Shown here piece after piece: positions 1 to 64,000 of a DNA stretch of 64,000 bases. This DNA comes from Pyrinomonas methylaliphatogenes (GTDB lineage: Bacteria > Acidobacteriota > Blastocatellia > Pyrinomonadales > Pyrinomonadaceae). Both the position numbers and the translations under genes were made by a program. Numbering within the stretch: position 1 is the stretch's first letter; the number at the start of each line of letters is the position of its first letter. The stretch covers positions 124,001-188,000 of the forward strand of contig NZ_CBXV010000005.1 in assembly GCF_000820845.2 (NCBI RefSeq). The letters run 5' to 3'. The notes under the pieces are model-generated. The model did not search any database and was not told where the DNA came from. It saw only the letters and a program-made list of their open reading frames with translations.

Positions 1-43
1 AAAGGTTGTGCTCATGAAGAACGCCGATCAATTCTGAGACCGC

Positions 44-352
44 TCAGCCGATGAACGATTGTGGATCGCCGACGACAATGGTGCGCGCTTCGGCGCGGCG
101 CACGGCGAGATGACAACTGCGCACGCGAACTTCCAGCGGATCGCCAAATGGTGCCTGCCGAACGACTGAGACAGGCGCGCCGGGCACAAAGCCCATCTCC
201 ATCAAACGACGCGCGATATGGCTCGCGCCGTTGACGGCGACGATGCGCGCCGAAAAACCGATCGGCAGCTCGGCCAGCGAGCGCAAGCCTCTTCGCATCG
301 GATCGGTCGAGTCGGTCGCCGCTTCAACTGTGAGAGCGCTTCTGCTTTCCAT
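44..352 (-). CDS. feoA: FeoA-domain protein (ferrous iron transport accessory)
   Basis: The 102-residue protein has one FeoA/SH3-like beta-barrel domain at about residues 25-95. The diagnostic stretch runs from LAELPIGFSARIVAV through ARRLMEMGFVPGAPVSVV to DPLEVRVRSCHLAVRR. FeoA proteins are small cytoplasmic partners of the ferrous iron permease FeoB. The gene runs toward the window edge. An ATG on the same strand at 13-15, followed by four sense codons, could be the start of feoB, but only five codons are visible. No clear Shine-Dalgarno precedes the ATG at 352; the candidate promoter nearby would give a leader of only about 10 nt. The family call is firm; the feoB link is inference. Confidence 0.85.
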   Translation of the reverse strand: MESRSALTVEAATDSTDPMRRGLRSLAELPIGFSARIVAVNGASHIARRLMEMGFVPGAPVSVVRQAPFGDPLEVRVRSCHLAVRRAEARTIVVGDPQSFIG

Positions 353-369
353 CGTTCGTTTTGCAGGAG

Positions 370-399
370 AGTATAGAACAATTTGAAAATAAATTTCAA
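370..399 (-). promoter_or_regulatory. Candidate sigma-70 promoter of feoA
   Basis: Read on the minus strand, a TTGAAA -35 box (394-399) and a TATACT -10 box (370-375) are separated by 18 bp. Transcription would start about 10 nt before the feoA ATG. The boxes lie in the only AT-rich stretch of this gap. Confidence 0.5.
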
Positions 400-518
400 T
401 TTCAGAGGGTTGCCGATCGGTCTCATCGGAAGATGGCGCGCTTCGGAAGGCCCGTTCAAAAAGACGAGGCGGAGGCTATTCGCGCCCCCGCCCTTTCTCT
501 CGGATCTCGCGTGAGAGT

Positions 519-1121
519 TTAAGCCTTCGCCCCAGCCGCCTCCTCGTGCGTGATCTTCGTCCCGAGCACGGCGAGGAACTGGCGCAGCCATTCGACGTGC
601 GCCGTCCAAGCTGGGCCGGTCACCAGATTCCCATCCGTGATCGCTTCGGTGAAGCCTATCTGCGCATATTCGCCGCCAGCAGCCGTCACTTCTGGACCGA
701 CAGCCGGATAGGCGGAGACCCTCTTCCCCTTGATGACGCCAGCGGCAGCGAGCACTTGTGCTCCGTGGCAAATGGCGGCGATCGGTTTATTCGCCTGTGC
801 GAAGTGGCGCACGATTTCAATCAGGCGTTCGTTAAGCCTGATATATTCGGGAGCGCGACCGCCTGGGATCACGAGCGCGTCGTAATCTTCGGGAGCGATG
901 TCAGCGAACGTCGCATTGAGCGTGAAATCGTGGCCGCGTTTCTCCGTGTAGGTCTGATCGCCTTCGAAGTCATGGATCGCCGTTCGCACCTTATCGCCAG
1001 CTCTCTTGTTTGGGCAGACGGCGTGGACCTCATGCCCGGCGATTTGCAAGGCTTGGAACGGGACCATCACCTCGTAATCTTCGACGAAATCGCCGACGAG
1101 CATTAGGATCTTCTTCGGCAT
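519..1121 (-). CDS. DJ-1/PfpI family protein
   Basis: This is a 200-residue class I glutamine-amidotransferase-like protein of the DJ-1/PfpI superfamily. The N-terminal strand [15 protein letters not shown] carries the conserved Glu. The nucleophile elbow [14 protein letters not shown] at about residue 118 holds the catalytic Cys-His. Members include glyoxalase III/deglycase-like and stress-related proteins, and the exact substrate cannot be read from sequence. The open frame extends far upstream, but the ATG at 1121 is chosen because AGGAGG lies 7 nt before it and the family N-terminus begins exactly there. It appears monocistronic. Confidence 0.9.
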
Positions 1122-1177
1122 AGATAACCTCCTGTCAGATCGGTTTGGTCTTCGTTCGATTGTGCGCTCACAGGGAG

Positions 1178-1360
1178 CGCCGTCTCTTTCGCGCTGCGCG
1201 CCCGAGAAGATGGATTTTGCAACGAGGATGCTCGCGCTGGCGATGGCCGATGTTCGCCCTTTGCGCGCCAGAGAAGATGGACTTTGCAACGGCAGCGGAG
1301 CATCCCAACTGGACGCCGTCTCTTTCGCGCTTGAGCGGAGAAGGCGATTCTGCGCGCGGA
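1178..1360. repeat. Three imperfect repeats with exact 67-bp spacing
   Basis: The core GAGAAGATGGATTTTGCAAC starts at 1204. It recurs at 1271 with one difference and more degenerately at 1338, so the spacing is exactly 67 bp twice. The first and third units also share the preceding GCCGTCTCTTTCGCGCT. Spacer sequence of about 20-35 bp differs. The array fills the gap between the DJ-1-like gene and the small conserved gene. Confidence 0.75.
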
Positions 1361-1363
1361 TGT

Positions 1364-1687
1364 CTAGCCGGCCAGATCCTTCTCGACGAGCAAGCGGAGT
1401 CGCTTGCCCGAACTCGGATCGATCGTCTGTTCCGACTTCAAGCTGATCTCGTTCGATCTGGCCCACTCGCGCGCCGAGGGTGGAAGCTTGACTGCGATCC
1501 TTCCGCCTTCGTAACGCGCCGTCATCTCCTGCGCCTGGTCGTCTATCTCGAGCGCGTAGGTCAAACGGTCATCATCGGTTGAGCCGAATTCGATGCGCTC
1601 TTCGAGGCGTCCGGTTTGCGCCAGAAGCGCGACTTCTTCATCAGACAAGCGGAGGCGCAACGAGTTGCCTTGAATCCTTAATTTCAT
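1364..1687 (-). CDS. Small conserved protein of unknown function (DUF7009-like)
   Basis: This 107-residue protein has the N-terminal signature [19 protein letters not shown], followed by an alternating polar/hydrophobic beta-rich sequence. It resembles a conserved family of small uncharacterised proteins that begin M-K-(I/L)-R-I-x-G-N-S-(I/L)-R-L-R-L. A TTG start three codons upstream is possible. The ATG at 1687 is preferred because homologous proteins begin at MKLRI and because GAGGA precedes it. No catalytic motif, membrane segment or signal peptide is visible. It is upstream of the DJ-1-like gene on the same strand, but a repeat array separates the two. Confidence 0.65.
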
Positions 1688-1714
1688 CTTCCTCAATCCT
1701 GATGGCAGGGAAGA

Positions 1715-1804
1715 GGCTTCATTCTTCTCCCATTCTCAGTTCCTCTCGCTTCGCCATCGCGATCACCCCGTTCGCGGGGCTTCATTCTTCTTCCATTCTC
1801 AGTT
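1715..1804. repeat. 27-bp direct repeat pair at the 3' end of acs, 63-bp period
   Basis: A 27-bp sequence at 1715-1741 recurs at 1778-1804 with a single mismatch. The intervening 36 bp are unrelated. The second copy contains the last codons and stop of acs, so the end of the gene is echoed 63 bp downstream in its 3' untranslated region. The spacer holds a short CCCCG-TTCG-CGGGG hairpin (1766-1779). Confidence 0.8.
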
Positions 1805-3752
1805 TTTCCAGCACCGAAAAATCTTCCAACGTCGTCGTATCGCCGCGGACCACGCCGCTGGCTGCCAGTTCACGCAACAGGCGGCGCATGATCTTGCCGG
1901 AGCGCGTCTTGGGCAGGGCATCGGTGAAGCGGATCTCGTCGGGTCGCGCCAAAGCGCCGATCTCTTTGACCACGTGGCGCTTCAACTCTTCGCGCAGTTC
2001 TTCGCTCGGCGTGCGCCCGGCTTCCAGCGTGACGAAGGCGACGATCGCCGATCCCTTGATCTCATCGGGTCGCCCGACCACGGCCGCTTCGGCCACCGCT
2101 TCGTGCGAGACGAGCGCGCTCTCCACTTCCGCCGTCCCCAATCGATGGCCGCTCACGTTGATCACGTCATCGACGCGCCCCATGACCCAGTAGTATCCAT
2201 CCTCATCGCGCCGCGCGCCGTCGCCCGTAAAGTAGACGCCTTCGATCTCGGACCAGTACTGTTTGCGATAGCGCTCATCGTCGCCCCAGATCGTGCGCAT
2301 CATCGAGGGCCACGGTCGCGTGATCACCAGATACCCGCCTTCGTTCGGACCGACGCTGCGCCCGTCTTTGGTCCGAATATCGGCTTCGACTCCGGGCAGC
2401 GGGCGCGTCGCCGAGCCCGGTTTGGTCGGCGTCGCTCCGGGCAGCGGGCTGATCATGATCGCGCCCGTTTCAGTCTGCCACCACGTATCGACGATCGGGC
2501 AACGCCCTTTGCCGATCACCTCGCGGTACCACATCCACGCCTCTGGGTTGATCGGTTCGCCGACCGATCCGAGCAACCGCAAGCTCGACAGATCGTGTTT
2601 CAACGGCCACTGCTCGCCCCACCGGATGAAGGAACGGATGGCGGTCGGCGCCGTGTAGAAGATCGTCACGCGGTGGCGTTCGATCAGTTCCCAAAAGCGA
2701 TCTGGTTCCGGATAGTTCGGCGCGCCCTCGTACATCAGCACGGTCGCGCCGTTGGCTAGCGGCCCATAGACGACGTAGGAATGGCCCGTCACCCAGCCGA
2801 TATCAGCCGTGCACCAGTAGATGTCTTCATCTCGCAGATCGAAGACCCATTCGGTCGTCAGCGCCGTCTGCAGCAGGTAGCCGCCCGTGGTATGGAGGAT
2901 GCCTTTCGGTTTGCCCGTGGTTCCCGAAGTGTAGAGGATGTAGAGCGGATGTTCGCTGTCGAGTTCTTCGGGCGGACAGTGGTCGTCCACGGTTTCGACC
3001 AGTTCGTGCCACCAGAAGTCGCGTCCCGGCTCCATGCGCACGGGCGAGCCTGTGCGCCGCACGACGATGCAACGTTCGACGCTCGGCGTCTGTTGCAAGG
3101 CTTCATCGACCGCTGCCTTCAAGCGCACTTCGCTCCCGCGCCGCCAGCCGCCATCGGCTGTGACCACCAATTTGCACCGCGCATCGTTGATGCGGTCGCG
3201 CAACGCTTCGGCGGAGAAGCCGCCGAAGACGACCGAGTGCGTCGCGCCGATGCGCGCGCAGGCGAGCATGGCGATGGGCAGTTCCGGCACCATCGGCATG
3301 TAGATGGCGACGCGATCGCCGCGGCTGATCCCCATCCGCTTGAGTACGTTGGCGAAGCGGCAGACTTCACGGTAGAGCTGCTGATAGGTGAGCGTGCGGA
3401 CCTCGCCCGGCTCGCCTTCCCAGATGATCGCCGCCTTGTTGCGCCGCCACGAGTTCAAGTGCCGATCGACGCAATTGTAACTAGCATTGAGCGTGCCGCC
3501 GACGAACCAGCGCGCATGCGGCAGATTCCATTCGAGGACCGTGTGCCAGCGCGTGAACCAATGGAGTTTTTCGGCCATGCGCGCCCAGAAAGTCTCCGGC
3601 GAGTTGAGCGATTCGGCGTAGAGCCGCTCATATTCCTCCATCGAACGAATGTGCGCGCTGCGGGCGAAATCTTCGGGCGGCGGGAAGATACGTTCTTCAT
3701 GCAGGACCGATTTGATTTCGGAAGTCGAGCGATCGGGCGAGATCGTTGACAT
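1782..3752 (-). CDS. acs: Acetyl-CoA synthetase
   Basis: This is a full-length 656-residue AMP-forming acetate-CoA ligase, which activates acetate to acetyl-AMP and then acetyl-CoA. Features in order are an N-terminal acetyl-CoA synthetase domain (about 35-95), the P-loop-like [11 protein letters not shown] at about 275, the acetate/CoA-site motif [10 protein letters not shown], the hinge [20 protein letters not shown], and near the C-terminus [11 protein letters not shown], whose lysine is the regulatory acetylation site in characterised Acs. Length and all core motifs match the family. The start ATG at 3752 has GGAGC close by and GAGGAGG further upstream. No partner gene is adjacent. Confidence 0.97.
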
Positions 3753-3972
3753 GCTCCTTCGTGCCTCCTCATCGAGAGATATGAACTGTTTTGATCCTGT
3801 TCAGGGATGCCAGAACGAATTTTAACCGAGATAGGGGGCGCGTGGGTAGGCGGATGGAAGATAGATCGCCAAAATCCGGCGAACGATTCCGGCGCGGCCC
3901 GCTCGGGCGCTCTTCGGGGAGAGACTGTGAGGGCGAAATTATTTTTACTCGCGTTTCGCCTTCGGAAGCATC

Positions 3973-4995
3973 TCATCCGCTCGCCATCGCGAGCAGCAGC
4001 GCGTCAGAGGCGATTCGTCGGTTGATGTTGACGGAAAGATGGCGCCGGATCTCATCGATCTTTTCGATCCACCGGACAAGGCGCGAAGCAGTGGCGCGCG
4101 CGGCTATTCGCTCCAAGCGAGCGCGGAGGTCGGTATTTATGATCTGCTCATCGGCGCCGGCGCCAAAAAGCCACGCATCTCGCGCTAGAAGCGTCAACCA
4201 ATCGAGCGTCGGTTCGAGGTCTTCTTTGTGCGCCGCTTCGCTCATCTCTTCGGCGAGGCGCAGAAGCCGCGCGCGATCTTCGGCCAGAGCCGCTTCGAGT
4301 ATCGCGAGCGCCCGTTCGCGTCGCGCTCGTTCCTCTTCCCAATCCATACGCAGGGCGCGCCCCGCGCTGCCGCGCGCAAGGCGCGCGATCGTCCGCGCTT
4401 CTTCCGCGCTTACGCGCTTCTCACGTTGGATGAGGGGCGCGAGTTCTTCGCTCGACAGCGGCGCAAAACGCAACTTTTGGCAACGCGAGAGCACCGTCGG
4501 CAAAAGCGCGGCGATCCTTTCCGTGACGAGAATGATATATGAAGTGTGCGGCATCTCTTCCAACGTCTTCAACAGCGCGTTCGAAGCGGCTTCGTTCAAC
4601 TTGTCCGCTTCGTCGATGATGAACGTGCGCGCCGCGCCTTCGTAAGGGTTGAGATTGGCCTCGCGTGCGAGTTCTCGCGCTTGTTCGACGAGGATGAAGC
4701 GTCCCGGCGGGCGGATCAATCCGACATCCGGGTGCATGCTCCAGATGATCCTATTCTCGTTCTGGTTCTCGGTGGGCCAGTTCATGATGCGCGTGCATGA
4801 GGGGCAGCGATCGCACGCTTCGCCCGTTGGAGTCCGCTCTTGACAGTTGAGCGCGGCGGCTAACTCGATGGCGAACTCCTTTTTGCCGACCCCGCTTTCG
4901 CCAGCGAAGATAAGCGCATGCGGGACGCGCCCATGTGCGAGCATGTGCCTGAGCAGCTCTTTGATCGGGCCGTTGCCTTGCAGCCGGTCGAACAT
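3973..4995 (-). CDS. holB: DNA polymerase III delta' subunit
   Basis: This 340-residue clamp-loader subunit is of the AAA+ type. It shows Walker A-like GESGVGKKE (about 33-41), a zinc-binding cysteine cluster (C-x8-C-x2-C-x2-C, about 51-67) and Walker B-like FIIDEADKL. The sensor region follows, with EEMPHTSYIILVTERIAALLPTVLSRCQ. It is the last gene of miaA-hfq-tmk-holB, and its ATG lies 2 nt after the tmk stop. The tmk-holB pairing is common in bacteria and supports the assignment over a generic DnaX paralogue. Confidence 0.93.
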   Translation of the reverse strand: MFDRLQGNGPIKELLRHMLAHGRVPHALIFAGESGVGKKEFAIELAAALNCQERTPTGEACDRCPSCTRIMNWPTENQNENRIIWSMHPDVGLIRPPGRFILVEQARELAREANLNPYEGAARTFIIDEADKLNEAASNALLKTLEEMPHTSYIILVTERIAALLPTVLSRCQKLRFAPLSSEELAPLIQREKRVSAEEARTIARLARGSAGRALRMDWEEERARRERALAILEAALAEDRARLLRLAEEMSEAAHKEDLEPTLDWLTLLARDAWLFGAGADEQIINTDLRARLERIAARATASRLVRWIEKIDEIRRHLSVNINRRIASDALLLAMASG

Positions 4996-4997
4996 CT

Positions 4998-5666
4998 TTA
5001 GACTGAACGCGCGGCCTTCTCGCCCGCTGCATTCTCTTCGAGGAAGGGGAGGACGATCTCGATGACGCGCGCGTGCGTCTCCTCTATCGAACCGCTCGCG
5101 TCGATCAGACGGACGCGAGTTGGTTCCTGCGCGGCGAGCTGTCTGTAGGCATCTCGCACGCGCGTATGAAATTCCACTTCTTCGCGCTCGAACCTGTCTT
5201 CCTCTTTCTCAATCCCGTTTCGTTTGCGCATCCGCGCGTGGGCTACGGCGACCGATACGTCGAAGACTAACGTCAAATCCGGCATGAGTCCATCCGTCCC
5301 GATGCGCACGATATCGGCGATCAGATCGGACGGAAAGCCGCGGCCCGCGCCTTGATAGGCGACCGTGGCGTCGGCGTAACGGTCAGACAGGACAATGTGC
5401 CCGGTCTCCAGGGCCGGACGGACGAGCGTGCGGACGTGTTGCGCGCGATCGGCGGCGTAAAGGAGCAATTCGGCCAGCGGATCGACCTGTTCCTCGCCGC
5501 GAAGCAGCAGATCGCGTAAGCGCGCGCCGAGCGGCGTGCCGCCGGGCTCGCGTGTCGTGACGAGGTTGTAGCCGCGCAGGCGCAGTTCACTGGCTAGCAA
5601 GCGAAGGTGTGTCGATTTCCCGCTCCCATCGATCCCTTCGAAAGTGATGAAAACTCCTCGGTGCAT
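4998..5666 (-). CDS. tmk: Thymidylate kinase
   Basis: This 222-residue dTMP kinase phosphorylates dTMP to dTDP for DNA synthesis. The P-loop FEGIDGSGKST lies at residues 8-18, the DR(Y/H) motif appears as LSDRYADATVAYQG, and the TREPGGTPLG substrate loop is present. The open frame extends 40 codons further upstream, but these overlap hfq and lack homology. The ATG at 5666 follows GAAGAAGG by about 7 nt and begins right at the family N-terminus. It sits 13 nt after the hfq stop and 2 nt before holB, so tight co-transcription is expected. Confidence 0.95.
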   Translation of the reverse strand: MHRGVFITFEGIDGSGKSTHLRLLASELRLRGYNLVTTREPGGTPLGARLRDLLLRGEEQVDPLAELLLYAADRAQHVRTLVRPALETGHIVLSDRYADATVAYQGAGRGFPSDLIADIVRIGTDGLMPDLTLVFDVSVAVAHARMRKRNGIEKEEDRFEREEVEFHTRVRDAYRQLAAQEPTRVRLIDASGSIEETHARVIEIVLPFLEENAAGEKAARSV

Positions 5667-5679
5667 CTCTGCGCCTTCT

Positions 5680-5988
5680 TCACTCTCCAGCCGATTCCGG
5701 TGGCGAGGTTGGCGGCGAAGTCGGCGGGGCACTCGTCTGTTGCGCGGACTGTTGTGGCCGCGTTTCGCTCTGGCCGCGACGCACATGGACGATGTTCGAG
5801 ATGGCGTGTTTGAAGACGAGGTGTTCTTGCGAGCCCGATTCGACGAGCACGGAGAATTTATCGAAGCTTTTGATGCGCCCAGTCAGTTTCGCGCCGTTCA
5901 TCAAGTGGACTGTGACAGTGTCTTTCTCACGGCGCGCCGTATTGAGGAACGCATCTTGAACGTTTTGCACTGCGGGTTTGTTGTCCAC
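5680..5988 (-). CDS. hfq: RNA chaperone Hfq
   Basis: The 102-residue protein has a complete Sm fold at about residues 8-72. It includes [20 protein letters not shown], the Sm1 region [21 protein letters not shown] and the Sm2-like FKHAISNIV, which corresponds to the YKHAIS motif of classical Hfq. A disordered tail rich in Pro, Ser, Gln and Thr follows. The frame can open at GTG 6000, but GTG 5988 is preferred because GGAG lies 7 nt before it. Hfq binds small RNAs and mRNAs as a hexamer. It follows miaA, as in many genomes. Confidence 0.95.
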
Positions 5989-6155
5989 TCTTGTCTCCAC
6001 TCAGCGAAGAACTCAAAGTTTTACATTACACCAAGGCTTCTGGCCTGACAAGCGGTCGGTCCATCTCGTCCGGCTCTTACGTCCTTGCCCAAGGGGTTCG
6101 ACCGCTCGCAGTATAGCACAAGAGGATACCGTTTCGGCGAGTCTCCGGGAGCACT

Positions 6156-7106
6156 CTATCGGGCTCTCTCGCACAATTCCGCAATGCGCGCGGCAAGGCG
6201 CGCTTGGACTTGTGGATCATCGCCAAACCCGCCGATCCACTCGACGCCCGGCTCGCGCCGAAACCACGTCCACTGCCTTTTAGCGTAATGGCGCACGTCG
6301 AGTTTGGTCTGCGCGATGGCGCTCTCCAACGTGCGCTCGCCGCGCAAGTACTCGACGACGCGACGGTAACCGTGCGCGCCGAGCGCGCTCGAATCAGGCG
6401 GCACGCCCCGCGCGAGCAGTCTTCGGACCTCTTCGACCAGCCCGGCGCGAAAGTGCTCCTCCGTGCGCCGCTCGATGCGCGCGTAGAGTTCGGCGCGCGG
6501 CGGATCGAGCGCGAAGACATGGATCCGTTCGGCAAATGGCGGCGGCGGAAGCCGCTCGCGTTGCTGCTCGGAGAAGCGGCGCCCGGTTTGAAAGATGACT
6601 TCGAGCGCGCGCGTGATGCGCGGCCAATCTCTCGGGCTGAGTCGCGCCGCCGCTTCCGGATCGAGACGCCGCAGCATGCGGTGCAGGTGTTCGGTTCCGC
6701 GTCGTTCTTTGATCCGCCGCAGCCGACTCCTCAACCGCTCATCTGTTGGCGGGCTTTCGAAGAACGGCTCGCGCAGCGCGCGCAGGTAGAAGCCTGTACC
6801 GCCGACGAGAAAGACCGTGCGCCCGCGCGCTTCGATCTCCACGATCTTCTCCGCCGCCAGTCGCGCCCAATCCGCCGCCGTGAAACGCACATCGGGCGGG
6901 ACGAAGTCGATCAGGTGATGCGGCACGCCGCGCCGTTCGGCGAGCGGGACTTTGGCTGTCGCGATCTCGATCTCCCGATAGACCTGCACTGAGTCGCAGT
7001 TGATGATCTCCCCGTTGAAACGGAGCGCCATCTCGATGCCGAGCGCGCTTTTGCCCGAAGCGGTCGGTCCGACGATGGCGATGATCGGTCGGCGCCTTGC
7101 CGTCAT
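6156..7106 (-). CDS. miaA: tRNA dimethylallyltransferase
   Basis: This protein of about 316 residues transfers a dimethylallyl group to A37 of tRNAs that read codons starting with U. Walker A GPTASGKSALG is at the N-terminus, followed by INCDSVQVYR, HHLIDFVPPDVRFTAADW, GGTGFYLRAL, and C-terminal QTKLDVRHYAKRQWTWFRRE. The open frame extends to 7316 without homology. The ATG at 7106 places the P-loop at the usual position; the ATG at 7127 is equally possible and neither has a strong Shine-Dalgarno. It heads the run miaA-hfq-tmk-holB, with 167 bp before hfq. Confidence 0.95.
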   Translation of the reverse strand: MTARRRPIIAIVGPTASGKSALGIEMALRFNGEIINCDSVQVYREIEIATAKVPLAERRGVPHHLIDFVPPDVRFTAADWARLAAEKIVEIEARGRTVFLVGGTGFYLRALREPFFESPPTDERLRSRLRRIKERRGTEHLHRMLRRLDPEAAARLSPRDWPRITRALEVIFQTGRRFSEQQRERLPPPPFAERIHVFALDPPRAELYARIERRTEEHFRAGLVEEVRRLLARGVPPDSSALGAHGYRRVVEYLRGERTLESAIAQTKLDVRHYAKRQWTWFRREPGVEWIGGFGDDPQVQARLAARIAELCERAR

Positions 7107-7338
7107 TTCGTCGGAGAAGGCTAGCATTTCGCCGCATTCGAAGTGGCCGAAAACAACCAGTGAACAGTCTCTTTGGCGCGTGCCATGACGCGAGCTTGCG
7201 TCGTTCGGCATAGCTGAACGGGGCCGCGCTTCGAAAATCGAGGTCGGAAGACGATGGGCGCAGGCGAACCCACTGCGAAAGGCGCGCGCTTCGTCTCCGC
7301 GAGCGCGGCGTGCCACTCGGACGCTGTCTGCGGCCCCA

Positions 7339-7530
7339 TCAGCGACTCGAAACGTAGCGCAGCGCGAGAACGATCCCGATCAGCGCGAGCAAGATGAGCG
7401 CACCGATGATCTGACGGCGCGAGAAGATCACCAGGGAATTGTAAGGCATAGCCGTCGATTTGCGCCACACTGCAACTGCTCCCGAACTGACGATCTGTGC
7501 GCTTGCCGGAAGATGGTTGTTGTAACTCAT
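7339..7530 (-). CDS. Small single-pass membrane peptide, unknown function
   Basis: A 63-codon frame whose ATG overlaps the stop codon of the preceding frame (ATGA), with weak AAAAAGAG before it. The C-terminal half has one predicted transmembrane helix, IIGALILLALIGIVLALRYV, after a basic stretch. An internal ATG at 7449 would give a 36-residue peptide with the same helix. The preceding frame is a pseudogene tail, so this may be a chance frame in decaying sequence. No family is recognised. Confidence 0.3.
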   Translation of the reverse strand: MSYNNHLPASAQIVSSGAVAVWRKSTAMPYNSLVIFSRRQIIGALILLALIGIVLALRYVSSR

Positions 7531-7616
7531 CTCTTTTTGAATTCCGGTTTCTGGATCGCGCGCGAGTGCATCGCGTAGTGGTGATTGCTATGACTCATCT
7601 CTTTTTGGAACCTCGG
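7521..7616. repeat. Direct repeat pair, 68-bp period
   Basis: ACTCATCTCTTTTTG occurs identically at 7525-7539 and 7593-7607, with weaker similarity on both flanks (about 26-34 bp in all). On the minus strand each copy reads as an AAAAAGAG-ATGAGT start-like sequence. The 40 bp between them are unrelated. Confidence 0.6.
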
Positions 7617-7708
7617 GCGCTCTCTCTTGACGAACTCCTTGAGGTTCAGAACCCGAGTCTCGCGTGGGGCGAGAACTATTCGGGTTCGAAAGCGTTCAAA
7701 GAGATCGA

Positions 7709-8064
7709 TTAAGAGAGGCTCTGCCACAAATAGCGTGCGAGATCGGCGATGATGCCCGGCGGCGATGACCCACAGCACTTCCGCTTTGAAGCGCACGAGC
7801 GCGATCATGGTCGCGGCGCTCAGGGCGAGGGCGAACCAGTCCGGCGAGGAGGCAAATCCGTTGGGCCAGACGACGGCAGCGCCGAAGACGAGGGCGAGGT
7901 TGAGGATGACGCCGACCACAGCGGCCGTCATGCCCGATAGCGCGTTCGTCAATCGCTGATTCCGGCGCAACTTTTCGCCGTATGGCGCCCGAAAAGATGA
8001 AGACGAGCGAAGTGGAGGGTTGGAGCGCGATCGCTGCGCATGTGGAGTTTGCCGTTTCACTCAT
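7709..8064 (-). pseudogene. Frameshifted remnant of a chromate transporter (ChrA C-terminus)
   Basis: Joining reading frames recovers the last membrane segments of a ChrA-type chromate transporter. One frame gives ALQPSTSLVFIFSGA (about 7990-8040). The next frame gives APYGEKLRRNQRLTNALSG and TAAVVGVILNLALVFG, then WFALALSAATMIALVRFK. A third frame gives IIADLARYLWQSLS and a TAA at 7709. At least two frame changes are therefore needed, near 8010 and 7755. The N-terminal part of the transporter is absent, because upstream sequence belongs to the serine hydrolase gene. The similarity is from recollection of the family, not from a search. Confidence 0.65.
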
Positions 8065-8084
8065 ATCTTGCGATTTGGTCCACG

Positions 8085-9212
8085 CTATGTCTTCGCGCCG
8101 AGCGCGGCGACGGCCAGCGAATGGAAACGGCGGCGCACGCCGTTGATGTTTGCGAACGGCAACTTAGGCACGTGCGTGCGGTTGGTGAAGAGCAAAAAGA
8201 TGCGCTCGCGGTGCGGATCGAGCCAACAACTCGTGCCCGTAAAGCCAGTATGGCCGAAACTTTCAGGCGGTAGAGACGGGCCCGCGGTCGAATCCTGAGT
8301 GGCGGCGAGTTGCCAAGCGAGCGCGCGCGCTTCGTTCAAACCTGCGGTCATGTTTTCGGAAAAGAGGGCGCATGTCGTCGGGCGTAGGAGTTCAGTCGTG
8401 CGCGGAAGGAACTGCTGCGCGAGGCAGAACGCATCATGCGCGCAGGAAAACAGCCCCGCATGCCCGCTCGCCCCGCCGAGAAAACGGGCGTTTTCGTCAT
8501 GCACTTCGCCCCAAATCACGCCTTCGCGCCAGTCGTACCGAACCTCCGCTGCGCTCAGTTTGCGGCACATCTCACGTTCATAGATCGTCCCGCCGAGTTC
8601 ACATGCGGCGATCTCGGCGCGCCAACTTTCATCCGGGTTGAAGAATGTGCGTTTCAGGGCGAGCGGCGCGAAGATCTCATCATGGGCTGCTTCGCTGAAA
8701 GGGCGGCCTGTCAGCCGTTCGATCAAAAAGCCGAGCGCGATGAACCCTAGATCGCTGTAAATGACGCGCGTCCCCGGAGGCGATTCGAGTTCCAATTGAG
8801 CGATCGCGTCGAGCGCCGAAGAACGATCGCCGCCTGTCAACAGATAGAGCGGACGCCATGCCGGAAGGCCGGAAGTGTGTGTGGCGAGATGGCGCACGGT
8901 GATCGCTTGTTTGTCGCTTCTTCGGAACGGCTCAAGGTAGTTCGCTACTTCGTCGTCGAGTCGCAGCGTTCCGCTTTCGAGCAAACGCGCGACGAGCAGA
9001 CCCGTGACGAGCGGCTTCGTGAGCGAAGCCAGGTCGTAGATCGTTTCGAGCGTCGCCGTTCGTCGTTCGGGTTCGATGACGCTATGACCGAGCGCATCGG
9101 CGAAGATGACTTCTCCGCGTTCGGCGATCAGATAGACGGCTGAAGGGAAATCGCCGGCCTCGATGCGTTCGGCCAAGAAGCTCGAGATCTTCGTTGCAGG
9201 TTGCGGTTTCAT
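8085..9212 (-). CDS. Serine hydrolase, class C beta-lactamase-like
   Basis: This 375-residue protein belongs to the beta-lactamase/transpeptidase-like family PF00144. The catalytic Ser-x-x-Lys is SLTK in YDLASLTKPLVTG (about residues 62-66). The Tyr motif is YSDLGF, and the KTG-equivalent box is HTGFTG near the C-terminus. No signal peptide is seen, so a cytoplasmic esterase or peptidase such as an EstB-like enzyme is likelier than an antibiotic-resistance enzyme. Its ATG overlaps the stop of the upstream oxidoreductase gene (ATGA), so the two are translationally coupled. Confidence 0.85.
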   Translation of the reverse strand: MKPQPATKISSFLAERIEAGDFPSAVYLIAERGEVIFADALGHSVIEPERRTATLETIYDLASLTKPLVTGLLVARLLESGTLRLDDEVANYLEPFRRSDKQAITVRHLATHTSGLPAWRPLYLLTGGDRSSALDAIAQLELESPPGTRVIYSDLGFIALGFLIERLTGRPFSEAAHDEIFAPLALKRTFFNPDESWRAEIAACELGGTIYEREMCRKLSAAEVRYDWREGVIWGEVHDENARFLGGASGHAGLFSCAHDAFCLAQQFLPRTTELLRPTTCALFSENMTAGLNEARALAWQLAATQDSTAGPSLPPESFGHTGFTGTSCWLDPHRERIFLLFTNRTHVPKLPFANINGVRRRFHSLAVAALGAKT

Positions 9213-10186
9213 CTTTCGAGCGGCACGCCGGCGCGCTGTGCGTGTTCGTGGATGCGCGCTAGCGTGCGCAGCGCGAGCGCAAGCGCGCGCCTCCCATCCG
9301 CGCCGGAGACGGGCGAGGGGAGGCCGCGTTCGGCGGCGGCGAGGAAGGCTTCGATCTCGGCGCGCAGCGGCTCGACGTCCTCAACTTCGAGATGCTTGGT
9401 GCTGACGCCGGGCCACATCCCCGCGGCGCTCGCCGGTGCGAGGTTGCTGATCGAGGCGCGGCGCGCGGCGTAGTCGACGGCGATGTAATCGTGCGGTTGG
9501 AAGAAGCGCATCTTGCGGATCTTCTCCGTCCCGACGCGCGATGCGGTGATGTTAGCGACGGCTCCCGAAGCGAATTCGAGTCGCGCGTTGGCGGCGTCAA
9601 TGCGGTCGGTCAAGATCGGGATGCCGACGGCGTGAATGGCCGTCACTTCGATCTCCTCGCCGACGAGCCATTGTACGATGTCCAGATCATGGATCATCAG
9701 ATCGAGCACGACGTCGATGTCAAGCGAGCGGGCGGTGAACTGACCGACGCGGTGGATCTCGAAGTAGAGCGGACCGCGCACGTATGGGCGAAGCGCGACG
9801 AGCGCCGGATTGAAGCGCTCGAGATGGCCGACTTGAAGCAGGCTCCGCCCGCGCTCGGCGGCGGCGATCATGCGATCAGCCTCTTCGAGCGTGCGCGCGA
9901 TCGGCTTCTCGACGAGGACGTGAATCCCGGCTTCGAGCAAAGGCGCGGCGATCTCGCAGTGTGCTTCCGTCGGGACAGCCAAACTCACCGCGTCGACGCG
10001 CCCGATGAGTTGGCGCCAATCGGTGGTCCAGTCTACCGCGCGTTCGCGCGCGACCGAGCGCGCCGAATCCTCGTCGAGATCGCACACGGCGACGAAACGC
10101 GCGCGCTCTTCGGCGGCGAGCGCCGCGTGAATGCGCGCGTGTTGTCGCCCGAGGTGGCCGACGCCGATGACAGCGGTCTTCAGCAT
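9209..10186 (-). CDS. Gfo/Idh/MocA family NAD(P)-dependent oxidoreductase
   Basis: This 325-residue protein begins with a Rossmann nucleotide-binding motif, AVIGVGHLGRQHARIH. The family core motif EKPIA (about residue 94, HVLVEKPIARTLEEAD) contains the catalytic lysine. The C-terminal alpha/beta domain includes the conserved His in DLMIHDLDIVQW. Substrates of this family are usually sugars, inositols or nucleotide sugars, and none can be assigned here. It is coupled by a 4-nt overlap to the serine hydrolase. Confidence 0.87.
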   Translation of the reverse strand: MLKTAVIGVGHLGRQHARIHAALAAEERARFVAVCDLDEDSARSVARERAVDWTTDWRQLIGRVDAVSLAVPTEAHCEIAAPLLEAGIHVLVEKPIARTLEEADRMIAAAERGRSLLQVGHLERFNPALVALRPYVRGPLYFEIHRVGQFTARSLDIDVVLDLMIHDLDIVQWLVGEEIEVTAIHAVGIPILTDRIDAANARLEFASGAVANITASRVGTEKIRKMRFFQPHDYIAVDYAARRASISNLAPASAAGMWPGVSTKHLEVEDVEPLRAEIEAFLAAAERGLPSPVSGADGRRALALALRTLARIHEHAQRAGVPLER

Positions 10187-10329
10187 AGTTCGACAAAGCT
10201 CATCGAGCTAGAGCAAAATCGGTATCGGCGAAGACCTGAGGGGAGGATGGCGAGCTTTTGACTCGAGAGTGGCGCGCTCTCTTCCGCCCTCACGTCTTGC
10301 GAAACTCATTCCCTTCGAGGTGACTATAC

Positions 10330-11958
10330 TTGCAACATCCGAGGGTTGACAAGCGCGCTTGGGTGGCGTTGGTGATCATCTGTTTCATCTACTTCTTCGG
10401 TTTGGGATGGATGCCGCTCGCCGGTCCCGATGAGCCGCGTTATGCGGAGGTGGCGCGTGAGATGTTCGCGCGCGGCGATCCGATCACGCCGACGCTCGGC
10501 GGACACACGTGGTTCGAGAAACCGGCGTTGCTCTATTGGATGATGATGGTGAGCTATCGCTTGTTTGGAGTTTCGGAATTCGCCGCGCGTTTCGGTCCGG
10601 CCTGCGCCGGACTGCTTGCCTCTTTAGCGATCGCGGCTTTGGGATGGTGCCTTGAAAAGGTAACGGCGCTGAGCGGACTGGGATGGCTCTCTTTGATCGT
10701 CACGGCGACGAGTTTGGGGATGCTCGTCTTCTCTCGCGGGGCCAGTTTCGACATGCCTTTGACGGCGAGCGTGACGTTGGCTCTTTGTGGCTTCTTCCTT
10801 TTCGATCTCGAGGAGCGTGAGCGAAAACGGCTCCTCTATCTCGGCGTATTCTACGTCGCCATAGGAGTGGGGCTGCTGGCGAAAGGACTGGTCGGATTGA
10901 TCATCCCTTGCGGGGTTGTGCTGATCTACTTGTGGTTGCAAGGTCGGTTGCGCGATGTGGTCGAACTGCGTTTGTGGTGGGGAGTGCCGCTCGCTTGCCT
11001 CGTCGCCGCTTCTTGGTACGGTCCGGTGATCGCGCGGCACGGTTGGATTTTCATCGATCAGTTCTTCATTCAGCACCACTTCGCCCGATACCTCTCGAAC
11101 AAGTACCATCATCCCCAACCCTTCTACTTTTACCTGCCGGTCATCGCGCTGTTGAGTTTGCCATGGACGCCGTTTCTCATCGCGGAGATCGCGGCCTTTC
11201 GCCGGATGAACTGGCGCGCCGCTGACGTCATAAGCCGGGCGAGGATCTTCGCGTTTGTCTGGTTGATGGTGCCCGTCATCTTCTTCTCTTTCTCCGGATC
11301 GAAGCTTCCCGGATACGTTCTGCCGTCGCTTCCCGGAGCCGCCTTGTTGATCGGTCTCGGTCTGCGATGTGGTATGGATCGAGAGCTTTTCGGCAGATGG
11401 AACGTGAAGATCGTCGGAGCGTCTTTCATCTTGCTCGGTCTAGGCGGAGCCGCTTACGCGATTCACCGTGAACATCTGGCCGCGCTCGACGTTGGACCGG
11501 TGGCAGTGACGTCGGTTTTGGCCGGAATCTATCTCTGCCGTCGCTCGCGTGTGGCTTGGCGAGAAGTGGCGGCGATCGGCAGCGCGGTGGCGCTCTCCAT
11601 CGTCTTGATCGTCGCTTGCGCGCTTGAAACTGCCGCCAGCCATCATTCGGTGCGTGACCTCCTCGCGCGAGCGGCGGCGGTGGGGTATGATCGGATGCCG
11701 ATTCTACACCTTCATACGATCGAGAGGACGGCGGAATTTTACGGGGCCGGTCGTCTGGTGTACGATGCGCGCGGCGAGCCTTTGAAACTCGAAAGCGTCT
11801 CTCAAGTCGCCGATTGGGCGCGCCGGTTCGGTGGACCGGTGCTCGTCATCGTTCCGGTCGAACACGCGCATCAACTGTTTGAAGCGCGCACGCTCGGCGT
11901 CGAGCGGATCGGCGATAACGGCGCGGTTGCGCTCTTCGTCGTCCGCGCGCTTTCGTAG
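10330..11958 (+). CDS. ArnT-like (GT83) integral-membrane glycosyltransferase
   Basis: This 542-residue polytopic protein is of the PMT/ArnT superfamily. The catalytic Asp-Glu sits in the first periplasmic loop, LAGPDEPRYAEVA, just after the first helix, followed by GHTWFEKPALLYW. About a dozen hydrophobic helices and a small soluble C-terminal domain follow. Such enzymes move a sugar from a polyprenyl-phosphate donor to lipid A, glycans or proteins on the outer face of the inner membrane. The start is TTG at 10330, with an excellent GAGGTGA 6 nt upstream. ComEC starts 31 nt downstream. Confidence 0.85.
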   Translation: MQHPRVDKRAWVALVIICFIYFFGLGWMPLAGPDEPRYAEVAREMFARGDPITPTLGGHTWFEKPALLYWMMMVSYRLFGVSEFAARFGPACAGLLASLAIAALGWCLEKVTALSGLGWLSLIVTATSLGMLVFSRGASFDMPLTASVTLALCGFFLFDLEERERKRLLYLGVFYVAIGVGLLAKGLVGLIIPCGVVLIYLWLQGRLRDVVELRLWWGVPLACLVAASWYGPVIARHGWIFIDQFFIQHHFARYLSNKYHHPQPFYFYLPVIALLSLPWTPFLIAEIAAFRRMNWRAADVISRARIFAFVWLMVPVIFFSFSGSKLPGYVLPSLPGAALLIGLGLRCGMDRELFGRWNVKIVGASFILLGLGGAAYAIHREHLAALDVGPVAVTSVLAGIYLCRRSRVAWREVAAIGSAVALSIVLIVACALETAASHHSVRDLLARAAAVGYDRMPILHLHTIERTAEFYGAGRLVYDARGEPLKLESVSQVADWARRFGGPVLVIVPVEHAHQLFEARTLGVERIGDNGAVALFVVRALS

Positions 11959-11989
11959 GCGAATCCGGATCAGGCAAATCGATCGTCAG

Positions 11990-14659
11990 ATGGGCTTGCG
12001 GCGCTTCGCTTTCAATCCTCACCCGCTGGCCTTGCTCGCGGCGTGTTTCGCGATCGGGATCGGAGCTTCCGATTGGCTCTCGATGCGCGTCGCGTTGAGC
12101 CTCGGCCCGTTGGCGGTGATCTGCGCCCTCGTCGCGCTCAAACGCGAACGCGAGGGGATCGCGACCCTTTGTGTCGCTGTCGCTTATCTGACCGCTGGCA
12201 TCGTGGCATGGCAGATCGAAGAGGGCCGATCCAACAGCTCGAGCCTTCGATCGCTTTACGAGACGAGGCGAATAGAATCGGGCGAACCCGTGGAATTGAC
12301 CGGAACGCTGGCGCGCGCGCCCGAACGAACGCTTGATGGCGTCTATCTCTTCATCGAAACGAGCCGATTGCGTTATAGGGGTGATGATTTCGCCGCGCGC
12401 GGTCAGGCGCAGCTCTTCCTCCCCTTGCGCGATCGAGAGGCGGAGCGTAAGTACCGCGAACTGAAACTCGAGTATGGGACTCGGGTGCGCGTCTTCGTCC
12501 GCTTGGAACGTGAGGAAAGCTTCCGTAATCCCGGCGTCGAATCGCCGCTCGCCGTGATGCAGCAGCGCGGCATAGATGCTTGGGGCACGATAAAGAGCGT
12601 TCTGCTCATCGAGCGAGTGTCTGACGGCGAGCGCTCTCTCTTTTGGTGGCTGGCGCAAGCTCGCGCGGAAGCCGCGGAGAAGATCGATGGCCTTTTCGCA
12701 GCAGAAACAGCGGGACTTCTGAAGGCCATCCTTCTCGGCAATCGTTATACCATCTCGCGCGCCATCGGCGAGTCCTTTCGCGAAGGCGGCACTTTCCACA
12801 TCCTCGTCATCAGCGGCACGCATATCGCCTTCCTCGGAAGCCTCATCCTGCTGATCCTTCGCTCGCTGGTGCGTAATCGTGTGGCCCAGTATGTGGTGAC
12901 GGCCCTGTGCTTGTGGGGATATGCCCTCGCTGTCGGCGCCGAGGCGCCCGTAACGCGCGCCGCTTTGATGTGGACCTGCGTCTCTTTCGCCCCAATCGTT
13001 GGGCGAAGCGCCCCGTCGCTCAACGCCTTGGGCGGCAGCGCGCTCGCGCTTCTGATCTGGCGACCGCAAGAGCTCTTCGATCGGTCCTTTCATCTCACGT
13101 TCCTTTCGGTTTTGGCGATCGTCGCTTTGGCGTGGCCGATCGGCAAAAGGATGCGCGAGGTGGGCCAGTGGCGTCCAACTCGTTTGACGCCATACCCTCC
13201 GCGCTGTGCCCGATGGTTTCGCGTGCTGGCTGAAACCCTCTTCTGGAGCGAACGCGAATGGCGGCGCGAGTTGACACGTTCTCTTTACAGCTATCGCCTC
13301 TTCAAAACGCGAGCGGCTAGGGCGATCGAACGCTGGCATTTGCAACGCGCGCTGCGCTATGTCGCGATGGCGCTCATCATCTCTTGCGCTACGCAATTGG
13401 CCCTGCTTCCGCTTTTCGTGCTCTATTTCCATCGCGTCTCGCTCGCGGGGGTTCTATTGAACATCGTCATCGCGCCGCTGATCGGAGCGCTCGCCATCCT
13501 CGCCAGCTTCGCCCTGCTACTCGACGCGGCGAACGCTCATCTGGCTGAAAGAGTCGCCAGCGCGTGTGAAGCGCTCGTCGCTTTAACTGCGCACGCGGTC
13601 GATCCATTCGCGAAGTTGGGCCTCGGCGCATTGCGCTTGCCGGAGTATGCGGGATCGGGCGCGATGATCTATCTCATCTACTACGCGATCTTCATCGCTC
13701 TGCTCAGGTCTGTGGCTCGGTGGGATCCGCTCCGCTTCGATAGTCGAAGCGCGGAAGGACGGTGGGTGGGACTTTCGTCGGCGGCGTTGAGCCTGTGCGT
13801 CGCCATCGTCATCGCGCATCCGTGGAGCGAAAGGGGCGAAGGTGGTTGGCTGAGGGTCGATTTTTTGGATGTCGGACAGGGCGACGCGGCGCTCATCACG
13901 CTTCCGAGCGGGAAGACCGTTCTCGTGGATGGCGGCGGGAGGCCGCGCTACGATCTGGAGGAGGAGCGATCATTCGAACGCGATAGGCGCTCGATCGGTG
14001 AGGCGGTCGTCGCCGAATATCTCTGGTGGCGCGGACTGGACCATGTCGATTATCTGGTCGCAACACACGCCGATGCCGATCACATCGGCGGTTTGATCGA
14101 TATAGCGCGACTCTTTCGCGTGCGCGCGGCATTTGTTGCTTCAACCGAAGGAGAAGAGAACGGTGAGTTCGCGCGGTTCGCCGCCGCTCTCTGCGCGCGC
14201 GGCATACCGCTTTACAGGCTCAGTCGAGGCGATCTGTTGCGCGATGGCGCGGTCGCGATCGAAACGCTGTGGCCGCCGTCGGAAGGGATGGGATTGCGGG
14301 ATAACGAGCGCTCGATCGTCTTGCGCGTGCGTTACGGCGAGAGGAGTCTGCTATTTACTGGCGATATCGAAAGCGGCGTGGAAGAGAGATTGGTCAAATC
14401 CGCCGATCTGCGTTGCGACGTGGTCAAAGTGGCGCATCATGGCAGCCGTACTTCTTCGTCGCCGGATTTCGTCTCCGCCACTCGTCCATCGCTTGCCGTC
14501 ATCTCGGTCGGGCGCCGTTCGCCCTTTGGCCATCCTCATGCCGAGGTGGTGGCGCGTTGGCGTACCAGCGGAGCGCGCGTCCTCATCACGGGAGAGATGG
14601 GAATGGTGACGGTGCTGACCGATGGACGCGCGCTCGACGTGAGGACCGCGGTGCGGTAA
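11990..14659 (+). CDS. comEC: ComEC/Rec2 DNA-uptake channel protein
   Basis: This 889-residue protein shows the three expected parts. An N-terminal membrane/OB region (DUF4131-like, about 1-230) comes first. A competence domain with FHILVISGTHIAFLGSLIL and many helices covers about 265-600. A C-terminal metallo-beta-lactamase domain contains VDFLDVGQGDAALI, ATHADADHIGG, LLFTGDIE and VAHHGSRTSSS. ComEC forms the inner-membrane channel for transforming DNA. Two type IV pilins lie elsewhere in the window. The open frame extends upstream into the previous gene, and the ATG at 11990 is chosen on domain grounds with only a weak Shine-Dalgarno. Confidence 0.93.
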   Translation: MGLRRFAFNPHPLALLAACFAIGIGASDWLSMRVALSLGPLAVICALVALKREREGIATLCVAVAYLTAGIVAWQIEEGRSNSSSLRSLYETRRIESGEPVELTGTLARAPERTLDGVYLFIETSRLRYRGDDFAARGQAQLFLPLRDREAERKYRELKLEYGTRVRVFVRLEREESFRNPGVESPLAVMQQRGIDAWGTIKSVLLIERVSDGERSLFWWLAQARAEAAEKIDGLFAAETAGLLKAILLGNRYTISRAIGESFREGGTFHILVISGTHIAFLGSLILLILRSLVRNRVAQYVVTALCLWGYALAVGAEAPVTRAALMWTCVSFAPIVGRSAPSLNALGGSALALLIWRPQELFDRSFHLTFLSVLAIVALAWPIGKRMREVGQWRPTRLTPYPPRCARWFRVLAETLFWSEREWRRELTRSLYSYRLFKTRAARAIERWHLQRALRYVAMALIISCATQLALLPLFVLYFHRVSLAGVLLNIVIAPLIGALAILASFALLLDAANAHLAERVASACEALVALTAHAVDPFAKLGLGALRLPEYAGSGAMIYLIYYAIFIALLRSVARWDPLRFDSRSAEGRWVGLSSAALSLCVAIVIAHPWSERGEGGWLRVDFLDVGQGDAALITLPSGKTVLVDGGGRPRYDLEEERSFERDRRSIGEAVVAEYLWWRGLDHVDYLVATHADADHIGGLIDIARLFRVRAAFVASTEGEENGEFARFAAALCARGIPLYRLSRGDLLRDGAVAIETLWPPSEGMGLRDNERSIVLRVRYGERSLLFTGDIESGVEERLVKSADLRCDVVKVAHHGSRTSSSPDFVSATRPSLAVISVGRRSPFGHPHAEVVARWRTSGARVLITGEMGMVTVLTDGRALDVRTAVR

Positions 14660-14714
14660 GGGAGAGGGAACTGGTTGCGGATGAGGGAAATAGATATTTG
14701 GCCGCGGTTGCTTG

Positions 14715-14744
14715 TTGAAAGGCGGGCTGGCGAACGGTTAATAT
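14715..14744 (+). promoter_or_regulatory. Candidate sigma-70 promoter of the glycan cluster
   Basis: TTGAAA at 14715-14720 and TAATAT at 14739-14744 are separated by 18 bp. Transcription would start near 14751, about 100 nt before the chosen start of the first glycosyltransferase gene. Confidence 0.55.
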
Positions 14745-14778
14745 GTCCTATTGAGTCCTTGTGCGTCCTTGTCGCCAG

Positions 14779-14800
14779 AGCGTTGATGAGAATCAACGCT
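14779..14800 (+). promoter_or_regulatory. Perfect 9-bp hairpin with GAGA loop in the 5' leader
   Basis: AGCGTTGAT (14779-14787) pairs fully with ATCAACGCT (14792-14800) around a GAGA tetraloop, a GNRA type. TTTAGATTT follows. It lies inside the transcript predicted from the promoter at 14715, so it could act as a leader structure or as a weak terminator of read-through from comEC. Confidence 0.5.
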
Positions 14801-14849
14801 TTAGATTTAAATGGCGCAAGGCTTGCTAAAACGTGACGAGGGGGAGCTG

Positions 14850-17348
14850 ATGGAAGTGAAAGTCACCGGATACGAAAACGAACATTTCGACGCAGACGCG
14901 AAGGAGGCGCAGGAGAAGAGGCGTAGCGCGCGCCGGCGATTGGAGGAGGCCGCGAATACGCCGAGCATGGCTTTGCAGCGTCAGTACGAGAAAGGGCTCG
15001 ATTTGACCGGCACGGTCAGCGAAAGCGAGCGGCCAGGGCGTGGTCTCAAGGTCTGCCTGATTGGGACCTATCCGCCGCGCGAATGCGGTATCGGGACTTT
15101 CACTCGCGATCTGCGACACGCGATCTGCCAAGTGGCGGATGATGTGCAAGCCTTCGTCATCGCGATGACCAATCCGCCCAATAACTACAAGTATCCGCCC
15201 GAGGTCGTCTTCGAAATACGGCAGAATCAGTTGAACGATTATCGTTTGGCCGCTGAGTACATAAATTTTTCGGGAGCGGATATAGTTTGCGTCCAACATG
15301 AATTCGGCATCTTCGGTGGACCGGAAGGCCGGTACATTCTGGAGCTTTTGAAGAACCTCAACAAACCGGTGGTGACGACGTTGCACACCGTGCTGAGCGA
15401 GCCGCTCGCTGGATTCCGCGTCTCGCTGATACGTGTGGCCAACGCTTCGGATCGGCTCGTGGTGCTCAACAGTCGCGCGATTCCGATCTTGAAAGACGTT
15501 TACGGCATCACCGAGGAGAAGGTTTCATTGATACATCACGGCGTGCCCGATGTGCCGTTCGTCGATCCGAACTACTACAAGGACAAGTTCGGCGTCGAAG
15601 GGCGGCTCGTGTTGCTCACCTTCGGGTTGCTCAGTCGCAACAAAGGGATCGAGATGATGCTCGATGCGTTGCCCGAGATCGTCAGCGTGCATCCCGAGGT
15701 CGTCTACATCGTGCTCGGCGCGACGCATCCGGAGGTCAAACGGCGCGATGGCGAAGAGTATCGCTTGATGTTGAAACGCCGTGTGCGCGAGTTGGGGTTA
15801 GAGGATTACGTCATCTTCTACGATCGTTATGTCGATGACGACGAGTTGCGGGAGTTCTTAGGCGCGTGCGACATATATATCACTCCATATCAATCGCGCG
15901 AACAGATCGTCAGCGGCACGCTCGCCTATGCCGTCGGGATGGGTAAAGCGGTTGTCTCGACGCCCTATCTTTACGCGGAAGAGCTGTTGGCTAACGGGCG
16001 CGGCAAGCTCGTCCCGTTCGGCGATTCTAAAGCGCTCGCGCGCACGATCAATCGGTTGATCGAGAATGAGGCGATGCGCCATCAGATGCGCAAACGCGCT
16101 TACAAGTTCGGGCGGCAGATGACGTGGCCTGAGGTTGGGCGCGCTTATGTCGAGCTCTTCCGGCAAACGGTCGGCGAGTTTCAGGGGCGCACGAGCGCCA
16201 CGCTCCCGCTCGTGCGCGCGAGCCTCGACGTGCCGGAGATCAAACTCGATCATCTCGTGCGTCTGACAGATGACACGGGATTGATTCAGCATGCGACGTA
16301 CGGGATCCCGGATCGCCGTTTCGGTTACTCGACCGACGATGCCGGACGCGCCTTGGTCGTGACCCTGATGCATCACCGGAATTTCGAAGATCCGACGGCG
16401 TTGCGTCTGGCGACGACCTACTTGAGTTTCTTGCAACTGGCCCAGCGTCCGGATGGGCGCTTCCACAACTTCATGAACTATGCGCGACAGTTTACCGATG
16501 AGGTCGGCAGCGAAGATACCTTGGGGCGCGCGCTGTGGGGCGTCGGGATGGCCGTCGCTTTGGGGCCGACGGAGGGGATGCGCGCTTTGGCGCGCGAGAT
16601 GTTCGAGCGCTCATTGAGCGCGCTCGATCTCGTTCACGCGCGCGCGATCAGTTACGCCATCTGTGGCCTCCATGCCTTCTTACAAAGGTACGATGGAGCG
16701 GCGCTCGTTCGTCGCAAGCTCGATGAACTGGCGAATAGGCTCGCCAGCCTTTACGAAGAGGCTCGGGCGGATGATTGGCGTTGGTTCGGCGAAGAATTGA
16801 CCTATGCGAACGCCAAATTGCCGCAGGCGATGTTGCTCGCCTACCAGGCGACGGGCGAAGAGCGATTCTTGCAGATCGGCCTCGAATCGCTCGATTTCCT
16901 GCTGGAGCAGACTTACTCCGGCGGACAGTTCGACTTCATCGGGAATCAAGGTTGGTACAGACGGGGCGGCGAACGCGCGACTTTCGGCCAGCAACCAATA
17001 GAGGCTGGGTACACGGCGGAGGCTTGCGCAACCGCCTATGAGATCACAGAAAAGAGCTACTATCTCGAGATGGCGCGCGCTGCCGTCGAGTGGTTGCTCG
17101 GTCGGAATCGCCTCGGAGTGAGGTTGTACGATCTGGTGACGGGCGCTTGTTCGGACGGCCTCGATCCGCAGGGGGCGAGTTTGAATCAAGGGGCGGAATC
17201 GGTCATCTGTTGCCTGTTGGGGTTGCTCGCTGCGGCCCGTTTGCGCGAGAAGAAGCTCGAGATCGCCGCGACGGCTGCGGTCTCATCGGCGACGCCGACT
17301 GCCCTCGGCGCCGCGATACAGAGCGCGAAGGCCGAAAGCTCCGATTGA
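14850..17348 (+). CDS. GT4 glycosyltransferase fused to an alpha/alpha-toroid domain
   Basis: The 832-residue protein has two parts. Residues about 65-430 form a GT-B family-4 glycosyltransferase. It opens with LIGTYPPRECGIGTFTRDL, has the GLLSRNKGIEMMLDAL donor-domain start and the motif EQIVSGTLAYAVGMGKAVVSTPY. Residues about 450-800 are all-helical with repeated aromatic and Trp-rich segments, such as YGIPDRRFGYSTDDAGRAL and GWYRRGGERATFG, like the six-hairpin toroid of glycosidases. GAGGGGGA 5 nt before ATG 14850 decides the start over the ATG at 14811. It heads a cluster with GH130 and a second GT4; a mannan-like glycan product is inference. Confidence 0.8.
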   Translation: MEVKVTGYENEHFDADAKEAQEKRRSARRRLEEAANTPSMALQRQYEKGLDLTGTVSESERPGRGLKVCLIGTYPPRECGIGTFTRDLRHAICQVADDVQAFVIAMTNPPNNYKYPPEVVFEIRQNQLNDYRLAAEYINFSGADIVCVQHEFGIFGGPEGRYILELLKNLNKPVVTTLHTVLSEPLAGFRVSLIRVANASDRLVVLNSRAIPILKDVYGITEEKVSLIHHGVPDVPFVDPNYYKDKFGVEGRLVLLTFGLLSRNKGIEMMLDALPEIVSVHPEVVYIVLGATHPEVKRRDGEEYRLMLKRRVRELGLEDYVIFYDRYVDDDELREFLGACDIYITPYQSREQIVSGTLAYAVGMGKAVVSTPYLYAEELLANGRGKLVPFGDSKALARTINRLIENEAMRHQMRKRAYKFGRQMTWPEVGRAYVELFRQTVGEFQGRTSATLPLVRASLDVPEIKLDHLVRLTDDTGLIQHATYGIPDRRFGYSTDDAGRALVVTLMHHRNFEDPTALRLATTYLSFLQLAQRPDGRFHNFMNYARQFTDEVGSEDTLGRALWGVGMAVALGPTEGMRALAREMFERSLSALDLVHARAISYAICGLHAFLQRYDGAALVRRKLDELANRLASLYEEARADDWRWFGEELTYANAKLPQAMLLAYQATGEERFLQIGLESLDFLLEQTYSGGQFDFIGNQGWYRRGGERATFGQQPIEAGYTAEACATAYEITEKSYYLEMARAAVEWLLGRNRLGVRLYDLVTGACSDGLDPQGASLNQGAESVICCLLGLLAAARLREKKLEIAATAAVSSATPTALGAAIQSAKAESSD

Positions 17349-17457
17349 ATCGAGGAGCGCGGCATCATTCATCAAGGGGGATGGAAATTTGGAAACTCTT
17401 CAGCTTTGAACTTTTGAGTCTCAATCCCAGCTTTGCGATCCAGGATGAAAGGTGGAG

Positions 17458-18411
17458 ATGAAGAATAGCAAATTTCGTGAACTCTTTCGGCGGTACGAAG
17501 GAAATCCCATCTTGACCGCTTGTGATTGGCCGTATCCGGCAAATAGCGTCTTCAACGCCGGCGCGACCCGCCTGCCAAACGGCGAAACCCTGCTGCTCGT
17601 GCGCGTCGAAGACCGACGTGGCATCTCGCATCTGACGGCCGCTCGCTCGCACGATGGGATCACCAACTGGCGGATCGATCCGGAGCCGACGCTTCTGCCA
17701 GATCCGCAAAACTACCCAGAAGAGGTCTGGGGGATCGAGGACCCGCGCATCACGTGGGTCGAAGAGCTTGGCCGGTACATCATCGCTTATACGTCATATT
17801 CAACCTCGGGGCCGCTCGTCTCGCTCGCCTTGACGCGCGATTTTCGCGAGTTCGAACGCCTCGGAGCCGTCATGCCGCCCGAGGACAAGGACGCCGCCCT
17901 CTTCCCCCGCCGCTTCAACGGGCGGTGGGCGCTCATCCATCGCCCCGTCTCCAACTTCCCGAACAGCAAGGCCAACATGTGGGTCTCGTTCTCGCCCGAT
18001 CTCAAACACTGGGGCGATCATACGGTCATGCTGGAGGCGCGCCGCGGCGCTTGGTGGGATGCCAACAAGATCGGTTTGAGTCCGCCGCCGATCGAAACCC
18101 CCGAAGGGTGGCTCGTCATCTACCACGGCGTGCGCACAACTCCGGCTGGCTGCCTCTACCGCTTGGGGCTGGCGCTCTTTGATCTGGATGACCCGCGACA
18201 GGTCATCCGCCGCGGCGATGAATGGATCTTCGGCCCGGATGAGCCTTACGAACGCATGGGTGATGTCGGCGATGTCGTCTTCCCATGCGGTTTCACGCAC
18301 AACCCGGAGACTGGCGAGTTGCGCCTCTACTACGGAGCAGCCGATACCTCGATCGCCTTGGCGATCGGCAACGTGCAAGAGCTTTTGGATTGGTTGAAAG
18401 AGAACAGTTAA
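17458..18411 (+). CDS. GH130 family glycoside phosphorylase/hydrolase
   Basis: This 317-residue five-bladed beta-propeller enzyme is of family GH130. The conserved catalytic Asp lies in VWGIEDPRITWV. Other family hallmarks are NSVFNAGATRL, LIHRPVSNFP, WWDANKIGLSPPPI and VIYHGVRTTPAG, and GDVGDVVFPCGF near the C-terminus. Characterised members phosphorolyse or hydrolyse beta-mannosidic bonds. The start is ATG 17458 or the GTG two codons earlier, both next to AAGGTGGAG. Placement between two glycosyltransferase genes suggests turnover or synthesis of a mannose-containing glycan; the linkage is unknown. Confidence 0.9.
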   Translation: MKNSKFRELFRRYEGNPILTACDWPYPANSVFNAGATRLPNGETLLLVRVEDRRGISHLTAARSHDGITNWRIDPEPTLLPDPQNYPEEVWGIEDPRITWVEELGRYIIAYTSYSTSGPLVSLALTRDFREFERLGAVMPPEDKDAALFPRRFNGRWALIHRPVSNFPNSKANMWVSFSPDLKHWGDHTVMLEARRGAWWDANKIGLSPPPIETPEGWLVIYHGVRTTPAGCLYRLGLALFDLDDPRQVIRRGDEWIFGPDEPYERMGDVGDVVFPCGFTHNPETGELRLYYGAADTSIALAIGNVQELLDWLKENS

Positions 18412-18558
18412 GAAGCGCGCTCCGAGGGGAAGGCGAATCTTCGGCAGCGCTCTCCTCCGCGAAGCTTCGCTAGAGGGGGCGGGCGTCACTCGTTCAGCTT
18501 GAGACAGCCTTCTCGGGAGCGTTCATGCGATCGTTGAATTCTATTGGGTAGCGGCTCT

Positions 18559-19959
18559 ATGCGCATCGCGATGCTGGCCCCGATCTCGTGGCGCGTCCCG
18601 CCGCGCCATTATGGTCCGTGGGAGCGAGTCGTCTCGCTGATCACGGAAGGGTTGGTCGCGCGCGGCGTGGATGTGACGCTTTTTGCGACGGCGGATTCGA
18701 TCACGCGCGCGCGACTCGTCGGAGTCTGTCCGCGGCCATACTCGGAGGATCCGTCAATCGACCCGAAAGTCTGGGAGTGCCTTCATATCTCCGCGGTCTT
18801 CGAGCGGGCCGATGAATTCGACCTCATCCACAACCATTTCGATTTCCTTCCGCTCTCCTATAGCGGATTGGTCAAGACGCCGGTGCTCACGACGATCCAC
18901 GGGTTCTCTTCCGAGCGCATCGTTCCCGTCTACGAGAAATATGACGGGCGCGCCTACTATGTTTCGATCAGCAATGCGGATCGCCATCCGCGGCTGCACT
19001 ATGTCGCGACCGTCTATCACGGCATCCCGCTCGAGGAGTTCACGCTGCGGCGCGAGCCGGGCGATTATCTGCTCTTTTTCGGGCGCATCCATCACGACAA
19101 GGGCGCACGCGAGGCGATCGAGGTCGCGCGGCGCACGGGCGAGCGGTTGATCATCGCCGGCATCATTCAGGACCAAGAGTATTTCGCGCGCGAGGTCGAA
19201 CCTTATTTGAACGAGCGGATACGCTACATCGGATCGGTCGGCCCCGATCGTCGAGACGAGATCCTCGGCGGTGCGAAAGCGCTGTTACATCTGATAAACT
19301 TCAACGAGCCGTTCGGGCTGAGCATGGTCGAGGCGATGGCATGTGGCACGCCCGTGATCGCCACGCCGCGCGGCTCCGTGCCTGAGATCGTCGTCGATGG
19401 CGAGACAGGCTTCCTCGTGCGCTCAATCGATGAGGCCGTTTCCGCCATCGCGCGCATCAAGGAGTTGGATCGCGCGCGCGCACGCCTCCATGTGGAGCGC
19501 AACTTCAGCCAAGATCGGATGGTCGAAGAATACCTACGGGTTTACAAGGAGGTTTTGAGGATGGAAGAGACGAAGAGAGAGGGATCGGCGCGCAGTTCAA
19601 CCGCTGCCACCTCGCCGCTTTATGACGAGCGGCCGTGGGGCAGTTTCACCGTGCTCGACGAAGGGCGCGGCTATAAAGTCAAACGGATCGAGGTCCTGCC
19701 TCACAAGAGGCTGAGTTATCAGCGCCACGCACACCGCTCCGAACATTGGATGATGGTGCAGGGGACGGGCAAGGTGACGCTCGATGGTCGAGAGATCATC
19801 GTCCCGACGGGGGAGACGATAGATATACCCCAAGGCGCCGCGCATCGCATCGAGAATCCAGGCGACGAGAAGCTAATCTTCATCGAGATCCAACGCGGCG
19901 ATTATCTGGGCGAAGATGACATCGTGCGTTTGGAAGACGATTTCGGGCGCGTTTCTTGA
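18559..19959 (+). CDS. GT4 glycosyltransferase fused to a mannose-6-phosphate isomerase-type cupin
   Basis: The 466-residue protein has a GT4 glycosyltransferase at residues about 1-340. It begins MRIAMLAPISWRVPP and carries LFFGRIHHDKGAREAIEV and the retaining-GT motif NEPFGLSMVEAMACGTPVIA. A linker of charged and Ser/Thr residues leads to a C-terminal cupin (about 360-460) with PWGSFTVLDEGRGYKVKRI, HAHRSEHWMMVQGTGKV and IPQGAAHRIENPG. These match the type II phosphomannose isomerase domain usually found at the end of ManC. The fusion is unusual and ties the cluster to mannose metabolism. The ATG at 18559 is preferred over an upstream TTG; no strong Shine-Dalgarno is visible. Confidence 0.87.
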   Translation: MRIAMLAPISWRVPPRHYGPWERVVSLITEGLVARGVDVTLFATADSITRARLVGVCPRPYSEDPSIDPKVWECLHISAVFERADEFDLIHNHFDFLPLSYSGLVKTPVLTTIHGFSSERIVPVYEKYDGRAYYVSISNADRHPRLHYVATVYHGIPLEEFTLRREPGDYLLFFGRIHHDKGAREAIEVARRTGERLIIAGIIQDQEYFAREVEPYLNERIRYIGSVGPDRRDEILGGAKALLHLINFNEPFGLSMVEAMACGTPVIATPRGSVPEIVVDGETGFLVRSIDEAVSAIARIKELDRARARLHVERNFSQDRMVEEYLRVYKEVLRMEETKREGSARSSTAATSPLYDERPWGSFTVLDEGRGYKVKRIEVLPHKRLSYQRHAHRSEHWMMVQGTGKVTLDGREIIVPTGETIDIPQGAAHRIENPGDEKLIFIEIQRGDYLGEDDIVRLEDDFGRVS

Positions 19960-20065
19960 AGCGGCGAAGCCGATGCGTGGCGATCGTCTCCATCTTCTAA
20001 CCACGCGCTAGATCGCTCGGCCAAATGAAACCGGGCGGCGTGGCATAAACTTCAACGCTTCGACT

Positions 20066-21295
20066 ATGTTCCGACTGGGCATCAACTACTGGCCCGCACG
20101 CAGCGCGATGCGTTGGTGGCGCCGTTTCGATGCCGGTGAAGTCGAACGCGATTTCGCGCGCATCCGTTCCGCTGGATTCGACACGGTGCGGATCTTCCTC
20201 CTCTGGGAAGATTTTCAGCCCGCGCCCGAATATATCGCCGAAGAGATGTTGCGGCGATTGGTGCGGGTCGCCGATATCGCCGCGCGTTGCGATCTGGCGC
20301 TTATGCCGACGCTGTTCACCGGTCACATGAGCGGCGTCAATTGGTTGCCCTTGTGGGCCGTGGATTTCGACGCGCCCGCGGCGCCGCAGCGATTCCGCAT
20401 CGTCGCACAGGATCAAGTGATCGAAGCCGTTCCGCGGAACTGGTACGTCGATGAAGAGATCGTCGAAGCTCAAGCGCTGCTCGCTCGTTACGTTGCGGAG
20501 GCGCTCGGCGAGCATCCAGCCGTTTGGGCTTGGGATCTGGGCAATGAAAATTCGAATTGCGTCGTGCCGCCATCGCGCGCTTTGGCGGTCGCTTGGTTGG
20601 AGCGCATGGCGGGTGAGATCAGATCCGCCGATCGGGTTCATCCGATAACGATCGGTTTGCACATGGAGGATCTGGAAGAGGATCGCAAGCTCGGCCCGGT
20701 GGAGGCGGCGCGAGTCTGCGACTTCCTCTGCATGCATGGCTATCCGCTATATGCCGATTGGGCCGCTGGACCGACGGACGAAGCGCTCTTGCCGTTCCTC
20801 GGTCTGCTCACCTATTGGCTTGGCGGGCGCGAAGTGCTCTTCGAGGAGTTCGGCGCACCGACGATGCCGACCGACGCGAAGCTCGCGCAGACGATCGCCG
20901 ATCTGTCCACTTTCAAACTGCTTGCCGAAGATGAGGCAGCTTCTTATACGAAGCGCGCGCTTAACGCTCTTCACCGATTCGGTTTCATGGGAGCTTTCCT
21001 CTGGTGCGCGAACGATTACGATGAAGCGATTTGGGATGAGCCGCCCTTGGATCTAGCCGTACACGAGCGTTTCTTCGGATTGTGGCGCGCCGATGGGTCG
21101 GCTAAACCGGCGGTCGCTGAAATCTCTCCTTTCGTTGGGCGCGAGCGCCGCCAGTTGAACGCGGACTTCGAGTGGATCGGCATCGAGCGTGAACGTTTTT
21201 ACGCCAACCCGCGCCGCCATCTCGTCGCGCTCTACGCGCGATTCAAGGAGCATTTCGCCGAAGAGTTCCCTAGTTCGAGGGCGGTTGGAGAATGA
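20066..21295 (+). CDS. GH5-like (clan A) glycoside hydrolase
   Basis: The 409-residue protein is a TIM-barrel glycosidase of clan GH-A. Strand beta-1 is FRLGINYWP directly at the N-terminus. The acid/base Glu is in WAWDLGNENSN (about residue 162), and the nucleophile Glu is in VLFEEFGAP (about 270). No signal peptide is present, so it acts in the cytoplasm or is exported by another route. Cellulases, mannanases and beta-mannosidases share this fold. The neighbouring GH130 and GT4-cupin genes favour a mannan-type substrate, but that is inference. The start has no obvious Shine-Dalgarno. Confidence 0.8.
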   Translation: MFRLGINYWPARSAMRWWRRFDAGEVERDFARIRSAGFDTVRIFLLWEDFQPAPEYIAEEMLRRLVRVADIAARCDLALMPTLFTGHMSGVNWLPLWAVDFDAPAAPQRFRIVAQDQVIEAVPRNWYVDEEIVEAQALLARYVAEALGEHPAVWAWDLGNENSNCVVPPSRALAVAWLERMAGEIRSADRVHPITIGLHMEDLEEDRKLGPVEAARVCDFLCMHGYPLYADWAAGPTDEALLPFLGLLTYWLGGREVLFEEFGAPTMPTDAKLAQTIADLSTFKLLAEDEAASYTKRALNALHRFGFMGAFLWCANDYDEAIWDEPPLDLAVHERFFGLWRADGSAKPAVAEISPFVGRERRQLNADFEWIGIERERFYANPRRHLVALYARFKEHFAEEFPSSRAVGE

Positions 21296-21433
21296 CGAAT
21301 TGGATCTCTTACATCGATATTGCGGCCCGCTTGCGGTCCTGTTGAAAGCTGCTCGCCGGTTTGCTTCATCCGTCACCCTTCGGCTATCCTTGGCTTCGCC
21401 TTAAAATTCGGACCTGAGGAGGGGGAAACGAAA

Positions 21434-22033
21434 TTGAACAAGGGATTGGCTGCTAGTGCGTTAGCGCTTTCGGTGATCATCGCCGGGTGCGCGCAAAGCG
21501 AGCGCGTCGGCGAGAACGTCAATGCGAATGTCGCCTTAGCGGTGGCGAACGCCAACTCGGCAGAGCAAGCGCAACCTGGACCAGACAATACGGAGATCAC
21601 CGTGCGTGAGGAGAACGGCGTGCGAACCGAGACGCGCATCTTCCGCGATCCGAACAGCCGAATTGAAAAGGTTGTCGTCACGACCGACAGTAGCGGGCGA
21701 AAGACGGCGCGCGTCTATTCGCGCACGGGCGAAGTGAAGGAGTTGCCGGAGAACAAGGTCGCCGATGCCCTCAGCGCGACGGGAGACGCCTTGGCCGATG
21801 CTGCTGGGTTTGTCGTCGATAAATCCAAAGAAGCTGCGGGGGCGGTGAAAGAAGGGGCGAGTACGGCTGCTGAGAAGACCGCCGAAGGGGCGAAAACTAT
21901 TGGTGAGAAGACCGTCGAAGGGGCGAAGACCGTCGGGGAGAAAACGGCTACGGGAGCCAAGAAGGTAGGCGAAAAAGCGGTCGAGGGGACGAAGAAGGCC
22001 GGCAAGGCGGTCAAAGAGGCGGTGACGCCATAG
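21434..22033 (+). CDS. Lipoprotein with amphipathic 11-residue repeats (LEA-like)
   Basis: The frame is open from 21320, but TTG 21434 is the likely start because GAGGAGGGGG ends 8 nt upstream. It then begins with a lipoprotein signal, KGLAASALALSVIIAGCAQ, with the lipobox cysteine near residue 17. The middle is polar. The last third (about residues 135-199) is a run of 10-11-residue repeats built on EKTAEGAKTIG, EKTVEGAKTVG and EKTATGAKKVG. This resembles group 3/4 LEA and apolipoprotein-like helices, which are typical of desiccation- or membrane-associated proteins. No enzyme motif is present; the function is unknown. Confidence 0.7.
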   Translation: MNKGLAASALALSVIIAGCAQSERVGENVNANVALAVANANSAEQAQPGPDNTEITVREENGVRTETRIFRDPNSRIEKVVVTTDSSGRKTARVYSRTGEVKELPENKVADALSATGDALADAAGFVVDKSKEAAGAVKEGASTAAEKTAEGAKTIGEKTVEGAKTVGEKTATGAKKVGEKAVEGTKKAGKAVKEAVTP

Positions 22034-22100
22034 GGCGCTTCTCGAAGATTCGGAGGCGGTCGGCTCGCGGAGAAGTTGGGCGCTAGGCTGCGATTGATTG

Positions 22101-22106
22101 TATACT
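22101..22106 (+). promoter_or_regulatory. Candidate -10 box (TATACT)
   Basis: TATACT at 22101-22106 lies 42 bp before the start of the small CPCC protein gene. The best -35 candidate, TTGGGC, sits 19 bp upstream, which is long, so only the -10 box is proposed. Confidence 0.35.
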
Positions 22107-22148
22107 GGCTCCGCTTGAAGTGCCGGAATTCCGCTAAGGAGGTTTAAA

Positions 22149-22439
22149 GTGGCGGAGCGTTGGACGGTCGTCTGCCCCTGCTGCGAGGCGACGTTGATCA
22201 TCGATGCTCAAACGGGAGCGATCATCTCGCATGAGGAGAAAAGCAGACCTCTCGCCTCTTTTGAAGAGATGGCGCGCGAACTCGAAAAGCAGAAGCAGAG
22301 GCGCGAGCAGATCTTCCAACAAGAATTGGGTTCATTGCGCGAGCGAGAGCGGGTGTTGGAAGAGAAGTTCCGCGAGGCGATGAAGCGCGCCGAAAAGCGG
22401 GGAGAAGAGCCGCCTCTTAACCCACTGGATCTCGATTGA
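22149..22439 (+). CDS. Small CPCC-motif protein with coiled-coil tail
   Basis: This 96-residue protein opens with TVVCPCCEATLIIDAQTGAI, a pair of Cys-x-x-Cys-like ligands as in small zinc ribbons or redox sites, although only one CPCC knuckle is present. Residues about 38-85 form a highly charged Glu/Lys/Arg helix that is likely coiled coil. The GTG start at 22149 is well supported by TAAGGAGGT 6-7 nt upstream. Similar small proteins occur in other Acidobacteriota as conserved hypotheticals. No function can be assigned. Confidence 0.7.
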   Translation: MAERWTVVCPCCEATLIIDAQTGAIISHEEKSRPLASFEEMARELEKQKQRREQIFQQELGSLRERERVLEEKFREAMKRAEKRGEEPPLNPLDLD

Positions 22440-22556
22440 TGTCAGTGGCGCCCTCGCTATTTTGCGCGTTCGACTATCGAAAAGCGGCGCCGCCTCGCCA
22501 CGTGGAACCGAACTTCGTCTCATCATTTGAGGGCGATTCCCCCTTCGCGCCTCAGC

Positions 22557-24056
22557 TCAATTCTCCGGCCTCCATCGAAGGATGGGACGCCGTGCCGCGC
22601 TCGCTTCATCCAGACGGCTGATGCGCGTCGTGTGGGGTGCGCTACGCACGAGTTCCGGATCCTCTTCGGCTTCCCGCGCGATGGAGCGCATCGCTTCGAT
22701 GAACTGGTCCAGTTCTTCGCGCCCGACCGATTCGGTGGGCTCGATGAGCATCGCCCCTTGGACGATCAACGGAAAGTAGATCGTCGGCGGATGGAACCCG
22801 TAATCGATCAGCCGTTTGGCGATGTCGAGCGTGTGCACGCCTTTACGGGCTTGGCGTTTGTCCGTGAAGACCACCTCATGCATCGGCGGCGCGTCATAAG
22901 GTCTTTCGTAATCGCTCGCTAGATGGTGGGCCAGGTAACGCGCGTTCAGCACGGCGGTCTCGGTCGCTTCGCGCAGCCCATCCGGTCCGTGCGTCAAAAT
23001 GTAGGCGAGCGCGCGCAGCGCCATGCCGAAGTTCCCATAGAAAGCTTTGACGCGCCCGATCGAGTGCGGGCGGTCGTAGTCGAGGCGGAAGCGATCGCCA
23101 TCGCGCACCACGCGCGGGACGGGCAGGAAAGGCTCCAGTTCCTTCGTGCAACAGCATGGGCCGGAGCCGGGACCACCGCCGCCGTGTGGCGTCGAGAAGG
23201 TCTTATGTAGATTCAGATGGATGACATCTACGCCCATGTCTCCGGGGCGCGCCCATCCGACGAGCGCGTTCATGTTCGCGCCATCCATATAGACGAGCCC
23301 GCCAGCGTCGTGAACGATGCGGCAGATCTCTCGAATCTCCTTTTCAAAGAGGCCGAGCGTGTTCGGATTGGTGAGCATCAGACCGGCGACGTCGCCTGTC
23401 GCGCAGAGCTCTCGCAACTGGTCCAGATCGGTCAACCCTTCCGGCGTCGTTTTGACCGTTTTGACTTTGAAGCCCGATAGATGGGCGGAGGCTGGGTTGG
23501 TGCCGTGAGCCGAATCCGGGATGATCATCACGCTCCGCCCGTGCCTTTTGCCGTCGCGCGCATCCAAGAAGGCGCGGATCATCATGATGCCGGTCATCTC
23601 GCCATGCGCGCCAGCCGCCGGTTGCAGCGAGACTCCGGGAAGGCCGGTGATCTCTGCCAAATGCTCCTGCAGTTCGTAGATGACCTGCAACGCGCCTTGC
23701 GCGTCCTCTTCGGGCGTGAGCGGATGAAGATCGGCAAAGCCCGCAAGGCGCGCGATCCGCTCGTTCAATCGTGGATTGTACTTCATCGTGCATGAGCCGA
23801 GCGGATACATGCCGTGATCGACCGCGTAGTTCCACGTCGAAAGGCGTGTGAAATGGCGGACGACGTCGACTTCGCTCACTTCGGGCACGCCTTCGAGATC
23901 ATCATCGCGCCGCAACTCTCGTGGGATAAGGGCATCGAGCGGAGCCTCTTCGACATCGAGCTCAGGCAAGCGGTACCCGATCCTGCCGCGACGTGATCGC
24001 TCGAAGATCAGGTCTTCATTCTGTGTGATGTGTGGCGTCGCTTTCGTCAGCTTCAT
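22557..24056 (-). CDS. gcvPB: Glycine dehydrogenase (decarboxylating), subunit 2
   Basis: This 499-residue subunit is the C-terminal, PLP-binding half of the glycine-cleavage P-protein. It contains NPASAHLSGFKV, YMDGANMNALVGWARPGDMG and the PLP-lysine motif HLNLHKTFSTPHGGGGPGSGP. With GcvPA it decarboxylates glycine and passes the aminomethyl group to the lipoyl arm of GcvH. It is the last of four genes, gcvT-gcvH-gcvPA-gcvPB, 24 bp after gcvPA. Length and motifs are normal. Confidence 0.96.
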   Translation of the reverse strand: MKLTKATPHITQNEDLIFERSRRGRIGYRLPELDVEEAPLDALIPRELRRDDDLEGVPEVSEVDVVRHFTRLSTWNYAVDHGMYPLGSCTMKYNPRLNERIARLAGFADLHPLTPEEDAQGALQVIYELQEHLAEITGLPGVSLQPAAGAHGEMTGIMMIRAFLDARDGKRHGRSVMIIPDSAHGTNPASAHLSGFKVKTVKTTPEGLTDLDQLRELCATGDVAGLMLTNPNTLGLFEKEIREICRIVHDAGGLVYMDGANMNALVGWARPGDMGVDVIHLNLHKTFSTPHGGGGPGSGPCCCTKELEPFLPVPRVVRDGDRFRLDYDRPHSIGRVKAFYGNFGMALRALAYILTHGPDGLREATETAVLNARYLAHHLASDYERPYDAPPMHEVVFTDKRQARKGVHTLDIAKRLIDYGFHPPTIYFPLIVQGAMLIEPTESVGREELDQFIEAMRSIAREAEEDPELVRSAPHTTRISRLDEASAARRPILRWRPEN

Positions 24057-24080
24057 CGGAAAAGCTTCCCCCTTGATTGA

Positions 24081-25460
24081 CTATTCCCCGCTCAAAGACG
24101 TTGCGACGGAGCTGGCGGTCAATTCCTTCAGTCCCGCGACGAGCGCGTCGATCTCCGATCTTGTGTTCACTTCCGTGACGCAAACCAAAATGTCGTTCGG
24201 ACGATCGGGGAAATAGCGCGATAGCGCCAGTCCGCCCGTGATCTTTCGTTCCGCAGCCAATTGCTCGAGAAGCTCGTCGGCCCGGACCGGAGCGCGCACG
24301 ACGAACTCATTGAATCTCGGCGCCGAATGCGGGAGCGCGAAGCCCTCCAGTGACGCGAGCCGACGCGCTGCATAAGCCGCCTTCTGCGCGCATTGGTAGG
24401 CAACTTCTTGTAAGCCGCGCCTTCCCAGCGTCGTCATGTAGATGGTTGCCGCAAGGGCGACCAGACCTTCGTTCGTGCAGATGTTCGAGGTCGCTTTTTC
24501 GCGGCGTATGTGTTGTTCGCGCGCAGCGAGCGTGAGGACGAAACCGCGCCGTCCCTCTTTGTCCGAAGCTACGCCGACCAGACGACCGGGCATTTGGCGG
24601 ACGAAACGTTCGCGCGTGGCGAACAGTCCAACGTATGGCCCGCCGAAAGAGAGCGGGATGCCGAACGATTGTCCTTCCGCTACGACTATGTCTGCGCCGC
24701 ACTGGCCCGGCGGACGAAGCAGACCGAGCGAGAGCGCTTCGGTGATGACGACGATCAGAAGCGCGCCCACCTCATGCGCGCTTGCAGCCATCCTCTGCAC
24801 ATCTTCGAGGCAACCGAAGAAGTTCGGCGACTGGATGACGAGCGCCGCCGTCCGTTCATCTAGCGCTTTCTCGCGATCGATGACGGTTTGACCCGTTTGC
24901 TCGTCGTACCCGACGCGCGCCAGTTCGATCCCCGCGTGCTGAACATATGTGTGCACGACATCGAAATACTCCGGATGGATCGCCGTCGAGATGACGACGC
25001 GGCTGCGACCGGTTATCCGTTCGGCCATCAACACCGCTTCGGCGAGCGCCGTCGAACCGTCGTACATCGAAGCGTTGGCCACTTCCATCCCGGTCAGTTG
25101 ACAGACCAGCGTTTGAAATTCGAAGATCGCCTGAAGCGTGCCTTGCGAGATTTCCGGTTGATATGGGGTGTAGGCGGTGAAGAATTCGGCGCGCGAGATG
25201 AGATGATCGATGATCGTCGGCGCATAATGCCTGTAAGCGCCGGCTCCCAGAAACGATGGACGCCCAGCTGCGCGATTGCGCGCGGCGAGCCCTTCGAACT
25301 TGGCCAAGACTTCGGGTTCGGACATCGCCGCGGGCGTGCGCAAAGGAGCGCGCAGGAGCAGCTCTTCGGGGATCGAAGCGAAGAGCTGTTCGGCGCTCTC
25401 GAGGCCGATGGCGCGCAGCATCTCAGCGCGTTCTTCCGGTGAATTGGGAATGTAACGCAA
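24081..25460 (-). CDS. gcvPA: Glycine dehydrogenase (decarboxylating), subunit 1
   Basis: The 459-residue N-terminal half of the split P-protein. Motifs include the start RYIPNSPEERAEMLRAIG, FLGAGAYRHYAPTIIDHL, TAYTPYQPEISQGTLQAIFEFQT and ANASMYDGSTALAEA. The real start is most likely TTG at 25460, because homologues begin at this RYIPN sequence, AGGAG lies about 11 nt upstream, and it falls 2 nt after the gcvH stop. The frame is open further upstream but runs into gcvH. The split P-protein is the two-gene arrangement typical of many non-proteobacteria. Confidence 0.95.
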   Translation of the reverse strand: MRYIPNSPEERAEMLRAIGLESAEQLFASIPEELLLRAPLRTPAAMSEPEVLAKFEGLAARNRAAGRPSFLGAGAYRHYAPTIIDHLISRAEFFTAYTPYQPEISQGTLQAIFEFQTLVCQLTGMEVANASMYDGSTALAEAVLMAERITGRSRVVISTAIHPEYFDVVHTYVQHAGIELARVGYDEQTGQTVIDREKALDERTAALVIQSPNFFGCLEDVQRMAASAHEVGALLIVVITEALSLGLLRPPGQCGADIVVAEGQSFGIPLSFGGPYVGLFATRERFVRQMPGRLVGVASDKEGRRGFVLTLAAREQHIRREKATSNICTNEGLVALAATIYMTTLGRRGLQEVAYQCAQKAAYAARRLASLEGFALPHSAPRFNEFVVRAPVRADELLEQLAAERKITGGLALSRYFPDRPNDILVCVTEVNTRSEIDALVAGLKELTASSVATSLSGE

Positions 25461-25462
25461 CG

Positions 25463-25858
25463 CTATTCGATCTCCTGTCTGATGTAGTCTTCGTATTCGG
25501 CGGCGGTCAAAAGGCTGTCGATCTCGCTCGGATCGGAGAGGCGAATGCGGATCATCCACCCTTCGCCGTAGGGATCGGCGTTGACCTTCTCGGGTTCATC
25601 TTGGAGCGATTCGTTGACTTCGATCACTTCGCCCGATACCGGAGCGTAGACTTCGGAAACGGCCTTGACCGATTCGACCGATCCGAAGGCGTCGTGAGCG
25701 GCGAAGGTATCGCCGACGCGCGGTAATTCGACGTAAACTATATCGCCCAAAGATTGCTGCGCATGATCCGTGATGCCGATGATGCCGGTGTCGCCCTCGA
25801 CCCTGATCCATTCGTGATCTTTGCTGTAGTGCAGATCCTCGGGAACGTATGCTGCCAT
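25463..25858 (-). CDS. gcvH: Glycine cleavage system H protein
   Basis: A 131-residue lipoyl carrier. The lipoylation lysine lies in FGSVESVKAVSEVYAPVSGEV, and the N-terminus YSKDHEWIRVEGD is typical. The start ATG 25858 has GAGGAGGGG about 9 nt upstream; an earlier in-frame start at 25879 is rejected because it would place this Shine-Dalgarno inside the gene. It shuttles the aminomethyl group between P and T proteins and the dihydrolipoyl dehydrogenase, which is not in this window. Confidence 0.96.
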   Translation of the reverse strand: MAAYVPEDLHYSKDHEWIRVEGDTGIIGITDHAQQSLGDIVYVELPRVGDTFAAHDAFGSVESVKAVSEVYAPVSGEVIEVNESLQDEPEKVNADPYGEGWMIRIRLSDPSEIDSLLTAAEYEDYIRQEIE

Positions 25859-25942
25859 GGGATCTATTCCCCTCCTCAAGAATGAAAACGAGACTTTACA
25901 AGAGCGCGTTTTAAACTCTCACCGTTCGATCGTCGCTTAGGA

Positions 25943-27064
25943 TCATATCTTGCGAGGCCTTTTGTAAAAAGGCGTCGGTACGATGCGCGCCTTCGTCAAT
26001 CGCCCGCGAATGTCGATTTCGATCTCTTGTCCTACGCGCGCCGATTCTGAAGGGACATAGGCCAATCCTATGTTCTTCTTCAAGTACGGCGCTGGGCCAG
26101 CCGAAGTCACGCGCCCGCGCTTTTCGCCTGCGATGTAAACGTCTTGCCCGTCGCGCGCGATGCCGCGCTCGATCATCTCGAATCCGACGAGACGGCGCGG
26201 GACGCCTTCTTCCATCTGTTTGAGGAGCGCTTCGCGCCCGATGAAATCGCCTTTGTCAAATTTGCATATCCATTGCAATCCGGCTTCGAGCAGGGTTGTT
26301 GTCTCGTCGAGCTCGTGGCCGTAAAGCGCCATCGCCGCTTCGAGTCGCAGCGTGTTGCGCGCGCCGAGCCCACACGGTAGAACGCCATCGGGAGCGCCGT
26401 AGGAACCGGCGTCGAGCAACCGATCCCAAAGGTATTCAGCCTTCTCAGGCGCCGCATAGATTTCGAACCCGTCTTCGCCCGTGTATCCCGTGCGCGAGAT
26501 GATCGCCTTCACACCTGCGACTTCGCCTTGAAGGAAGTGATAGTATTTGATCCCGTCGAGCGGCACGTCGCTCAATCCCTGCAAGATACGTTGAGCGTCT
26601 GGCCCTTGGAGCGCGAGCTGGCAATACTCCGCGCTGACGTTCCGCAAGATGACCGCCTCATCGGAGCGATGGCTCGTGATCCAATCCCAATCCTTCTCGG
26701 TCGTCGCCGCATTGACGACGAGCAATAGATGGTCGGGCGAAAAACGGTAGATGAGAAGATCATCGATCGCCGTCCCCTGCGGCGTCGTTAGGACGGAATA
26801 TTGCGCTTGCCCATCGACGAGTTTAGCGACGTTGTTCGAAGTCAGACGATTGACGAAAGCGATCGCATCCGAACCGCGAACCTCGATCTCGCCCATGTGA
26901 GAAACATCGAAGAGGCCGGCATGCGTGCGCACGCGCATGTGCTCTTCGATGGTTCCAGCCGGATATTGCACGGGCATCTCCCAGCCGCCGAAATCCACCA
27001 TGCGCGCGCCTAAACGACGGTGGGCCTCGTTAAGCGGCGTCTTTTTAAGCAACGGCGCGGTCAC
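25943..27064 (-). CDS. gcvT: Aminomethyltransferase (glycine cleavage T protein)
   Basis: The 373-residue tetrahydrofolate-dependent T protein. It contains [37 protein letters not shown] and the folate-site region [16 protein letters not shown], then [23 protein letters not shown]. The start is GTG at 27064 with AAAGGGGA 6-7 nt upstream. It is the first gene of the gcv operon. The 180-bp leader upstream was read on the minus strand for glycine-riboswitch features and none were found, so regulation is unclear. Confidence 0.96.
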
Positions 27065-27246
27065 ATTCGTCCCCTTTGATCACTTCGCGCGAAAAGGTTG
27101 ATGACTGGTCATGGTGCAGAAGCGGATCAAACCGGAAAGCTAACATGCTGCGTTCGGTGCGTCAAGCGACGCCCGAGGATCGACGCCAGCGCCAATTTAA
27201 CGGATGGAGCCTCTCTGTCTGGCTATGGTTCGCGAGTTTGAGAGGG

Positions 27247-28050
27247 CTATCTCTTCCTGTCGCGCACGTCTACGCGATGGACGGCGAGGATGACGCGCAT
27301 GGTCTGCGGCCTTCGATCGAGCGAAGCTGGGACGAATGCCGGGGCGCGACGTAACGCCGCTTCCAATTCATTGAGCGCGCGAAGGTCATGTGGCGGTTGG
27401 ACGATCCCGGCCAGCGAGGCGTGTCCGCTGCTAAAGACATCGGCGATGACGACCATCTCATCGCGCGGTTCGCGTCTCGGCGGATCGTTCCATTCGAGCG
27501 AGGCGAGTGCGCCCTGTGGATTGAGGCTCGGCGATTCCGGAGTGAAGGGGGCGCGACTGGCCACATAGGCGAGGGGCGAAATCTGATTGTAAGGCATAGA
27601 ACCGTTCATCTCGTCGAGCCAGGCGACCCTTGAGGCGGCTTCCGAGGCGCGCTCCAGCTCGTAGAGCTTCTGTAGATGAGGTCGGATGGCGCTGAGCAGA
27701 GCGATGAAGAGGAAGAGCGAGGCCAGCGCGCCGATCGTGTACGGCATCACGCGGGGACGCAGCCAGCATTCTAACCGTTCGATGAGCGGGCGGGGCGGTG
27801 TTAATCGGCGCGCGGCGCGCTCGATGGCGAGCGCTTGATTGATCGTTTGCGAAAGATTGGCTGGAGGGGCGGGCGTTCGCAGCGCGCGAAGGCCGCGCAG
27901 GATGGCCTGCAATTCGACTGTTTGAGCGCGACAGACGGGACATTCGACCAGATGCGCCTCAATCGCCGTTCGTACGGCGGGCGGGATTTGGTCATCCAGG
28001 TAGAGCGGGATAGCCTGTTGTACCTCTTCGCAGATCATTGCTGTGCGCAT
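27247..28050 (-). CDS. Anti-sigma factor with N-terminal zinc finger
   Basis: The 267-residue protein has an N-terminal ZAS-like domain (about residues 5-42): CEEVQQAIPLYLDDQIPP and the zinc-binding HLVECPVC. A single transmembrane helix lies near residues 104-122 (YTIGALASLFLFIALLSAI). The last 140 residues would be periplasmic and have no recognised domain. It follows an ECF sigma gene on the same strand and would hold that sigma factor at the membrane. Start choice is between ATG 28050 and ATG 28038. The 28050 start abuts one arm of a long inverted repeat, which could hide its ribosome binding site. Confidence 0.83.
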   Translation of the reverse strand: MRTAMICEEVQQAIPLYLDDQIPPAVRTAIEAHLVECPVCRAQTVELQAILRGLRALRTPAPPANLSQTINQALAIERAARRLTPPRPLIERLECWLRPRVMPYTIGALASLFLFIALLSAIRPHLQKLYELERASEAASRVAWLDEMNGSMPYNQISPLAYVASRAPFTPESPSLNPQGALASLEWNDPPRREPRDEMVVIADVFSSGHASLAGIVQPPHDLRALNELEAALRRAPAFVPASLDRRPQTMRVILAVHRVDVRDRKR

Positions 28051-28052
28051 CC

Positions 28053-28283
28053 GGAGCGAATGGCTGGCCGACCCCGGCTGGCTCCTCCCAAGTGAGCAGA
28101 AGGCTTCGCTCGAAACACCCGAAATTGGAACGGACGAGCCATCAGAACGGGTGTTGCTGGCCGCGTTTTCAAACCTCGTCCCATTTCCAACCGCGCGTGC
28201 TTCTGACGAATCGCGCTTTCGGCTCCTTGACCCACTGGCACCGGGTTTCTTGGTCTAGCCGGGGCAGGGCAGCCATTCGCTCC
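28053..28283. repeat. 231-bp element with 27-bp terminal inverted repeats
   Basis: The left arm 28053-28079 and right arm 28257-28283 are inverted copies matching at 24 of 27 positions, with the outer 13 bp perfect (GGAGCGAATGGCT). Inside, AACACCCG and CGGGTGTT (about 28114-28155) form a further inverted pair, and TTGGAACGGACGAG is loosely inverted near 28173-28190. The element exactly fills the gap between the sigma-factor stop and the anti-sigma start. It could be a MITE-like insertion or a structured intercistronic RNA. Confidence 0.7.
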
Positions 28284-28284
28284 G

Positions 28285-28923
28285 CTATGAGAAAGATCCC
28301 TCGAGGCGACGGCGCAGCTCCAACCTTCCGCGCGCCAACCTCGATTTGACGGTTCCGACGCTGATGCCGAGCGCTGCGGCGATCTCTTCGTAACTCAACC
28401 CTTCTATGTCGCGTAGGATGATGACTTCGCGGAATCGCTGGTTGAGCGCATGAAGAGCGTTGCGAAGCGCCCGTTCCCGTTCGTGCGCCAGCGCGACCTG
28501 CTCAGGGTTGTCGTTTGGATTCAACGAAGCGCGCGCTTCATTGAAGCCGTTTATGGAATCCAACGAGACCGTCTCGTCGCGGCCACGGCATCGCCACCAC
28601 CGGTGGCGGTTGCGCGCTTGATTGATCGCGATGCGATAAAGCCAAGTGCGCAAGCTCGATTCGCGGCGAAAGGCGGAGATGGCGCGATAGGCTTGCAGGA
28701 ATGTCTCTTGCGTCAAATCGCGCGCCTCCTCCGCATCCTCGACCAAGCGATAGAGCAGCGCATAGATCTCGTTCGCATGCTCGGCGACGAGCTTATCGAA
28801 GGCCGCCGCTTCGCCAGCGCGCAATCTTTCAATGAACTCCGCATCGTCGCGCGCCTCGGATGCGGCCGTGATCTGATCGAACTCGACCTGTCCGCCGAGG
28901 ACGATTGGGTCACCGACGCTCAC
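28285..28923 (-). CDS. ECF RNA polymerase sigma factor
   Basis: This 212-residue protein has sigma region 2 (about 30-105), with FDKLVAEHANEIYALLYRLVEDAEEARDLTQETFLQAYRAI. Region 4 (about 145-205) has NQRFREVIILRDIEGLSYEEIAAALGISVGTVKSRLARGR, a clear helix-turn-helix. The frame opens at GTG 28947, but GTG 28923 is preferred because GGAGGTG lies 5 nt upstream. It is partnered with the zinc-finger anti-sigma gene downstream, across a 231-bp inverted-repeat element. The inducing signal is unknown. Confidence 0.93.
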   Translation of the reverse strand: MSVGDPIVLGGQVEFDQITAASEARDDAEFIERLRAGEAAAFDKLVAEHANEIYALLYRLVEDAEEARDLTQETFLQAYRAISAFRRESSLRTWLYRIAINQARNRHRWWRCRGRDETVSLDSINGFNEARASLNPNDNPEQVALAHERERALRNALHALNQRFREVIILRDIEGLSYEEIAAALGISVGTVKSRLARGRLELRRRLEGSFS

Positions 28924-29277
28924 CGGCCACCTCCGAGAATAGGACACAAGCCGCGCGCCGACGCTTCATGTCCAGCCACCACATTAGACACCGATCGATT
29001 AGATTTTGTTCCCATGACTTGGCCGCGTTAGTTTCGCAAATCACCTTCTGGCAGGCCACGGTCTCGGACGTTTCCGCGCTGCGCAGCGTAGCATGCGCGT
29101 CGCCAGCGGTCAATTCGGCGAGCGCTCTTTTTCCGTCGCGAACCCGAACCTCCATCCGGGCGCACAGCCGACGCGCAACCTTTCGGTTCCTTGACATCTT
29201 TCGGAGCGCGCCGCTAGATTCATCTTCTCGTCCGCTGAAACTTATCGGCGCTATCTGAAATCTTCGGGGGAAGGGAA
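28924..29277. other. Divergent intergenic region with plus-strand promoter
   Basis: This 354-bp gap separates the ECF sigma gene (minus) from the TPR membrane protein gene (plus). Apart from the promoter at 29191-29220 and the GGGGGAAGGGAA Shine-Dalgarno before 29278, no RNA gene or repeat was recognised. The sigma-factor promoter must lie here too but no convincing boxes were found. Confidence 0.5.
29191..29220 (+). promoter_or_regulatory. Sigma-70 promoter upstream of the TPR membrane protein
   Basis: A perfect TTGACA (29191-29196) is followed after 18 bp by TAGATT (29215-29220). Transcription would start near 29227, about 50 nt before the GTG start at 29278. Confidence 0.65.
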
Positions 29278-30084
29278 GTGGCTCGATACAAACAGCGCGC
29301 GCGCGAACTCAAGCAGGATGCGTTTCGCGATGCGACAGTCAGTCTCTTCGAACGGCTGGGGGATTGGATCGCGGCAAGACGCCGCACAGTCATCTATGCC
29401 GTCGGCGCCATTGTCATACTTGTGCTCGTCGTCGGACTATGGGGATGGTGGAGCGCCAGACGCGCCGATGAGGCGCAAAAGGCGCTCGGCGAGGCGATCC
29501 GCATCGCCCAAGCGCCAATCGGAGATGTCCCGGCGGGCTACGCTGGGCCGAAGTTCGCCAACCGGCGTGAGCGCGCGCAGCGTGCCGCCGAGGAGTTTCA
29601 AAAGGTCGCGGCTCGATATGGCGAGCCTTATCGCGATAAAGCGCGTTATCTCGCCGCAGTGAACCTGTTAGAGGTCGATCGCGCGCGCGGCCTCGGCGAG
29701 CTCGAAGCGCTCAGCAAGAGCGGGAATGATGAGATCGCCGCTTGGGCGAAATTTGCGCTCGCCCAAGCGCGAGAGGCTGATGGTCAGTTGGATGCCGCGC
29801 TCGCGCTTTACCGCGAGTTGGCCGATGCAAGGAATCCGATCATCCCGCCGGATGACGCTAAATTGCGCATCGCCGAAATCCTCTACAAACAGGGCAAGCG
29901 ACAGGAAGCTTCCGACCTCCTCTTTCGTATGGTTGAAGCGGCGCGCACGGCGCGCGATCGCAATGGGAAACCCATAGCGCAATCGGATGCTGTGCGCGCC
30001 GCTGCCGAACGCCTGCAAGCGATAGACCCGGACCGCTATGCGCAGTTGCCGCCGGAACCTCCCGTCGAATTTCCGGTCTTCTGA
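29278..30084 (+). CDS. Membrane-anchored TPR protein (YfgM-like)
   Basis: This 268-residue protein has a basic N-terminal cytoplasmic segment and one transmembrane helix at about residues 39-58 (VIYAVGAIVILVLVVGLWGWW). A helical repeat region of TPR type follows, for example AAEEFQKVAARYGEPYRDKARYL and AKFALAQAREADGQLDAALALYREL. The layout resembles YfgM, the SecYEG-associated TPR protein, but no diagnostic motif confirms that role. GTG start at 29278 with GGGGGAAGGGAA upstream. The C-terminus is Pro-rich. Confidence 0.75.
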   Translation: MARYKQRARELKQDAFRDATVSLFERLGDWIAARRRTVIYAVGAIVILVLVVGLWGWWSARRADEAQKALGEAIRIAQAPIGDVPAGYAGPKFANRRERAQRAAEEFQKVAARYGEPYRDKARYLAAVNLLEVDRARGLGELEALSKSGNDEIAAWAKFALAQAREADGQLDAALALYRELADARNPIIPPDDAKLRIAEILYKQGKRQEASDLLFRMVEAARTARDRNGKPIAQSDAVRAAAERLQAIDPDRYAQLPPEPPVEFPVF

Positions 30085-30143
30085 AGGCGCGCATCGCTTC
30101 TGTGCGAAACGGGCTTTGAAACCGTGAGGTCGAGAGAGAACGG

Positions 30144-31331
30144 ATGGAGAATTTAACCCATACGCTCGTCGGTCTTGGCGTCGCCAAAGCTGGAGCGGAA
30201 AAGCTCTCTCCTTACGCGACGACGGTCTGTTTGATCGCGGCCAACGCTCCTGATCTAGATGTCGTCACCTCGTTCGGCGGTTGGTGCGCCTATCTACAAC
30301 ATCACCGTGGGATCACACATTCGATCATCGGAACGCTGACGCTCTCATCTCTGATCTCCGCCGCTTTTTGGCTTGCCGATCGCGCCGTCGCAAGCCTACG
30401 CCATCGGACGCCGCAGGCTTCCTTCGGCGGATTGTTGTTCGCTTCGTTGTTGGCGGGAGCTACGCATCCGTTGCTCGATTGGACCAATAACTACGGCGTG
30501 CGACCTTTTCTCCCCTTCAGCGGCAGGTGGTACTATGGCGATCTCGTCTTCATCGCCGATCCTTATCTATGGCTGCTTGTCGGCGGCGCGCTTTTTCTTT
30601 CGACCTCACGCGCCATTTGGCAAAAAGTCGGTTGGGCTTTGCTCGGAGCGAGCTTGACCTTGTTGATCTTCCTCGTCCCTTCGCGTAGCCGATTCGATCT
30701 GCCGACGGCCACGCGGGTCATCTGGGTCGTCGGGCTGCTCGCTCTGATCTGGGCGCGAAGCCTCGGGATAGGCGAGCGCTGGGGCAGTCGGCTGGCGCGC
30801 GGCGCGCTCTTCGGCATCGTCATTTATTGGCTGGGATTATCTGCCTTTCATGCCGTCGCATACCATAGGGCGCGTTCGATAGCGGATGAGCTGGCGCAAG
30901 CTCAAGGCGAGAGCGTCGCGCGGCTTGCCGCGATGCCGACGCTCGCCAATCCCATGCGCTGGCAGGTCGTCTTCGAGACCGACCGCGCATCGTACCGGTT
31001 CGATCTCGCTCTGATTGATGGGATGAAAGGCGATGGCGCGGTTCGCTATGAAAAACCGCGCGGCTTGGCTGCAGAGGTCCTAGCGCGCGCCGCAATTGCG
31101 GATCGCTGCGTCGCCGCGTTGCTCGGTTTCGCGCGTTTCCCTATCGCCCGCGTCGTCTTCGATTGCCCGAATGGCGTGGAAGTAAGATTGGCCGATTTGC
31201 GATATGCCGAGCCGAGGCCGGAAGCGCGCCGCGGTTTCTCGCTGGCAGTGACTTTGCCTTGTCAGCTTGGATCTTCCTCTGACCAATCGGACAAAGCCTC
31301 GTCGGCGACGACTTCGCTTTGCCGAAGATGA
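30144..31331 (+). CDS. YdjM/YbcI-family membrane-bound metal-dependent hydrolase
   Basis: This 395-residue multi-pass protein belongs to the PF04307 group. It starts MENLTHTLVGLGVAKAG, and the candidate metal ligands occur in NAPDLDVV, HHRGITHSIIG and AGATHPLLDWTNNYGVRPF. Five or more hydrophobic helices follow, then a soluble C-terminal domain of about 130 residues. YdjM in E. coli is LexA-regulated; whether that applies here is not visible. The last 20 residues are Ser/Thr-rich and weakly conserved. Confidence 0.8.
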   Translation: MENLTHTLVGLGVAKAGAEKLSPYATTVCLIAANAPDLDVVTSFGGWCAYLQHHRGITHSIIGTLTLSSLISAAFWLADRAVASLRHRTPQASFGGLLFASLLAGATHPLLDWTNNYGVRPFLPFSGRWYYGDLVFIADPYLWLLVGGALFLSTSRAIWQKVGWALLGASLTLLIFLVPSRSRFDLPTATRVIWVVGLLALIWARSLGIGERWGSRLARGALFGIVIYWLGLSAFHAVAYHRARSIADELAQAQGESVARLAAMPTLANPMRWQVVFETDRASYRFDLALIDGMKGDGAVRYEKPRGLAAEVLARAAIADRCVAALLGFARFPIARVVFDCPNGVEVRLADLRYAEPRPEARRGFSLAVTLPCQLGSSSDQSDKASSATTSLCRR

Positions 31332-31369
31332 TCGCCAGATCGGGTCATCGAACATCCGACTCGCGTCGC

Positions 31370-32407
31370 TCACTCTGCTCTCTTGCGCCGCGAAGTCGAA
31401 CGCTTCTTCGGCTCTTTCGCCGTCGAGCGTGTAGTTCGTTTGGCCTTCTTCGCGCCAGCGCCCGAGTCTTCGGCGGGGCTGAGGAACGCATCCCAGCGGT
31501 AGCGCACCTGAGCGGGCTCTTCCAGTTTGCGGAAGACGAGCGCAGTGACCGCTTCGGTTACCCAGTTGTGATAGAACTCACCGACGGAATGGAGATCGGC
31601 ATCCGGCGCCGGATTCATGAAGTCGATGGCGTAAGGCACTTCGTCGCGAATGGCGAACTCTACGGTGTTGATGTCATAGCCTAAGGCTCGGCAGAGCGTG
31701 CGCGCGTCGTTGGCGACACGTTCGGCCAGCTGCGGCGAGAGATAATCGGGGTCGTGCCTGTATTGCTCGCCAGACAGGTAAGGCTTGGTCGGATCATAGG
31801 GCATGATCATCACCTCTTCCTGTCCAATGCAGTAGCAGCGGACGAACTTTTCGAATTGGATGAATTCTTGAAGCACCATGCAGAGCGTTCCGGTCTGATC
31901 GTAGATGGAGATGAGCTCTTCCAGCGAGTTGACCCGCGAGACATGTTTCCATCCGCCGCCATCGAAAGGTTTAAGGATCGCCGGAAGTCCGACGTAATCG
32001 ACGATGCCCTGCCAATCCAACGGATATTCGAGATTGCGCAACGATTCGCTCGTGATGTCTTCAATGTAGGACTTTTGCGGCAGGAGTACAGTGCGCGGCA
32101 CAGCGACGCCCAATTGAGTCGCCAGCGAATAGTTGAAGAACTTGTCGTCGGCGGACCACCAGAAGGGATTGTTGATGACGATCGTGCCTGCGAGCGCGGC
32201 GCGTTTCATGAACGCACGGTAGAACGGCACTTCGTGTGAGATGCGGTCGATGATCAGATCATAACGGCGCGGCTCATCCGCCGCGCGCACGCCGCCGACT
32301 TTGATCATCTCGGCGACCACTTCCCCCCGACCGCGCTCATTGATGCGGGCGATCAACGCTTCGGGGAATGTCCGTTCGCGTCCGACTAGGAGACCAACTC
32401 TTTTCAT
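31370..32407 (-). CDS. ATP-grasp enzyme with basic C-terminal tail
   Basis: This 345-residue protein has an ATP-grasp fold of the RimK/glutathione-synthetase type. Relevant segments are GLPAILKPFDGGGWKHVSRVN (ATP-binding loop), MVLQEFIQFEKFVRCYCIG and EFAIRDEVPYAIDFMNPAPD (Mg2+ ligands). The last 40 residues are an unusual Lys/Arg/Ser/Thr-rich disordered tail, KKAKRTTRSTAKEPKKRST and on, like a histone H1 or nucleic-acid-binding tail. The substrate is unknown. It has its own near-consensus promoter and appears monocistronic. Confidence 0.82.
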   Translation of the reverse strand: MKRVGLLVGRERTFPEALIARINERGRGEVVAEMIKVGGVRAADEPRRYDLIIDRISHEVPFYRAFMKRAALAGTIVINNPFWWSADDKFFNYSLATQLGVAVPRTVLLPQKSYIEDITSESLRNLEYPLDWQGIVDYVGLPAILKPFDGGGWKHVSRVNSLEELISIYDQTGTLCMVLQEFIQFEKFVRCYCIGQEEVMIMPYDPTKPYLSGEQYRHDPDYLSPQLAERVANDARTLCRALGYDINTVEFAIRDEVPYAIDFMNPAPDADLHSVGEFYHNWVTEAVTALVFRKLEEPAQVRYRWDAFLSPAEDSGAGAKKAKRTTRSTAKEPKKRSTSRRKRAE

Positions 32408-32464
32408 CTTCTTTCAAAAGCCTATCTTGAAAATTTACCGCTCATCATCAGCGATAAAGGCGAC

Positions 32465-32493
32465 AATTTAAATGCCGTTCGCGCCTTTGTCAA
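32465..32493 (-). promoter_or_regulatory. Consensus sigma-70 promoter of the ATP-grasp gene
   Basis: Read on the minus strand: a perfect TTGACA (32488-32493), 17 bp, then TAAATT (32465-32470). Transcription would start near 32458, about 50 nt before the ATG at 32407. Confidence 0.7.
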
Positions 32494-32612
32494 TCTCGCG
32501 CTTCGGAAGGATATCCTGATGCGGGCTTGCAGGGGCGCTTTTCTCTTCAGCTTCGTGTTACAATCTCTATCATCACGCTCAATGAATGTGGGAATCTCTG
32601 AGGAGAAGATCG

Positions 32613-33407
32613 GTGATTCGAATGAAAGACCTTGTGGCGATCATCTTGGCGATCGCAACGGGCGCGTCCGCCTCTTTGGCCGCGAAGATCGATAAGGAGC
32701 CAACTGCCGAACAGATCGCCGAGACGGTGATCTTCGTCTACGGGACGCGCCAAGGGTTGGCGCAGGTCAGACGCACGGGGGTGGAACGCGGTCGCATCCT
32801 GCGCGTGCGCGAGGACGGACGTAACGAAGAGATAACCTATGAACGACGTTTCATTCGCGGTGAAAGCTCCGACAAAGACAAGGTGCGGCTCGATCAGAAG
32901 ATGCCAAACATGGAGTATGCGCTGGTCTACACGGGCGGACATGTTTGGGGACGAATCGGCGATACGTTCTTCACTCCGCGCCAAGAGGCGGTGGATGATT
33001 TCCTCATGGAGATGCATCACGATCTCGATGCGCTTCTGCGTTATAAGGAGAACGGTTCGACGCTCACTTATGTCGGCAAGGACAAGCAGAAGAACATCGA
33101 GATGTGGATACTGGATCTGACAGATAAGGAGAAGAATCGGACGCGCTACTACATCAGCACGAAATCGGGGCGTGTCCTCTGGCTCGAATACGAACGGCCG
33201 GGCGTCGGGCCGGGCAGCCCCGCGGTCAAATACAAGAAGGCGTTTCACGACTATCGCGTCGCGCAGAGCACGCTCGTCCCGTTCCGCACGGTGCTCTACG
33301 TCGATGGCGAGCGCAAAGAGGAGAAGCAGTTGCTAACGGTCACCTACGGGGTGAGGATCGAAGACGAGCTTTTCCAGACGCCGGAGACCGCAGCCTCCAC
33401 GCCCTAG
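32613..33407 (+). CDS. Secreted protein of unknown function (LolA-like size and layout)
   Basis: This 264-residue protein begins with a Sec signal (MKDLVAIILAIATGASASLAAK). The mature part is rich in beta-strands and aromatic residues: YALVYTGGHVWGRIGDTFFTP, TLTYVGKDKQKNIEMWIL and YYISTKSGRVLWLEYE. The pattern recalls outer-membrane lipoprotein-sorting (LolA/LolB-like) or DUF domains in which tyrosine-rich strands alternate, but no motif proves it. GTG 32613 is preferred because GAGGAG lies 8 nt upstream; ATG 32622 is the alternative. A TACAAT box at 32559-32564 may be its -10. Confidence 0.6.
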   Translation: MIRMKDLVAIILAIATGASASLAAKIDKEPTAEQIAETVIFVYGTRQGLAQVRRTGVERGRILRVREDGRNEEITYERRFIRGESSDKDKVRLDQKMPNMEYALVYTGGHVWGRIGDTFFTPRQEAVDDFLMEMHHDLDALLRYKENGSTLTYVGKDKQKNIEMWILDLTDKEKNRTRYYISTKSGRVLWLEYERPGVGPGSPAVKYKKAFHDYRVAQSTLVPFRTVLYVDGERKEEKQLLTVTYGVRIEDELFQTPETAASTP

Positions 33408-33485
33408 CGTTCGAAGCCTCACTTTCACTCTTGACGACGTGCGCAACTGGTCCGGCGTGACAACAACCGATGGCCATATAACGCC

Positions 33486-34190
33486 TCACTTCCCCTCTTG
33501 AGAGGCGCGCACCCGCTCCTTCAAACTGGGCAGAGCCTGATTCTGCGGGTTCACCTGCTCTAATCTTTCGATCGTCTTTTGCGCCTCTGCCGTCTCGCCT
33601 TTGCGTAAAAGGGCGATAGCGAGATTTTGCAGCGTCGGTTCATGGTTCGGATCGCGTTCGAGCGAGCGACGGAATTCGGCGATCGCCCGATCGATGTCCG
33701 GCGGGGTGCGGAAGAAGAACGTGAGCCCTAGATCCGTGCGCACGTTCACATCATCGGGGTTCTTCTTGAGCGCTTCGCTATACCACCTCTCCGCGATCTC
33801 GTACCGCCCGGCGTCGAAATTGAAATCGCCGAGGCGGACCAACGCCTTGTAATCATCGGGCCGGATCTTCCGCGCGCGTTCGAGGAATTCGATCGCTTGG
33901 TCATAGCGCCTGATCTGCGCGTAGAGTTCCGCCGCTTCCATCTGCGCTTCGAAATTATCCGGCTCGTTGCGCGCTTTTTGGATCGCGGCCATCACATCGC
34001 CCATCGGGTTCGGCATGCCGCCGAGATTGGAGTCGGTGGCATGTTGATCGACCGGTAGGCTCGCGCTGCTGGACGACGCAGAAGCAGGCGCTTGGGCGTA
34101 TCGTTGGTTTATCGTGTTGGCGAAGAAGAAACCGACGATGAAACCGAGCAATAGACCGATGATCGAAAACAGGATGTTCTCTTTGTTCAT
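33486..34190 (-). CDS. Membrane-anchored TPR protein of the cytochrome c biogenesis operon
   Basis: This 234-residue protein has an N-terminal transmembrane anchor (ILFSIIGLLLGFIVGFFFA), a Ser/Ala-rich linker and four to five TPRs (about 85-225), for example YDQAIEFLERARKIRPDD and YEIAERWYSEALKKNPDD. It comes 60 nt after ccsA and probably shares its transcript with resB-ccsA. TPR proteins such as CcmH/NrfG-like partners often accompany cytochrome c maturation. ATG 34190 is chosen because the TM segment follows directly; a TTG at 34253 overlapping the ccsA stop is the alternative. Confidence 0.75.
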   Translation of the reverse strand: MNKENILFSIIGLLLGFIVGFFFANTINQRYAQAPASASSSSASLPVDQHATDSNLGGMPNPMGDVMAAIQKARNEPDNFEAQMEAAELYAQIRRYDQAIEFLERARKIRPDDYKALVRLGDFNFDAGRYEIAERWYSEALKKNPDDVNVRTDLGLTFFFRTPPDIDRAIAEFRRSLERDPNHEPTLQNLAIALLRKGETAEAQKTIERLEQVNPQNQALPSLKERVRASQEGK

Positions 34191-34249
34191 GGCCGATGAT
34201 TTGGACGATCCTTCGCTCAGTGCGAGTGATCGCGAAACAGCTTCTCGCC

Positions 34250-35857
34250 TCAAGCGTAGGAGTGCAATCCGGGCAGCAAGTAGCTTACGCCTAAGTATGT
34301 GAAGACGATCAACAGGAATCCGATGATGGCGAAGTAGGCGGATCTACGCCCGGTCCAGCCGCGCGCAATGCGCGAGTGCAGATAAGCGGCATAAGTCAAC
34401 CAAGCGACGAATGCGCCCGTCTCTTTCGGATCCCATCCCCAGTAACGTCCCCACGATTCGTTGGCCCAGATGGCGCCCGTAACGAGCAGGACGGCCAGGA
34501 GCGCGAAAGTCATCCCAGCCGTCTTGTACATCAAACTGTCGAGCCGTTCGAGCGAAGGCAGCGCGGCGCGCAGCCGCTCGGTGCGGAAGCTGAAGAGTAT
34601 GACGAAGAAAGTCCCTGCCAACGCGGTGATCAACGCCGCCAATTCGACCGGGTTGCTCTTCAGGTTGAGTTGCAGCGCTTGTCCGTTCATCGCGATCCAC
34701 TGCGCCGCCACCTGTTGCAATTGAGCTTGGCTCATCGCGGCTGTTTGTTCCACGGTCGCGCCCGATTGTTTGAGCACCCACTCGCCGAATTGCGCATATT
34801 GACTCGCGTCGATGCGCGCGAGCACGTCACCGGTCGTCTTGAGCTGGACCATCAGCGCGACGACGGCGACGGCTTGGGTGACGAACGAAAGCTTCAGCAA
34901 ACGGTGGCCCCACAGGCGCGCGCGCGCGTCATCGCTCGCCAAGTATTTGCCGAATGTCGCGATCACGCCAAGCAGCAGCAGCGCCGAAACGATCAGAAGC
35001 GGACCGACGTAGGCGATATCGGCGCGCAACGGGAGCGAGATGTGCGTGCCTTCGGCGGTCGTGAAGATCGTCGAGGCGGTATATTTGCCCGTGAAGAAGA
35101 CGCCGAAGCGGCTGATCGAACCGAAGACGGCGAGCGCGAAGATGCTGGTCCAGATCGCCATCGCTTCAGTCTTCACGCCGTCTTTGAGCAAATATAGCAC
35201 GGCGATCGCAAAACAGACGAGCGCGACCCCGTAGCTCAGGGAAGCGAAACCGACATGGATCGGACGCCAGTAAGAATCGAGCACTGGCGGCAGATTGATG
35301 AAATCGTTGCCGATGAAGATGGCCAGCGTCAGGATGAGCGAAGTGAGCGGCAGGCTGAGCGCGGCGATGATCCTTCCTGACGAGCGATGGGCGAGCAGCA
35401 GCGCCGTCAGCGCCGCCCCGAAGGCGAAGGCGATGCTCAAGTCGTAGAGATTGGCGAACGGGATGTAGCGCCACACCCAAGGCATTTCGCCGCCATTTCG
35501 CAGGATGATCTCCATCTCGCGTTCGCGGGCGGCGATCCAACGCACGCCCCAACTCGAAAGGTTGAAGAACGCGCCGAGACTGGCGATCCATAATCCGGCC
35601 CTCTGCAGAAAGCGCGACGGCGCATAGATGTCCGTTAACAGAAAAGCTGCCGCCGTCACGTAGCAAGCGAGCGCGAGCAGGATGAGCGCGCCATCGGTCG
35701 GGAAGTGCGCCTTGCCCAGTTCGAGTCGGGCGAGCGCGACCAAAATGGCACCGGCGATCGGGAAGATCGCCAGTAGATACGATCGCCACGAAGATTCCGG
35801 AACTCGCTCCGCTGTCACGTTTGCGGGGATTGCGCTCTGTTTGATCACTTCGCTCAT
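34250..35857 (-). CDS. ccsA: Cytochrome c biogenesis protein CcsA (ResC)
   Basis: This 535-residue polytopic haem-handling protein belongs to the system II cytochrome c synthase. The haem-binding WWD domain is intact: WANESWGRYWGWDPKETGAFVAWLTYAAYLH near the C-terminus. Conserved periplasmic histidines are present (WRPIHVGFAS). With ResB/Ccs1 it exports haem and ligates it to apocytochromes. It lies 49 bp downstream of resB. The protein is longer than a minimal CcsA because of an inserted hydrophilic segment at about 360-410. Confidence 0.93.
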   Translation of the reverse strand: MSEVIKQSAIPANVTAERVPESSWRSYLLAIFPIAGAILVALARLELGKAHFPTDGALILLALACYVTAAAFLLTDIYAPSRFLQRAGLWIASLGAFFNLSSWGVRWIAAREREMEIILRNGGEMPWVWRYIPFANLYDLSIAFAFGAALTALLLAHRSSGRIIAALSLPLTSLILTLAIFIGNDFINLPPVLDSYWRPIHVGFASLSYGVALVCFAIAVLYLLKDGVKTEAMAIWTSIFALAVFGSISRFGVFFTGKYTASTIFTTAEGTHISLPLRADIAYVGPLLIVSALLLLGVIATFGKYLASDDARARLWGHRLLKLSFVTQAVAVVALMVQLKTTGDVLARIDASQYAQFGEWVLKQSGATVEQTAAMSQAQLQQVAAQWIAMNGQALQLNLKSNPVELAALITALAGTFFVILFSFRTERLRAALPSLERLDSLMYKTAGMTFALLAVLLVTGAIWANESWGRYWGWDPKETGAFVAWLTYAAYLHSRIARGWTGRRSAYFAIIGFLLIVFTYLGVSYLLPGLHSYA

Positions 35858-35906
35858 GGTCTTTGCCTCGCGATGGCTCTCCTCGCTGCGGAGAGGTTAA
35901 AGGGGT

Positions 35907-37451
35907 TCATTCGGTTGAGCTTCGCCCTTTCTTTCGCGAAGGGGCGAAAGCGATCGCGCGTGGATCTTGTCCCAGCGCCTCCACCAAGCGTTTGAAACGA
36001 TCCTCGAGCCCAGGTTGATTGCGATTGGCGTGGCCTGCCAGCGTTACATGATAACTCTGCGAATCTCCCGTTTCAACCATCGCCCAGAAGCGTTGATGTG
36101 AAAAGAGGAAAACAAGCGCCAGCGTCAAAATCAGGAGCGCGAAGCCGAGATAGACGACGCGCGCGCCGGGATCGTATTGGATCGAAAGGACGTGCGCGAG
36201 CGGCGCTTTTTCAAAGTCGATCAGGCGGAAGCGATAGCCGCCGACCGGACCAGCCGCGGGGATCGTCGGCGGAAGGGGGCGCGCGAAGGCGAAAGCGGGG
36301 AATTCTTGGCCGAGCGGCGTCGTCACCTTCAGCTGGGCGACCGGGTTGTTGTAATCGCCGGAGGCCGTATCGGGTCTGCCGTTTACCAGTCGGAAATCGG
36401 GGAAGAACTGAACATAGTCGAGGCGCGTGCCATCGGGCAGCGTGACCGACCCGTTGCGCGGGATCGTGACTTGATGAGTTGAGCTGCCGTCAGCCGATTC
36501 GATTCGGAGCGTCACCTGCCGCGCGCTCCCGATCGGGACGAAGCTCGCTTGGAAGAAACGATAGCCGCGATAATCGTAAGGGTTGTTCAGGTGGACCAGC
36601 GCGTCGTGCGTGCCGGTTTCGTCATGGATGCGTATGCGCGTCAACCAATCGATCGTGTTGTTCGGCAGGATCGGTCCGTCTTTGTGAATCAGTTTTTGCT
36701 GAATGTCAACGCATTCGACGGTGAAGGGCAATTTGATCTGGAAACGCTTAACCTGGTCCAGTTCAAAGCGCGGCTCAGACATGACTGCGGATGACCTCCC
36801 GGGCACGAGTTCCATCAAGCCAGTCTTGCCGAGCTGCGCCGTCATGAAACCGCCGAAGAAGATGGTCAGAAGGGCGGCATGAACGGCATACGCGCCCAAC
36901 CGGTTCCACGCCCCGCGCTCGGCGAAGACGAAGAACCGCCCCCCTTTTTCGGTGATGGTCGGTTTCAATCCGACTTGGCGACACGCTTCGGCGATCCGCG
37001 CTGCTACATCGCGCCCGCTCGCGCCCGTCGCCGTAAAGGCGATGTTGGGACGCAGCGAACGAAGGTAGACGGGGGCGACCGTGCGCTTCGGATGTTTGAT
37101 GTAGGACCACGCCCCGGGGAAGCGCTCGATCGAGGCGAGCACGATGTTGAGCGAAAGGAGAAGCAACAGGGCGTTGAAGTACCATGTGTGATAGATGTCG
37201 AAGAAACCGAGCGCGCCGTACACGAGGCGTTGCGCGGGGGTCAGCTTGGCGTAGTACTCGGCGAACCCGTCAACGTTCTGCTGCATGATGAGCATCCCTA
37301 TCATGCAGGCGATGACGAGCAGGACGAGCAGCGCGATGCCAAAGCGGACGGAGCTGAGCAGCTTCAGCGCGCGCGAAAGAAGGCGCGCGGGGATCGATTG
37401 CCCGGTCGCCACACGAGTAGCCTGCTCCGTCGTCTCCGTAACAGTTGACAT
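35907..37451 (-). CDS. resB: Cytochrome c biogenesis protein ResB (Ccs1)
   Basis: This 514-residue ResB-family protein partners CcsA in system II cytochrome c maturation. Features are an N-terminal helix LSSVRFGIALLVLLVIACMIG, FFDIYHTWYFNALLLLLSLNIVLAS, a third helix near GAYAVHAALLTIFFGGFM, a large periplasmic beta-domain with YRGYRFFQASFVPIG, and a last helix VVYLGFALLILTLALVFLFSHQRFW. ATG 37451 is chosen; an in-frame start at 37508 lacks homology. It is the first gene of the resB-ccsA-TPR run. Confidence 0.9.
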   Translation of the reverse strand: MSTVTETTEQATRVATGQSIPARLLSRALKLLSSVRFGIALLVLLVIACMIGMLIMQQNVDGFAEYYAKLTPAQRLVYGALGFFDIYHTWYFNALLLLLSLNIVLASIERFPGAWSYIKHPKRTVAPVYLRSLRPNIAFTATGASGRDVAARIAEACRQVGLKPTITEKGGRFFVFAERGAWNRLGAYAVHAALLTIFFGGFMTAQLGKTGLMELVPGRSSAVMSEPRFELDQVKRFQIKLPFTVECVDIQQKLIHKDGPILPNNTIDWLTRIRIHDETGTHDALVHLNNPYDYRGYRFFQASFVPIGSARQVTLRIESADGSSTHQVTIPRNGSVTLPDGTRLDYVQFFPDFRLVNGRPDTASGDYNNPVAQLKVTTPLGQEFPAFAFARPLPPTIPAAGPVGGYRFRLIDFEKAPLAHVLSIQYDPGARVVYLGFALLILTLALVFLFSHQRFWAMVETGDSQSYHVTLAGHANRNQPGLEDRFKRLVEALGQDPRAIAFAPSRKKGRSSTE

Positions 37452-37520
37452 GAAACGCTCGACAGGATTCTCCTTAGCAAGACTTGCGAAGCGAGCGTCG
37501 CCGCCCAAATTTAAGGGATA

Positions 37521-37549
37521 ATCATAACCGAGAGTCGGCGGTTTGTCAT
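37521..37549 (-). promoter_or_regulatory. Sigma-70 promoter of resB-ccsA
   Basis: Minus strand: ATGACA (37544-37549), 17 bp, then TATGAT (37521-37526). The start of transcription would be near 37514, about 60 nt before the resB ATG. Confidence 0.6.
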
Positions 37550-37614
37550 GCTCCGTTTAGAGAGCGTGGCGCGGTTCGCTCGGTCCGGACGATGATCTAA
37601 GTCACGAGTTGACC

Positions 37615-38826
37615 TCAGCAGGGGAGGGCGGTCGGCAAGAGGAGTACGCGCGCGCATGTGCCGCCCTCCAGTTCCGCATCCTCTGGGACGAAGATGAGCG
37701 CTTCGGCGCGCGCGAACGAAACGAAGTCTGATGAGCCGCCCCACTGCAACGGATGCGCGATGAGCCGCCCATCTTCGTTCGTTGCGAGTCGAGCCGGTAG
37801 GAGACTAACGCGACCGCGCGTGCCGCGCACCTTAGCCGCGAGCACGGCGCGCTCTTCCCTGAGGAGCGGATCCTTCGCTCTCTGCATCGCGCGCGCGCAA
37901 GCGCGGACGAAGAGGTTGAACGTGACGATCGCGGAGACGGGGTTGCCGGGCAATCCGAAAACGAGCGCGCGATTGAGTTTGGCGAAGACGGTCGGCTTGC
38001 CCGGTCTTAAGCGCACCCGTTCGAAGAAGATCTGCGCGCCCAAAGAGCGCAGGGCGGCTTTGGTCAGATCGTAACGCCCGACCGATACGCCTCCGGAGAG
38101 CACGATGATCTCTACCTGCTCGCTCTCTTCGCTGAGCCTTCGTTCGAGCGTTTCCATCTCGTCGCCGACGAGAAATGTCCTTTCGATTCGCGCTCGGGCG
38201 ATGCGCGCGCAGGCTGCGATGGCGTGACTGTTCGAATCGCGTATCTGATCGCGCGCGGGCTTTCTGTCTGCCGGGACCAGTTCATCGCCAGTGGCGATGA
38301 TCGTAAGGCGTGGTCGCAAGATGACATCCACGCTCGTGTAGCCGAAAGCGGCGAGCGTAGCGATCATGTTCGCGTTGATCGTCTCACCGGCTTCGAAAAG
38401 CCGAACGCCCTCTCGCGTCTCACTCCCGCGCGGAACGATGTTGCTCCCGCTTTGAAGCGCTGTCAGAAGTTCGATCGTCTCTTCATCCACCTCGCGCGTC
38501 TGCTCAATGGGCACGACGACCTCAGCTCCAGCCGGGACAGGCGCGCCGGTCATGATGCGCACCGCTTGGCCGTTTCCCAAGCTATGAGGCCAGCTGCGAC
38601 CGGCGGCGGCTTCGCCGACGACGCGCAGCCGAGCGGACGGAACGGCATCCTCAGCGCGCACGGCATAGCCATCCATCTGCGCTCGATCGAATGGCGGAAG
38701 GTCCATATCGGCGATGATGTCTTCGGCCAGCGTGCGTCCTACCGCTTCTTCGATCGGCACGCGCTCAGGCGTCAGAGGGCGCGCTTCGCGCAGGATCGTT
38801 TGTAGAGCCTCATCTATCGAGATCAT
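37615..38826 (-). CDS. moeA: Molybdopterin molybdotransferase
   Basis: The 403-residue enzyme inserts molybdenum into adenylylated molybdopterin. Family landmarks are PPFDRAQMDGYAVRAED, VRIMTGAPVPAGAEVVVPIEQT, VIATGDELVPADRKP, VLSGGVSVGRYDLTKAAL, KPGKPTVFAKL-like RPGKPTVFAKL and GLPGNPVSAIVTFNLFV. Length is normal. It follows a tRNA pair on the same strand, separated by a hairpin. No other molybdenum cofactor genes are in the window. Confidence 0.95.
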   Translation of the reverse strand: MISIDEALQTILREARPLTPERVPIEEAVGRTLAEDIIADMDLPPFDRAQMDGYAVRAEDAVPSARLRVVGEAAAGRSWPHSLGNGQAVRIMTGAPVPAGAEVVVPIEQTREVDEETIELLTALQSGSNIVPRGSETREGVRLFEAGETINANMIATLAAFGYTSVDVILRPRLTIIATGDELVPADRKPARDQIRDSNSHAIAACARIARARIERTFLVGDEMETLERRLSEESEQVEIIVLSGGVSVGRYDLTKAALRSLGAQIFFERVRLRPGKPTVFAKLNRALVFGLPGNPVSAIVTFNLFVRACARAMQRAKDPLLREERAVLAAKVRGTRGRVSLLPARLATNEDGRLIAHPLQWGGSSDFVSFARAEALIFVPEDAELEGGTCARVLLLPTALPC

Positions 38827-38852
38827 TGTCTAAACGCCATGGTGCAAAGCGA

Positions 38853-38877
38853 AAGCGGCTGCTTGGAGCAGCCGCTT
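38853..38877 (-). terminator. Hairpin terminator after tRNA-Asp
   Basis: AAGCGGCTGCT (38853-38863) pairs perfectly with AGCAGCCGCTT (38867-38877), giving an 11-bp stem with a 3-nt loop. It lies 7 bp beyond the 3' end of tRNA-Asp. The following minus-strand sequence TTTCGCTTTG is only moderately U-rich. Confidence 0.6.
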
Positions 38878-38884
38878 AAAAAAC

Positions 38885-38961
<77 letters not shown>

Positions 38962-38984
38962 GCGACGAAACCCGTGATCTCTGA

Positions 38985-39060
38985 TGGTAGGCACGGTGGG
39001 ATTCGAACCCACAACCTCCGCCTTGTAAGGGCGGCCGTCTACCATTGACGATACGTGCCT
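38985..39060 (-). tRNA. tRNA-Val (anticodon TAC) with unusual D arm
   Basis: A 76-nt tRNA including encoded CCA. The acceptor AGGCACG pairs with CGTGCCT, the anticodon stem CCGCC/GGCGG holds the loop CTTACAA with TAC, and the T arm has GGGTTCGAATCCC. The D arm is irregular: the best stem CGTC/GACG needs three linker bases (TAT) after the acceptor and a short 7-nt loop. Alternatively TCGT/ACGG pairs with a wobble and no base 26. Valine identity rests on the anticodon. Confidence 0.9.
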
Positions 39061-39123
39061 TTCGTTGCTCTGGCGCACCCCGAACCTGAGTTTATCTCCG
39101 CAATGCGCACAAGGCAAATCTGC

Positions 39124-39152
39124 ATCCTAAGGAATTGATGGCGAACTGTCAA
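39124..39152 (-). promoter_or_regulatory. Consensus promoter of the tRNA-Val/tRNA-Asp transcript
   Basis: Minus strand: perfect TTGACA (39147-39152), 17 bp, TAGGAT (39124-39129). Transcription would start near 39117, about 57 nt before tRNA-Val. Confidence 0.75.
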
Positions 39153-39257
39153 GCGCGGGTGCCGAATCTGATCTTCCGGAAGAAAGTCTTTTGGCGTTAA
39201 ACTTCTTTGGGTCAGACGGGCCTTCTATGCGCGAGAGAATGAGAGCAAAGGGAGAGG

Positions 39258-39353
39258 ATCGGCCCCTGCCTGTATTCGCCTTGATCGCGTGGCGGACGAT
39301 GGCTTCCACTACATCGCCGAGGCATCGGCGCCTGCCCATATTCGCTTTGATGC
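39258..39353. repeat. 30-bp direct repeat pair, 66-bp period, at the start of a VWFA gene
   Basis: Near-identical 28-30-bp copies begin at 39258 and 39324, differing at about six positions; the sequence between them is unrelated. The 66-bp period equals 22 codons, so in the plus frame the copies read PLPVFALIAW and RLPIFALMLS. The second copy is the hydrophobic core of the VWFA protein signal peptide. Confidence 0.65.
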
Positions 39354-40504
39354 TAAGTCTCTTCATCGCTCCGCTCAGCGGCGTTTCGGGGCAGAGTGGG
39401 GTGCTGCAACAGACGCGCCCGCGTCGCGCGGGCGAGGCCCGAAAACCACCAACGACTTCCGCCGAGGAGGTCGGCGAGGATGATGTGGTCCGCATCGAGA
39501 CGGATCTGGTTACGGTCCCGGTTGTCGTTCGCGATCGCGCGGGGCGTCCGATCGCCTCTTTGCGCCCGGAGAATTTCCAAATCTACGAGGATGGCCAGCC
39601 GCAACGCATCGCCAACTTCGCGACCACCGATGCGCCTTTCGAAGTCGCATTGTTGCTCGACACATCGGGTTCAACGCGCGCTGATCTGGAGTTGATCCGC
39701 CGCGCCGCGCGATCTTTCATCGCCGCTTTGCGCCCATTCGATCGAGTCGCCGTGCTGGCCTTCAAAACCGATCCGGACGATCCTTCAGCTTTGGCCAAGG
39801 TCGAGATCAAGACGGCTTTGACGAACGATCGCGCGCGTTTGCAGGAGGCCATTGAGGATTTGAGCACGAGCAACGGCACACCTTTCTATGATTCTCTGCT
39901 CAACGTCGCGCAGAAGGTCTTCGCCGATCCGCCGCGCGAAGAGGTGCGCGGGCGTCGCGCGCTCGTCGCTTTGACCGATGGGGTGGATTCGACGAGCGAA
40001 GCCGATTTCGCGCGCGCCCGCGCGGCGCTATTGCAAAAAGGGATCATCTGCTACTTCATCGAGATCAACACCGAAGAGTTCGTCGAAGACCGCCTCTTGC
40101 GCGATTGCGCCGACGATGGCACGTTGCAGCTGTCGCGCACGCAGCTTCAGCGTTATCGTCAACTCTTCGTCCCGCGCGCCGACGAAGACGCCTATGCGGA
40201 TTTTTGTCGGCTCGGGCCCTTCCAGCGGATGCAGATCAGTCGCACGCTTTATGAATTGGCGCGCCGCGAAATGCAGGAGCTTGCGCGCGTAACCGGTGGG
40301 CAAACTTTCCCGGTCGCCGAATTGCGCGATGCGCAGCGGGCTTTCGCCCAAGTCGCCAACGAAATAGGAAAACAATACAGCTTGGGGTATTACCCGACGA
40401 ACAAGGCGCGCGATGGCCGTTTCCGCACCATCCGCGTCGAGGTGAAAGGCGTCTCGGGGGCGCAGGTGAGCGCGCGCGAAGGCTATTACGCGCCGAAAGG
40501 ATGA
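39299..40504 (+). CDS. VWFA-related acidobacterial domain protein (paralogue 1)
   Basis: This 401-residue protein has a Sec signal (RRLPIFALMLSLFIAPLSGVSG), then a charged linker and the family entry motif EVGEDDVVRIETDLVTVPVVVRD. The von Willebrand factor A domain has an intact MIDAS, LLLDTSGSTRADL (DxSxS), and LTDGVDSTSEADF. The C-terminus YSLGYYPTNKARDGRFRTIRVEVK and VSAREGYYAPKG is characteristic of this group. It is probably exported and binds a partner through a divalent metal, but its role is unknown. The start is uncertain: an upstream TTG (39191) and ATGs are in frame. Confidence 0.88.
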   Translation: MASTTSPRHRRLPIFALMLSLFIAPLSGVSGQSGVLQQTRPRRAGEARKPPTTSAEEVGEDDVVRIETDLVTVPVVVRDRAGRPIASLRPENFQIYEDGQPQRIANFATTDAPFEVALLLDTSGSTRADLELIRRAARSFIAALRPFDRVAVLAFKTDPDDPSALAKVEIKTALTNDRARLQEAIEDLSTSNGTPFYDSLLNVAQKVFADPPREEVRGRRALVALTDGVDSTSEADFARARAALLQKGIICYFIEINTEEFVEDRLLRDCADDGTLQLSRTQLQRYRQLFVPRADEDAYADFCRLGPFQRMQISRTLYELARREMQELARVTGGQTFPVAELRDAQRAFAQVANEIGKQYSLGYYPTNKARDGRFRTIRVEVKGVSGAQVSAREGYYAPKG

Positions 40505-40578
40505 GCAAAGCGGAGATCCTCTGACTGCGAGATCGCGGCGAGGGGTACGCGAGGATTTGGTCGTCGAAGCTGAGCGCG

Positions 40579-41529
40579 TCAGCGGTCGGTCGTTGCGTCG
40601 AATAACTCTTCGAGCAGAAGGCCTACGCGCTGCACGGCGACGAGCTTTGCGCCTTTCTCGCGCGCTAGCTTCAGTACGTGATCCACTTCACTCTCTTCGC
40701 GGATGCGGACCACGACTTGTCCGCTCGCGCTTGCGCGCATCTCCGCTTTGTCGCCTAGCTCGTGCGCGAGATGCGCGCCCACCTCTTTGGCTTCACGCGC
40801 GACTAAGATGATCTCCAACGGCGACGCGCGCCTCTGTTCGATCTCGTCCAGTCGCCCGATGAATTTGGGCCGCCCGCGCTCGATGACGCAAACGCGATCG
40901 CACAATCTTTCGGCATCGGCGAGGATGTGCGTGCTGAAGAGGATAGTCACGCCCGAAGAGCGCGCTAGCTCAGCGATGAGGTCGCGCACCTCGCGGCGGC
41001 CTACAGGGTCGAGCCCCGACATGGGTTCATCGAGAATGAGCAGGTCGGGCGCGCTCACCAGAGCTTGAGCGAGTCCGACCCGTTGCAACATGCCTTTAGA
41101 AAAATGGCGCAAAAGGCGATCCCAATTCTTTTCGTCGAGCCGGACCAGTCGTAGGGCATCCGCCGCTCGACGCCGCGCTTCCGCTCGACGGAAGCCCGTA
41201 AGCTCAGCGAAGTATGCGACCAGTTCGCGCGCCGTCAAATAGTCGTAAAAGTTGGGTTGCTCGGGCAGGTAGCCGACGCGCGCGCGCGCCCATCTTGAGG
41301 TGACGGGAATGCCAAAGATGTGCGCCGCGCCGGCGGTCGGACGGATCAAGCCCATGAGAATTTTGAGCGTCGTCGTTTTGCCCGCGCCGTTTGCGCCGAG
41401 AAAGCCGAAGATCTCGCCGCGCTCGACGGTGAAAGAGAGCTGATCGAGCGCGCGAAGCGATCGTTTTGACAAGAAGCCGACTTCGTAATCTTTCGTCAGC
41501 CCTTCGATTTCGATGACCTTTTCTCCCAT
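40579..41529 (-). CDS. ABC transporter ATP-binding protein
   Basis: This 316-residue ATPase is of the ABC-2 export type. Walker A is GANGAGKTTTLKIL, the Q-loop is in GYLPEQPNFYDYLTA, the signature is FSKGMLQRVGLAQAL, Walker B is LLILDEPMSGLDP and the switch His is in LFSTHILADAERL. A C-terminal domain of about 90 residues follows. GTG 41535 or ATG 41529 could start it. The permease and a TPR gene lie upstream on the same strand, so the three are likely one operon despite a repeat-bearing gap. Confidence 0.93.
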   Translation of the reverse strand: MGEKVIEIEGLTKDYEVGFLSKRSLRALDQLSFTVERGEIFGFLGANGAGKTTTLKILMGLIRPTAGAAHIFGIPVTSRWARARVGYLPEQPNFYDYLTARELVAYFAELTGFRRAEARRRAADALRLVRLDEKNWDRLLRHFSKGMLQRVGLAQALVSAPDLLILDEPMSGLDPVGRREVRDLIAELARSSGVTILFSTHILADAERLCDRVCVIERGRPKFIGRLDEIEQRRASPLEIILVAREAKEVGAHLAHELGDKAEMRASASGQVVVRIREESEVDHVLKLAREKGAKLVAVQRVGLLLEELFDATTDR

Positions 41530-41560
41530 CTTCACTTCACAAAATCATGCGGCGTCGCTC

Positions 41561-41663
41561 GCCATAGTGATCGCTTGGCGCATCTTACAACTTCACGTTC
41601 ATCAGATTCGGAGCGTCAACACGTTGCGCCATGGTGATCGCTTGGCGCGTCTTACAGTTTCAC
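41561..41663. repeat. 36-bp direct repeat pair, 67-bp period, at a gene 3' end
   Basis: 36-bp copies at 41561-41596 and 41628-41663 match at 32 positions; the 31-bp spacers next to them are unrelated. The second copy contains the stop codon of the TPR gene, so the gene end is echoed 67 bp into the 3' untranslated region. Confidence 0.8.
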
Positions 41664-42586
41664 GGCGCGCGTTCGACCTGACATGTTTGCCGATCTATCC
41701 GGTAAGAGATGCCCGCAGGATCGAACAGCTCGCCGCCCGGCGCGACGGCGAAACCCGAAAGGCTTTTGAGCTCTTCGCGCGCTTCGCTCCAGTTCGCGGG
41801 ACATCTGCCGAGCCGCGTGCGCGCGGCATCCAGCGCCACACGTAACATCAGGAGCTCCCTTTCCACGCGAAGCGCTTCCCGGCGGCGTTTGGCCAGGGCG
41901 CGTATCCCTTCATCTTCTGAAGTTTCGGCTAACCGGGCGTAGATCTCTTCGGCGACCATGTAGCTTCCGCCTTCGGCGGCGATGTGCGCGGCCATCGCTT
42001 CCATCCACCTCGGTGCGCCCGGCAAACGTGCGCCGCGCAAGTAGACGTCACTCGCTTCACGGAAGCGGCCCTGTCGCCAAAGAATGTATCCGAGATGATG
42101 GTACAAGCGCCACGCTTGCGGGTTCTCTCTGATGCCTTTTTCGACCAGCTCAATCGCCTGATCGGGCGCGATCCCTTCTAAAACGACCGCGCCATATTCG
42201 TACACGGCCAAAAAGTGTGGATCGAACTCGATGGCGGCGTTAAGGAGAGGGCCGAGGGCGCGCAGATCGAGCGAGGCGAGATCATCAAGGTTGAGCGCTC
42301 CGCCGCGTGCGACGATGCGCCGTCCGACGTATTGCAGCGCGCGCAGCCAGTAAAGATCCGCCATCAACGGGCGCAAGGGGGGCGGTGTGGCGCGCGCCGC
42401 CCGCTCAACTCGAATCACCACTTCTTCCTCTTTTTCGGGACAGTTACGCTTCACGCGCCCGTCGCTTTGCAGCGCGAGGACGGCAAGAGCGGAGAGCGCG
42501 AAGAGCGCAGGCGCGAGGAATCCTTTCACCTTCTTCGCCGAAAAGCTTGAATCCATCGGACGTTCGTTTGAAGCCGGATCGCGCAC
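41660..42586 (-). CDS. TPR-like membrane protein in the ABC operon
   Basis: This 308-residue protein has an N-terminal transmembrane helix (FLAPALFALSALAVLALQS), a periplasmic-type segment LRPLMADLYWLRALQYVGRR, then helical repeats such as DQAIELVEKGIRENPQAWRLYHHLGYILWRQGRFREA. The C-terminus has a short Cys-containing module. GTG start 42586 is supported by GAGGAG 7 nt upstream. It sits between the permease and the ATPase genes, which suggests a part in the same transporter, though no known ABC-2 partner of this type is recognised. Confidence 0.75.
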   Translation of the reverse strand: MRDPASNERPMDSSFSAKKVKGFLAPALFALSALAVLALQSDGRVKRNCPEKEEEVVIRVERAARATPPPLRPLMADLYWLRALQYVGRRIVARGGALNLDDLASLDLRALGPLLNAAIEFDPHFLAVYEYGAVVLEGIAPDQAIELVEKGIRENPQAWRLYHHLGYILWRQGRFREASDVYLRGARLPGAPRWMEAMAAHIAAEGGSYMVAEEIYARLAETSEDEGIRALAKRRREALRVERELLMLRVALDAARTRLGRCPANWSEAREELKSLSGFAVAPGGELFDPAGISYRIDRQTCQVERAP

Positions 42587-42604
42587 GCTCTCTCTCCTCG
42601 CCCG

Positions 42605-43426
42605 CTATTTGAGGTCTCGTCGCGCGAAGATCATGACCGAAAGCGCGAGAATAGCGCTTTGGTAGGCGAGCGCATAAAGGAGCGCCGTCCACAGATCGTG
42701 CGCCGTCATCTGGTCGCACTGGAAGCGACTGAAATTCGGGAGCGCGTAGTAGAGCGCGAGATAGACCGCGCGCATTCTAGAAGCCGAAGACGAGAGCGCG
42801 AGTAGATCCGCGCTGAAGTGGCCAATGATGACGAGCGATAAAGTGACGAGCGCCGAGAACGTGGTGCCCGCAAAGGTCGAAAACATCTGCGCTAGCGCGA
42901 CGATGATCGTCAACTCCAAAAAGATGAGTCCCGCATCGCTCGACAGAGAGAGCAGACGCGCGCCCGTCAAGTCACGCTTCGCCAAGAGGACCACGGCGAT
43001 GACCGAGGTCTGGGCGACGGTGTTTACCAGAAGCAATGCGATTAAGCCTAGATGTTTGCCCACGAGAAGATGGCTGCGGTTGATCGGGCGAGCGAGGGTC
43101 GGATAGGCTGTGCGCCGTTCGATCTCTCGTCGGACCAGTTGAACTCCGACGAAGATGGCGAGCGCCGATCCGATCACAAGCATCGCCGCCGATCCGAAAT
43201 CCGTGATGACGCGCGCTTCTTGCCCGGCAGATAGGTCGCTGACGAGAAAGCTCACGCCGATCACGACGCAAGCGAAGACGAGTAGGTTCAAGAAGACGCG
43301 ATCGCGCACCGACTCGCGAAACGTGTTACGCGCAATCGTCAAGACGACCCGCATCGAAGGGGCGAGCGTAACCTCTTCGGTCATAGGTCTTTTTTCGATG
43401 GTGATTTTGGCGGCTTCTGCGCTCAT
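42605..43426 (-). CDS. ABC-2 type transporter permease
   Basis: This 273-residue protein has about six transmembrane helices and the ABC-2 family layout. It begins with a cytoplasmic N-terminus, then VLTIARNTFRESVRDRVFLNLLVFACVVIGVSFLV, a loop VQLVRREIERRTAYPTLARPINRSHLLVGKHLGL typical of ABC-2 permeases, and GHFSADLLALS. Eighteen bp separate it from the downstream TPR gene. The substrate is unknown. Confidence 0.85.
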   Translation of the reverse strand: MSAEAAKITIEKRPMTEEVTLAPSMRVVLTIARNTFRESVRDRVFLNLLVFACVVIGVSFLVSDLSAGQEARVITDFGSAAMLVIGSALAIFVGVQLVRREIERRTAYPTLARPINRSHLLVGKHLGLIALLLVNTVAQTSVIAVVLLAKRDLTGARLLSLSSDAGLIFLELTIIVALAQMFSTFAGTTFSALVTLSLVIIGHFSADLLALSSSASRMRAVYLALYYALPNFSRFQCDQMTAHDLWTALLYALAYQSAILALSVMIFARRDLK

Positions 43427-43469
43427 CCCTTTTCAACTACAGCCCTTCAGATAAAGCCTCTCACAATTC

Positions 43470-45401
43470 TCACAATTTCGACTTTTGTTCTTCGGCTTTG
43501 AGGGCGGCGATGTGCCGTTCGAGCCAGCGACGTTCATCTGGACCGATGCTTTCGCTGGATGCGAGTGTTGATAGCTCACTTATCGCTTCCTGTCGCCTTC
43601 CAAGTGCGAGCAAACTGATGGCAAGTTTGAAGCGGCTATCGTAATCTTGTGGAATTTGGTTGAGAACTATGCGGTAGTTCCTGATGGCTTCATCGTGATC
43701 GCCCATGACTGCCTGCGCGTCGGCAAGATTGCTTCGCGCCATCGTGGAACGTGGGTTTCTCTTCAGGACAAATTCGAATAGTTTCTTCGCCTCAGCGTAC
43801 TCTTTACGTGAAGCGTAATAGACGCCGAGATTGTTGTACGCCTCTAGAAGCGTGGGATCGAGTTCAATAGTGACTTGGGCCAGCTTGATAGCCTTTTCGG
43901 TATCGCCGAGATTGAAGAAGACCAAAGACAGGTTGTTGTAGATGGGCGCAGCCTCTCGACTCAATCCTGCCATCTTTGCGGCGCGTTCGAGGTTTTGGCG
44001 GGCGCCTTCAAAGTCCCGGCGATCTATTTGCGCGATGGCCACATTGTAAGGGAAGTTCCAGTTATAGGGGACCATTATTTCGGCCCGATGCCACAAAGAT
44101 TCTCCGTCTCGCCAGATTAGGTTCTGTGCCATCACGCTAGCGCCCCAAGAAAGAGCAATGGCGATCACCAGCAGAGCGCAAGAGTACTGAGGAACCCTCG
44201 CTTTCTGTAGCGACCTAATGATCAGCGCTAAGAGAAAGCAGAAGCCGATGGAAGGAAGATACAAGTATCTATCTTGAGCCAGATATGCTGGATGAAAGAT
44301 TTTTAGATTAAGGGCCGGAAGAAGCGGTATACCGAAGAAAACGAAGGCGACGATCGAATCACGACCAAGCTTCCTGTGCGTTAGCCATGTGAGAATAAAA
44401 CAGATGCCAATTATCAGCAGTGGGAGCGTGAAGTCAGCGGATCGGAAACCGGAGATGAGACGCACGGGATAGGCCGGACTGAGGTAGAAAGGAAAGACCA
44501 TATTCTTCAAGTAAGTGAAGATGACCGCCGGTAAGGTTCCGTAGATCTGCCATCTTGGAACTCTTGCCATCTCTATGTTGACCCAGTCAATAAGCCCCAA
44601 GACTTCGTATCTCGCGATCAAGTACGCGCCGCCGAGAACGAAATAAGGCAGAATTCTCTTTAGTGCAGCCAGGAGGAAGAGCCTCTTACCATCCTCAGTT
44701 TTCTCGCATTTGTGGTATTCCAAGGCTATGAGAATAGCCGGAATGGTAACGGCTGGCTCTTTAGCCAAAATGGCCAGCGAATAGAGCGCCAATGACAGAA
44801 AATACCAGACAAATCTCTTCTCATCTAAGTACCTGAGATAGGCGAGCGCCGACGAGACGTAGAAGACGGCAAGAAGCGGGTCAGTAACGCCGGAGATCCA
44901 CGAGACCGATTCGACGTGTGTAGGGTGAAGACCGAAAAGGAGCGCCGTCGAAGCTGCGACGAACAGATCTTTGGTGAGGCGACGGAAGAGGAAGAAGACA
45001 AGCGCCGTAGTCGCAAGATGTAAAAATAGACTTGCCAAGTGCCAACCTTGCGGCCAAAGGCCGAAGATGTGATATCCGAGGGTCAAATATATGGTGAATA
45101 GGGGACGGTAGTAGGGGATGAATTGATAGCCCGGCGTAATCTCGTTTCTGAAATCCCATACAGAAGTAGAGAAGGCGGTAAGTAGATTCTTCCATGATCT
45201 TATTTGTGGATTTTGAACAATCTGTTGTATGTCGTCATAAACGAACTCTCCTGATAAAGAGTTCGCATAAACCAAACACGTCGCCGCGAGAATGAAGAAA
45301 AGCAGCCACCTTTCGGTTTTGAAGGAGGCGAAAGGGTCGCGCGGGGCCTTGGATGAGGCGTGCGGAGATAACTCTGTAAGTTCTATTGAGTTGTCGGCCA
45401 T
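43470..45401 (-). CDS. TMTC-like membrane protein with C-terminal TPRs
   Basis: This 643-residue protein has an N-terminal GT-C-type membrane part (about residues 30-430). The first loop motif is GEFVYDDIQQIVQNPQI with the Asp-Asp expected for a dolichol/polyprenyl-linked transferase, then YYRPLFTIYLTLGYHIFGLWPQGWHL and LFGLHPTHVESVSWISGVTDPL. Five or so TPRs follow (about 450-620), for example PTLLEAYNNLGVYYASRKEYAEAKKLFEFVLKRNP. TMTC proteins are O-mannosyltransferases in animals; the bacterial role is open. Base composition is visibly less GC-rich than the neighbours. It lies just downstream of a pilin gene and its terminator. Confidence 0.82.
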   Translation of the reverse strand: MADNSIELTELSPHASSKAPRDPFASFKTERWLLFFILAATCLVYANSLSGEFVYDDIQQIVQNPQIRSWKNLLTAFSTSVWDFRNEITPGYQFIPYYRPLFTIYLTLGYHIFGLWPQGWHLASLFLHLATTALVFFLFRRLTKDLFVAASTALLFGLHPTHVESVSWISGVTDPLLAVFYVSSALAYLRYLDEKRFVWYFLSLALYSLAILAKEPAVTIPAILIALEYHKCEKTEDGKRLFLLAALKRILPYFVLGGAYLIARYEVLGLIDWVNIEMARVPRWQIYGTLPAVIFTYLKNMVFPFYLSPAYPVRLISGFRSADFTLPLLIIGICFILTWLTHRKLGRDSIVAFVFFGIPLLPALNLKIFHPAYLAQDRYLYLPSIGFCFLLALIIRSLQKARVPQYSCALLVIAIALSWGASVMAQNLIWRDGESLWHRAEIMVPYNWNFPYNVAIAQIDRRDFEGARQNLERAAKMAGLSREAAPIYNNLSLVFFNLGDTEKAIKLAQVTIELDPTLLEAYNNLGVYYASRKEYAEAKKLFEFVLKRNPRSTMARSNLADAQAVMGDHDEAIRNYRIVLNQIPQDYDSRFKLAISLLALGRRQEAISELSTLASSESIGPDERRWLERHIAALKAEEQKSKL

Positions 45402-45434
45402 GCTTCCACCTCCTTAAATCGAAAGCTGGTAATG

Positions 45435-45468
45435 AAAAGGGGCGGACTGTCGAAGAGAGGCCCGCCCC
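45435..45468 (-). terminator. Terminator of the first pilin gene
   Basis: On the minus strand GGGGCGG (45462-45468) pairs with CCGCCCC (45439-45445) around a 16-nt loop, followed by TTTT. It lies 27 bp after the pilin stop and before the TMTC-like gene. Confidence 0.75.
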
Positions 45469-45494
45469 AATGAACCTTATGGTTGTATCTCGCA

Positions 45495-45980
45495 TTACTG
45501 GATCGGCGTACCGTCGCTGCCAGATGTTGTGCGCGTCGGCGCCGTGCCGCCGGACAAGAAGTAGATCACGCCCTGCTCGTTGGTGTAGAAGCTGCGTGTT
45601 CCGGTGGCCGTCAACCCAGTAGGATTCTGCGGAACTGCGGTCGCGTCGAATTGAGCGGGTGAGGAGGCTGTCGAGGCGGTCGCGGAAACGTTGAAGACAT
45701 AACCGCTCTTGGCGGCGTTGTTTTGGCCGAGAACGGAATCGACCAAGCCTGCAGCGGCCAGACCGGGTAGAGTCGCGTATTGGCCGGCACCGGCTGTTGA
45801 TTGATAGGTTGCTTCGGCGCTGACGATGGTGCGAAGGGTTGAGATCGCCGACGCTTCGTTAGCGGCGCGGCGGGAAGCGAGAAGGTTGGGGATGGCGATG
45901 GCGGCGATGATGCCGATGATCGCGACGACGATGAGAAGTTCGATCAGCGAGAAACCTTGTTGTCCGTTTCGGTGTTGCAT
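45495..45980 (-). CDS. Type IV pilin (PilA-like)
   Basis: This 161-residue prepilin has a short charged leader ending in Gly and the processing site QQG-FSLIELLIVVAIIGIIAAIAIPNLL with Glu at +5. PilD cleavage and N-methylation of Phe are expected. The body carries a Ser/Thr/Ala-rich globular domain and a C-terminal region FYTNEQGVIYF. It is preceded by a candidate sigma-54 promoter. Its role as the major pilin is likely but not proven. Confidence 0.93.
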   Translation of the reverse strand: MQHRNGQQGFSLIELLIVVAIIGIIAAIAIPNLLASRRAANEASAISTLRTIVSAEATYQSTAGAGQYATLPGLAAAGLVDSVLGQNNAAKSGYVFNVSATASTASSPAQFDATAVPQNPTGLTATGTRSFYTNEQGVIYFLSGGTAPTRTTSGSDGTPIQ

Positions 45981-46086
45981 CTTTCGAGAAGCTCCTTAGA
46001 TCTTGGGGTTTGGGAATCTCTCGCGCCATCGGCGTCGTCTCAGGCCACGCGCCTCGGTGCGCGATTTCTGTTGTCACTAGCATTTA

Positions 46087-46102
46087 AACAAGACTCATGC
46101 CA
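46087..46102 (-). promoter_or_regulatory. Candidate sigma-54 promoter of the first pilin gene
   Basis: Minus strand TGGCATG-AGTC-TTGTT. The -24 element is close to consensus; the -12 element has GT instead of GC, which weakens the call. Distance to the ATG at 45980 is about 95 nt. Confidence 0.5.
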
Positions 46103-46286
46103 GACGGGATCGTCATCGATATGAGATCGCACCATGCGCGCTCGAAGCGGTTTAAGTCGCTACTCTTGCTATTCTTCACGCGATCCTCGGATGCGGCCCG
46201 AAAGACCGCTCAAGTTGGCGCGAAGGGCCTTGGATTACACTTTTCGTCAGCGAGGAGGTGACGTTTTTTGTTACTCTGGGAGGGGG

Positions 46287-46625
46287 CATTCTGAGCTCTT
46301 TATGAGAGCCAAGCTCGATCGTGAGGCGGACGTAGCCGATGTGAGGTCATTCTGAACTCTTTATGAGAGCCAAGCTTTAGGGATACTCTGAGATTCAGTT
46401 CACTCTGAATAACGAGAGCTAAGCGGAAAGACCGCCTCAGGAGTTGCGCTCGCGATCTAGTTCATTCTGAGCTCTTTATGAGAGCTGAACTGCGCACCCA
46501 CCATCCAACCCGCGCGTCGCTGCCGTGTTCATGCTGAAGGCGTGTCGCTCCGCAGATCCCTCTCGCCAAAGTCGCCCGCGCGTCGCTGCCGTGTTCATGC
46601 TGAACTCTTTATGAGAGCTAGGGTT
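46287..46625. repeat. Six-unit quasi-periodic array (CATTCTGAACTCTTTATGAGAGC)
   Basis: Units start at 46287, 46348, 46401 (degenerate), 46463, 46530 (partial) and 46596, so the spacings are 61, 53, 62, 67 and 66 bp. The full unit is about 27 bp and contains a small inverted pair, GCTCT/AGAGC. In addition, a 30-bp sequence beginning CCCGCGCGTCGCTGCC is duplicated at 46509 and 46575 (66 bp apart) and runs into the last two units. Confidence 0.75.
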
Positions 46626-46642
46626 GCGGCAAGATCGGCAAT

Positions 46643-46750
46643 CTATCATTTTGAAAAATTCCCGACGATCATTTCCGCGAAAGCGATCATCCGATCCGTA
46701 AAAGGGGCCCCGAGCTATCATTTTGAAAGATTACCGACGATCATTTCCGC
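46643..46750. repeat. 36-bp direct repeat pair, 72-bp period
   Basis: Copies at 46643-46678 and 46715-46750 match at 34 of 36 positions, with an unrelated 36-bp spacer between them. Confidence 0.85.
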
Positions 46751-46841
46751 CCTTGAACCGCGAGTCTGATCCTTCGCCCCGATGCTTTTGCGGGTCGCGC
46801 TCCTTCGGGCAAGGCCGTTTGTGAAGCAAGAGATCTACGTC

Positions 46842-46928
46842 TCGTTTTCGTCGTGTTGTGAGAAGCTGAGGGTGAGAGAGGGTCTCTTCTATCGGATCGA
46901 GAGGTCGTTTTCGTCGCGTTATGAGTAA
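46842..46928. repeat. 21-24-bp direct repeat pair, 63-bp period
   Basis: TCGTTTTCGTCGTGTTGTGAG at 46842 recurs at 46905 with two mismatches. The sequence between the copies is unrelated. Confidence 0.65.
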
Positions 46929-46929
46929 C

Positions 46930-46955
46930 AAAAAGGGTGGCTTTCTGGGCCACCC
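46930..46955 (-). terminator. Terminator of the second pilin gene
   Basis: Minus strand: GGGTGGC (46949-46955) pairs with GCCACCC (46935-46941) and is followed by TTTTT. A strong rho-independent terminator about 41 bp after the pilin stop. Confidence 0.85.
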
Positions 46956-46996
46956 ACAAAGAGAAGGGGAAAGGAGGAGAGAAAGGCAGTCAGGCT

Positions 46997-47437
46997 TCAG
47001 ATCGGAGGGCTGCTGGAAGTTGCGGGCGTACCGACGGCGTATCGAATCACGCCCGAGGCATCGATGAAGTAATGATGCCAGATGGTAGGCGTTTGAGAGG
47101 GCGTCGCGGTGGCTTCGTAGTTCACGGATGGGTTGGTCGAATCGACCGTGACGCTGAAAGCGTAGTGGCTTTTGAAGCCGCTGCGCAGGCTCGGATCGCT
47201 GATATAACCTTCATTGCCGAGTGCGGTTAGGTCTCCATAAACGCCGTGCAGCGCGTGGTAGGCGGTTTGACTGGAGTGGATGAGGCGCAGTGAGCTAATC
47301 GCTGAGGAAGCGCTTGCCGATTGGCGTGCGTGTAGATAGTGTGGGATGGCGATGGCTGCAAGAATGCCGATGACCGCGACGACGATAAGGAGTTCAACGA
47401 GCGAGAAACCGCGTTGCTGAGAAGGACATGGGGGCAT
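46997..47437 (-). CDS. Type IV pilin or pseudopilin
   Basis: This 146-residue prepilin has the processing site QQRG-FSLVELLIVVAVIGILAAIAIPHYL, with Glu at +5, and a globular domain with Tyr-rich segments (YGDLTALGNEGYISDPSLRSGF). It differs from the first pilin after the N-terminal helix. It is transcribed from a consensus sigma-54 promoter located between it and the PilR-like gene. The start ATG 47437 follows AGGAGAAG by about 8 nt. Confidence 0.92.
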   Translation of the reverse strand: MPPCPSQQRGFSLVELLIVVAVIGILAAIAIPHYLHARQSASASSAISSLRLIHSSQTAYHALHGVYGDLTALGNEGYISDPSLRSGFKSHYAFSVTVDSTNPSVNYEATATPSQTPTIWHHYFIDASGVIRYAVGTPATSSSPPI

Positions 47438-47493
47438 ATTAAGAACTTCTCCTTTCAGTCACCGTCCAGCACGCGGCGACCGAGCAAAAAACG

Positions 47494-47509
47494 AGCAATA
47501 TGCGTGCCA
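47494..47509 (-). promoter_or_regulatory. Consensus sigma-54 promoter of the second pilin gene
   Basis: Minus strand TGGCACG-CATA-TTGCT matches the -24/-12 consensus at every defined position with correct spacing. Transcription would start near 47483, about 45 nt before the pilin ATG. Confidence 0.88.
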
Positions 47510-47538
47510 CAAGGGGAAGCTCCGAAGCGCTCGTTCGG

Positions 47539-48948
47539 TCATTCGGCTCCGCGCGCCGCTTCGGAGCGGAGCTGTGCCGAAAGGGCGCGGATCTCATGTT
47601 TGTCTATCAGATGGCGCAGTGAGCGGACCGGGATGTGCAATAGCTCGGCGGCGCGAGTCTGATTGCCGCCTGTGCGGCGCAGGGCTTCGATGACGTAGGC
47701 CCGTTCGAGAGCGTTCAAGTGATCGAAGAGGCTAATGCCCTCTTCGGGGAAGGTGAAATCGGTTTGCGGCGTGCGCGCGACTTCGTTGCGCACGGGATCG
47801 GGCAAGCGCTCAGGCTGGATCTCCTCGGTCGGTTCGAGCGCGACGGCGCGCTCGATCGTGTGCTCCAATTCACGCACGTTGCCAGGCCACGAATAGCTTT
47901 CGAGCAGCGCGAGCGCGCGTGTGCTGATTTTCAAGCGCTTTCCCGTCTGAGCGCAGAATTTTTCGAGGAAATGCTCGACCAGTAACGGGATGTCTTCACG
48001 CCGTTCGCGCAGCGGCGGGATCTCTATCGGGATCACCGAGATGCGATAGTAAAGGTCTTCCCGGAAGGCGCCCTGTTTGACCATTTTAGCGAGATCCCGA
48101 TTGGTCGCCGCAATTACGCGCGCCTCTGTTGCGATCTCTTCGGGCGAGCCTAAGGGGCGGACTTTACGTTCCTGTAGCACGCGCAGCAATTTCACCTGCA
48201 TGGCGGGCGACATCTCGCCGACCTCATCGAGGAAGATGGTCCCGTGACCGGCGGCTTCGAACAATCCCTTGCGGTTTTGGGTTGCGCCGGTGAAAGCCCC
48301 TTTGCGGTAGCCGAAGAGCTCGGATTCGAGGAGCGTTTCGGTCAGCGCGCCGCAATTGACCGAGACGAAAGGCTTATCGGCCCGCGGACTCAAGTTGTGT
48401 ATGGCGCGCGCGACCAGTTCTTTGCCTGTGCCGGATTCACCCGTAATCAGGACGGTCGAATTTAATGGCGCGACTTGTTCGATCATCTGATAGACAGCCT
48501 GCATGCGCCTCGAGCGCCCGATGATCTGATCCAGACGCCCGCGTTCGGCTTGTGCCCGGCGAAAGGCGCGATTCTCCTCGACCAGTTGCAGCTTATCGAA
48601 AGCGCGCCGGACAATCTCTTTAAGCTCATCGACATCGAAAGGTTTTTGAACGAAGTCGTCGGCACCGAGTTTGAAGGCTTCGCGGGCCGTTTCGATCGTG
48701 GCGAAGGCCGTCATCATGATGACGGGCGTATCGGGGGCGATGGCGCGGGCTTCGCGCAAAAGTTCGATCCCCGACATATCGGGCATCTTGACATCGGAGA
48801 TGATGACATCGACCGCGGAGAGGCGCAAGATCTCCAGCGCTTCGCGCCCCGTGCGGGCGGTGCGTACCTCATAACCTTCGCGCCCGAAGACTAGACTTAG
48901 CAGTTGGCGCATGCTCTGTTCGTCGTCAACGACGAGAAGTTTCGCCAT
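47539..48948 (-). CDS. pilR: Sigma-54-dependent response regulator (PilR/NtrC family)
   Basis: This 469-residue regulator has three domains. A receiver domain (about 1-120) has DD near the N-terminus, phospho-acceptor Asp in DVIISDVKMPDMSG and the KPFD switch lysine. An AAA+ domain (about 140-380) has ITGESGTGKELVARAIH, the sigma-54 contact loop GAFTGA, and Walker B TIFLDEVGEM. A Fis-type helix-turn-helix, NQTRAAELLHIPVRSLRHLI, is at the C-terminus. It lies directly upstream of a pilin gene with a consensus sigma-54 promoter. The symbol is by context; no PilS-type kinase is adjacent. Confidence 0.9.
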   Translation of the reverse strand: MAKLLVVDDEQSMRQLLSLVFGREGYEVRTARTGREALEILRLSAVDVIISDVKMPDMSGIELLREARAIAPDTPVIMMTAFATIETAREAFKLGADDFVQKPFDVDELKEIVRRAFDKLQLVEENRAFRRAQAERGRLDQIIGRSRRMQAVYQMIEQVAPLNSTVLITGESGTGKELVARAIHNLSPRADKPFVSVNCGALTETLLESELFGYRKGAFTGATQNRKGLFEAAGHGTIFLDEVGEMSPAMQVKLLRVLQERKVRPLGSPEEIATEARVIAATNRDLAKMVKQGAFREDLYYRISVIPIEIPPLRERREDIPLLVEHFLEKFCAQTGKRLKISTRALALLESYSWPGNVRELEHTIERAVALEPTEEIQPERLPDPVRNEVARTPQTDFTFPEEGISLFDHLNALERAYVIEALRRTGGNQTRAAELLHIPVRSLRHLIDKHEIRALSAQLRSEAARGAE

Positions 48949-49233
48949 CGCAGCAGAACCTTAAAAACCAGAGATGAGAAAAATTACGGCCCTTGATTTT
49001 ATCTCGAATCTTCGAAAATTGAAGGGCAAATTTGATCGGGTGGCTTGGCACGCGGCGCACACCGAATCTTTCGCGCCGTGAGGGGCGAAAGTGACCGGAT
49101 GAGCCTCGTGTCGGCTTGACTCATCCGCGTGGCTGTAGTAGAACCGCACTACATCAGCCCGCCTGAAGATGCTTGCTTGCGCGCCTCGCGAGGAAACCTA
49201 CCTCGACATAGCCCTCGAAAGGAGACCTGAAAA
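48949..49233. other. Divergent intergenic region, regulator and methyltransferase
   Basis: A 285-bp gap between the PilR-like gene (minus) and the methyltransferase gene (plus). It contains a candidate plus promoter at 49116-49144 and the GAAAGGAGA Shine-Dalgarno before 49234. A TGGCACG at 49054 lacks a matching -12 box. Nothing else was recognised. Confidence 0.45.
49116..49144 (+). promoter_or_regulatory. Candidate sigma-70 promoter of the methyltransferase gene
   Basis: TTGACT (49116-49121), 17 bp, TAGAAC (49139-49144). Start of transcription near 49151, about 80 nt before the ATG. Confidence 0.45.
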
Positions 49234-50304
49234 ATGCAACCTCAAACGCGCAGGGTCGATGAGACCAAGCTGCAGGATTTCGTCGGCAAGATGCTCGGTG
49301 ATCTGGCCATTGCGCTAAGCTCTTCGCTCGGTTACATCGGACAACGATTGGGCCTTTATAAAGCTTTAGCTGAAAGTGGGCCGATGACGCCGCAGGAGCT
49401 TGCATCGCATACCGGAACGACGCAACGTTACATCCGCGAGTGGCTGATAAATCAAGCCGCTTGTGGTTATGTCGAATACGATGCGCAGACGGGCCGCTAC
49501 TCCCTCTCACCGGAGCAAGCGACGGTGCTGTTGGATGAAGACAGTCCGTTCTATCTGGGCGGAGCTTTTCATCTCCTCAAAGCCCTATCGCAAGCTCAAG
49601 CGCGCATCACGCAATGTTTCCGCGATGGTGGCGGCATGACTTGGGGGGAACACGATGCTGACCTGTTCGTCGGGACGGAGCGACTTTTTCGTCCGGGATA
49701 CATGGCGCACATCGTGAACGATTGGATCCCAGCTCTGACCGGAGTCAAAGAGAAGCTCGAAAAGGGGAGCACGGTTGCCGACATCGGCTGCGGCCATGGC
49801 GTTTCAACGATCATCATGGCACAGTCCTTTCCGCGATCGCGGTTCTACGGTTTCGACAATCATGCGCCTTCGATCGAACGCGCGCGCGCGGTGGCGAAAG
49901 AGGCTGGCGTTAGTGATCGCGTCAAGTTCGAAGTGGCCGATTCGACTGAGTTCCCGGGGAGTGGCTACGAACTCATCGCCTATTTCGATTGCTTCCATGA
50001 TATGGCCGATCCTGTGGGTTCAGCGCGGCGCGCCTGCGATGCTCTGGCCAAAGATGGGAGCGTGATGATCGTCGAGCCGATGGCCGGCGAACGCGTGGAA
50101 GAGAATTTCAATCCGGTCGGGCAGCTCTTCTCCGCCGCGTCCACGCTCTGTTGCACGCCGAATGCGCTGGCCGCTGGTGGACCAGCTTTGGGCGCCGTGG
50201 CGACGGAAGCGGAATTGCGAGAGGCCGTCGTGGCGGGTGGATTCAGCAGATTCCGCCGCGCGGCTGAAACGCCGTTCAATCGCATCTTCGAAGCGCGCCA
50301 TTGA
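49234..50304 (+). CDS. Class I SAM-dependent methyltransferase with winged-helix domain
   Basis: This 356-residue protein has an N-terminal winged-helix segment (about 15-90), with GLYKALAESGPMTPQELASHTGTTQRYIREWL, resembling the dimerisation domain of Rv2258c-like and O-methyltransferase families. A Rossmann methyltransferase domain (about 165-310) has motif I VADIGCGHGVSTIIMAQSFP, SRFYGFDNHAPSIERA and motif IV YFDCFHDMADP. The substrate is unknown. ATG 49234 has AAAGGAGA about 8 nt upstream. Confidence 0.87.
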   Translation: MQPQTRRVDETKLQDFVGKMLGDLAIALSSSLGYIGQRLGLYKALAESGPMTPQELASHTGTTQRYIREWLINQAACGYVEYDAQTGRYSLSPEQATVLLDEDSPFYLGGAFHLLKALSQAQARITQCFRDGGGMTWGEHDADLFVGTERLFRPGYMAHIVNDWIPALTGVKEKLEKGSTVADIGCGHGVSTIIMAQSFPRSRFYGFDNHAPSIERARAVAKEAGVSDRVKFEVADSTEFPGSGYELIAYFDCFHDMADPVGSARRACDALAKDGSVMIVEPMAGERVEENFNPVGQLFSAASTLCCTPNALAAGGPALGAVATEAELREAVVAGGFSRFRRAAETPFNRIFEARH

Positions 50305-50458
50305 AATCCTCAGTGGGGGCGCGTTTTGCCCGAGAAGCGCGGGCGGAGGTTTCGAGACCCTCTATCTGGCACAGAAGATCTCGAAACTTCCGTGCGTTCA
50401 AACGGCTCTCGTCTTGCGGCGCTCGTCTTCGAAGAAGCGGACCGTAGATGCTCCTTTT

Positions 50459-51373
50459 TCAGCGCGTGTAGCCGGGCGGATAGCGCATCTCGATGCCATT
50501 GGCGCGCAGTTCGATGCGGTGGGACCCTTTTTCGGGATGCGTCGAAAGATATGTGATGGCGAGCTGACGCCTGAACGCGGCGTTGATCTCGCGCAAGAAA
50601 GGTTCAATGCTCACCGGCGCGCCGGTCCCTTGGAAGAAAGCTTGGCCGCCCGTCTCTTGCGCGATGCGGTTGAGCGACCCTTGCCCGTAGTTGATCAAGC
50701 GTAGTCCGCCGAGCCCTGCGCCGCCGAACGTCGGAGCGTAGATGGCGTAGATGGCGACGGCGCGCCTCTGCGCTTCGCGGATCGCGCGTTCGAGATCTAT
50801 GCTTTGAGTTGGGGACGCTGCGTCGAGTCCGCGCGATAGATCGAGCCCATCGGAGATCATGATGACGGCGCGTCGCCCGGTCGGCAGCCCATCGAAGCGG
50901 CGCAACGCTTCGATGACTTGCACATAAGGGTTGAACGGAGCGGCGCTCGCCGTCCCGATCGGGACGCGCAACGCTTGGGCAGCTCGTTCTGCGTCCATCG
51001 TGAAGCGCTGCCTGACTTGCAGCGTTCCGGCGGTCAGGTACCCTATCATCACGCGCGATCCTTCGGGAAGGTCTTTGATGAAACGCGCGAGCGATTGGAG
51101 TTCAGCGCTGATCGAGGAGGCGACATCGTCTTGCACGAGGATCGCCAGTTGCATCGGTGAACGGATCGGTCCCCGTATCGATAGGATCTGTTGCATCTCG
51201 CCATCCTCGAACACGGCCAGCGATGGCAATGCTTCGGTCGGAGTTTTGACCGTCACAGGGATCGTCACGGACCTCACCTGCCCGTCAACGTTGCGACTTT
51301 GAGTCTTATGATCTGCTGCCCCGCCCAGAACCAGAGCGAAGGCGCACCAGAGCTTCACACCCCATCTTCGCAT
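50459..51373 (-). CDS. VWFA-related domain protein with degenerate MIDAS (paralogue 2)
   Basis: This 304-residue exported protein has a signal MRRWGVKLWCAFALVLGGAA. The von Willebrand A-like fold is recognised from the order of motifs: VTIPVTVKTPTEALPSLAVFEDGEMQQI, ILVQDDVASSISAEL at the MIDAS position, MISDGLDLSRGLD, and RQLAITYLSTHPEKGSHRIELR. The canonical DxSxS is not intact (D-V-A-S-S), so metal binding may be lost. ATG 51373 is supported by AAGGAGAG 8 nt upstream; the frame open to 51508 lacks homology. Confidence 0.78.
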   Translation of the reverse strand: MRRWGVKLWCAFALVLGGAADHKTQSRNVDGQVRSVTIPVTVKTPTEALPSLAVFEDGEMQQILSIRGPIRSPMQLAILVQDDVASSISAELQSLARFIKDLPEGSRVMIGYLTAGTLQVRQRFTMDAERAAQALRVPIGTASAAPFNPYVQVIEALRRFDGLPTGRRAVIMISDGLDLSRGLDAASPTQSIDLERAIREAQRRAVAIYAIYAPTFGGAGLGGLRLINYGQGSLNRIAQETGGQAFFQGTGAPVSIEPFLREINAAFRRQLAITYLSTHPEKGSHRIELRANGIEMRYPPGYTR

Positions 51374-51773
51374 CGATAAGCTCTCCTTGGGCCATCGCCC
51401 TAAGCCGAAGGCCGCCGGCGACCGAGAGAATCGAACACCTGACGATTCCAACGTCTGAAATCCGGTTATATAGCGATCGATCGCTGGCGCGCAATCCCTT
51501 TCGTTCATTTTGCCTGCCTCGGACCGTCAAATTGACCTCCTTCGATCAGATCGGACCTCTTCTGGTTTCAAACGGCGCTTGGCATGCTGTGCCGAGATCG
51601 GCTTCGAGCGAAGGCAAACTCGGCTGACGGGCGATGGGAAGGTTGTGCGGTACGCCGTTTGCTCTCTAAAATCACAGCAACGCCATTGCGCCCAGCGCTT
51701 TGTGCCGCGAAAGCTATGTCGAATCCAGAACCGGCGCTTGGCGACTCGAGCTTCCCATAAGGAGTTTAAAGTT
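51374..51773. other. Divergent intergenic region between VWFA protein and subtilase
   Basis: A 400-bp gap read out in both directions. It holds a 14-bp perfect palindrome AGCGATCGATCGCT (51472-51485) next to TTATATAG, which could be an operator near a -10 box, and AAGGAG before the subtilase ATG. No RNA gene was recognised. Confidence 0.4.
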
Positions 51774-53750
51774 ATGTTTCCCCGACTACAGCGCCTTTTG
51801 ATCAAACTTCTCACCGTTGCGCTCATTGCGACTTCATCTCTCTTATCTCAGCCTCGAAGTGTGGCACAGGGGCGCGCAGATCGGCCAAATTCGTGGCAGG
51901 TTAGAAGAGCTCGCCTCTCTCCGGATCTGCTCGAACGTATAAAGCGGCAGCGCGATGCGAACGAGCGAGTCCGTGTCATCGTACAGTTGAGCGGGAGTGC
52001 CGATGATCCGGCGGTCACATCCTTCCTCAGCGTCGTCGGCGGTCGCTTCCGGCGGCGGTTTCGTAACTTGCGGATGAATGCGGTCGAACTGCCGCTCAGC
52101 GTCGCCGAGAGATTGGCGGAATTGAATGGCGTCCTTCGTCTCTCGCTCGATCGTGAGGTCAGAACTTTCGGACACTTGTCGGCGACTACGGGGACGGATC
52201 TGGCACGCCAGTTATGGACTCAATCGGGCCATCAACCTGGATTGGATGGGACTGGAGTCGGAATTGCGATCCTCGATTCGGGCATCGATGCGCGGCATAA
52301 ATCGTTCCTCGATCGTTACGGCAATTCGCGTATCGTCTTAAGTCGCGATTTTACCGGAGAAGGGCGCGTTGACGATCCTTACGGGCATGGCACGCACGTC
52401 GCTTCGATCGCCGCTGGCAACGGACGCATCGCGCAAGGGAAGTATGTTGGCATTGCGCCGAACGCGAAGATCATTAACCTGCGCGTGCTTGATGAAGACG
52501 GCGTCGGTCGCACCTCAAATCTGCTGGAGGCGATAGATTGGATCATAAGCAATCGGACGACCTACAACATTCGAGTCGTCAACTTGAGTCTCGGCACGCC
52601 GGCGGTCGAATCCTACAGAGATGATCCGCTCTGTCGCGCCGTGCGGCAATTGGTCGATGCCGGTGTGGTCGTCGTCGCGGCAGCGGGCAACAACGGCAAA
52701 GATGGAAACGGAGTGAAACTCTACGGGGCGATCCATGCCCCCGGTAACGATCCTTCTGTGATCACCGTTGGTGCGACCAATACCTTTGGCACCGACTACC
52801 GCAGCGATGATACGGTCGCTTCCTATAGCTCGCGCGGTCCGACGCGAAGTTGCTGGACCGATCCGCTTGGCATCAAGCATTATGATAACCTGATCAAACC
52901 CGATCTAGTCGCGCCGGGAAACAGGATCGTCGCGGCCAAAGCGGCGAATAACGCGCTCGTCGCGCAGCATCCGGAATTAGAGGCGAACGTCAGCCCGTGG
53001 CCCGATCGCGACATGATGTACTTGAGCGGCACGTCGATGGCCGCTCCGGTGGTCGCTGGAGGGGCTGCGTTGCTGCTGCAAGCCAATCCGAAGTTAACGC
53101 CTAATCTGGTCAAAGCGATCTTGATGTACACGGCGCAACCGCTCGCCAGTTTCAACATGCTCGAACAGGGCGCCGGGCAAGTCAACATCGAAGGCGCCAT
53201 CCGATTGGCGACCCTCGTCAGGACGGATCTATCCGGTGCGTTTCTTGCGGGCGAGCCGCTTCTTATCTCTTCGACTTTACCGGCGCCTTCAACGACGATC
53301 GCCGGATATACCTTCGCTTGGGCCCAGGGGATCATCCTCGGTTACACCTACGCCTTCGGCTCAGATCTCATCGCCAGATACCAGAAGATCTACGACCTCG
53401 GTCGGTTGCTCAGCGACGGCGTGTTGGTCAGCGATGGCGTGCTCGTCGCGGATCAAAATCTGCTTTCTGATGGAGTGGCGATCGGAAACGGCGTGCTCGT
53501 CAGCGATGGCACGACTTTGAACGAAGGAGAGCTCGTTCTGAGCGCTGGCGTGTTAGTGAGCGATGGCGTGCTGGTGAGCGACGGCGTGCTAGTGAGCGAC
53601 GGTGTGCTGGTGAGCGACGGCGTGCTGGTCAGCGATCAGACTCGCTTGACTGAAGCGATCCTTCAGGCGCACCACGCGTTATTGAACGGCGAAGATACGG
53701 CGGCGATGCCGTCAGAGAGCGATTCCGGCGTGGATTACCTCGATTACTGA
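51774..53750 (+). CDS. Secreted subtilisin-like serine protease with GVLVSD repeats
   Basis: This 658-residue S8 peptidase has a signal peptide (LLIKLLTVALIATSSLLSQ), an inhibitor-like propeptide (about 45-120: ANERVRVIVQLSGS) and the catalytic triad. Asp is in GVGIAILDSGIDARH, His in GHGTHVASIAAG and Ser in LSGTSMAAPVVAGGAALL. The last 120 residues leave the protease fold and are dominated by the hexapeptide GVLVSD and variants, ending in a Ser/Asp-rich tail. ATG 51774 has AAGGAG 9 nt upstream; the longer upstream frame lacks homology. A 15-bp hairpin follows the gene. Confidence 0.92.
   Translation: MFPRLQRLLIKLLTVALIATSSLLSQPRSVAQGRADRPNSWQVRRARLSPDLLERIKRQRDANERVRVIVQLSGSADDPAVTSFLSVVGGRFRRRFRNLRMNAVELPLSVAERLAELNGVLRLSLDREVRTFGHLSATTGTDLARQLWTQSGHQPGLDGTGVGIAILDSGIDARHKSFLDRYGNSRIVLSRDFTGEGRVDDPYGHGTHVASIAAGNGRIAQGKYVGIAPNAKIINLRVLDEDGVGRTSNLLEAIDWIISNRTTYNIRVVNLSLGTPAVESYRDDPLCRAVRQLVDAGVVVVAAAGNNGKDGNGVKLYGAIHAPGNDPSVITVGATNTFGTDYRSDDTVASYSSRGPTRSCWTDPLGIKHYDNLIKPDLVAPGNRIVAAKAANNALVAQHPELEANVSPWPDRDMMYLSGTSMAAPVVAGGAALLLQANPKLTPNLVKAILMYTAQPLASFNMLEQGAGQVNIEGAIRLATLVRTDLSGAFLAGEPLLISSTLPAPSTTIAGYTFAWAQGIILGYTYAFGSDLIARYQKIYDLGRLLSDGVLVSDGVLVADQNLLSDGVAIGNGVLVSDGTTLNEGELVLSAGVLVSDGVLVSDGVLVSDGVLVSDGVLVSDQTRLTEAILQAHHALLNGEDTAAMPSESDSGVDYLDY
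53545..53637 (+). repeat. 18-bp minisatellite encoding GVLVSD hexapeptides
   Basis: Five consecutive units of the form GGCGTGCTGGTGAGCGAC with few synonymous changes. Isolated units also occur near 53418-53450 and 53490-53512. In-frame unit length (six codons) allows copy-number change without frameshift. Confidence 0.85.
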
Positions 53751-53802
53751 AAGCGCGATTGGGCGCGCGCGTCCTCGACGCTGCCGATTCAGAGCTTCAA
53801 AC

Positions 53803-53842
53803 ATCGAAGATGGTCGCCCGCGACCGTGCGACCATCTTCGAT
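53803..53842 (+). terminator. Hairpin after the subtilase gene
   Basis: ATCGAAGATGGTCGC (53803-53817) pairs perfectly with GCGACCATCTTCGAT (53828-53842) around a 10-nt loop. Only CTTC follows, so it may be a stabilising 3' hairpin more than a U-tract terminator. Confidence 0.6.
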
Positions 53843-54025
53843 CTTCAAGGGAGCATCTCAGTAACGTCTTCCGCCACACGAGGCTGATAAGAGTGCGCGC
53901 GTAGAAGTGAGAGTGGAGATGGCGATCATCGGGATCTTTTCAGAAGGTGCGCTGACTTTGGCTTTCGAACCGATTGGTGACACAATCTTCTCGGCCCTTG
54001 TGAAGTCGAGTTGAGGGCTGATCAT

Positions 54026-55933
54026 ATGCAATCCGCAGGGGATCAAAGCGCAAAGGGGATTAGCCTTAAAAAACCTTTCATCGGGGCGGTTATCGCGTTC
54101 GGCGTCGGCGTCCTTCTCTTCTCGGCGTGGCATCTGCAGGTCGAGCGACTCGATGCCCGTTTTCTTATCATCTTGATCATTACGCTCGCTTTCAGCTCTC
54201 GTCTGGTCGTCCGCATCCCGACCATCCCAAGCCAAATCTCGGTCTCCGATACGCTCATCTTCCTCACCTTGTTGCTTTACGGAAGGGAGGCTGCCGTTCT
54301 CCTTTCGATCCTCGAAGCTTCCGTGTCCTCCCCACGCTTCAGTAAACGGGCTGTCACCACCCTGTTCAACGCGGCGGTGATGGGGATCTCGACCTTTCTC
54401 ACGGCTTCGGCGCTCGGTCGCCTCTTTGGTCCGCCGGAACGGATCATCTACGTCTCTTATTCGGCCAACTTGATCTTCGCGCTAGGCGTGATGGCGCTCG
54501 TCCAATACATCACGAACTCAGGGCTTGTGGCGGTGGCCTCGGCGCTGCGGACCGGCCAAGCGATCTGGAGCACTTGGCGAAACTATTACCTGTGGACGTC
54601 GGTCACGTATTTGGCTGGGGCTTCGGCGGCGATCATCGTCGCCAAGCTGACGCTTTTGTGGGGATTCTACTCGGTTTTGGCGACGACGCCGATCATTCTG
54701 GTCGTCTACCTCACCTATCGCACCTATGCGCAGAATCTAGAAGCGGCGCGGCGTCATGTCGAGGAGCTTTCGCGCTACATCGCCGAACAGGAGAAGTTAC
54801 GGGCGCAATGCGCGCAGCTTGAAAAGCTCTCAGCTCTCGGCGAGTTGGCATCCGGCGTTGCGCACGATTTCAACAACATCCTTTCCGGAATCCTCGGGCG
54901 CGCCCAACTGCTTTTGCGCACGGACGATGCGGAGACGATCAGGCATGGTCTAGCGATCATCGTGAAGATGGCCGAGGATGGGGCCAAGACGGTAAAGAGG
55001 ATACAGGATTTCGCGCGCCAACGCCGCCATCACGAGCGGAAACCCGTCTCAGTGGACCAGATCCTCTGGGATGCGTTCGAGATCACGCGCCCGCGTTGGA
55101 AGGATGACGCCGAAGCGAAAGGCGCGCACATCCAATTCGACCTCGAACCGCGCTCTTTCGCCACCGTATTGGGTGATGAATCTGAATTGCGCGAAGTGCT
55201 CATCAATATGATCTTCAATGCGGTGGATGCGCTGCCTCATGGCGGGCGGATCAGGCTCGCTTCGGAGACCCTCGGAGAGGAGGTCATCATTTCGCTCAGC
55301 GATACGGGCATCGGCATCGGTCCGGAGATCATCTCGCGCATCTTCGATCCGTTCTTTACGACGAAAGAGCATTCCGGTCTCGGTCTCGGTCTTGCCATCA
55401 GTTACAGCATCATTCAACGGCATGGCGGTCGAATAACAGTCGAATCGGAGCCGGGGCGCGGTACGACTTTTCGGATCAACTTGCCGATCGCGCGATTTTC
55501 GGCTCAGACGGCGGGGCCGGAAGCCGTCGCGCGCGCGTCCGCAGAAAAAGCGCACATTCTCGTGGTTGACGATGAAGATTACGTGCGCGAATTGCTTTGC
55601 GATATCCTCTCAAGCGAGGGGCATATGGTGACGCAGGCTGAATCGGCGCGCCGCGCGCTCGAGCTTTTCGAGCGATATCGCTTCGATGCCGTGTTTACGG
55701 ATATAGGGATGCCGGAGATGAACGGTTGGGAGTTGGCGCGTCGAGTGCGCGCCATCGATGATGAAATACCGATCGCTCTGGTCACCGGATGGGGCGAAAT
55801 GATCGGCGAGGAGGAGAGAGAGAAAGAGGGGATCGACTGGGTCGTCGCCAAGCCGTTTCAAGTGGATCAAATACTCGATCTCGCTAGCCAAGCGCTTGAG
55901 CGTCGCGCTAAAGACACGCAGACCGTCGGCTGA
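54026..55933 (+). CDS. Hybrid membrane histidine kinase with receiver domain
   Basis: This 635-residue protein has about eight N-terminal helices (1-235, MASE-like sensor region). A coiled coil follows, then the dimerisation/phosphoacceptor segment ELASGVAHDFNNILSGILGRAQ with the H-box His. The catalytic ATPase domain has LINMIFNAVDALP (N box), ISLSDTGIGIG (G1), FDPFFTTK and GLGLGLAIS. A C-terminal receiver domain (about 515-630) has LVVDDEDYVRELL, phospho-Asp in AVFTDIGMPEMNG and VAKPF. The H-box resembles FlgS/NtrB-like kinases. Its partner is not adjacent. ATG 54026 follows TTGAGGG by about 9 nt. Confidence 0.9.
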   Translation: MQSAGDQSAKGISLKKPFIGAVIAFGVGVLLFSAWHLQVERLDARFLIILIITLAFSSRLVVRIPTIPSQISVSDTLIFLTLLLYGREAAVLLSILEASVSSPRFSKRAVTTLFNAAVMGISTFLTASALGRLFGPPERIIYVSYSANLIFALGVMALVQYITNSGLVAVASALRTGQAIWSTWRNYYLWTSVTYLAGASAAIIVAKLTLLWGFYSVLATTPIILVVYLTYRTYAQNLEAARRHVEELSRYIAEQEKLRAQCAQLEKLSALGELASGVAHDFNNILSGILGRAQLLLRTDDAETIRHGLAIIVKMAEDGAKTVKRIQDFARQRRHHERKPVSVDQILWDAFEITRPRWKDDAEAKGAHIQFDLEPRSFATVLGDESELREVLINMIFNAVDALPHGGRIRLASETLGEEVIISLSDTGIGIGPEIISRIFDPFFTTKEHSGLGLGLAISYSIIQRHGGRITVESEPGRGTTFRINLPIARFSAQTAGPEAVARASAEKAHILVVDDEDYVRELLCDILSSEGHMVTQAESARRALELFERYRFDAVFTDIGMPEMNGWELARRVRAIDDEIPIALVTGWGEMIGEEEREKEGIDWVVAKPFQVDQILDLASQALERRAKDTQTVG

Positions 55934-55983
55934 CTCATGAGGCTTCTTGCGGTTCGTTCGATCTGCTGTCAACCGATCCCGGA

Positions 55984-56078
55984 CTTAGTGGCGTTTCGTC
56001 AGGAATTTAAGGGCGCACATCTCCGATTCCGCCATCTCCGTGATGCGCCTTAGTGGCGTTTCGTCGGGGGATTTAAGG
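55984..56078. repeat. 29-30-bp direct repeat pair, 65-bp period, at a gene 3' end
   Basis: CTTAGTGGCGTTTCGTC and the following GGGATTTAAGG-like end occur at 55984 and 56049. The first 17 bp are identical and the spacer differs. The second copy contains the TAA stop of the third VWFA gene, again echoing a gene end into its 3' untranslated region. Confidence 0.75.
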
Positions 56079-57251
56079 AGCCGGTGTCGGCTTAGCGTTT
56101 ACGATGAAACGCCTCTTCAATTCGGGCTTCCCGGGTTGTTGATTGTCGGTCTGTTGCGTGTCATTCGCCGAAGTGTAAATGTAGCTGTCGCGCGCGCGCA
56201 CGACCGTGTTGGGCCTGTTGACGCGCACCGCTATACGCCTTCGCTCGCCCTCGTGGGGCGGGTTTTTCGGATAATAGCCGAGGCTATACTGACGGCGCAG
56301 CTCTTCGGCGATGAGGGCAAAGGCCTGATCCAAAGAGCGCGTCGTGTCGGCGTTGTATTTCCGCGCGCCAGTGCGTTGTGCGAGCTCCGTCAGATAGCGC
56401 GTGCCGCGTTCATACTCGGCGCGGCTGGTGCCGGTCCCAGCGCCGCCCGGATCTGGCCATGGAGCCGGAATGGGGAAGGGCCACCCGAGGATGATCGAAG
56501 GGCGACGGCGCGGAAAAGGCCAGCCGCTCACATCCTCGTAAGTGTCGTATTGGATCGGGTAGATGAGCGCATCGGCTTCTTCGGCGTCGCGCAAGGTGCT
56601 TTCATAGCTCGCCTGTCGGCTCATCGTGTCTACGCCATCGGTGAAGAGCACGATCGCTTTGCGTCCTTGAATCTTATCGAATCGATGGTTAAGGACGAAA
56701 TCGACGGCATCATAGAGCCGCGTGCCGCCGCCAGTGCGTGCGCGCATGATCGCTTCGCGCAGCGTGCGTCGGTCGCTCGTCGGCTCACAAAGCACGCGGA
56801 CGCTTTCGTCGAAGGAGACGACCATGACGCGATCGTCAGGGCGCAATTGATCGACGAAAGCGATCGCCGCCTCTTGGATCTCTTCCATACGGAAGCGCGT
56901 TGACCGGCTCGTATCGAGGACGAGCGCGACGGTGAAAGGTTTCTCCACGGTCGCAAAATAGGCGATCTCCTGTTCGACGCCGTTCTCATAGATGCGGAAA
57001 TCCTCTTTTCGCAGATCCGGTATGTACTTCCCGTCGCGATCCATGACGCTGACCGGAATGGTGACCAGCGTCGTATTGATGCGCACTACGTCGTCTTCGC
57101 CGACCTCTTCGCCGGCCTTCTTATCTTTCGAAGGCGCGCTTGGCGGTTGCTGATTCGCCGAACCGACGCGGCGTGGGCGCACTTGTGCGTTGGAATCGAG
57201 CGCGAAAGAGGCGAGCAACAGAAGCGTTAGCAGGCAGCCGATCTTTTTCAT
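56073..57251 (-). CDS. VWFA-related acidobacterial domain protein (paralogue 3)
   Basis: This 392-residue exported protein has a signal MKKIGCLLTLLLLASFALDSNA and a charged linker with EEVGEDDVVRINTTLVTIPVSVMD. The von Willebrand A domain has an intact MIDAS LVLDTSRSTRFRM and LFTDGVDTMSRQA, and the C-terminus has RRQYSLGYYPKNPPHEGERRRIAVRVN. A Pro/Trp-rich insertion (GWPFPRRRPSIILGWPFPIP) sits in the second half. ATG 57251 has GAGGAG 7 nt upstream. It is upstream of the hybrid-kinase side and downstream of the M14 peptidase gene on the same strand. Confidence 0.9.
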   Translation of the reverse strand: MKKIGCLLTLLLLASFALDSNAQVRPRRVGSANQQPPSAPSKDKKAGEEVGEDDVVRINTTLVTIPVSVMDRDGKYIPDLRKEDFRIYENGVEQEIAYFATVEKPFTVALVLDTSRSTRFRMEEIQEAAIAFVDQLRPDDRVMVVSFDESVRVLCEPTSDRRTLREAIMRARTGGGTRLYDAVDFVLNHRFDKIQGRKAIVLFTDGVDTMSRQASYESTLRDAEEADALIYPIQYDTYEDVSGWPFPRRRPSIILGWPFPIPAPWPDPGGAGTGTSRAEYERGTRYLTELAQRTGARKYNADTTRSLDQAFALIAEELRRQYSLGYYPKNPPHEGERRRIAVRVNRPNTVVRARDSYIYTSANDTQQTDNQQPGKPELKRRFIVNAKPTPAP

Positions 57252-57335
57252 GATGCTCTCCTCGGACCGACCGTCTTCGGGCGGGATCAATTATTTGATG
57301 CGAGCGGCGCCAAAGAGATGCCCTCGCCGCCATTC

Positions 57336-59747
57336 TCACTCGTTGCGTGGCGATTCAGCAAGGGCGAGCGCGTTGAAAATGAACGGGAACGTTCCCCACG
57401 TTTGGCCGCGGTGTTGCGGACGGAACCCGAAAAGCACGATGCGCCCGCGTCCCATCGTGACTTCGACGAGCGCGGCCTTCCCTTGGATATGTTTTTCGCC
57501 GAGCAACCAGCCCGAACGGAGCACGTTCTGCGCGGCATAACGTGCAACGATGCGCGCGCGTCTCTGATCCATCACGTCGAAAGCCGCGCTGTTGATGAAA
57601 TAGGCATCTACGCGCGGCGGAAGTCCCTTCGCCATCGGATGGTTCGTATCGACATCGAGCGCGAGGATCGAGCCCGGACAATAGAATTCCGAACTTCTCA
57701 GCCCTTCGAGCGCGTTGCGCACAGGTAGGCCGAAGCGTTTGATGGCCAGTTCCGTCGCAGCGTCGAAGCAAATCAACACGCCGCCGTCCTCGACAAACCG
57801 GCGCAGGTTCTCTACGCCCTTCTCCGTCATCCCCCCGGCATATTCGGCTGGATAGCGGTCAGGTGAATTGCCATCGATGATCTCGCGCATGCGCTGGGAA
57901 GGCAGAATGATCACATCGTATTTCGACCGAAGGGAGTTCTCGGCACGGAGTTCGGCGTCAAGGACCGAACGGTACGGGATATTGAATGTATCGAGGACGA
58001 ATCTCGTCCATCCCTCATCTGCCGTAGCCACCCAGCTTCTGTAAATGCCTATACGTGGGGGATGTGGGATTGGGCTTTGGACTGGCGACTTCGAATCGCG
58101 GCGCAGCGGCAGTCCGAGATCGCGCCTGATCTCCGTTTCGTCTTTGACGAGCGTAAGGCGCCACGCGCTCCGAGGCTCGCGAACGCTCATGATGGGCAGA
58201 TATTCGATCCCCATCTGCAACGGGAGCGTCCACCCGGCGACATCATACGGACGTTCGGCCTCGCCCGAGGGCAGTCGGCGGTTCGGGTAGCGTTGTGGCT
58301 CGAAGAGCGCTTGCACGTCGGCGCGGTACGGTTGGCTCAGCAGGATGAGGTAACTTCCGGCAGGCGCCTCGCGTTCGCCGGCCTGGTCGGTGGAGACGTG
58401 AAGTTCGCGGTCGAGCCGATGCACTTCAATCCCTTGTTCGATAAGCGTTGTGAGCATCTTCGCCAAATTCTCATCGCGCCCTTGACCAGCCGGGATGAGA
58501 TAGGCGAGCGGCGCACCCGAAGGGACGGAGAGCGCGCGAAGACCGAGTTCATAGAAGTTGCGCAAGTAGCGTTCGCGATATTTGGCCGCCATCGTAAGCA
58601 CGGCGCGCGCGGCGATTATCTCCATCTGCAGTATGTCGCGCGGGCGCCAGACGCCGCCGGGCCACGGATCGGGGAAATTGGTCCGGGCTTCCAAAGCGGA
58701 ATCCATGCCGCGCGTGCGCGCTTGAGCGAGTTGCTCGCGCGTTACGGTCACGGGCGTCATCAAACGCGCGCTCGCCGCTTCTGACAGGATGCCGATCGAG
58801 TTGTGGTAATAGGGCGCGGTGCGAAAACCGCCGTGCCACCACGTATCGTACATCGCATTGGTGATGACGCCTTGAAAACCTGCCGCCTGAAGATCCGCGG
58901 CGATCTTGTGGCCGAGCAATCCGACTTCGCGCAGCAGGAGCGGCGCAATGTGCGGATTGAACGGGTCATAGAAAGGTGGAACGAACATGCGCGAACCGTT
59001 CGTCCCTTGTTGATGAACGTCATAGACGATCTGCGGGAACCACTCTTGCCAGAAGAGGCGCGTGATCAGTTGCGTCTCCGGCAGATTGAGCATGAACCAA
59101 TCGCGGTTGTTGTCGTGCCCGGCGTAGTGGTGATAAAGCTCCGGCGGCTCTACGCCCTCGTATGGCGTGCGTAAAGTCTTTCGGTACCAGTTTGCGACGA
59201 TATCGACACCGTCCGGATTGGCCGAGGGGATGAGAAGAAGGATGACTTTTGCGAGGATCTCGCGCGTTTCCGGATCGGTCGCCGTCGCAAGTTCGTAAGC
59301 CAATTGCATGGACATCTGTGACGCGACGATCTCGGTCGAATGGATCGAGCAGGAGATGGCGACCACGACGCGCCCTTCCCCGATGAGCCGCTCCCGTTCT
59401 CGGTCGTCGCGGATCGATCGCGGATCGGCGAGTCGTCGCGCTATTTCTTGGTACTTAGCCAAATCTCGTATATTCTCCGGTGCGCTGATGAAAGCGACGA
59501 TGAGCGGACGGTCGAGCGTCGTGCGACCCAGTTGACGCACCATGACTCGGTCGCTGGCGCGGTCGAGGCGCGCGAAATAGTCCGTGATCTGTCGCCAATC
59601 GGCGATGGTGCGATCGTCTCCTGGCGTGAAGCCGAGAACCGCGCGCGGCGATGGGATGTCGAATCTCTCCTGCGCGTGCGCGTAGCTGAAGAAGAGGAGC
59701 AGACAGACGATTACGCGAAGTGCGAGTGACGGGCGATGCAGAACCAT
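57336..59747 (-). CDS. Secreted M14-family zinc carboxypeptidase-like protein
   Basis: This 803-residue protein has a signal (LALRVIVCLLLFFSYAHA) and an M14 metallopeptidase domain (about 30-370). Zinc ligands are in SCSIHSTEIVAS (H-x-x-E) and YDVHQQGTNGSRM, with substrate-site NNRDWFMLNLPET between them. The C-terminal half (about 400-800) has a mixed alpha/beta, ThuA/GATase-like region, GVENLRRFVEDGGVLICFDAATELA. ATG 59747 has GGAAGGGA about 8 nt upstream and overlaps the 5' end of the divergent plsC-like gene by 12 bp. Confidence 0.87.
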   Translation of the reverse strand: MVLHRPSLALRVIVCLLLFFSYAHAQERFDIPSPRAVLGFTPGDDRTIADWRQITDYFARLDRASDRVMVRQLGRTTLDRPLIVAFISAPENIRDLAKYQEIARRLADPRSIRDDRERERLIGEGRVVVAISCSIHSTEIVASQMSMQLAYELATATDPETREILAKVILLLIPSANPDGVDIVANWYRKTLRTPYEGVEPPELYHHYAGHDNNRDWFMLNLPETQLITRLFWQEWFPQIVYDVHQQGTNGSRMFVPPFYDPFNPHIAPLLLREVGLLGHKIAADLQAAGFQGVITNAMYDTWWHGGFRTAPYYHNSIGILSEAASARLMTPVTVTREQLAQARTRGMDSALEARTNFPDPWPGGVWRPRDILQMEIIAARAVLTMAAKYRERYLRNFYELGLRALSVPSGAPLAYLIPAGQGRDENLAKMLTTLIEQGIEVHRLDRELHVSTDQAGEREAPAGSYLILLSQPYRADVQALFEPQRYPNRRLPSGEAERPYDVAGWTLPLQMGIEYLPIMSVREPRSAWRLTLVKDETEIRRDLGLPLRRDSKSPVQSPIPHPPRIGIYRSWVATADEGWTRFVLDTFNIPYRSVLDAELRAENSLRSKYDVIILPSQRMREIIDGNSPDRYPAEYAGGMTEKGVENLRRFVEDGGVLICFDAATELAIKRFGLPVRNALEGLRSSEFYCPGSILALDVDTNHPMAKGLPPRVDAYFINSAAFDVMDQRRARIVARYAAQNVLRSGWLLGEKHIQGKAALVEVTMGRGRIVLFGFRPQHRGQTWGTFPFIFNALALAESPRNE

Positions 59748-60569
59748 TCCGATGTCCCTTCCGAAAAGATCGACGGTGCGACTTTCGATCAAGAGCGCGC
59801 GCGTGAGTTTACCATAAACTGGGGAGAAAAGATCCTCGGGCGTCTCTTCTACTGGTGGTCATTGTCGGTCGCGGCCCTTTTGTTGTTGATCTTCGGACCG
59901 CCCGTCTTGATCATCTCGCTTCTGGCCAGACGTCCCGATTGGATCTATCCGTGGGCCCATTGGGGAGCGCGAAACTGGCTGCGTTTGAGCGGCATGCGCG
60001 TCATCGTGCGCGGGCGCGAACATCTCGATCCAAATCAAACTTACATCTTCATCTCGAATCACCGCTCCTATCTCGACACGGCGACGCTCTTCTGCTATGT
60101 GGGCCGCCCCATCGGCATCCTCGCCAAGAAGGAGTTGACGCGGGTGCCCATTCTGGGGCAAGGGATGATCTATGTCGGCGTCGTGCCGATCGATCGGTCG
60201 AATCGCGCGCGGGCCATCGAAACTCTGCGCGAAGCGACGAAAAAAGTGCGCGCCGGACAATCCTTCGGCATCTTCGCCGAAGGGACGCGGGCGTTTCCCG
60301 GCCAACTCCTCCCCTTCAAGAAGGGACCGTTCTACATGGCGATTGAAGCCGGAGTGCCGATCGTCCCGGTCGCGATGAAGAACACCGATCGGTTAATGGG
60401 AAAGGGAACCGGCGTCGCTCGACCGGGAGCGATCGAGATGGTCTTCTTGCCACCAGTCGAGACGCGCGGACTTTCGACAAGTGAGGATGTCGAGAGATTG
60501 GCGCACAAAGTGCGCGGGATGATCGCCGAAGAGTTGAACCGGGTCAGTTGTGACAGGGAGAAGATCTGA
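59736..60569 (+). CDS. plsC: 1-acyl-sn-glycerol-3-phosphate acyltransferase
   Basis: The 277-residue protein has one or two N-terminal hydrophobic segments (YWWSLSVAALLLLIFGPPVLIISLLA) and the acyltransferase boxes NHRSYLDTATL (HxxxxD), GMIYVGVVPIDRSNR and FAEGTRAFPGQLLPFKKG (EGTR). It converts lysophosphatidate to phosphatidate at the inner membrane. The start at 59736 lies inside the 5' end of the divergent M14 gene (12-bp overlap), so its promoter must be inside that gene; no better in-frame start was found. Confidence 0.88.
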   Translation: MQNHSDVPSEKIDGATFDQERAREFTINWGEKILGRLFYWWSLSVAALLLLIFGPPVLIISLLARRPDWIYPWAHWGARNWLRLSGMRVIVRGREHLDPNQTYIFISNHRSYLDTATLFCYVGRPIGILAKKELTRVPILGQGMIYVGVVPIDRSNRARAIETLREATKKVRAGQSFGIFAEGTRAFPGQLLPFKKGPFYMAIEAGVPIVPVAMKNTDRLMGKGTGVARPGAIEMVFLPPVETRGLSTSEDVERLAHKVRGMIAEELNRVSCDREKI

Positions 60570-60661
60570 AGGGGTCACATCGTCCTGTGCTTATGGCGTC
60601 ATTCAAAAGATGGCGTTAGCGCGCATCAGAGTCCTCTATGCTGAACGGCGAAAGCGATCGC

Positions 60662-61516
60662 TTACGAGGATCGTTTGGTGAAGATCTCTTCGATCTTGGG
60701 CAAACTTGCGCATTCGGTCGCCCCTTTCAACTCGTCGCGCATCGCGCTTAATCTTTCGATCATTGCATCCAACGCGAGTGCGATCGGTTGCGCGTTGGTC
60801 GTCAGGATGTCCCGCCAGATGGTCCAGGAACTGGCCGCCAGACGAGTCATATCGCGATATCCGGGACCGGCTAGATCGCGGAGCAGAGCAGCTTGCGGAT
60901 GAGTCTCAATGGTCGCCGCCAGCGCGCTCGACAGCAGTTGGGGAAGATGACTGATGTAAGCCACCGCTCGATCGTGTTCGAGAGCGGTCATTCGCTTAAC
61001 GCGCGCGCCAAACAGCTCGATCGTCCGTTGAAGGGCGGCGCGGGCTTCGGCGGCGCGTTGATCTTCTTCTATGAGGACGTAGCAGGCTCCGGCGAAAAGA
61101 TCGGGTGAAGCGTGCGCCAAACCGGTCAATTGGCTTCCGGCGATAGGGTGGCCGCCGATGAAGATGCGATCATCGGGCAAATTCTCAGCCGCGGCGCGAC
61201 ATATCTCAAACTTCGTGCTGCCGGCATCGGTGATGATCGCCCCGCGCTTGAACTGCTCGCCGCGTTCGCGGAGGAATCTGACGATTTCTCGGACCGGCAT
61301 GGCGAGATAGATCAGATCCGAGGTCGAAACGCCACCGGAGGCGAAGGCGTCGTCCACCTCATCGATGATAACTCGCGCCTTCGCCTCTTCGAGCGCGCGC
61401 GCCGAGATGTCCCAACCGGCGATTCGCCCGCATGCGCCGGTCCGCCGCAATGCTAGCGCGAATGAAGCGCCGATCAGACCGCAACCGATGATCGTTGCGC
61501 GTTCCCAGAGAGGCAT
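60662..61516 (-). CDS. tyrA: Prephenate dehydrogenase
   Basis: This 284-residue NAD-dependent enzyme catalyses the oxidative decarboxylation of prephenate to 4-hydroxyphenylpyruvate for tyrosine. The Rossmann motif is IIGCGLIGASFALAL, the substrate site is IGGHPIAGSQLTGLAHASPDLF, and the helical C-terminal region AVAYISHLPQLLSSALAATI contains the conserved His. It is the last gene of aroQ-pheA-aroF-tyrA, 3 bp after aroF. Confidence 0.93.
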   Translation of the reverse strand: MPLWERATIIGCGLIGASFALALRRTGACGRIAGWDISARALEEAKARVIIDEVDDAFASGGVSTSDLIYLAMPVREIVRFLRERGEQFKRGAIITDAGSTKFEICRAAAENLPDDRIFIGGHPIAGSQLTGLAHASPDLFAGACYVLIEEDQRAAEARAALQRTIELFGARVKRMTALEHDRAVAYISHLPQLLSSALAATIETHPQAALLRDLAGPGYRDMTRLAASSWTIWRDILTTNAQPIALALDAMIERLSAMRDELKGATECASLPKIEEIFTKRSS

Positions 61517-61519
61517 CTT

Positions 61520-62548
61520 TCAGCACGCTACGCAGGTGCTCGGCGCGAGCTGCCGCAGCGGGGCGGATAGACCGCGCATCATCTGCGCGAATTCCGTCAG
61601 ATCGAGCGACTGCGGACCGTCGGAGAGCGCGCGTTCCGGGCACGGATGGACTTCGACGATGAGACCGTCAGCGCCGATGGCGATCCCGGCTTTCGCGGCC
61701 GCGGCGATCAGACTGCGACGGCCCGTGCCATGTGAAGGATCGACGATGACCGGCAGATGCGATAGCTCTTTGACCAGCGCGACAGCGGCTAGATCGAGCG
61801 TGTTCCGCAACTCGGTCTCGAACGTTTTGATCCCGCGCTCGCAGAGCACGACGTTCTCATTCCCGCCGGAGAGCAGATACTCGGCAGCCAGCAACCATTC
61901 CTTGATCGTCGCCGATGGGCCGCGCTTGAGCAGGATGGGGCGCGGCGTCGTCGCAAGGCGGCGAAGCAGCGGGAAGTTCTGCATGTTACGCGCGCCGACT
62001 TGTAACATATCAGCATATTCGGCGACCAGATCGACATCCTCGGTGCTCATCACTTCGGTGACCACGGGAAGACCGGTCTCATCGCGCGCTTCCTTCAGCA
62101 AGCGCAGAGCTTCCACGCCGAGCCCTTGGAAATCATAGGGCGAAGTGCGCGGCTTGTAAGCGCCTCCGCGCAACATGTGCGCGCCCGCCGCACGAACCGC
62201 GCGCGCCGTAGTCAATATTTGATCGCGCGATTCGACCGAACACGGTCCGGCGATGACGATGACTTCTGGCCCGCCGATTTGCACGCCGCTGACGTTGACG
62301 ATCGTCTGTTCTCGCTTGAATTGGCGGCTGACGAGTTTGAACGGGTGCGTGATCGGCATGACATCTTCGACGCCCGGCGCGGCCCGCAACGCTTCGAGTT
62401 CATGGCGCCGCCCGCTGCTCCCTATGGCGCCGATGACGACCCGTTCGGCGCCGCGGCTGATGTGCGCGCGGAATCCACACTCTTCGACCCTTTCGACGAC
62501 ATGTTGGATCTCTTCTTCAGTCGCATCGATCGACATCGCGATGATCAT
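61520..62548 (-). CDS. aroF: 3-deoxy-7-phosphoheptulonate synthase (DAHP synthase, AroF/AroQ-type with ACT-like N-terminus)
   Basis: This 342-residue enzyme condenses PEP and erythrose 4-phosphate, the entry step of the shikimate pathway. The N-terminal ferredoxin-like segment (about 1-75), which senses aromatic amino acids in homologues, is followed by the barrel: [70 protein letters not shown] and [21 protein letters not shown] 62548 is preferred (AAAGGAAC upstream); ATG 62572 is possible. It sits in an operon with aroQ, pheA and tyrA under a leader-peptide attenuator. Confidence 0.95.
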
Positions 62549-62581
62549 GGCTGTTCCTTTCGACTCCTTCATAGTTGAATC

Positions 62582-63439
62582 TCAGAATCTCTCCTTCTCC
62601 GTTCTTTGAGCGGAACGATAACACCCCAAGAAACGAACTTCGTCGGCGCGCTCGCGCAGCTGCGCGAGCGCTGCGTCCAGTTCCGGATCGCCCATCTTCG
62701 CTTGCAGGTCGAGATAGAAGCGGTATTGCCAGGGTTGACCGGCGACGGGACGGCTTTCGATCTTGAGCAGATTGATCGCGCGACGCGCGAAAGGCTCGAG
62801 CGCGTAGTAGAGCGCGCCCGGTCGGTGTTTCAAACGCACGACGAGCGATAGTTTGTCCCCATCGGCGACGACGCGCGGTTCGCTTGAGAGAAGCACGAAC
62901 CGTGTGTAGTTCTCATGATGATCTTCCAGATGTTCGCGCAAGATGCGCCCGCCATAGACGCGCGCGGCGCGTTCACCGGCGATCGCCGCGTAAGCTGGAT
63001 CACCGCGCTCGATGACGCGACGCACGCTGCCGGCTGTATCTTCAGCCACGACGCGCTTGATGTGCGGATGTGCGGCGAAGAAACGCTCACACTGCGCGAG
63101 CGCGACCGGATGTGATTCGACGACGCGAACATCATCGAATGAGGCTTGCGGACATCCGATCAGATGATGGGCGATGGGGATGATGGTCTCAGCGATGATG
63201 TGCAGCGTCCGTTCGAGAAGCAGATCGTAGGTGCGATGCACTGATCCGGCGAGGCTGTTTTCGATCGGCGCCAGGATGTAATCGCTCGCGCCCTCGTCTA
63301 TGCTCGTAAAGAGCGCTTCGAAAGTGGGGCGTGGCACCAGCTCGATCTCCTCGCCGAGCAGTTTGATAGCCGCTTCTTCGCTGAAAGCTCCGCGCTCGCC
63401 CTGGAAAGCGACTCGTACTCTTTCGTTCGCCGCTCTCAT
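62582..63439 (-). CDS. pheA: Prephenate dehydratase
   Basis: The 285-residue monofunctional enzyme makes phenylpyruvate. The catalytic domain (about 1-190) has FQGERGAFSEEAAIK, PIENSLAGSVHRTYDLL and ENYTRFVLLS, with the conserved Thr in TRF. A C-terminal ACT domain (about 200-275) with RPGALYYALEPFARRAINLLKIESRP binds phenylalanine for feedback control. Its ATG overlaps the aroQ stop (ATGA), so chorismate mutase and dehydratase are coupled as in the fused P-protein of other bacteria. Confidence 0.95.
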   Translation of the reverse strand: MRAANERVRVAFQGERGAFSEEAAIKLLGEEIELVPRPTFEALFTSIDEGASDYILAPIENSLAGSVHRTYDLLLERTLHIIAETIIPIAHHLIGCPQASFDDVRVVESHPVALAQCERFFAAHPHIKRVVAEDTAGSVRRVIERGDPAYAAIAGERAARVYGGRILREHLEDHHENYTRFVLLSSEPRVVADGDKLSLVVRLKHRPGALYYALEPFARRAINLLKIESRPVAGQPWQYRFYLDLQAKMGDPELDAALAQLRERADEVRFLGCYRSAQRTEKERF

Positions 63440-63735
63440 CTGACCGTTTCGCGATGGGCTTCATCGGCGGCGACGCGCTGGATCGCCGTGCGTCTGGATT
63501 CGCGAATGATGCGCTTGAATATTTTGATCATGGCCGCTTCATCCAACGGCCCGCGATTGATTTGGCAAACGCGCGCGATCACCCGGCGTTCGCGCTCATG
63601 ATCGTGGATCGGCAGCCCGATCGCTCGTTTCAACACCCCTATCTCTATCGCCAAGCGCGCACGTTCGTTGAGAAGGCGCACCAGTTGCTCATCGATCGCA
63701 TCGATCTCCGCGCGCCAGTCGTCGATGTTGCCCAT
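63436..63735 (-). CDS. aroQ: Chorismate mutase (AroQ class)
   Basis: This 99-residue all-helical enzyme has DDWRAEIDAIDEQLVRLLNERARLAIEIGVLK, then GLPIHDHERERRVIARVCQ. These hold the expected Arg, Lys and Glu active-site positions. It converts chorismate to prephenate for Phe and Tyr. ATG 63735 is chosen; AAGGAG lies 11 nt upstream, which is slightly long. The open frame extends into the leader region without homology. First structural gene after the attenuator. Confidence 0.92.
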   Translation of the reverse strand: MGNIDDWRAEIDAIDEQLVRLLNERARLAIEIGVLKRAIGLPIHDHERERRVIARVCQINRGPLDEAAMIKIFKRIIRESRRTAIQRVAADEAHRETVR

Positions 63736-63784
63736 CGGTTTCGCATCTCCTTTTTGGCAGTTTCGAGTGCCGTATAACAAAAGA

Positions 63785-63819
63785 GCCGACCGCAACCTTT
63801 TCGGGAGGTTGCGGTCGGC
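63785..63819 (-). terminator. Attenuator terminator of the aromatic operon
   Basis: Minus strand: GCCGACCGCAACCT pairs perfectly (14 bp) with AGGTTGCGGTCGGC around CCCGAAA and is followed by TCTTTTGTT. It lies upstream of aroQ and downstream of a leader peptide. An alternative pairing with 63875-63892 would dismantle its 5' arm. Confidence 0.88.
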
Positions 63820-63853
63820 TTTCGCTTTCGATCTCGCTACGCTCTGTCTCGCT

Positions 63854-63943
63854 TCACTTGAGCGCGCGCGCCTCGCCTACCACGCCCTCCCGTCGGGAGC
63901 GGCGGTACGTAAAGGCGAAGTAATAAAACCAGAAGTGACGCAT
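63854..63943 (-). CDS. Aromatic-amino-acid leader peptide (attenuation)
   Basis: A 29-codon frame beginning MRHFWFYYFAFTYRRSRR and ending TGA. Codons 4-13 contain four Phe, three Tyr and one Trp. It precedes a terminator hairpin and the operon making Phe and Tyr. Region 1 (CTCCC, 63895-63899) can pair with region 2 (GGGAG), and region 2 (63875-63892) can pair along the entire 5' arm of the terminator. Stalling at the aromatic codons would therefore favour read-through. A Shine-Dalgarno is weak. Homologous leader peptides such as E. coli pheL are similarly Phe-rich. This is too small for routine gene finders. Confidence 0.85.
   Translation of the reverse strand: MRHFWFYYFAFTYRRSRREGVVGEARALK
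63875..63892 (-). promoter_or_regulatory. Antiterminator arm (region 2) of the aromatic attenuator
   Basis: Minus strand CGGGAGGGCGTGGTAGGC pairs with 63802-63819, covering the terminator 5' arm and part of its loop: 7 bp, a 2x2 internal loop, 5 bp (one G-U), one mismatch and 3 bp. It also pairs with the adjacent CTCCC of the leader, giving mutually exclusive structures. Confidence 0.75.
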
Positions 63944-63984
63944 CGCGCTACTTTAGGCCAAGCCTTGAAATCGCGAGAGGCAAA

Positions 63985-63990
63985 AATATA
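63985..63990 (-). promoter_or_regulatory. Candidate -10 box of the aromatic operon
   Basis: TATATT on the minus strand, about 40 nt before the leader peptide ATG. The matching -35 box would lie beyond the window edge and cannot be checked. Confidence 0.4.
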
Positions 63991-64000
63991 ACTGGACGCG

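Follow-up and report, generated by a model that had tools for sequence, protein, structure and literature searches.

In Pyrinomonas methylaliphatogenes, the aroQ-pheA-aroF-tyrA operon is very probably controlled by a classical ribosome-mediated transcription attenuator that would respond to charged tRNA-Phe and tRNA-Tyr. It lies near one end of the window (the whole 64,000-nucleotide stretch of DNA that was analysed), where a leader ORF, an intrinsic terminator, alternative pairings and a predicted promoter, together with their conservation, are demonstrated by sequence analysis. The reading draws on the match between leader and pathway, with chorismate mutase, prephenate dehydratase, DAHP synthase, and prephenate dehydrogenase encoded downstream; on conservation in Pyrinomonadaceae and two sister families, set against essentially no occurrences in shuffles or outgroups; and on a synonymous excess in the leader frame, pairings that beat permutations, terminator covariation, joint change of regions 2 and 3, and ribosome-mask folding. 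The elements and genes are as follows:

63985..64000 (the part within the window), minus strand: promoter by consensus prediction, -10 box TATATT at 63990-63985 and -35 box TTGACA at 64013-64008
63854..63943, minus strand: leader peptide ORF, MRHFWFYYFAFTYRRSRREGVVGEARALK and a stop codon, 29 codons, with homologous aromatic-rich ORFs in relatives
63905..63928, minus strand: predicted control codons 6-13 (F Y Y F A F T Y), from codon-by-codon ribosome masking
63895..63920, minus strand: region 1, 5′ arm of the 1:2 hairpin, overlapping codons 8-16 (folds)
63870..63892, minus strand: region 2, pairing with region 1 or with region 3 (antiterminator; folds, permutation tests)
63802..63820, minus strand: region 3, 5′ arm of the terminator (sequence, permutation tests)
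63776..63820, minus strand: intrinsic terminator (3:4 hairpin), 15 bp, loop CCCGAAA, T-run CTTTTGTT (covariation)
63436..63735, minus strand: aroQ, chorismate mutase (Pfam CM_2 PF01817, E = 2.7e-23), with the Shine-Dalgarno sequence AAGGAG upstream
62582..63439, minus strand: pheA, prephenate dehydratase with ACT domain (NCBIfam NF008865 above cut-off; Pfam PDT)
61520..62572, minus strand: aroF, DAHP synthase (NCBIfam NF006421 and TIGR01361 above cut-off)
60662..61516, minus strand: tyrA, prephenate dehydrogenase (Pfam PDH_N and PDH_C above cut-off)

The Pfam and NCBIfam matches bear out the four gene identities given in the first-pass annotation, which had proposed an attenuator ahead of them. 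The 29-codon leader frame that it described is likewise present: a short ORF in which codons for the operon's own amino acids are clustered, codons 4-13 reading F W F Y Y F A F T Y (Phe x4, Tyr x3, Trp x1). In 51 leaders, the densest 12-codon windows hold 251 Phe, 120 Tyr, and 6 Trp codons, and Phe and Tyr make up 41% and 20% of codons there versus 3.3% and 2.6% in the proteins of the window, an enrichment to be read with the caveat that these 12-codon windows were chosen for aromatics. Where codon-aligned FYYFAFTY leaders are compared, 19 of the 44 distinct codon differences that involve a single nucleotide are synonymous (21% expected, P = 9e-4). The amino acid signal read from these codons is Phe and Tyr. 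The suggestion that Trp is sensed as well was not supported. Trp occurs in the aromatic window of only 6/51 leaders, about the background level and without enrichment. For most of the footprints tried, a ribosome stalled at codon 5 (or 4) releases region 2 hardly at all. A pan-aromatic sensor that includes Trp was thus considered and set aside, Trp codons not being conserved within the effective stall window of the 51 leaders.

Conservation was assessed by searching for PheA in relatives, in 119 genomes of the same family (Pyrinomonadaceae), and in the named GTDB collection, and by applying a uniform rule that calls an ORF upstream of pheA when 6 or more of 10 codons in it are aromatic. One alternative is that the locus carries ordinary termination or a housekeeping read-through terminator, the aromatic ORF being a chance frame. 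Runs of Phe and Tyr can be encoded by any AT-containing stretch, and false positives do occur, two of the qualifying loci (G101 and G103) matching inside an upstream membrane-protein gene. Yet the rule is satisfied at 38/66 Pyrinomonadaceae pheA loci (about 36/66 once those two are removed) versus 6/1700 shuffled upstream regions and 0/34 outgroup pheA loci (Bryobacterales, Chloroflexi, and others), the leader frame has an excess of synonymous differences, and regions 2 and 3 change together across lineages. By these sequence comparisons a chance frame is already contradicted by conservation, and we give it next to no probability. Aromatic-rich leader ORFs were also not found in any of 44 stretches near trpE/hisG.

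Short ORFs rich in aromatic codons precede aroQ or pheA in many genera. Leaders of the FYYFAFTY type occur there in about 20 genomes, and a search for the FYYFAF pattern in the 119 family genomes gave 15 matches, about half of them adjoining pheA or aroQ. Other leader types in the family are FFAFYFSGFYYSAL, FYFYFYFF, and FSFYFYFSGKAAEVCVRIG; the two sister families have leaders of the FGFYFYFYFS or FFSFFFS type, and a Blastocatellia locus has the same kind of leader. In a genome of the same genus (G001), the leader reads MMRHFWFYYFAFTYRLSTREGGRAKRTRE and the terminator bears compensatory changes, the leader and pheA lying on different contigs. The aromatic-rich frame is thus kept in homologous leaders, in agreement with the check proposed in the first-pass annotation, and, as judged from these loci, conservation of the leader extends through much of the class to which this bacterium belongs. 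It is absent at the window-like pheA-type loci of one genus (g9) and in some other family members, and in one homolog (G008) a start codon for the aromatic frame was not found.

The RNA between the aromatic codons and aroQ can adopt mutually exclusive structures. Between the leader ORF and the first structural gene lies a GC-rich intrinsic terminator, AGCCGACCGCAACCT-CCCGAAA-AGGTTGCGGTCGGCT (63820-63784), followed by CTTTTGTT; the perfect pairing and the T-run had been noted before, and the stem is 15 bp rather than 14 bp long. Region 2, CGGGAGGGCGTGGTAGGC (63892-63875), pairs with GCCGACCGCAACCTCCCG (63819-63802) at 15/18 positions, which agrees with the complementarity claimed earlier, and this pairing with the terminator 5′ arm excludes the terminator. 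The 5-bp 1:2 hairpin of the first-pass annotation is present as CTCCC-GAC-GGGAG at 63899-63887, but its size was underestimated: with an outer stem CTTCGCCT:AGGCGAGG and an ACCGCC arm, the hairpin reaches back across codons 8-14. It comprises a conserved CCGCU...GGAGAGCGG stem and an outer UUCGCC:GGCGAA stem that extends over the FAFTYR codons. The fold of the whole leader has z = -4.1, and 0/200 shuffles are as stable.

Per-sequence folding with permutation of pairing partners was used for the 1:2 domain, because its MAFFT alignment was too loop-variable for pair counts. In 19 homologs, and in tests that ignore phylogeny, native partners gave more stable duplexes than permuted ones (1:2, P = 0.009; 2:3, P = 1e-4; 3:4, P = 5e-5), and for the 1:3 control duplex the native combination was not more stable than the permuted ones (P = 0.97). 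The terminator of 19 homologs shows both-side changes in 4/12 pairs, and 12 cells of its stem have changed on both sides versus 3.3 in shuffles. Both the permutation tests and the covariation support the 1:2, 2:3, and 3:4 pairings that had been put forward as mutually exclusive. Across seven lineages the antiterminator has been rewritten (GCGGCC, GAGGGG, GAGCGGG, GATGATGA, GACGGTTT) and the paired terminator arm has changed along with it, the mean 2:3 energy being -18.5 kcal/mol for native partners versus -14.0 kcal/mol when partners are swapped between groups; about 0.3% of group permutations (fraction 0.003, 7 groups) pair as well as the native arrangement, in a test that likewise takes no account of phylogeny. 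The sequences of regions 2 and 3 are entirely different from one lineage to another but stay complementary within each.

The effect of a ribosome on these pairings was calculated by folding the nascent RNA with a footprint at each codon and counting the pairing of region 3 with region 2, a procedure that describes equilibrium and not co-transcriptional folding. In the window's leader, the 2:3 probability is 0.64-0.72 while the ribosome occupies any of codons 6-14 and does not exceed 0.08 at other positions; codons 6-14 are recovered over most footprint sizes, and codon 5 is added only by the largest downstream footprint. Among 41 leaders, the antiterminator probability is 0.53 with the ribosome stalled at aromatic codons, 0.28 with no ribosome, and 0.06 with the ribosome later in the ORF, the last contrast being partly geometric since a ribosome further on covers region 2. 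The aromatic-codon stall gives a value above that without a ribosome in 35/41 leaders. Under equilibrium folding, the 1:2 hairpin is accordingly placed so that a stall at the control codons frees region 2.

The same stall might in principle be produced by an arrest peptide of the TnaC/ErmL kind, in which the nascent chain itself, possibly responding to a free aromatic amino acid as its ligand, halts the ribosome. FAFTYR is indeed well conserved within the FYYFAF group, non-aromatic residues included, but the 1:2 hairpin also accounts for the conserved nucleotides, and what the other lineages have in common is aromatic richness rather than residue order. By the established logic of trp versus tna, induction by the free end product does not suit a biosynthetic operon, and the response would have the wrong sign here; we regard such a peptide as very unlikely.

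A promoter of the form TTGACA-17-TATATT is predicted upstream of the leader ORF, with 11/12 consensus matches and a spacer of 17, where 0.1 would be expected in shuffles. Its -35 box lies 13 nt past the end of the window, the contig running on beyond 64000. Significant promoters are found just upstream in 30/33 homologous leaders. The predicted 5′ UTR in the window is about 35 nt, and transcription is thus predicted to begin ahead of the leader and not downstream of 63854, the situation that the first-pass annotation had named as incompatible with attenuation. No Shine-Dalgarno-like motif precedes the leader start codon in any of the 33 leaders tested, the window's included, which makes the efficiency of leader translation uncertain. 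In five relatives (G121, G126, and G130-G132), a distance of 10-11 nt separates the -10 box and the leader ATG, implying nearly leaderless transcripts and suggesting near-leaderless translation of the leader in these species. Two copies of the stretch GATCAACGATCCCTTAATCGAAGCTAGG lie a short way upstream of the attenuator promoter, at about 64039-64159 in window numbering and hence beyond the window end.

Alternative pairings by themselves would fit any anti-terminator input, including an RNA-binding protein, or a T-box or riboswitch, acting on the same terminator and antiterminator. With the covariance models of Rfam (release 15) at gathering score, no leader, T-box, or riboswitch match was found at 63600-64000, the only Rfam matches in the window being two tRNAs, and permissive thresholds added chance matches only. 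The lack of a match to a T-box, a riboswitch, or any leader family, the conservation of an in-frame run of aromatic codons, and the position of the antiterminator arm inside the ORF all argue against an input of this sort, which we consider extremely unlikely.

For the attenuator sensing Phe and Tyr, we infer ribosome stalling, read-through, and an amino-acid response of the following kind. Transcription would start about 35 nt before the leader ORF, with a ribosome trailing RNA polymerase along the leader. Under a shortage of charged tRNA-Phe or tRNA-Tyr, the ribosome would stall in FYYFAFTY (codons 6-13), covering region 1 and freeing region 2, which would capture region 3, the 5′ arm of the terminator, and it is proposed that polymerase therefore reads into aroQ. 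With aromatic amino acids in ample supply, the ribosome would run on, region 2 would be covered or refolded onto region 1, and the 15-bp terminator would form and transcription would stop near 63776.

Among the closest known systems is the enterobacterial pheL-pheA attenuator, which is Rfam Phe_leader. Both have a Phe-rich leader peptide, mutually exclusive 1:2, 2:3, and 3:4 pairings, and a terminator that immediately precedes the gene or operon for prephenate dehydratase. Unlike pheL-pheA, the leader in the window has no detectable covariance-model match, mixes Tyr with Phe codons, lacks a Shine-Dalgarno motif, precedes an operon that adds aroQ, aroF, and tyrA, and belongs to another phylum. 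The trpL attenuators of Proteobacteria and Actinobacteria follow the same logic, but the control codons here are for Phe and Tyr rather than Trp and the downstream genes differ. Some trpL leaders begin at or near the transcript 5′ end, as in the rhizobial case. A start so close to the 5′ end of the transcript is a further point of likeness with some trpL leaders (cf. PMC7298713). The uORFC-13-1 motif upstream of aroF in Acholeplasma is similar in that a Phe-codon uORF and a terminator are proposed to control an aromatic-pathway gene, but it has at least one Phe residue in a U-run and another RNA structure, and its range is limited to Acholeplasma and environmental sequences (PMC8632094).

In the open-access literature searched, no account of leader-peptide attenuation in Acidobacteriota was found, in line with the first-pass annotation, which knew of none. 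A survey from 2010 attributed leader-peptide attenuation to Proteobacteria and Actinobacteria, newly proposed a His leader in bacilli, and reported that almost no predicted attenuators in Acidobacteriota had a function (PMC2965389). Given this and the lack of an Rfam family match, what we describe is a known, textbook mechanism, documented mainly in other phyla, with new phylogenetic members in a new phylum, and not a new mechanism. Conservation and co-evolving pairings in a deep, little-studied phylum suggest that the mechanism is older, or has been reinvented more often, than assumed. The locus offers a model of how the synthesis of aromatic amino acids is regulated in soil bacteria that are abundant but uncultured, and the many lineages in which regions 2 and 3 have been rewritten together are useful for studying how such switches evolve. 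A broader proposal, to which we give somewhat less than an even chance, would join several parts: a lineage-wide attenuation regime in Acidobacteriota, in which one switch integrates Phe and Tyr supply and sets both the DAHP synthase entry and the two branches, the leader ORF is translated without a Shine-Dalgarno sequence and nearly leaderless in some species, and the architecture has been developed separately, within the class, for operons of Trp and of Ile/Val synthesis.

Other attenuators were sought at named operons only. At the window's own trpE a Trp leader, and at its hisG a His leader, were looked for and not seen. Upstream of hisG in G006 (locus L222) there is a short His-rich ORF, MRTFYSQFNHLHHHAIHRHHRAS, after which the rule used finds no strict terminator. 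Upstream of trpE, Trp leader peptides of the form ..AYWWSWP (L199, G039) and ..SWRNWW.. (L200, G006) occur, each followed by a terminator whose 5′ arm can pair without mismatch, over about 7 bp, with sequence that comes directly after the Trp codons; judged by these features, they are Trp attenuators from within the same class. Leader ORFs rich in Ile and Val (..IIIIAIISIIV.. in L229 of G037 and ..SIIVII.. in L231 of G009) lie ahead of ilvB, are followed by terminators, and are likely branched-chain attenuators. The occurrence of Trp and Ile/Val leaders with terminators suggests that attenuation of this kind is general in the class.
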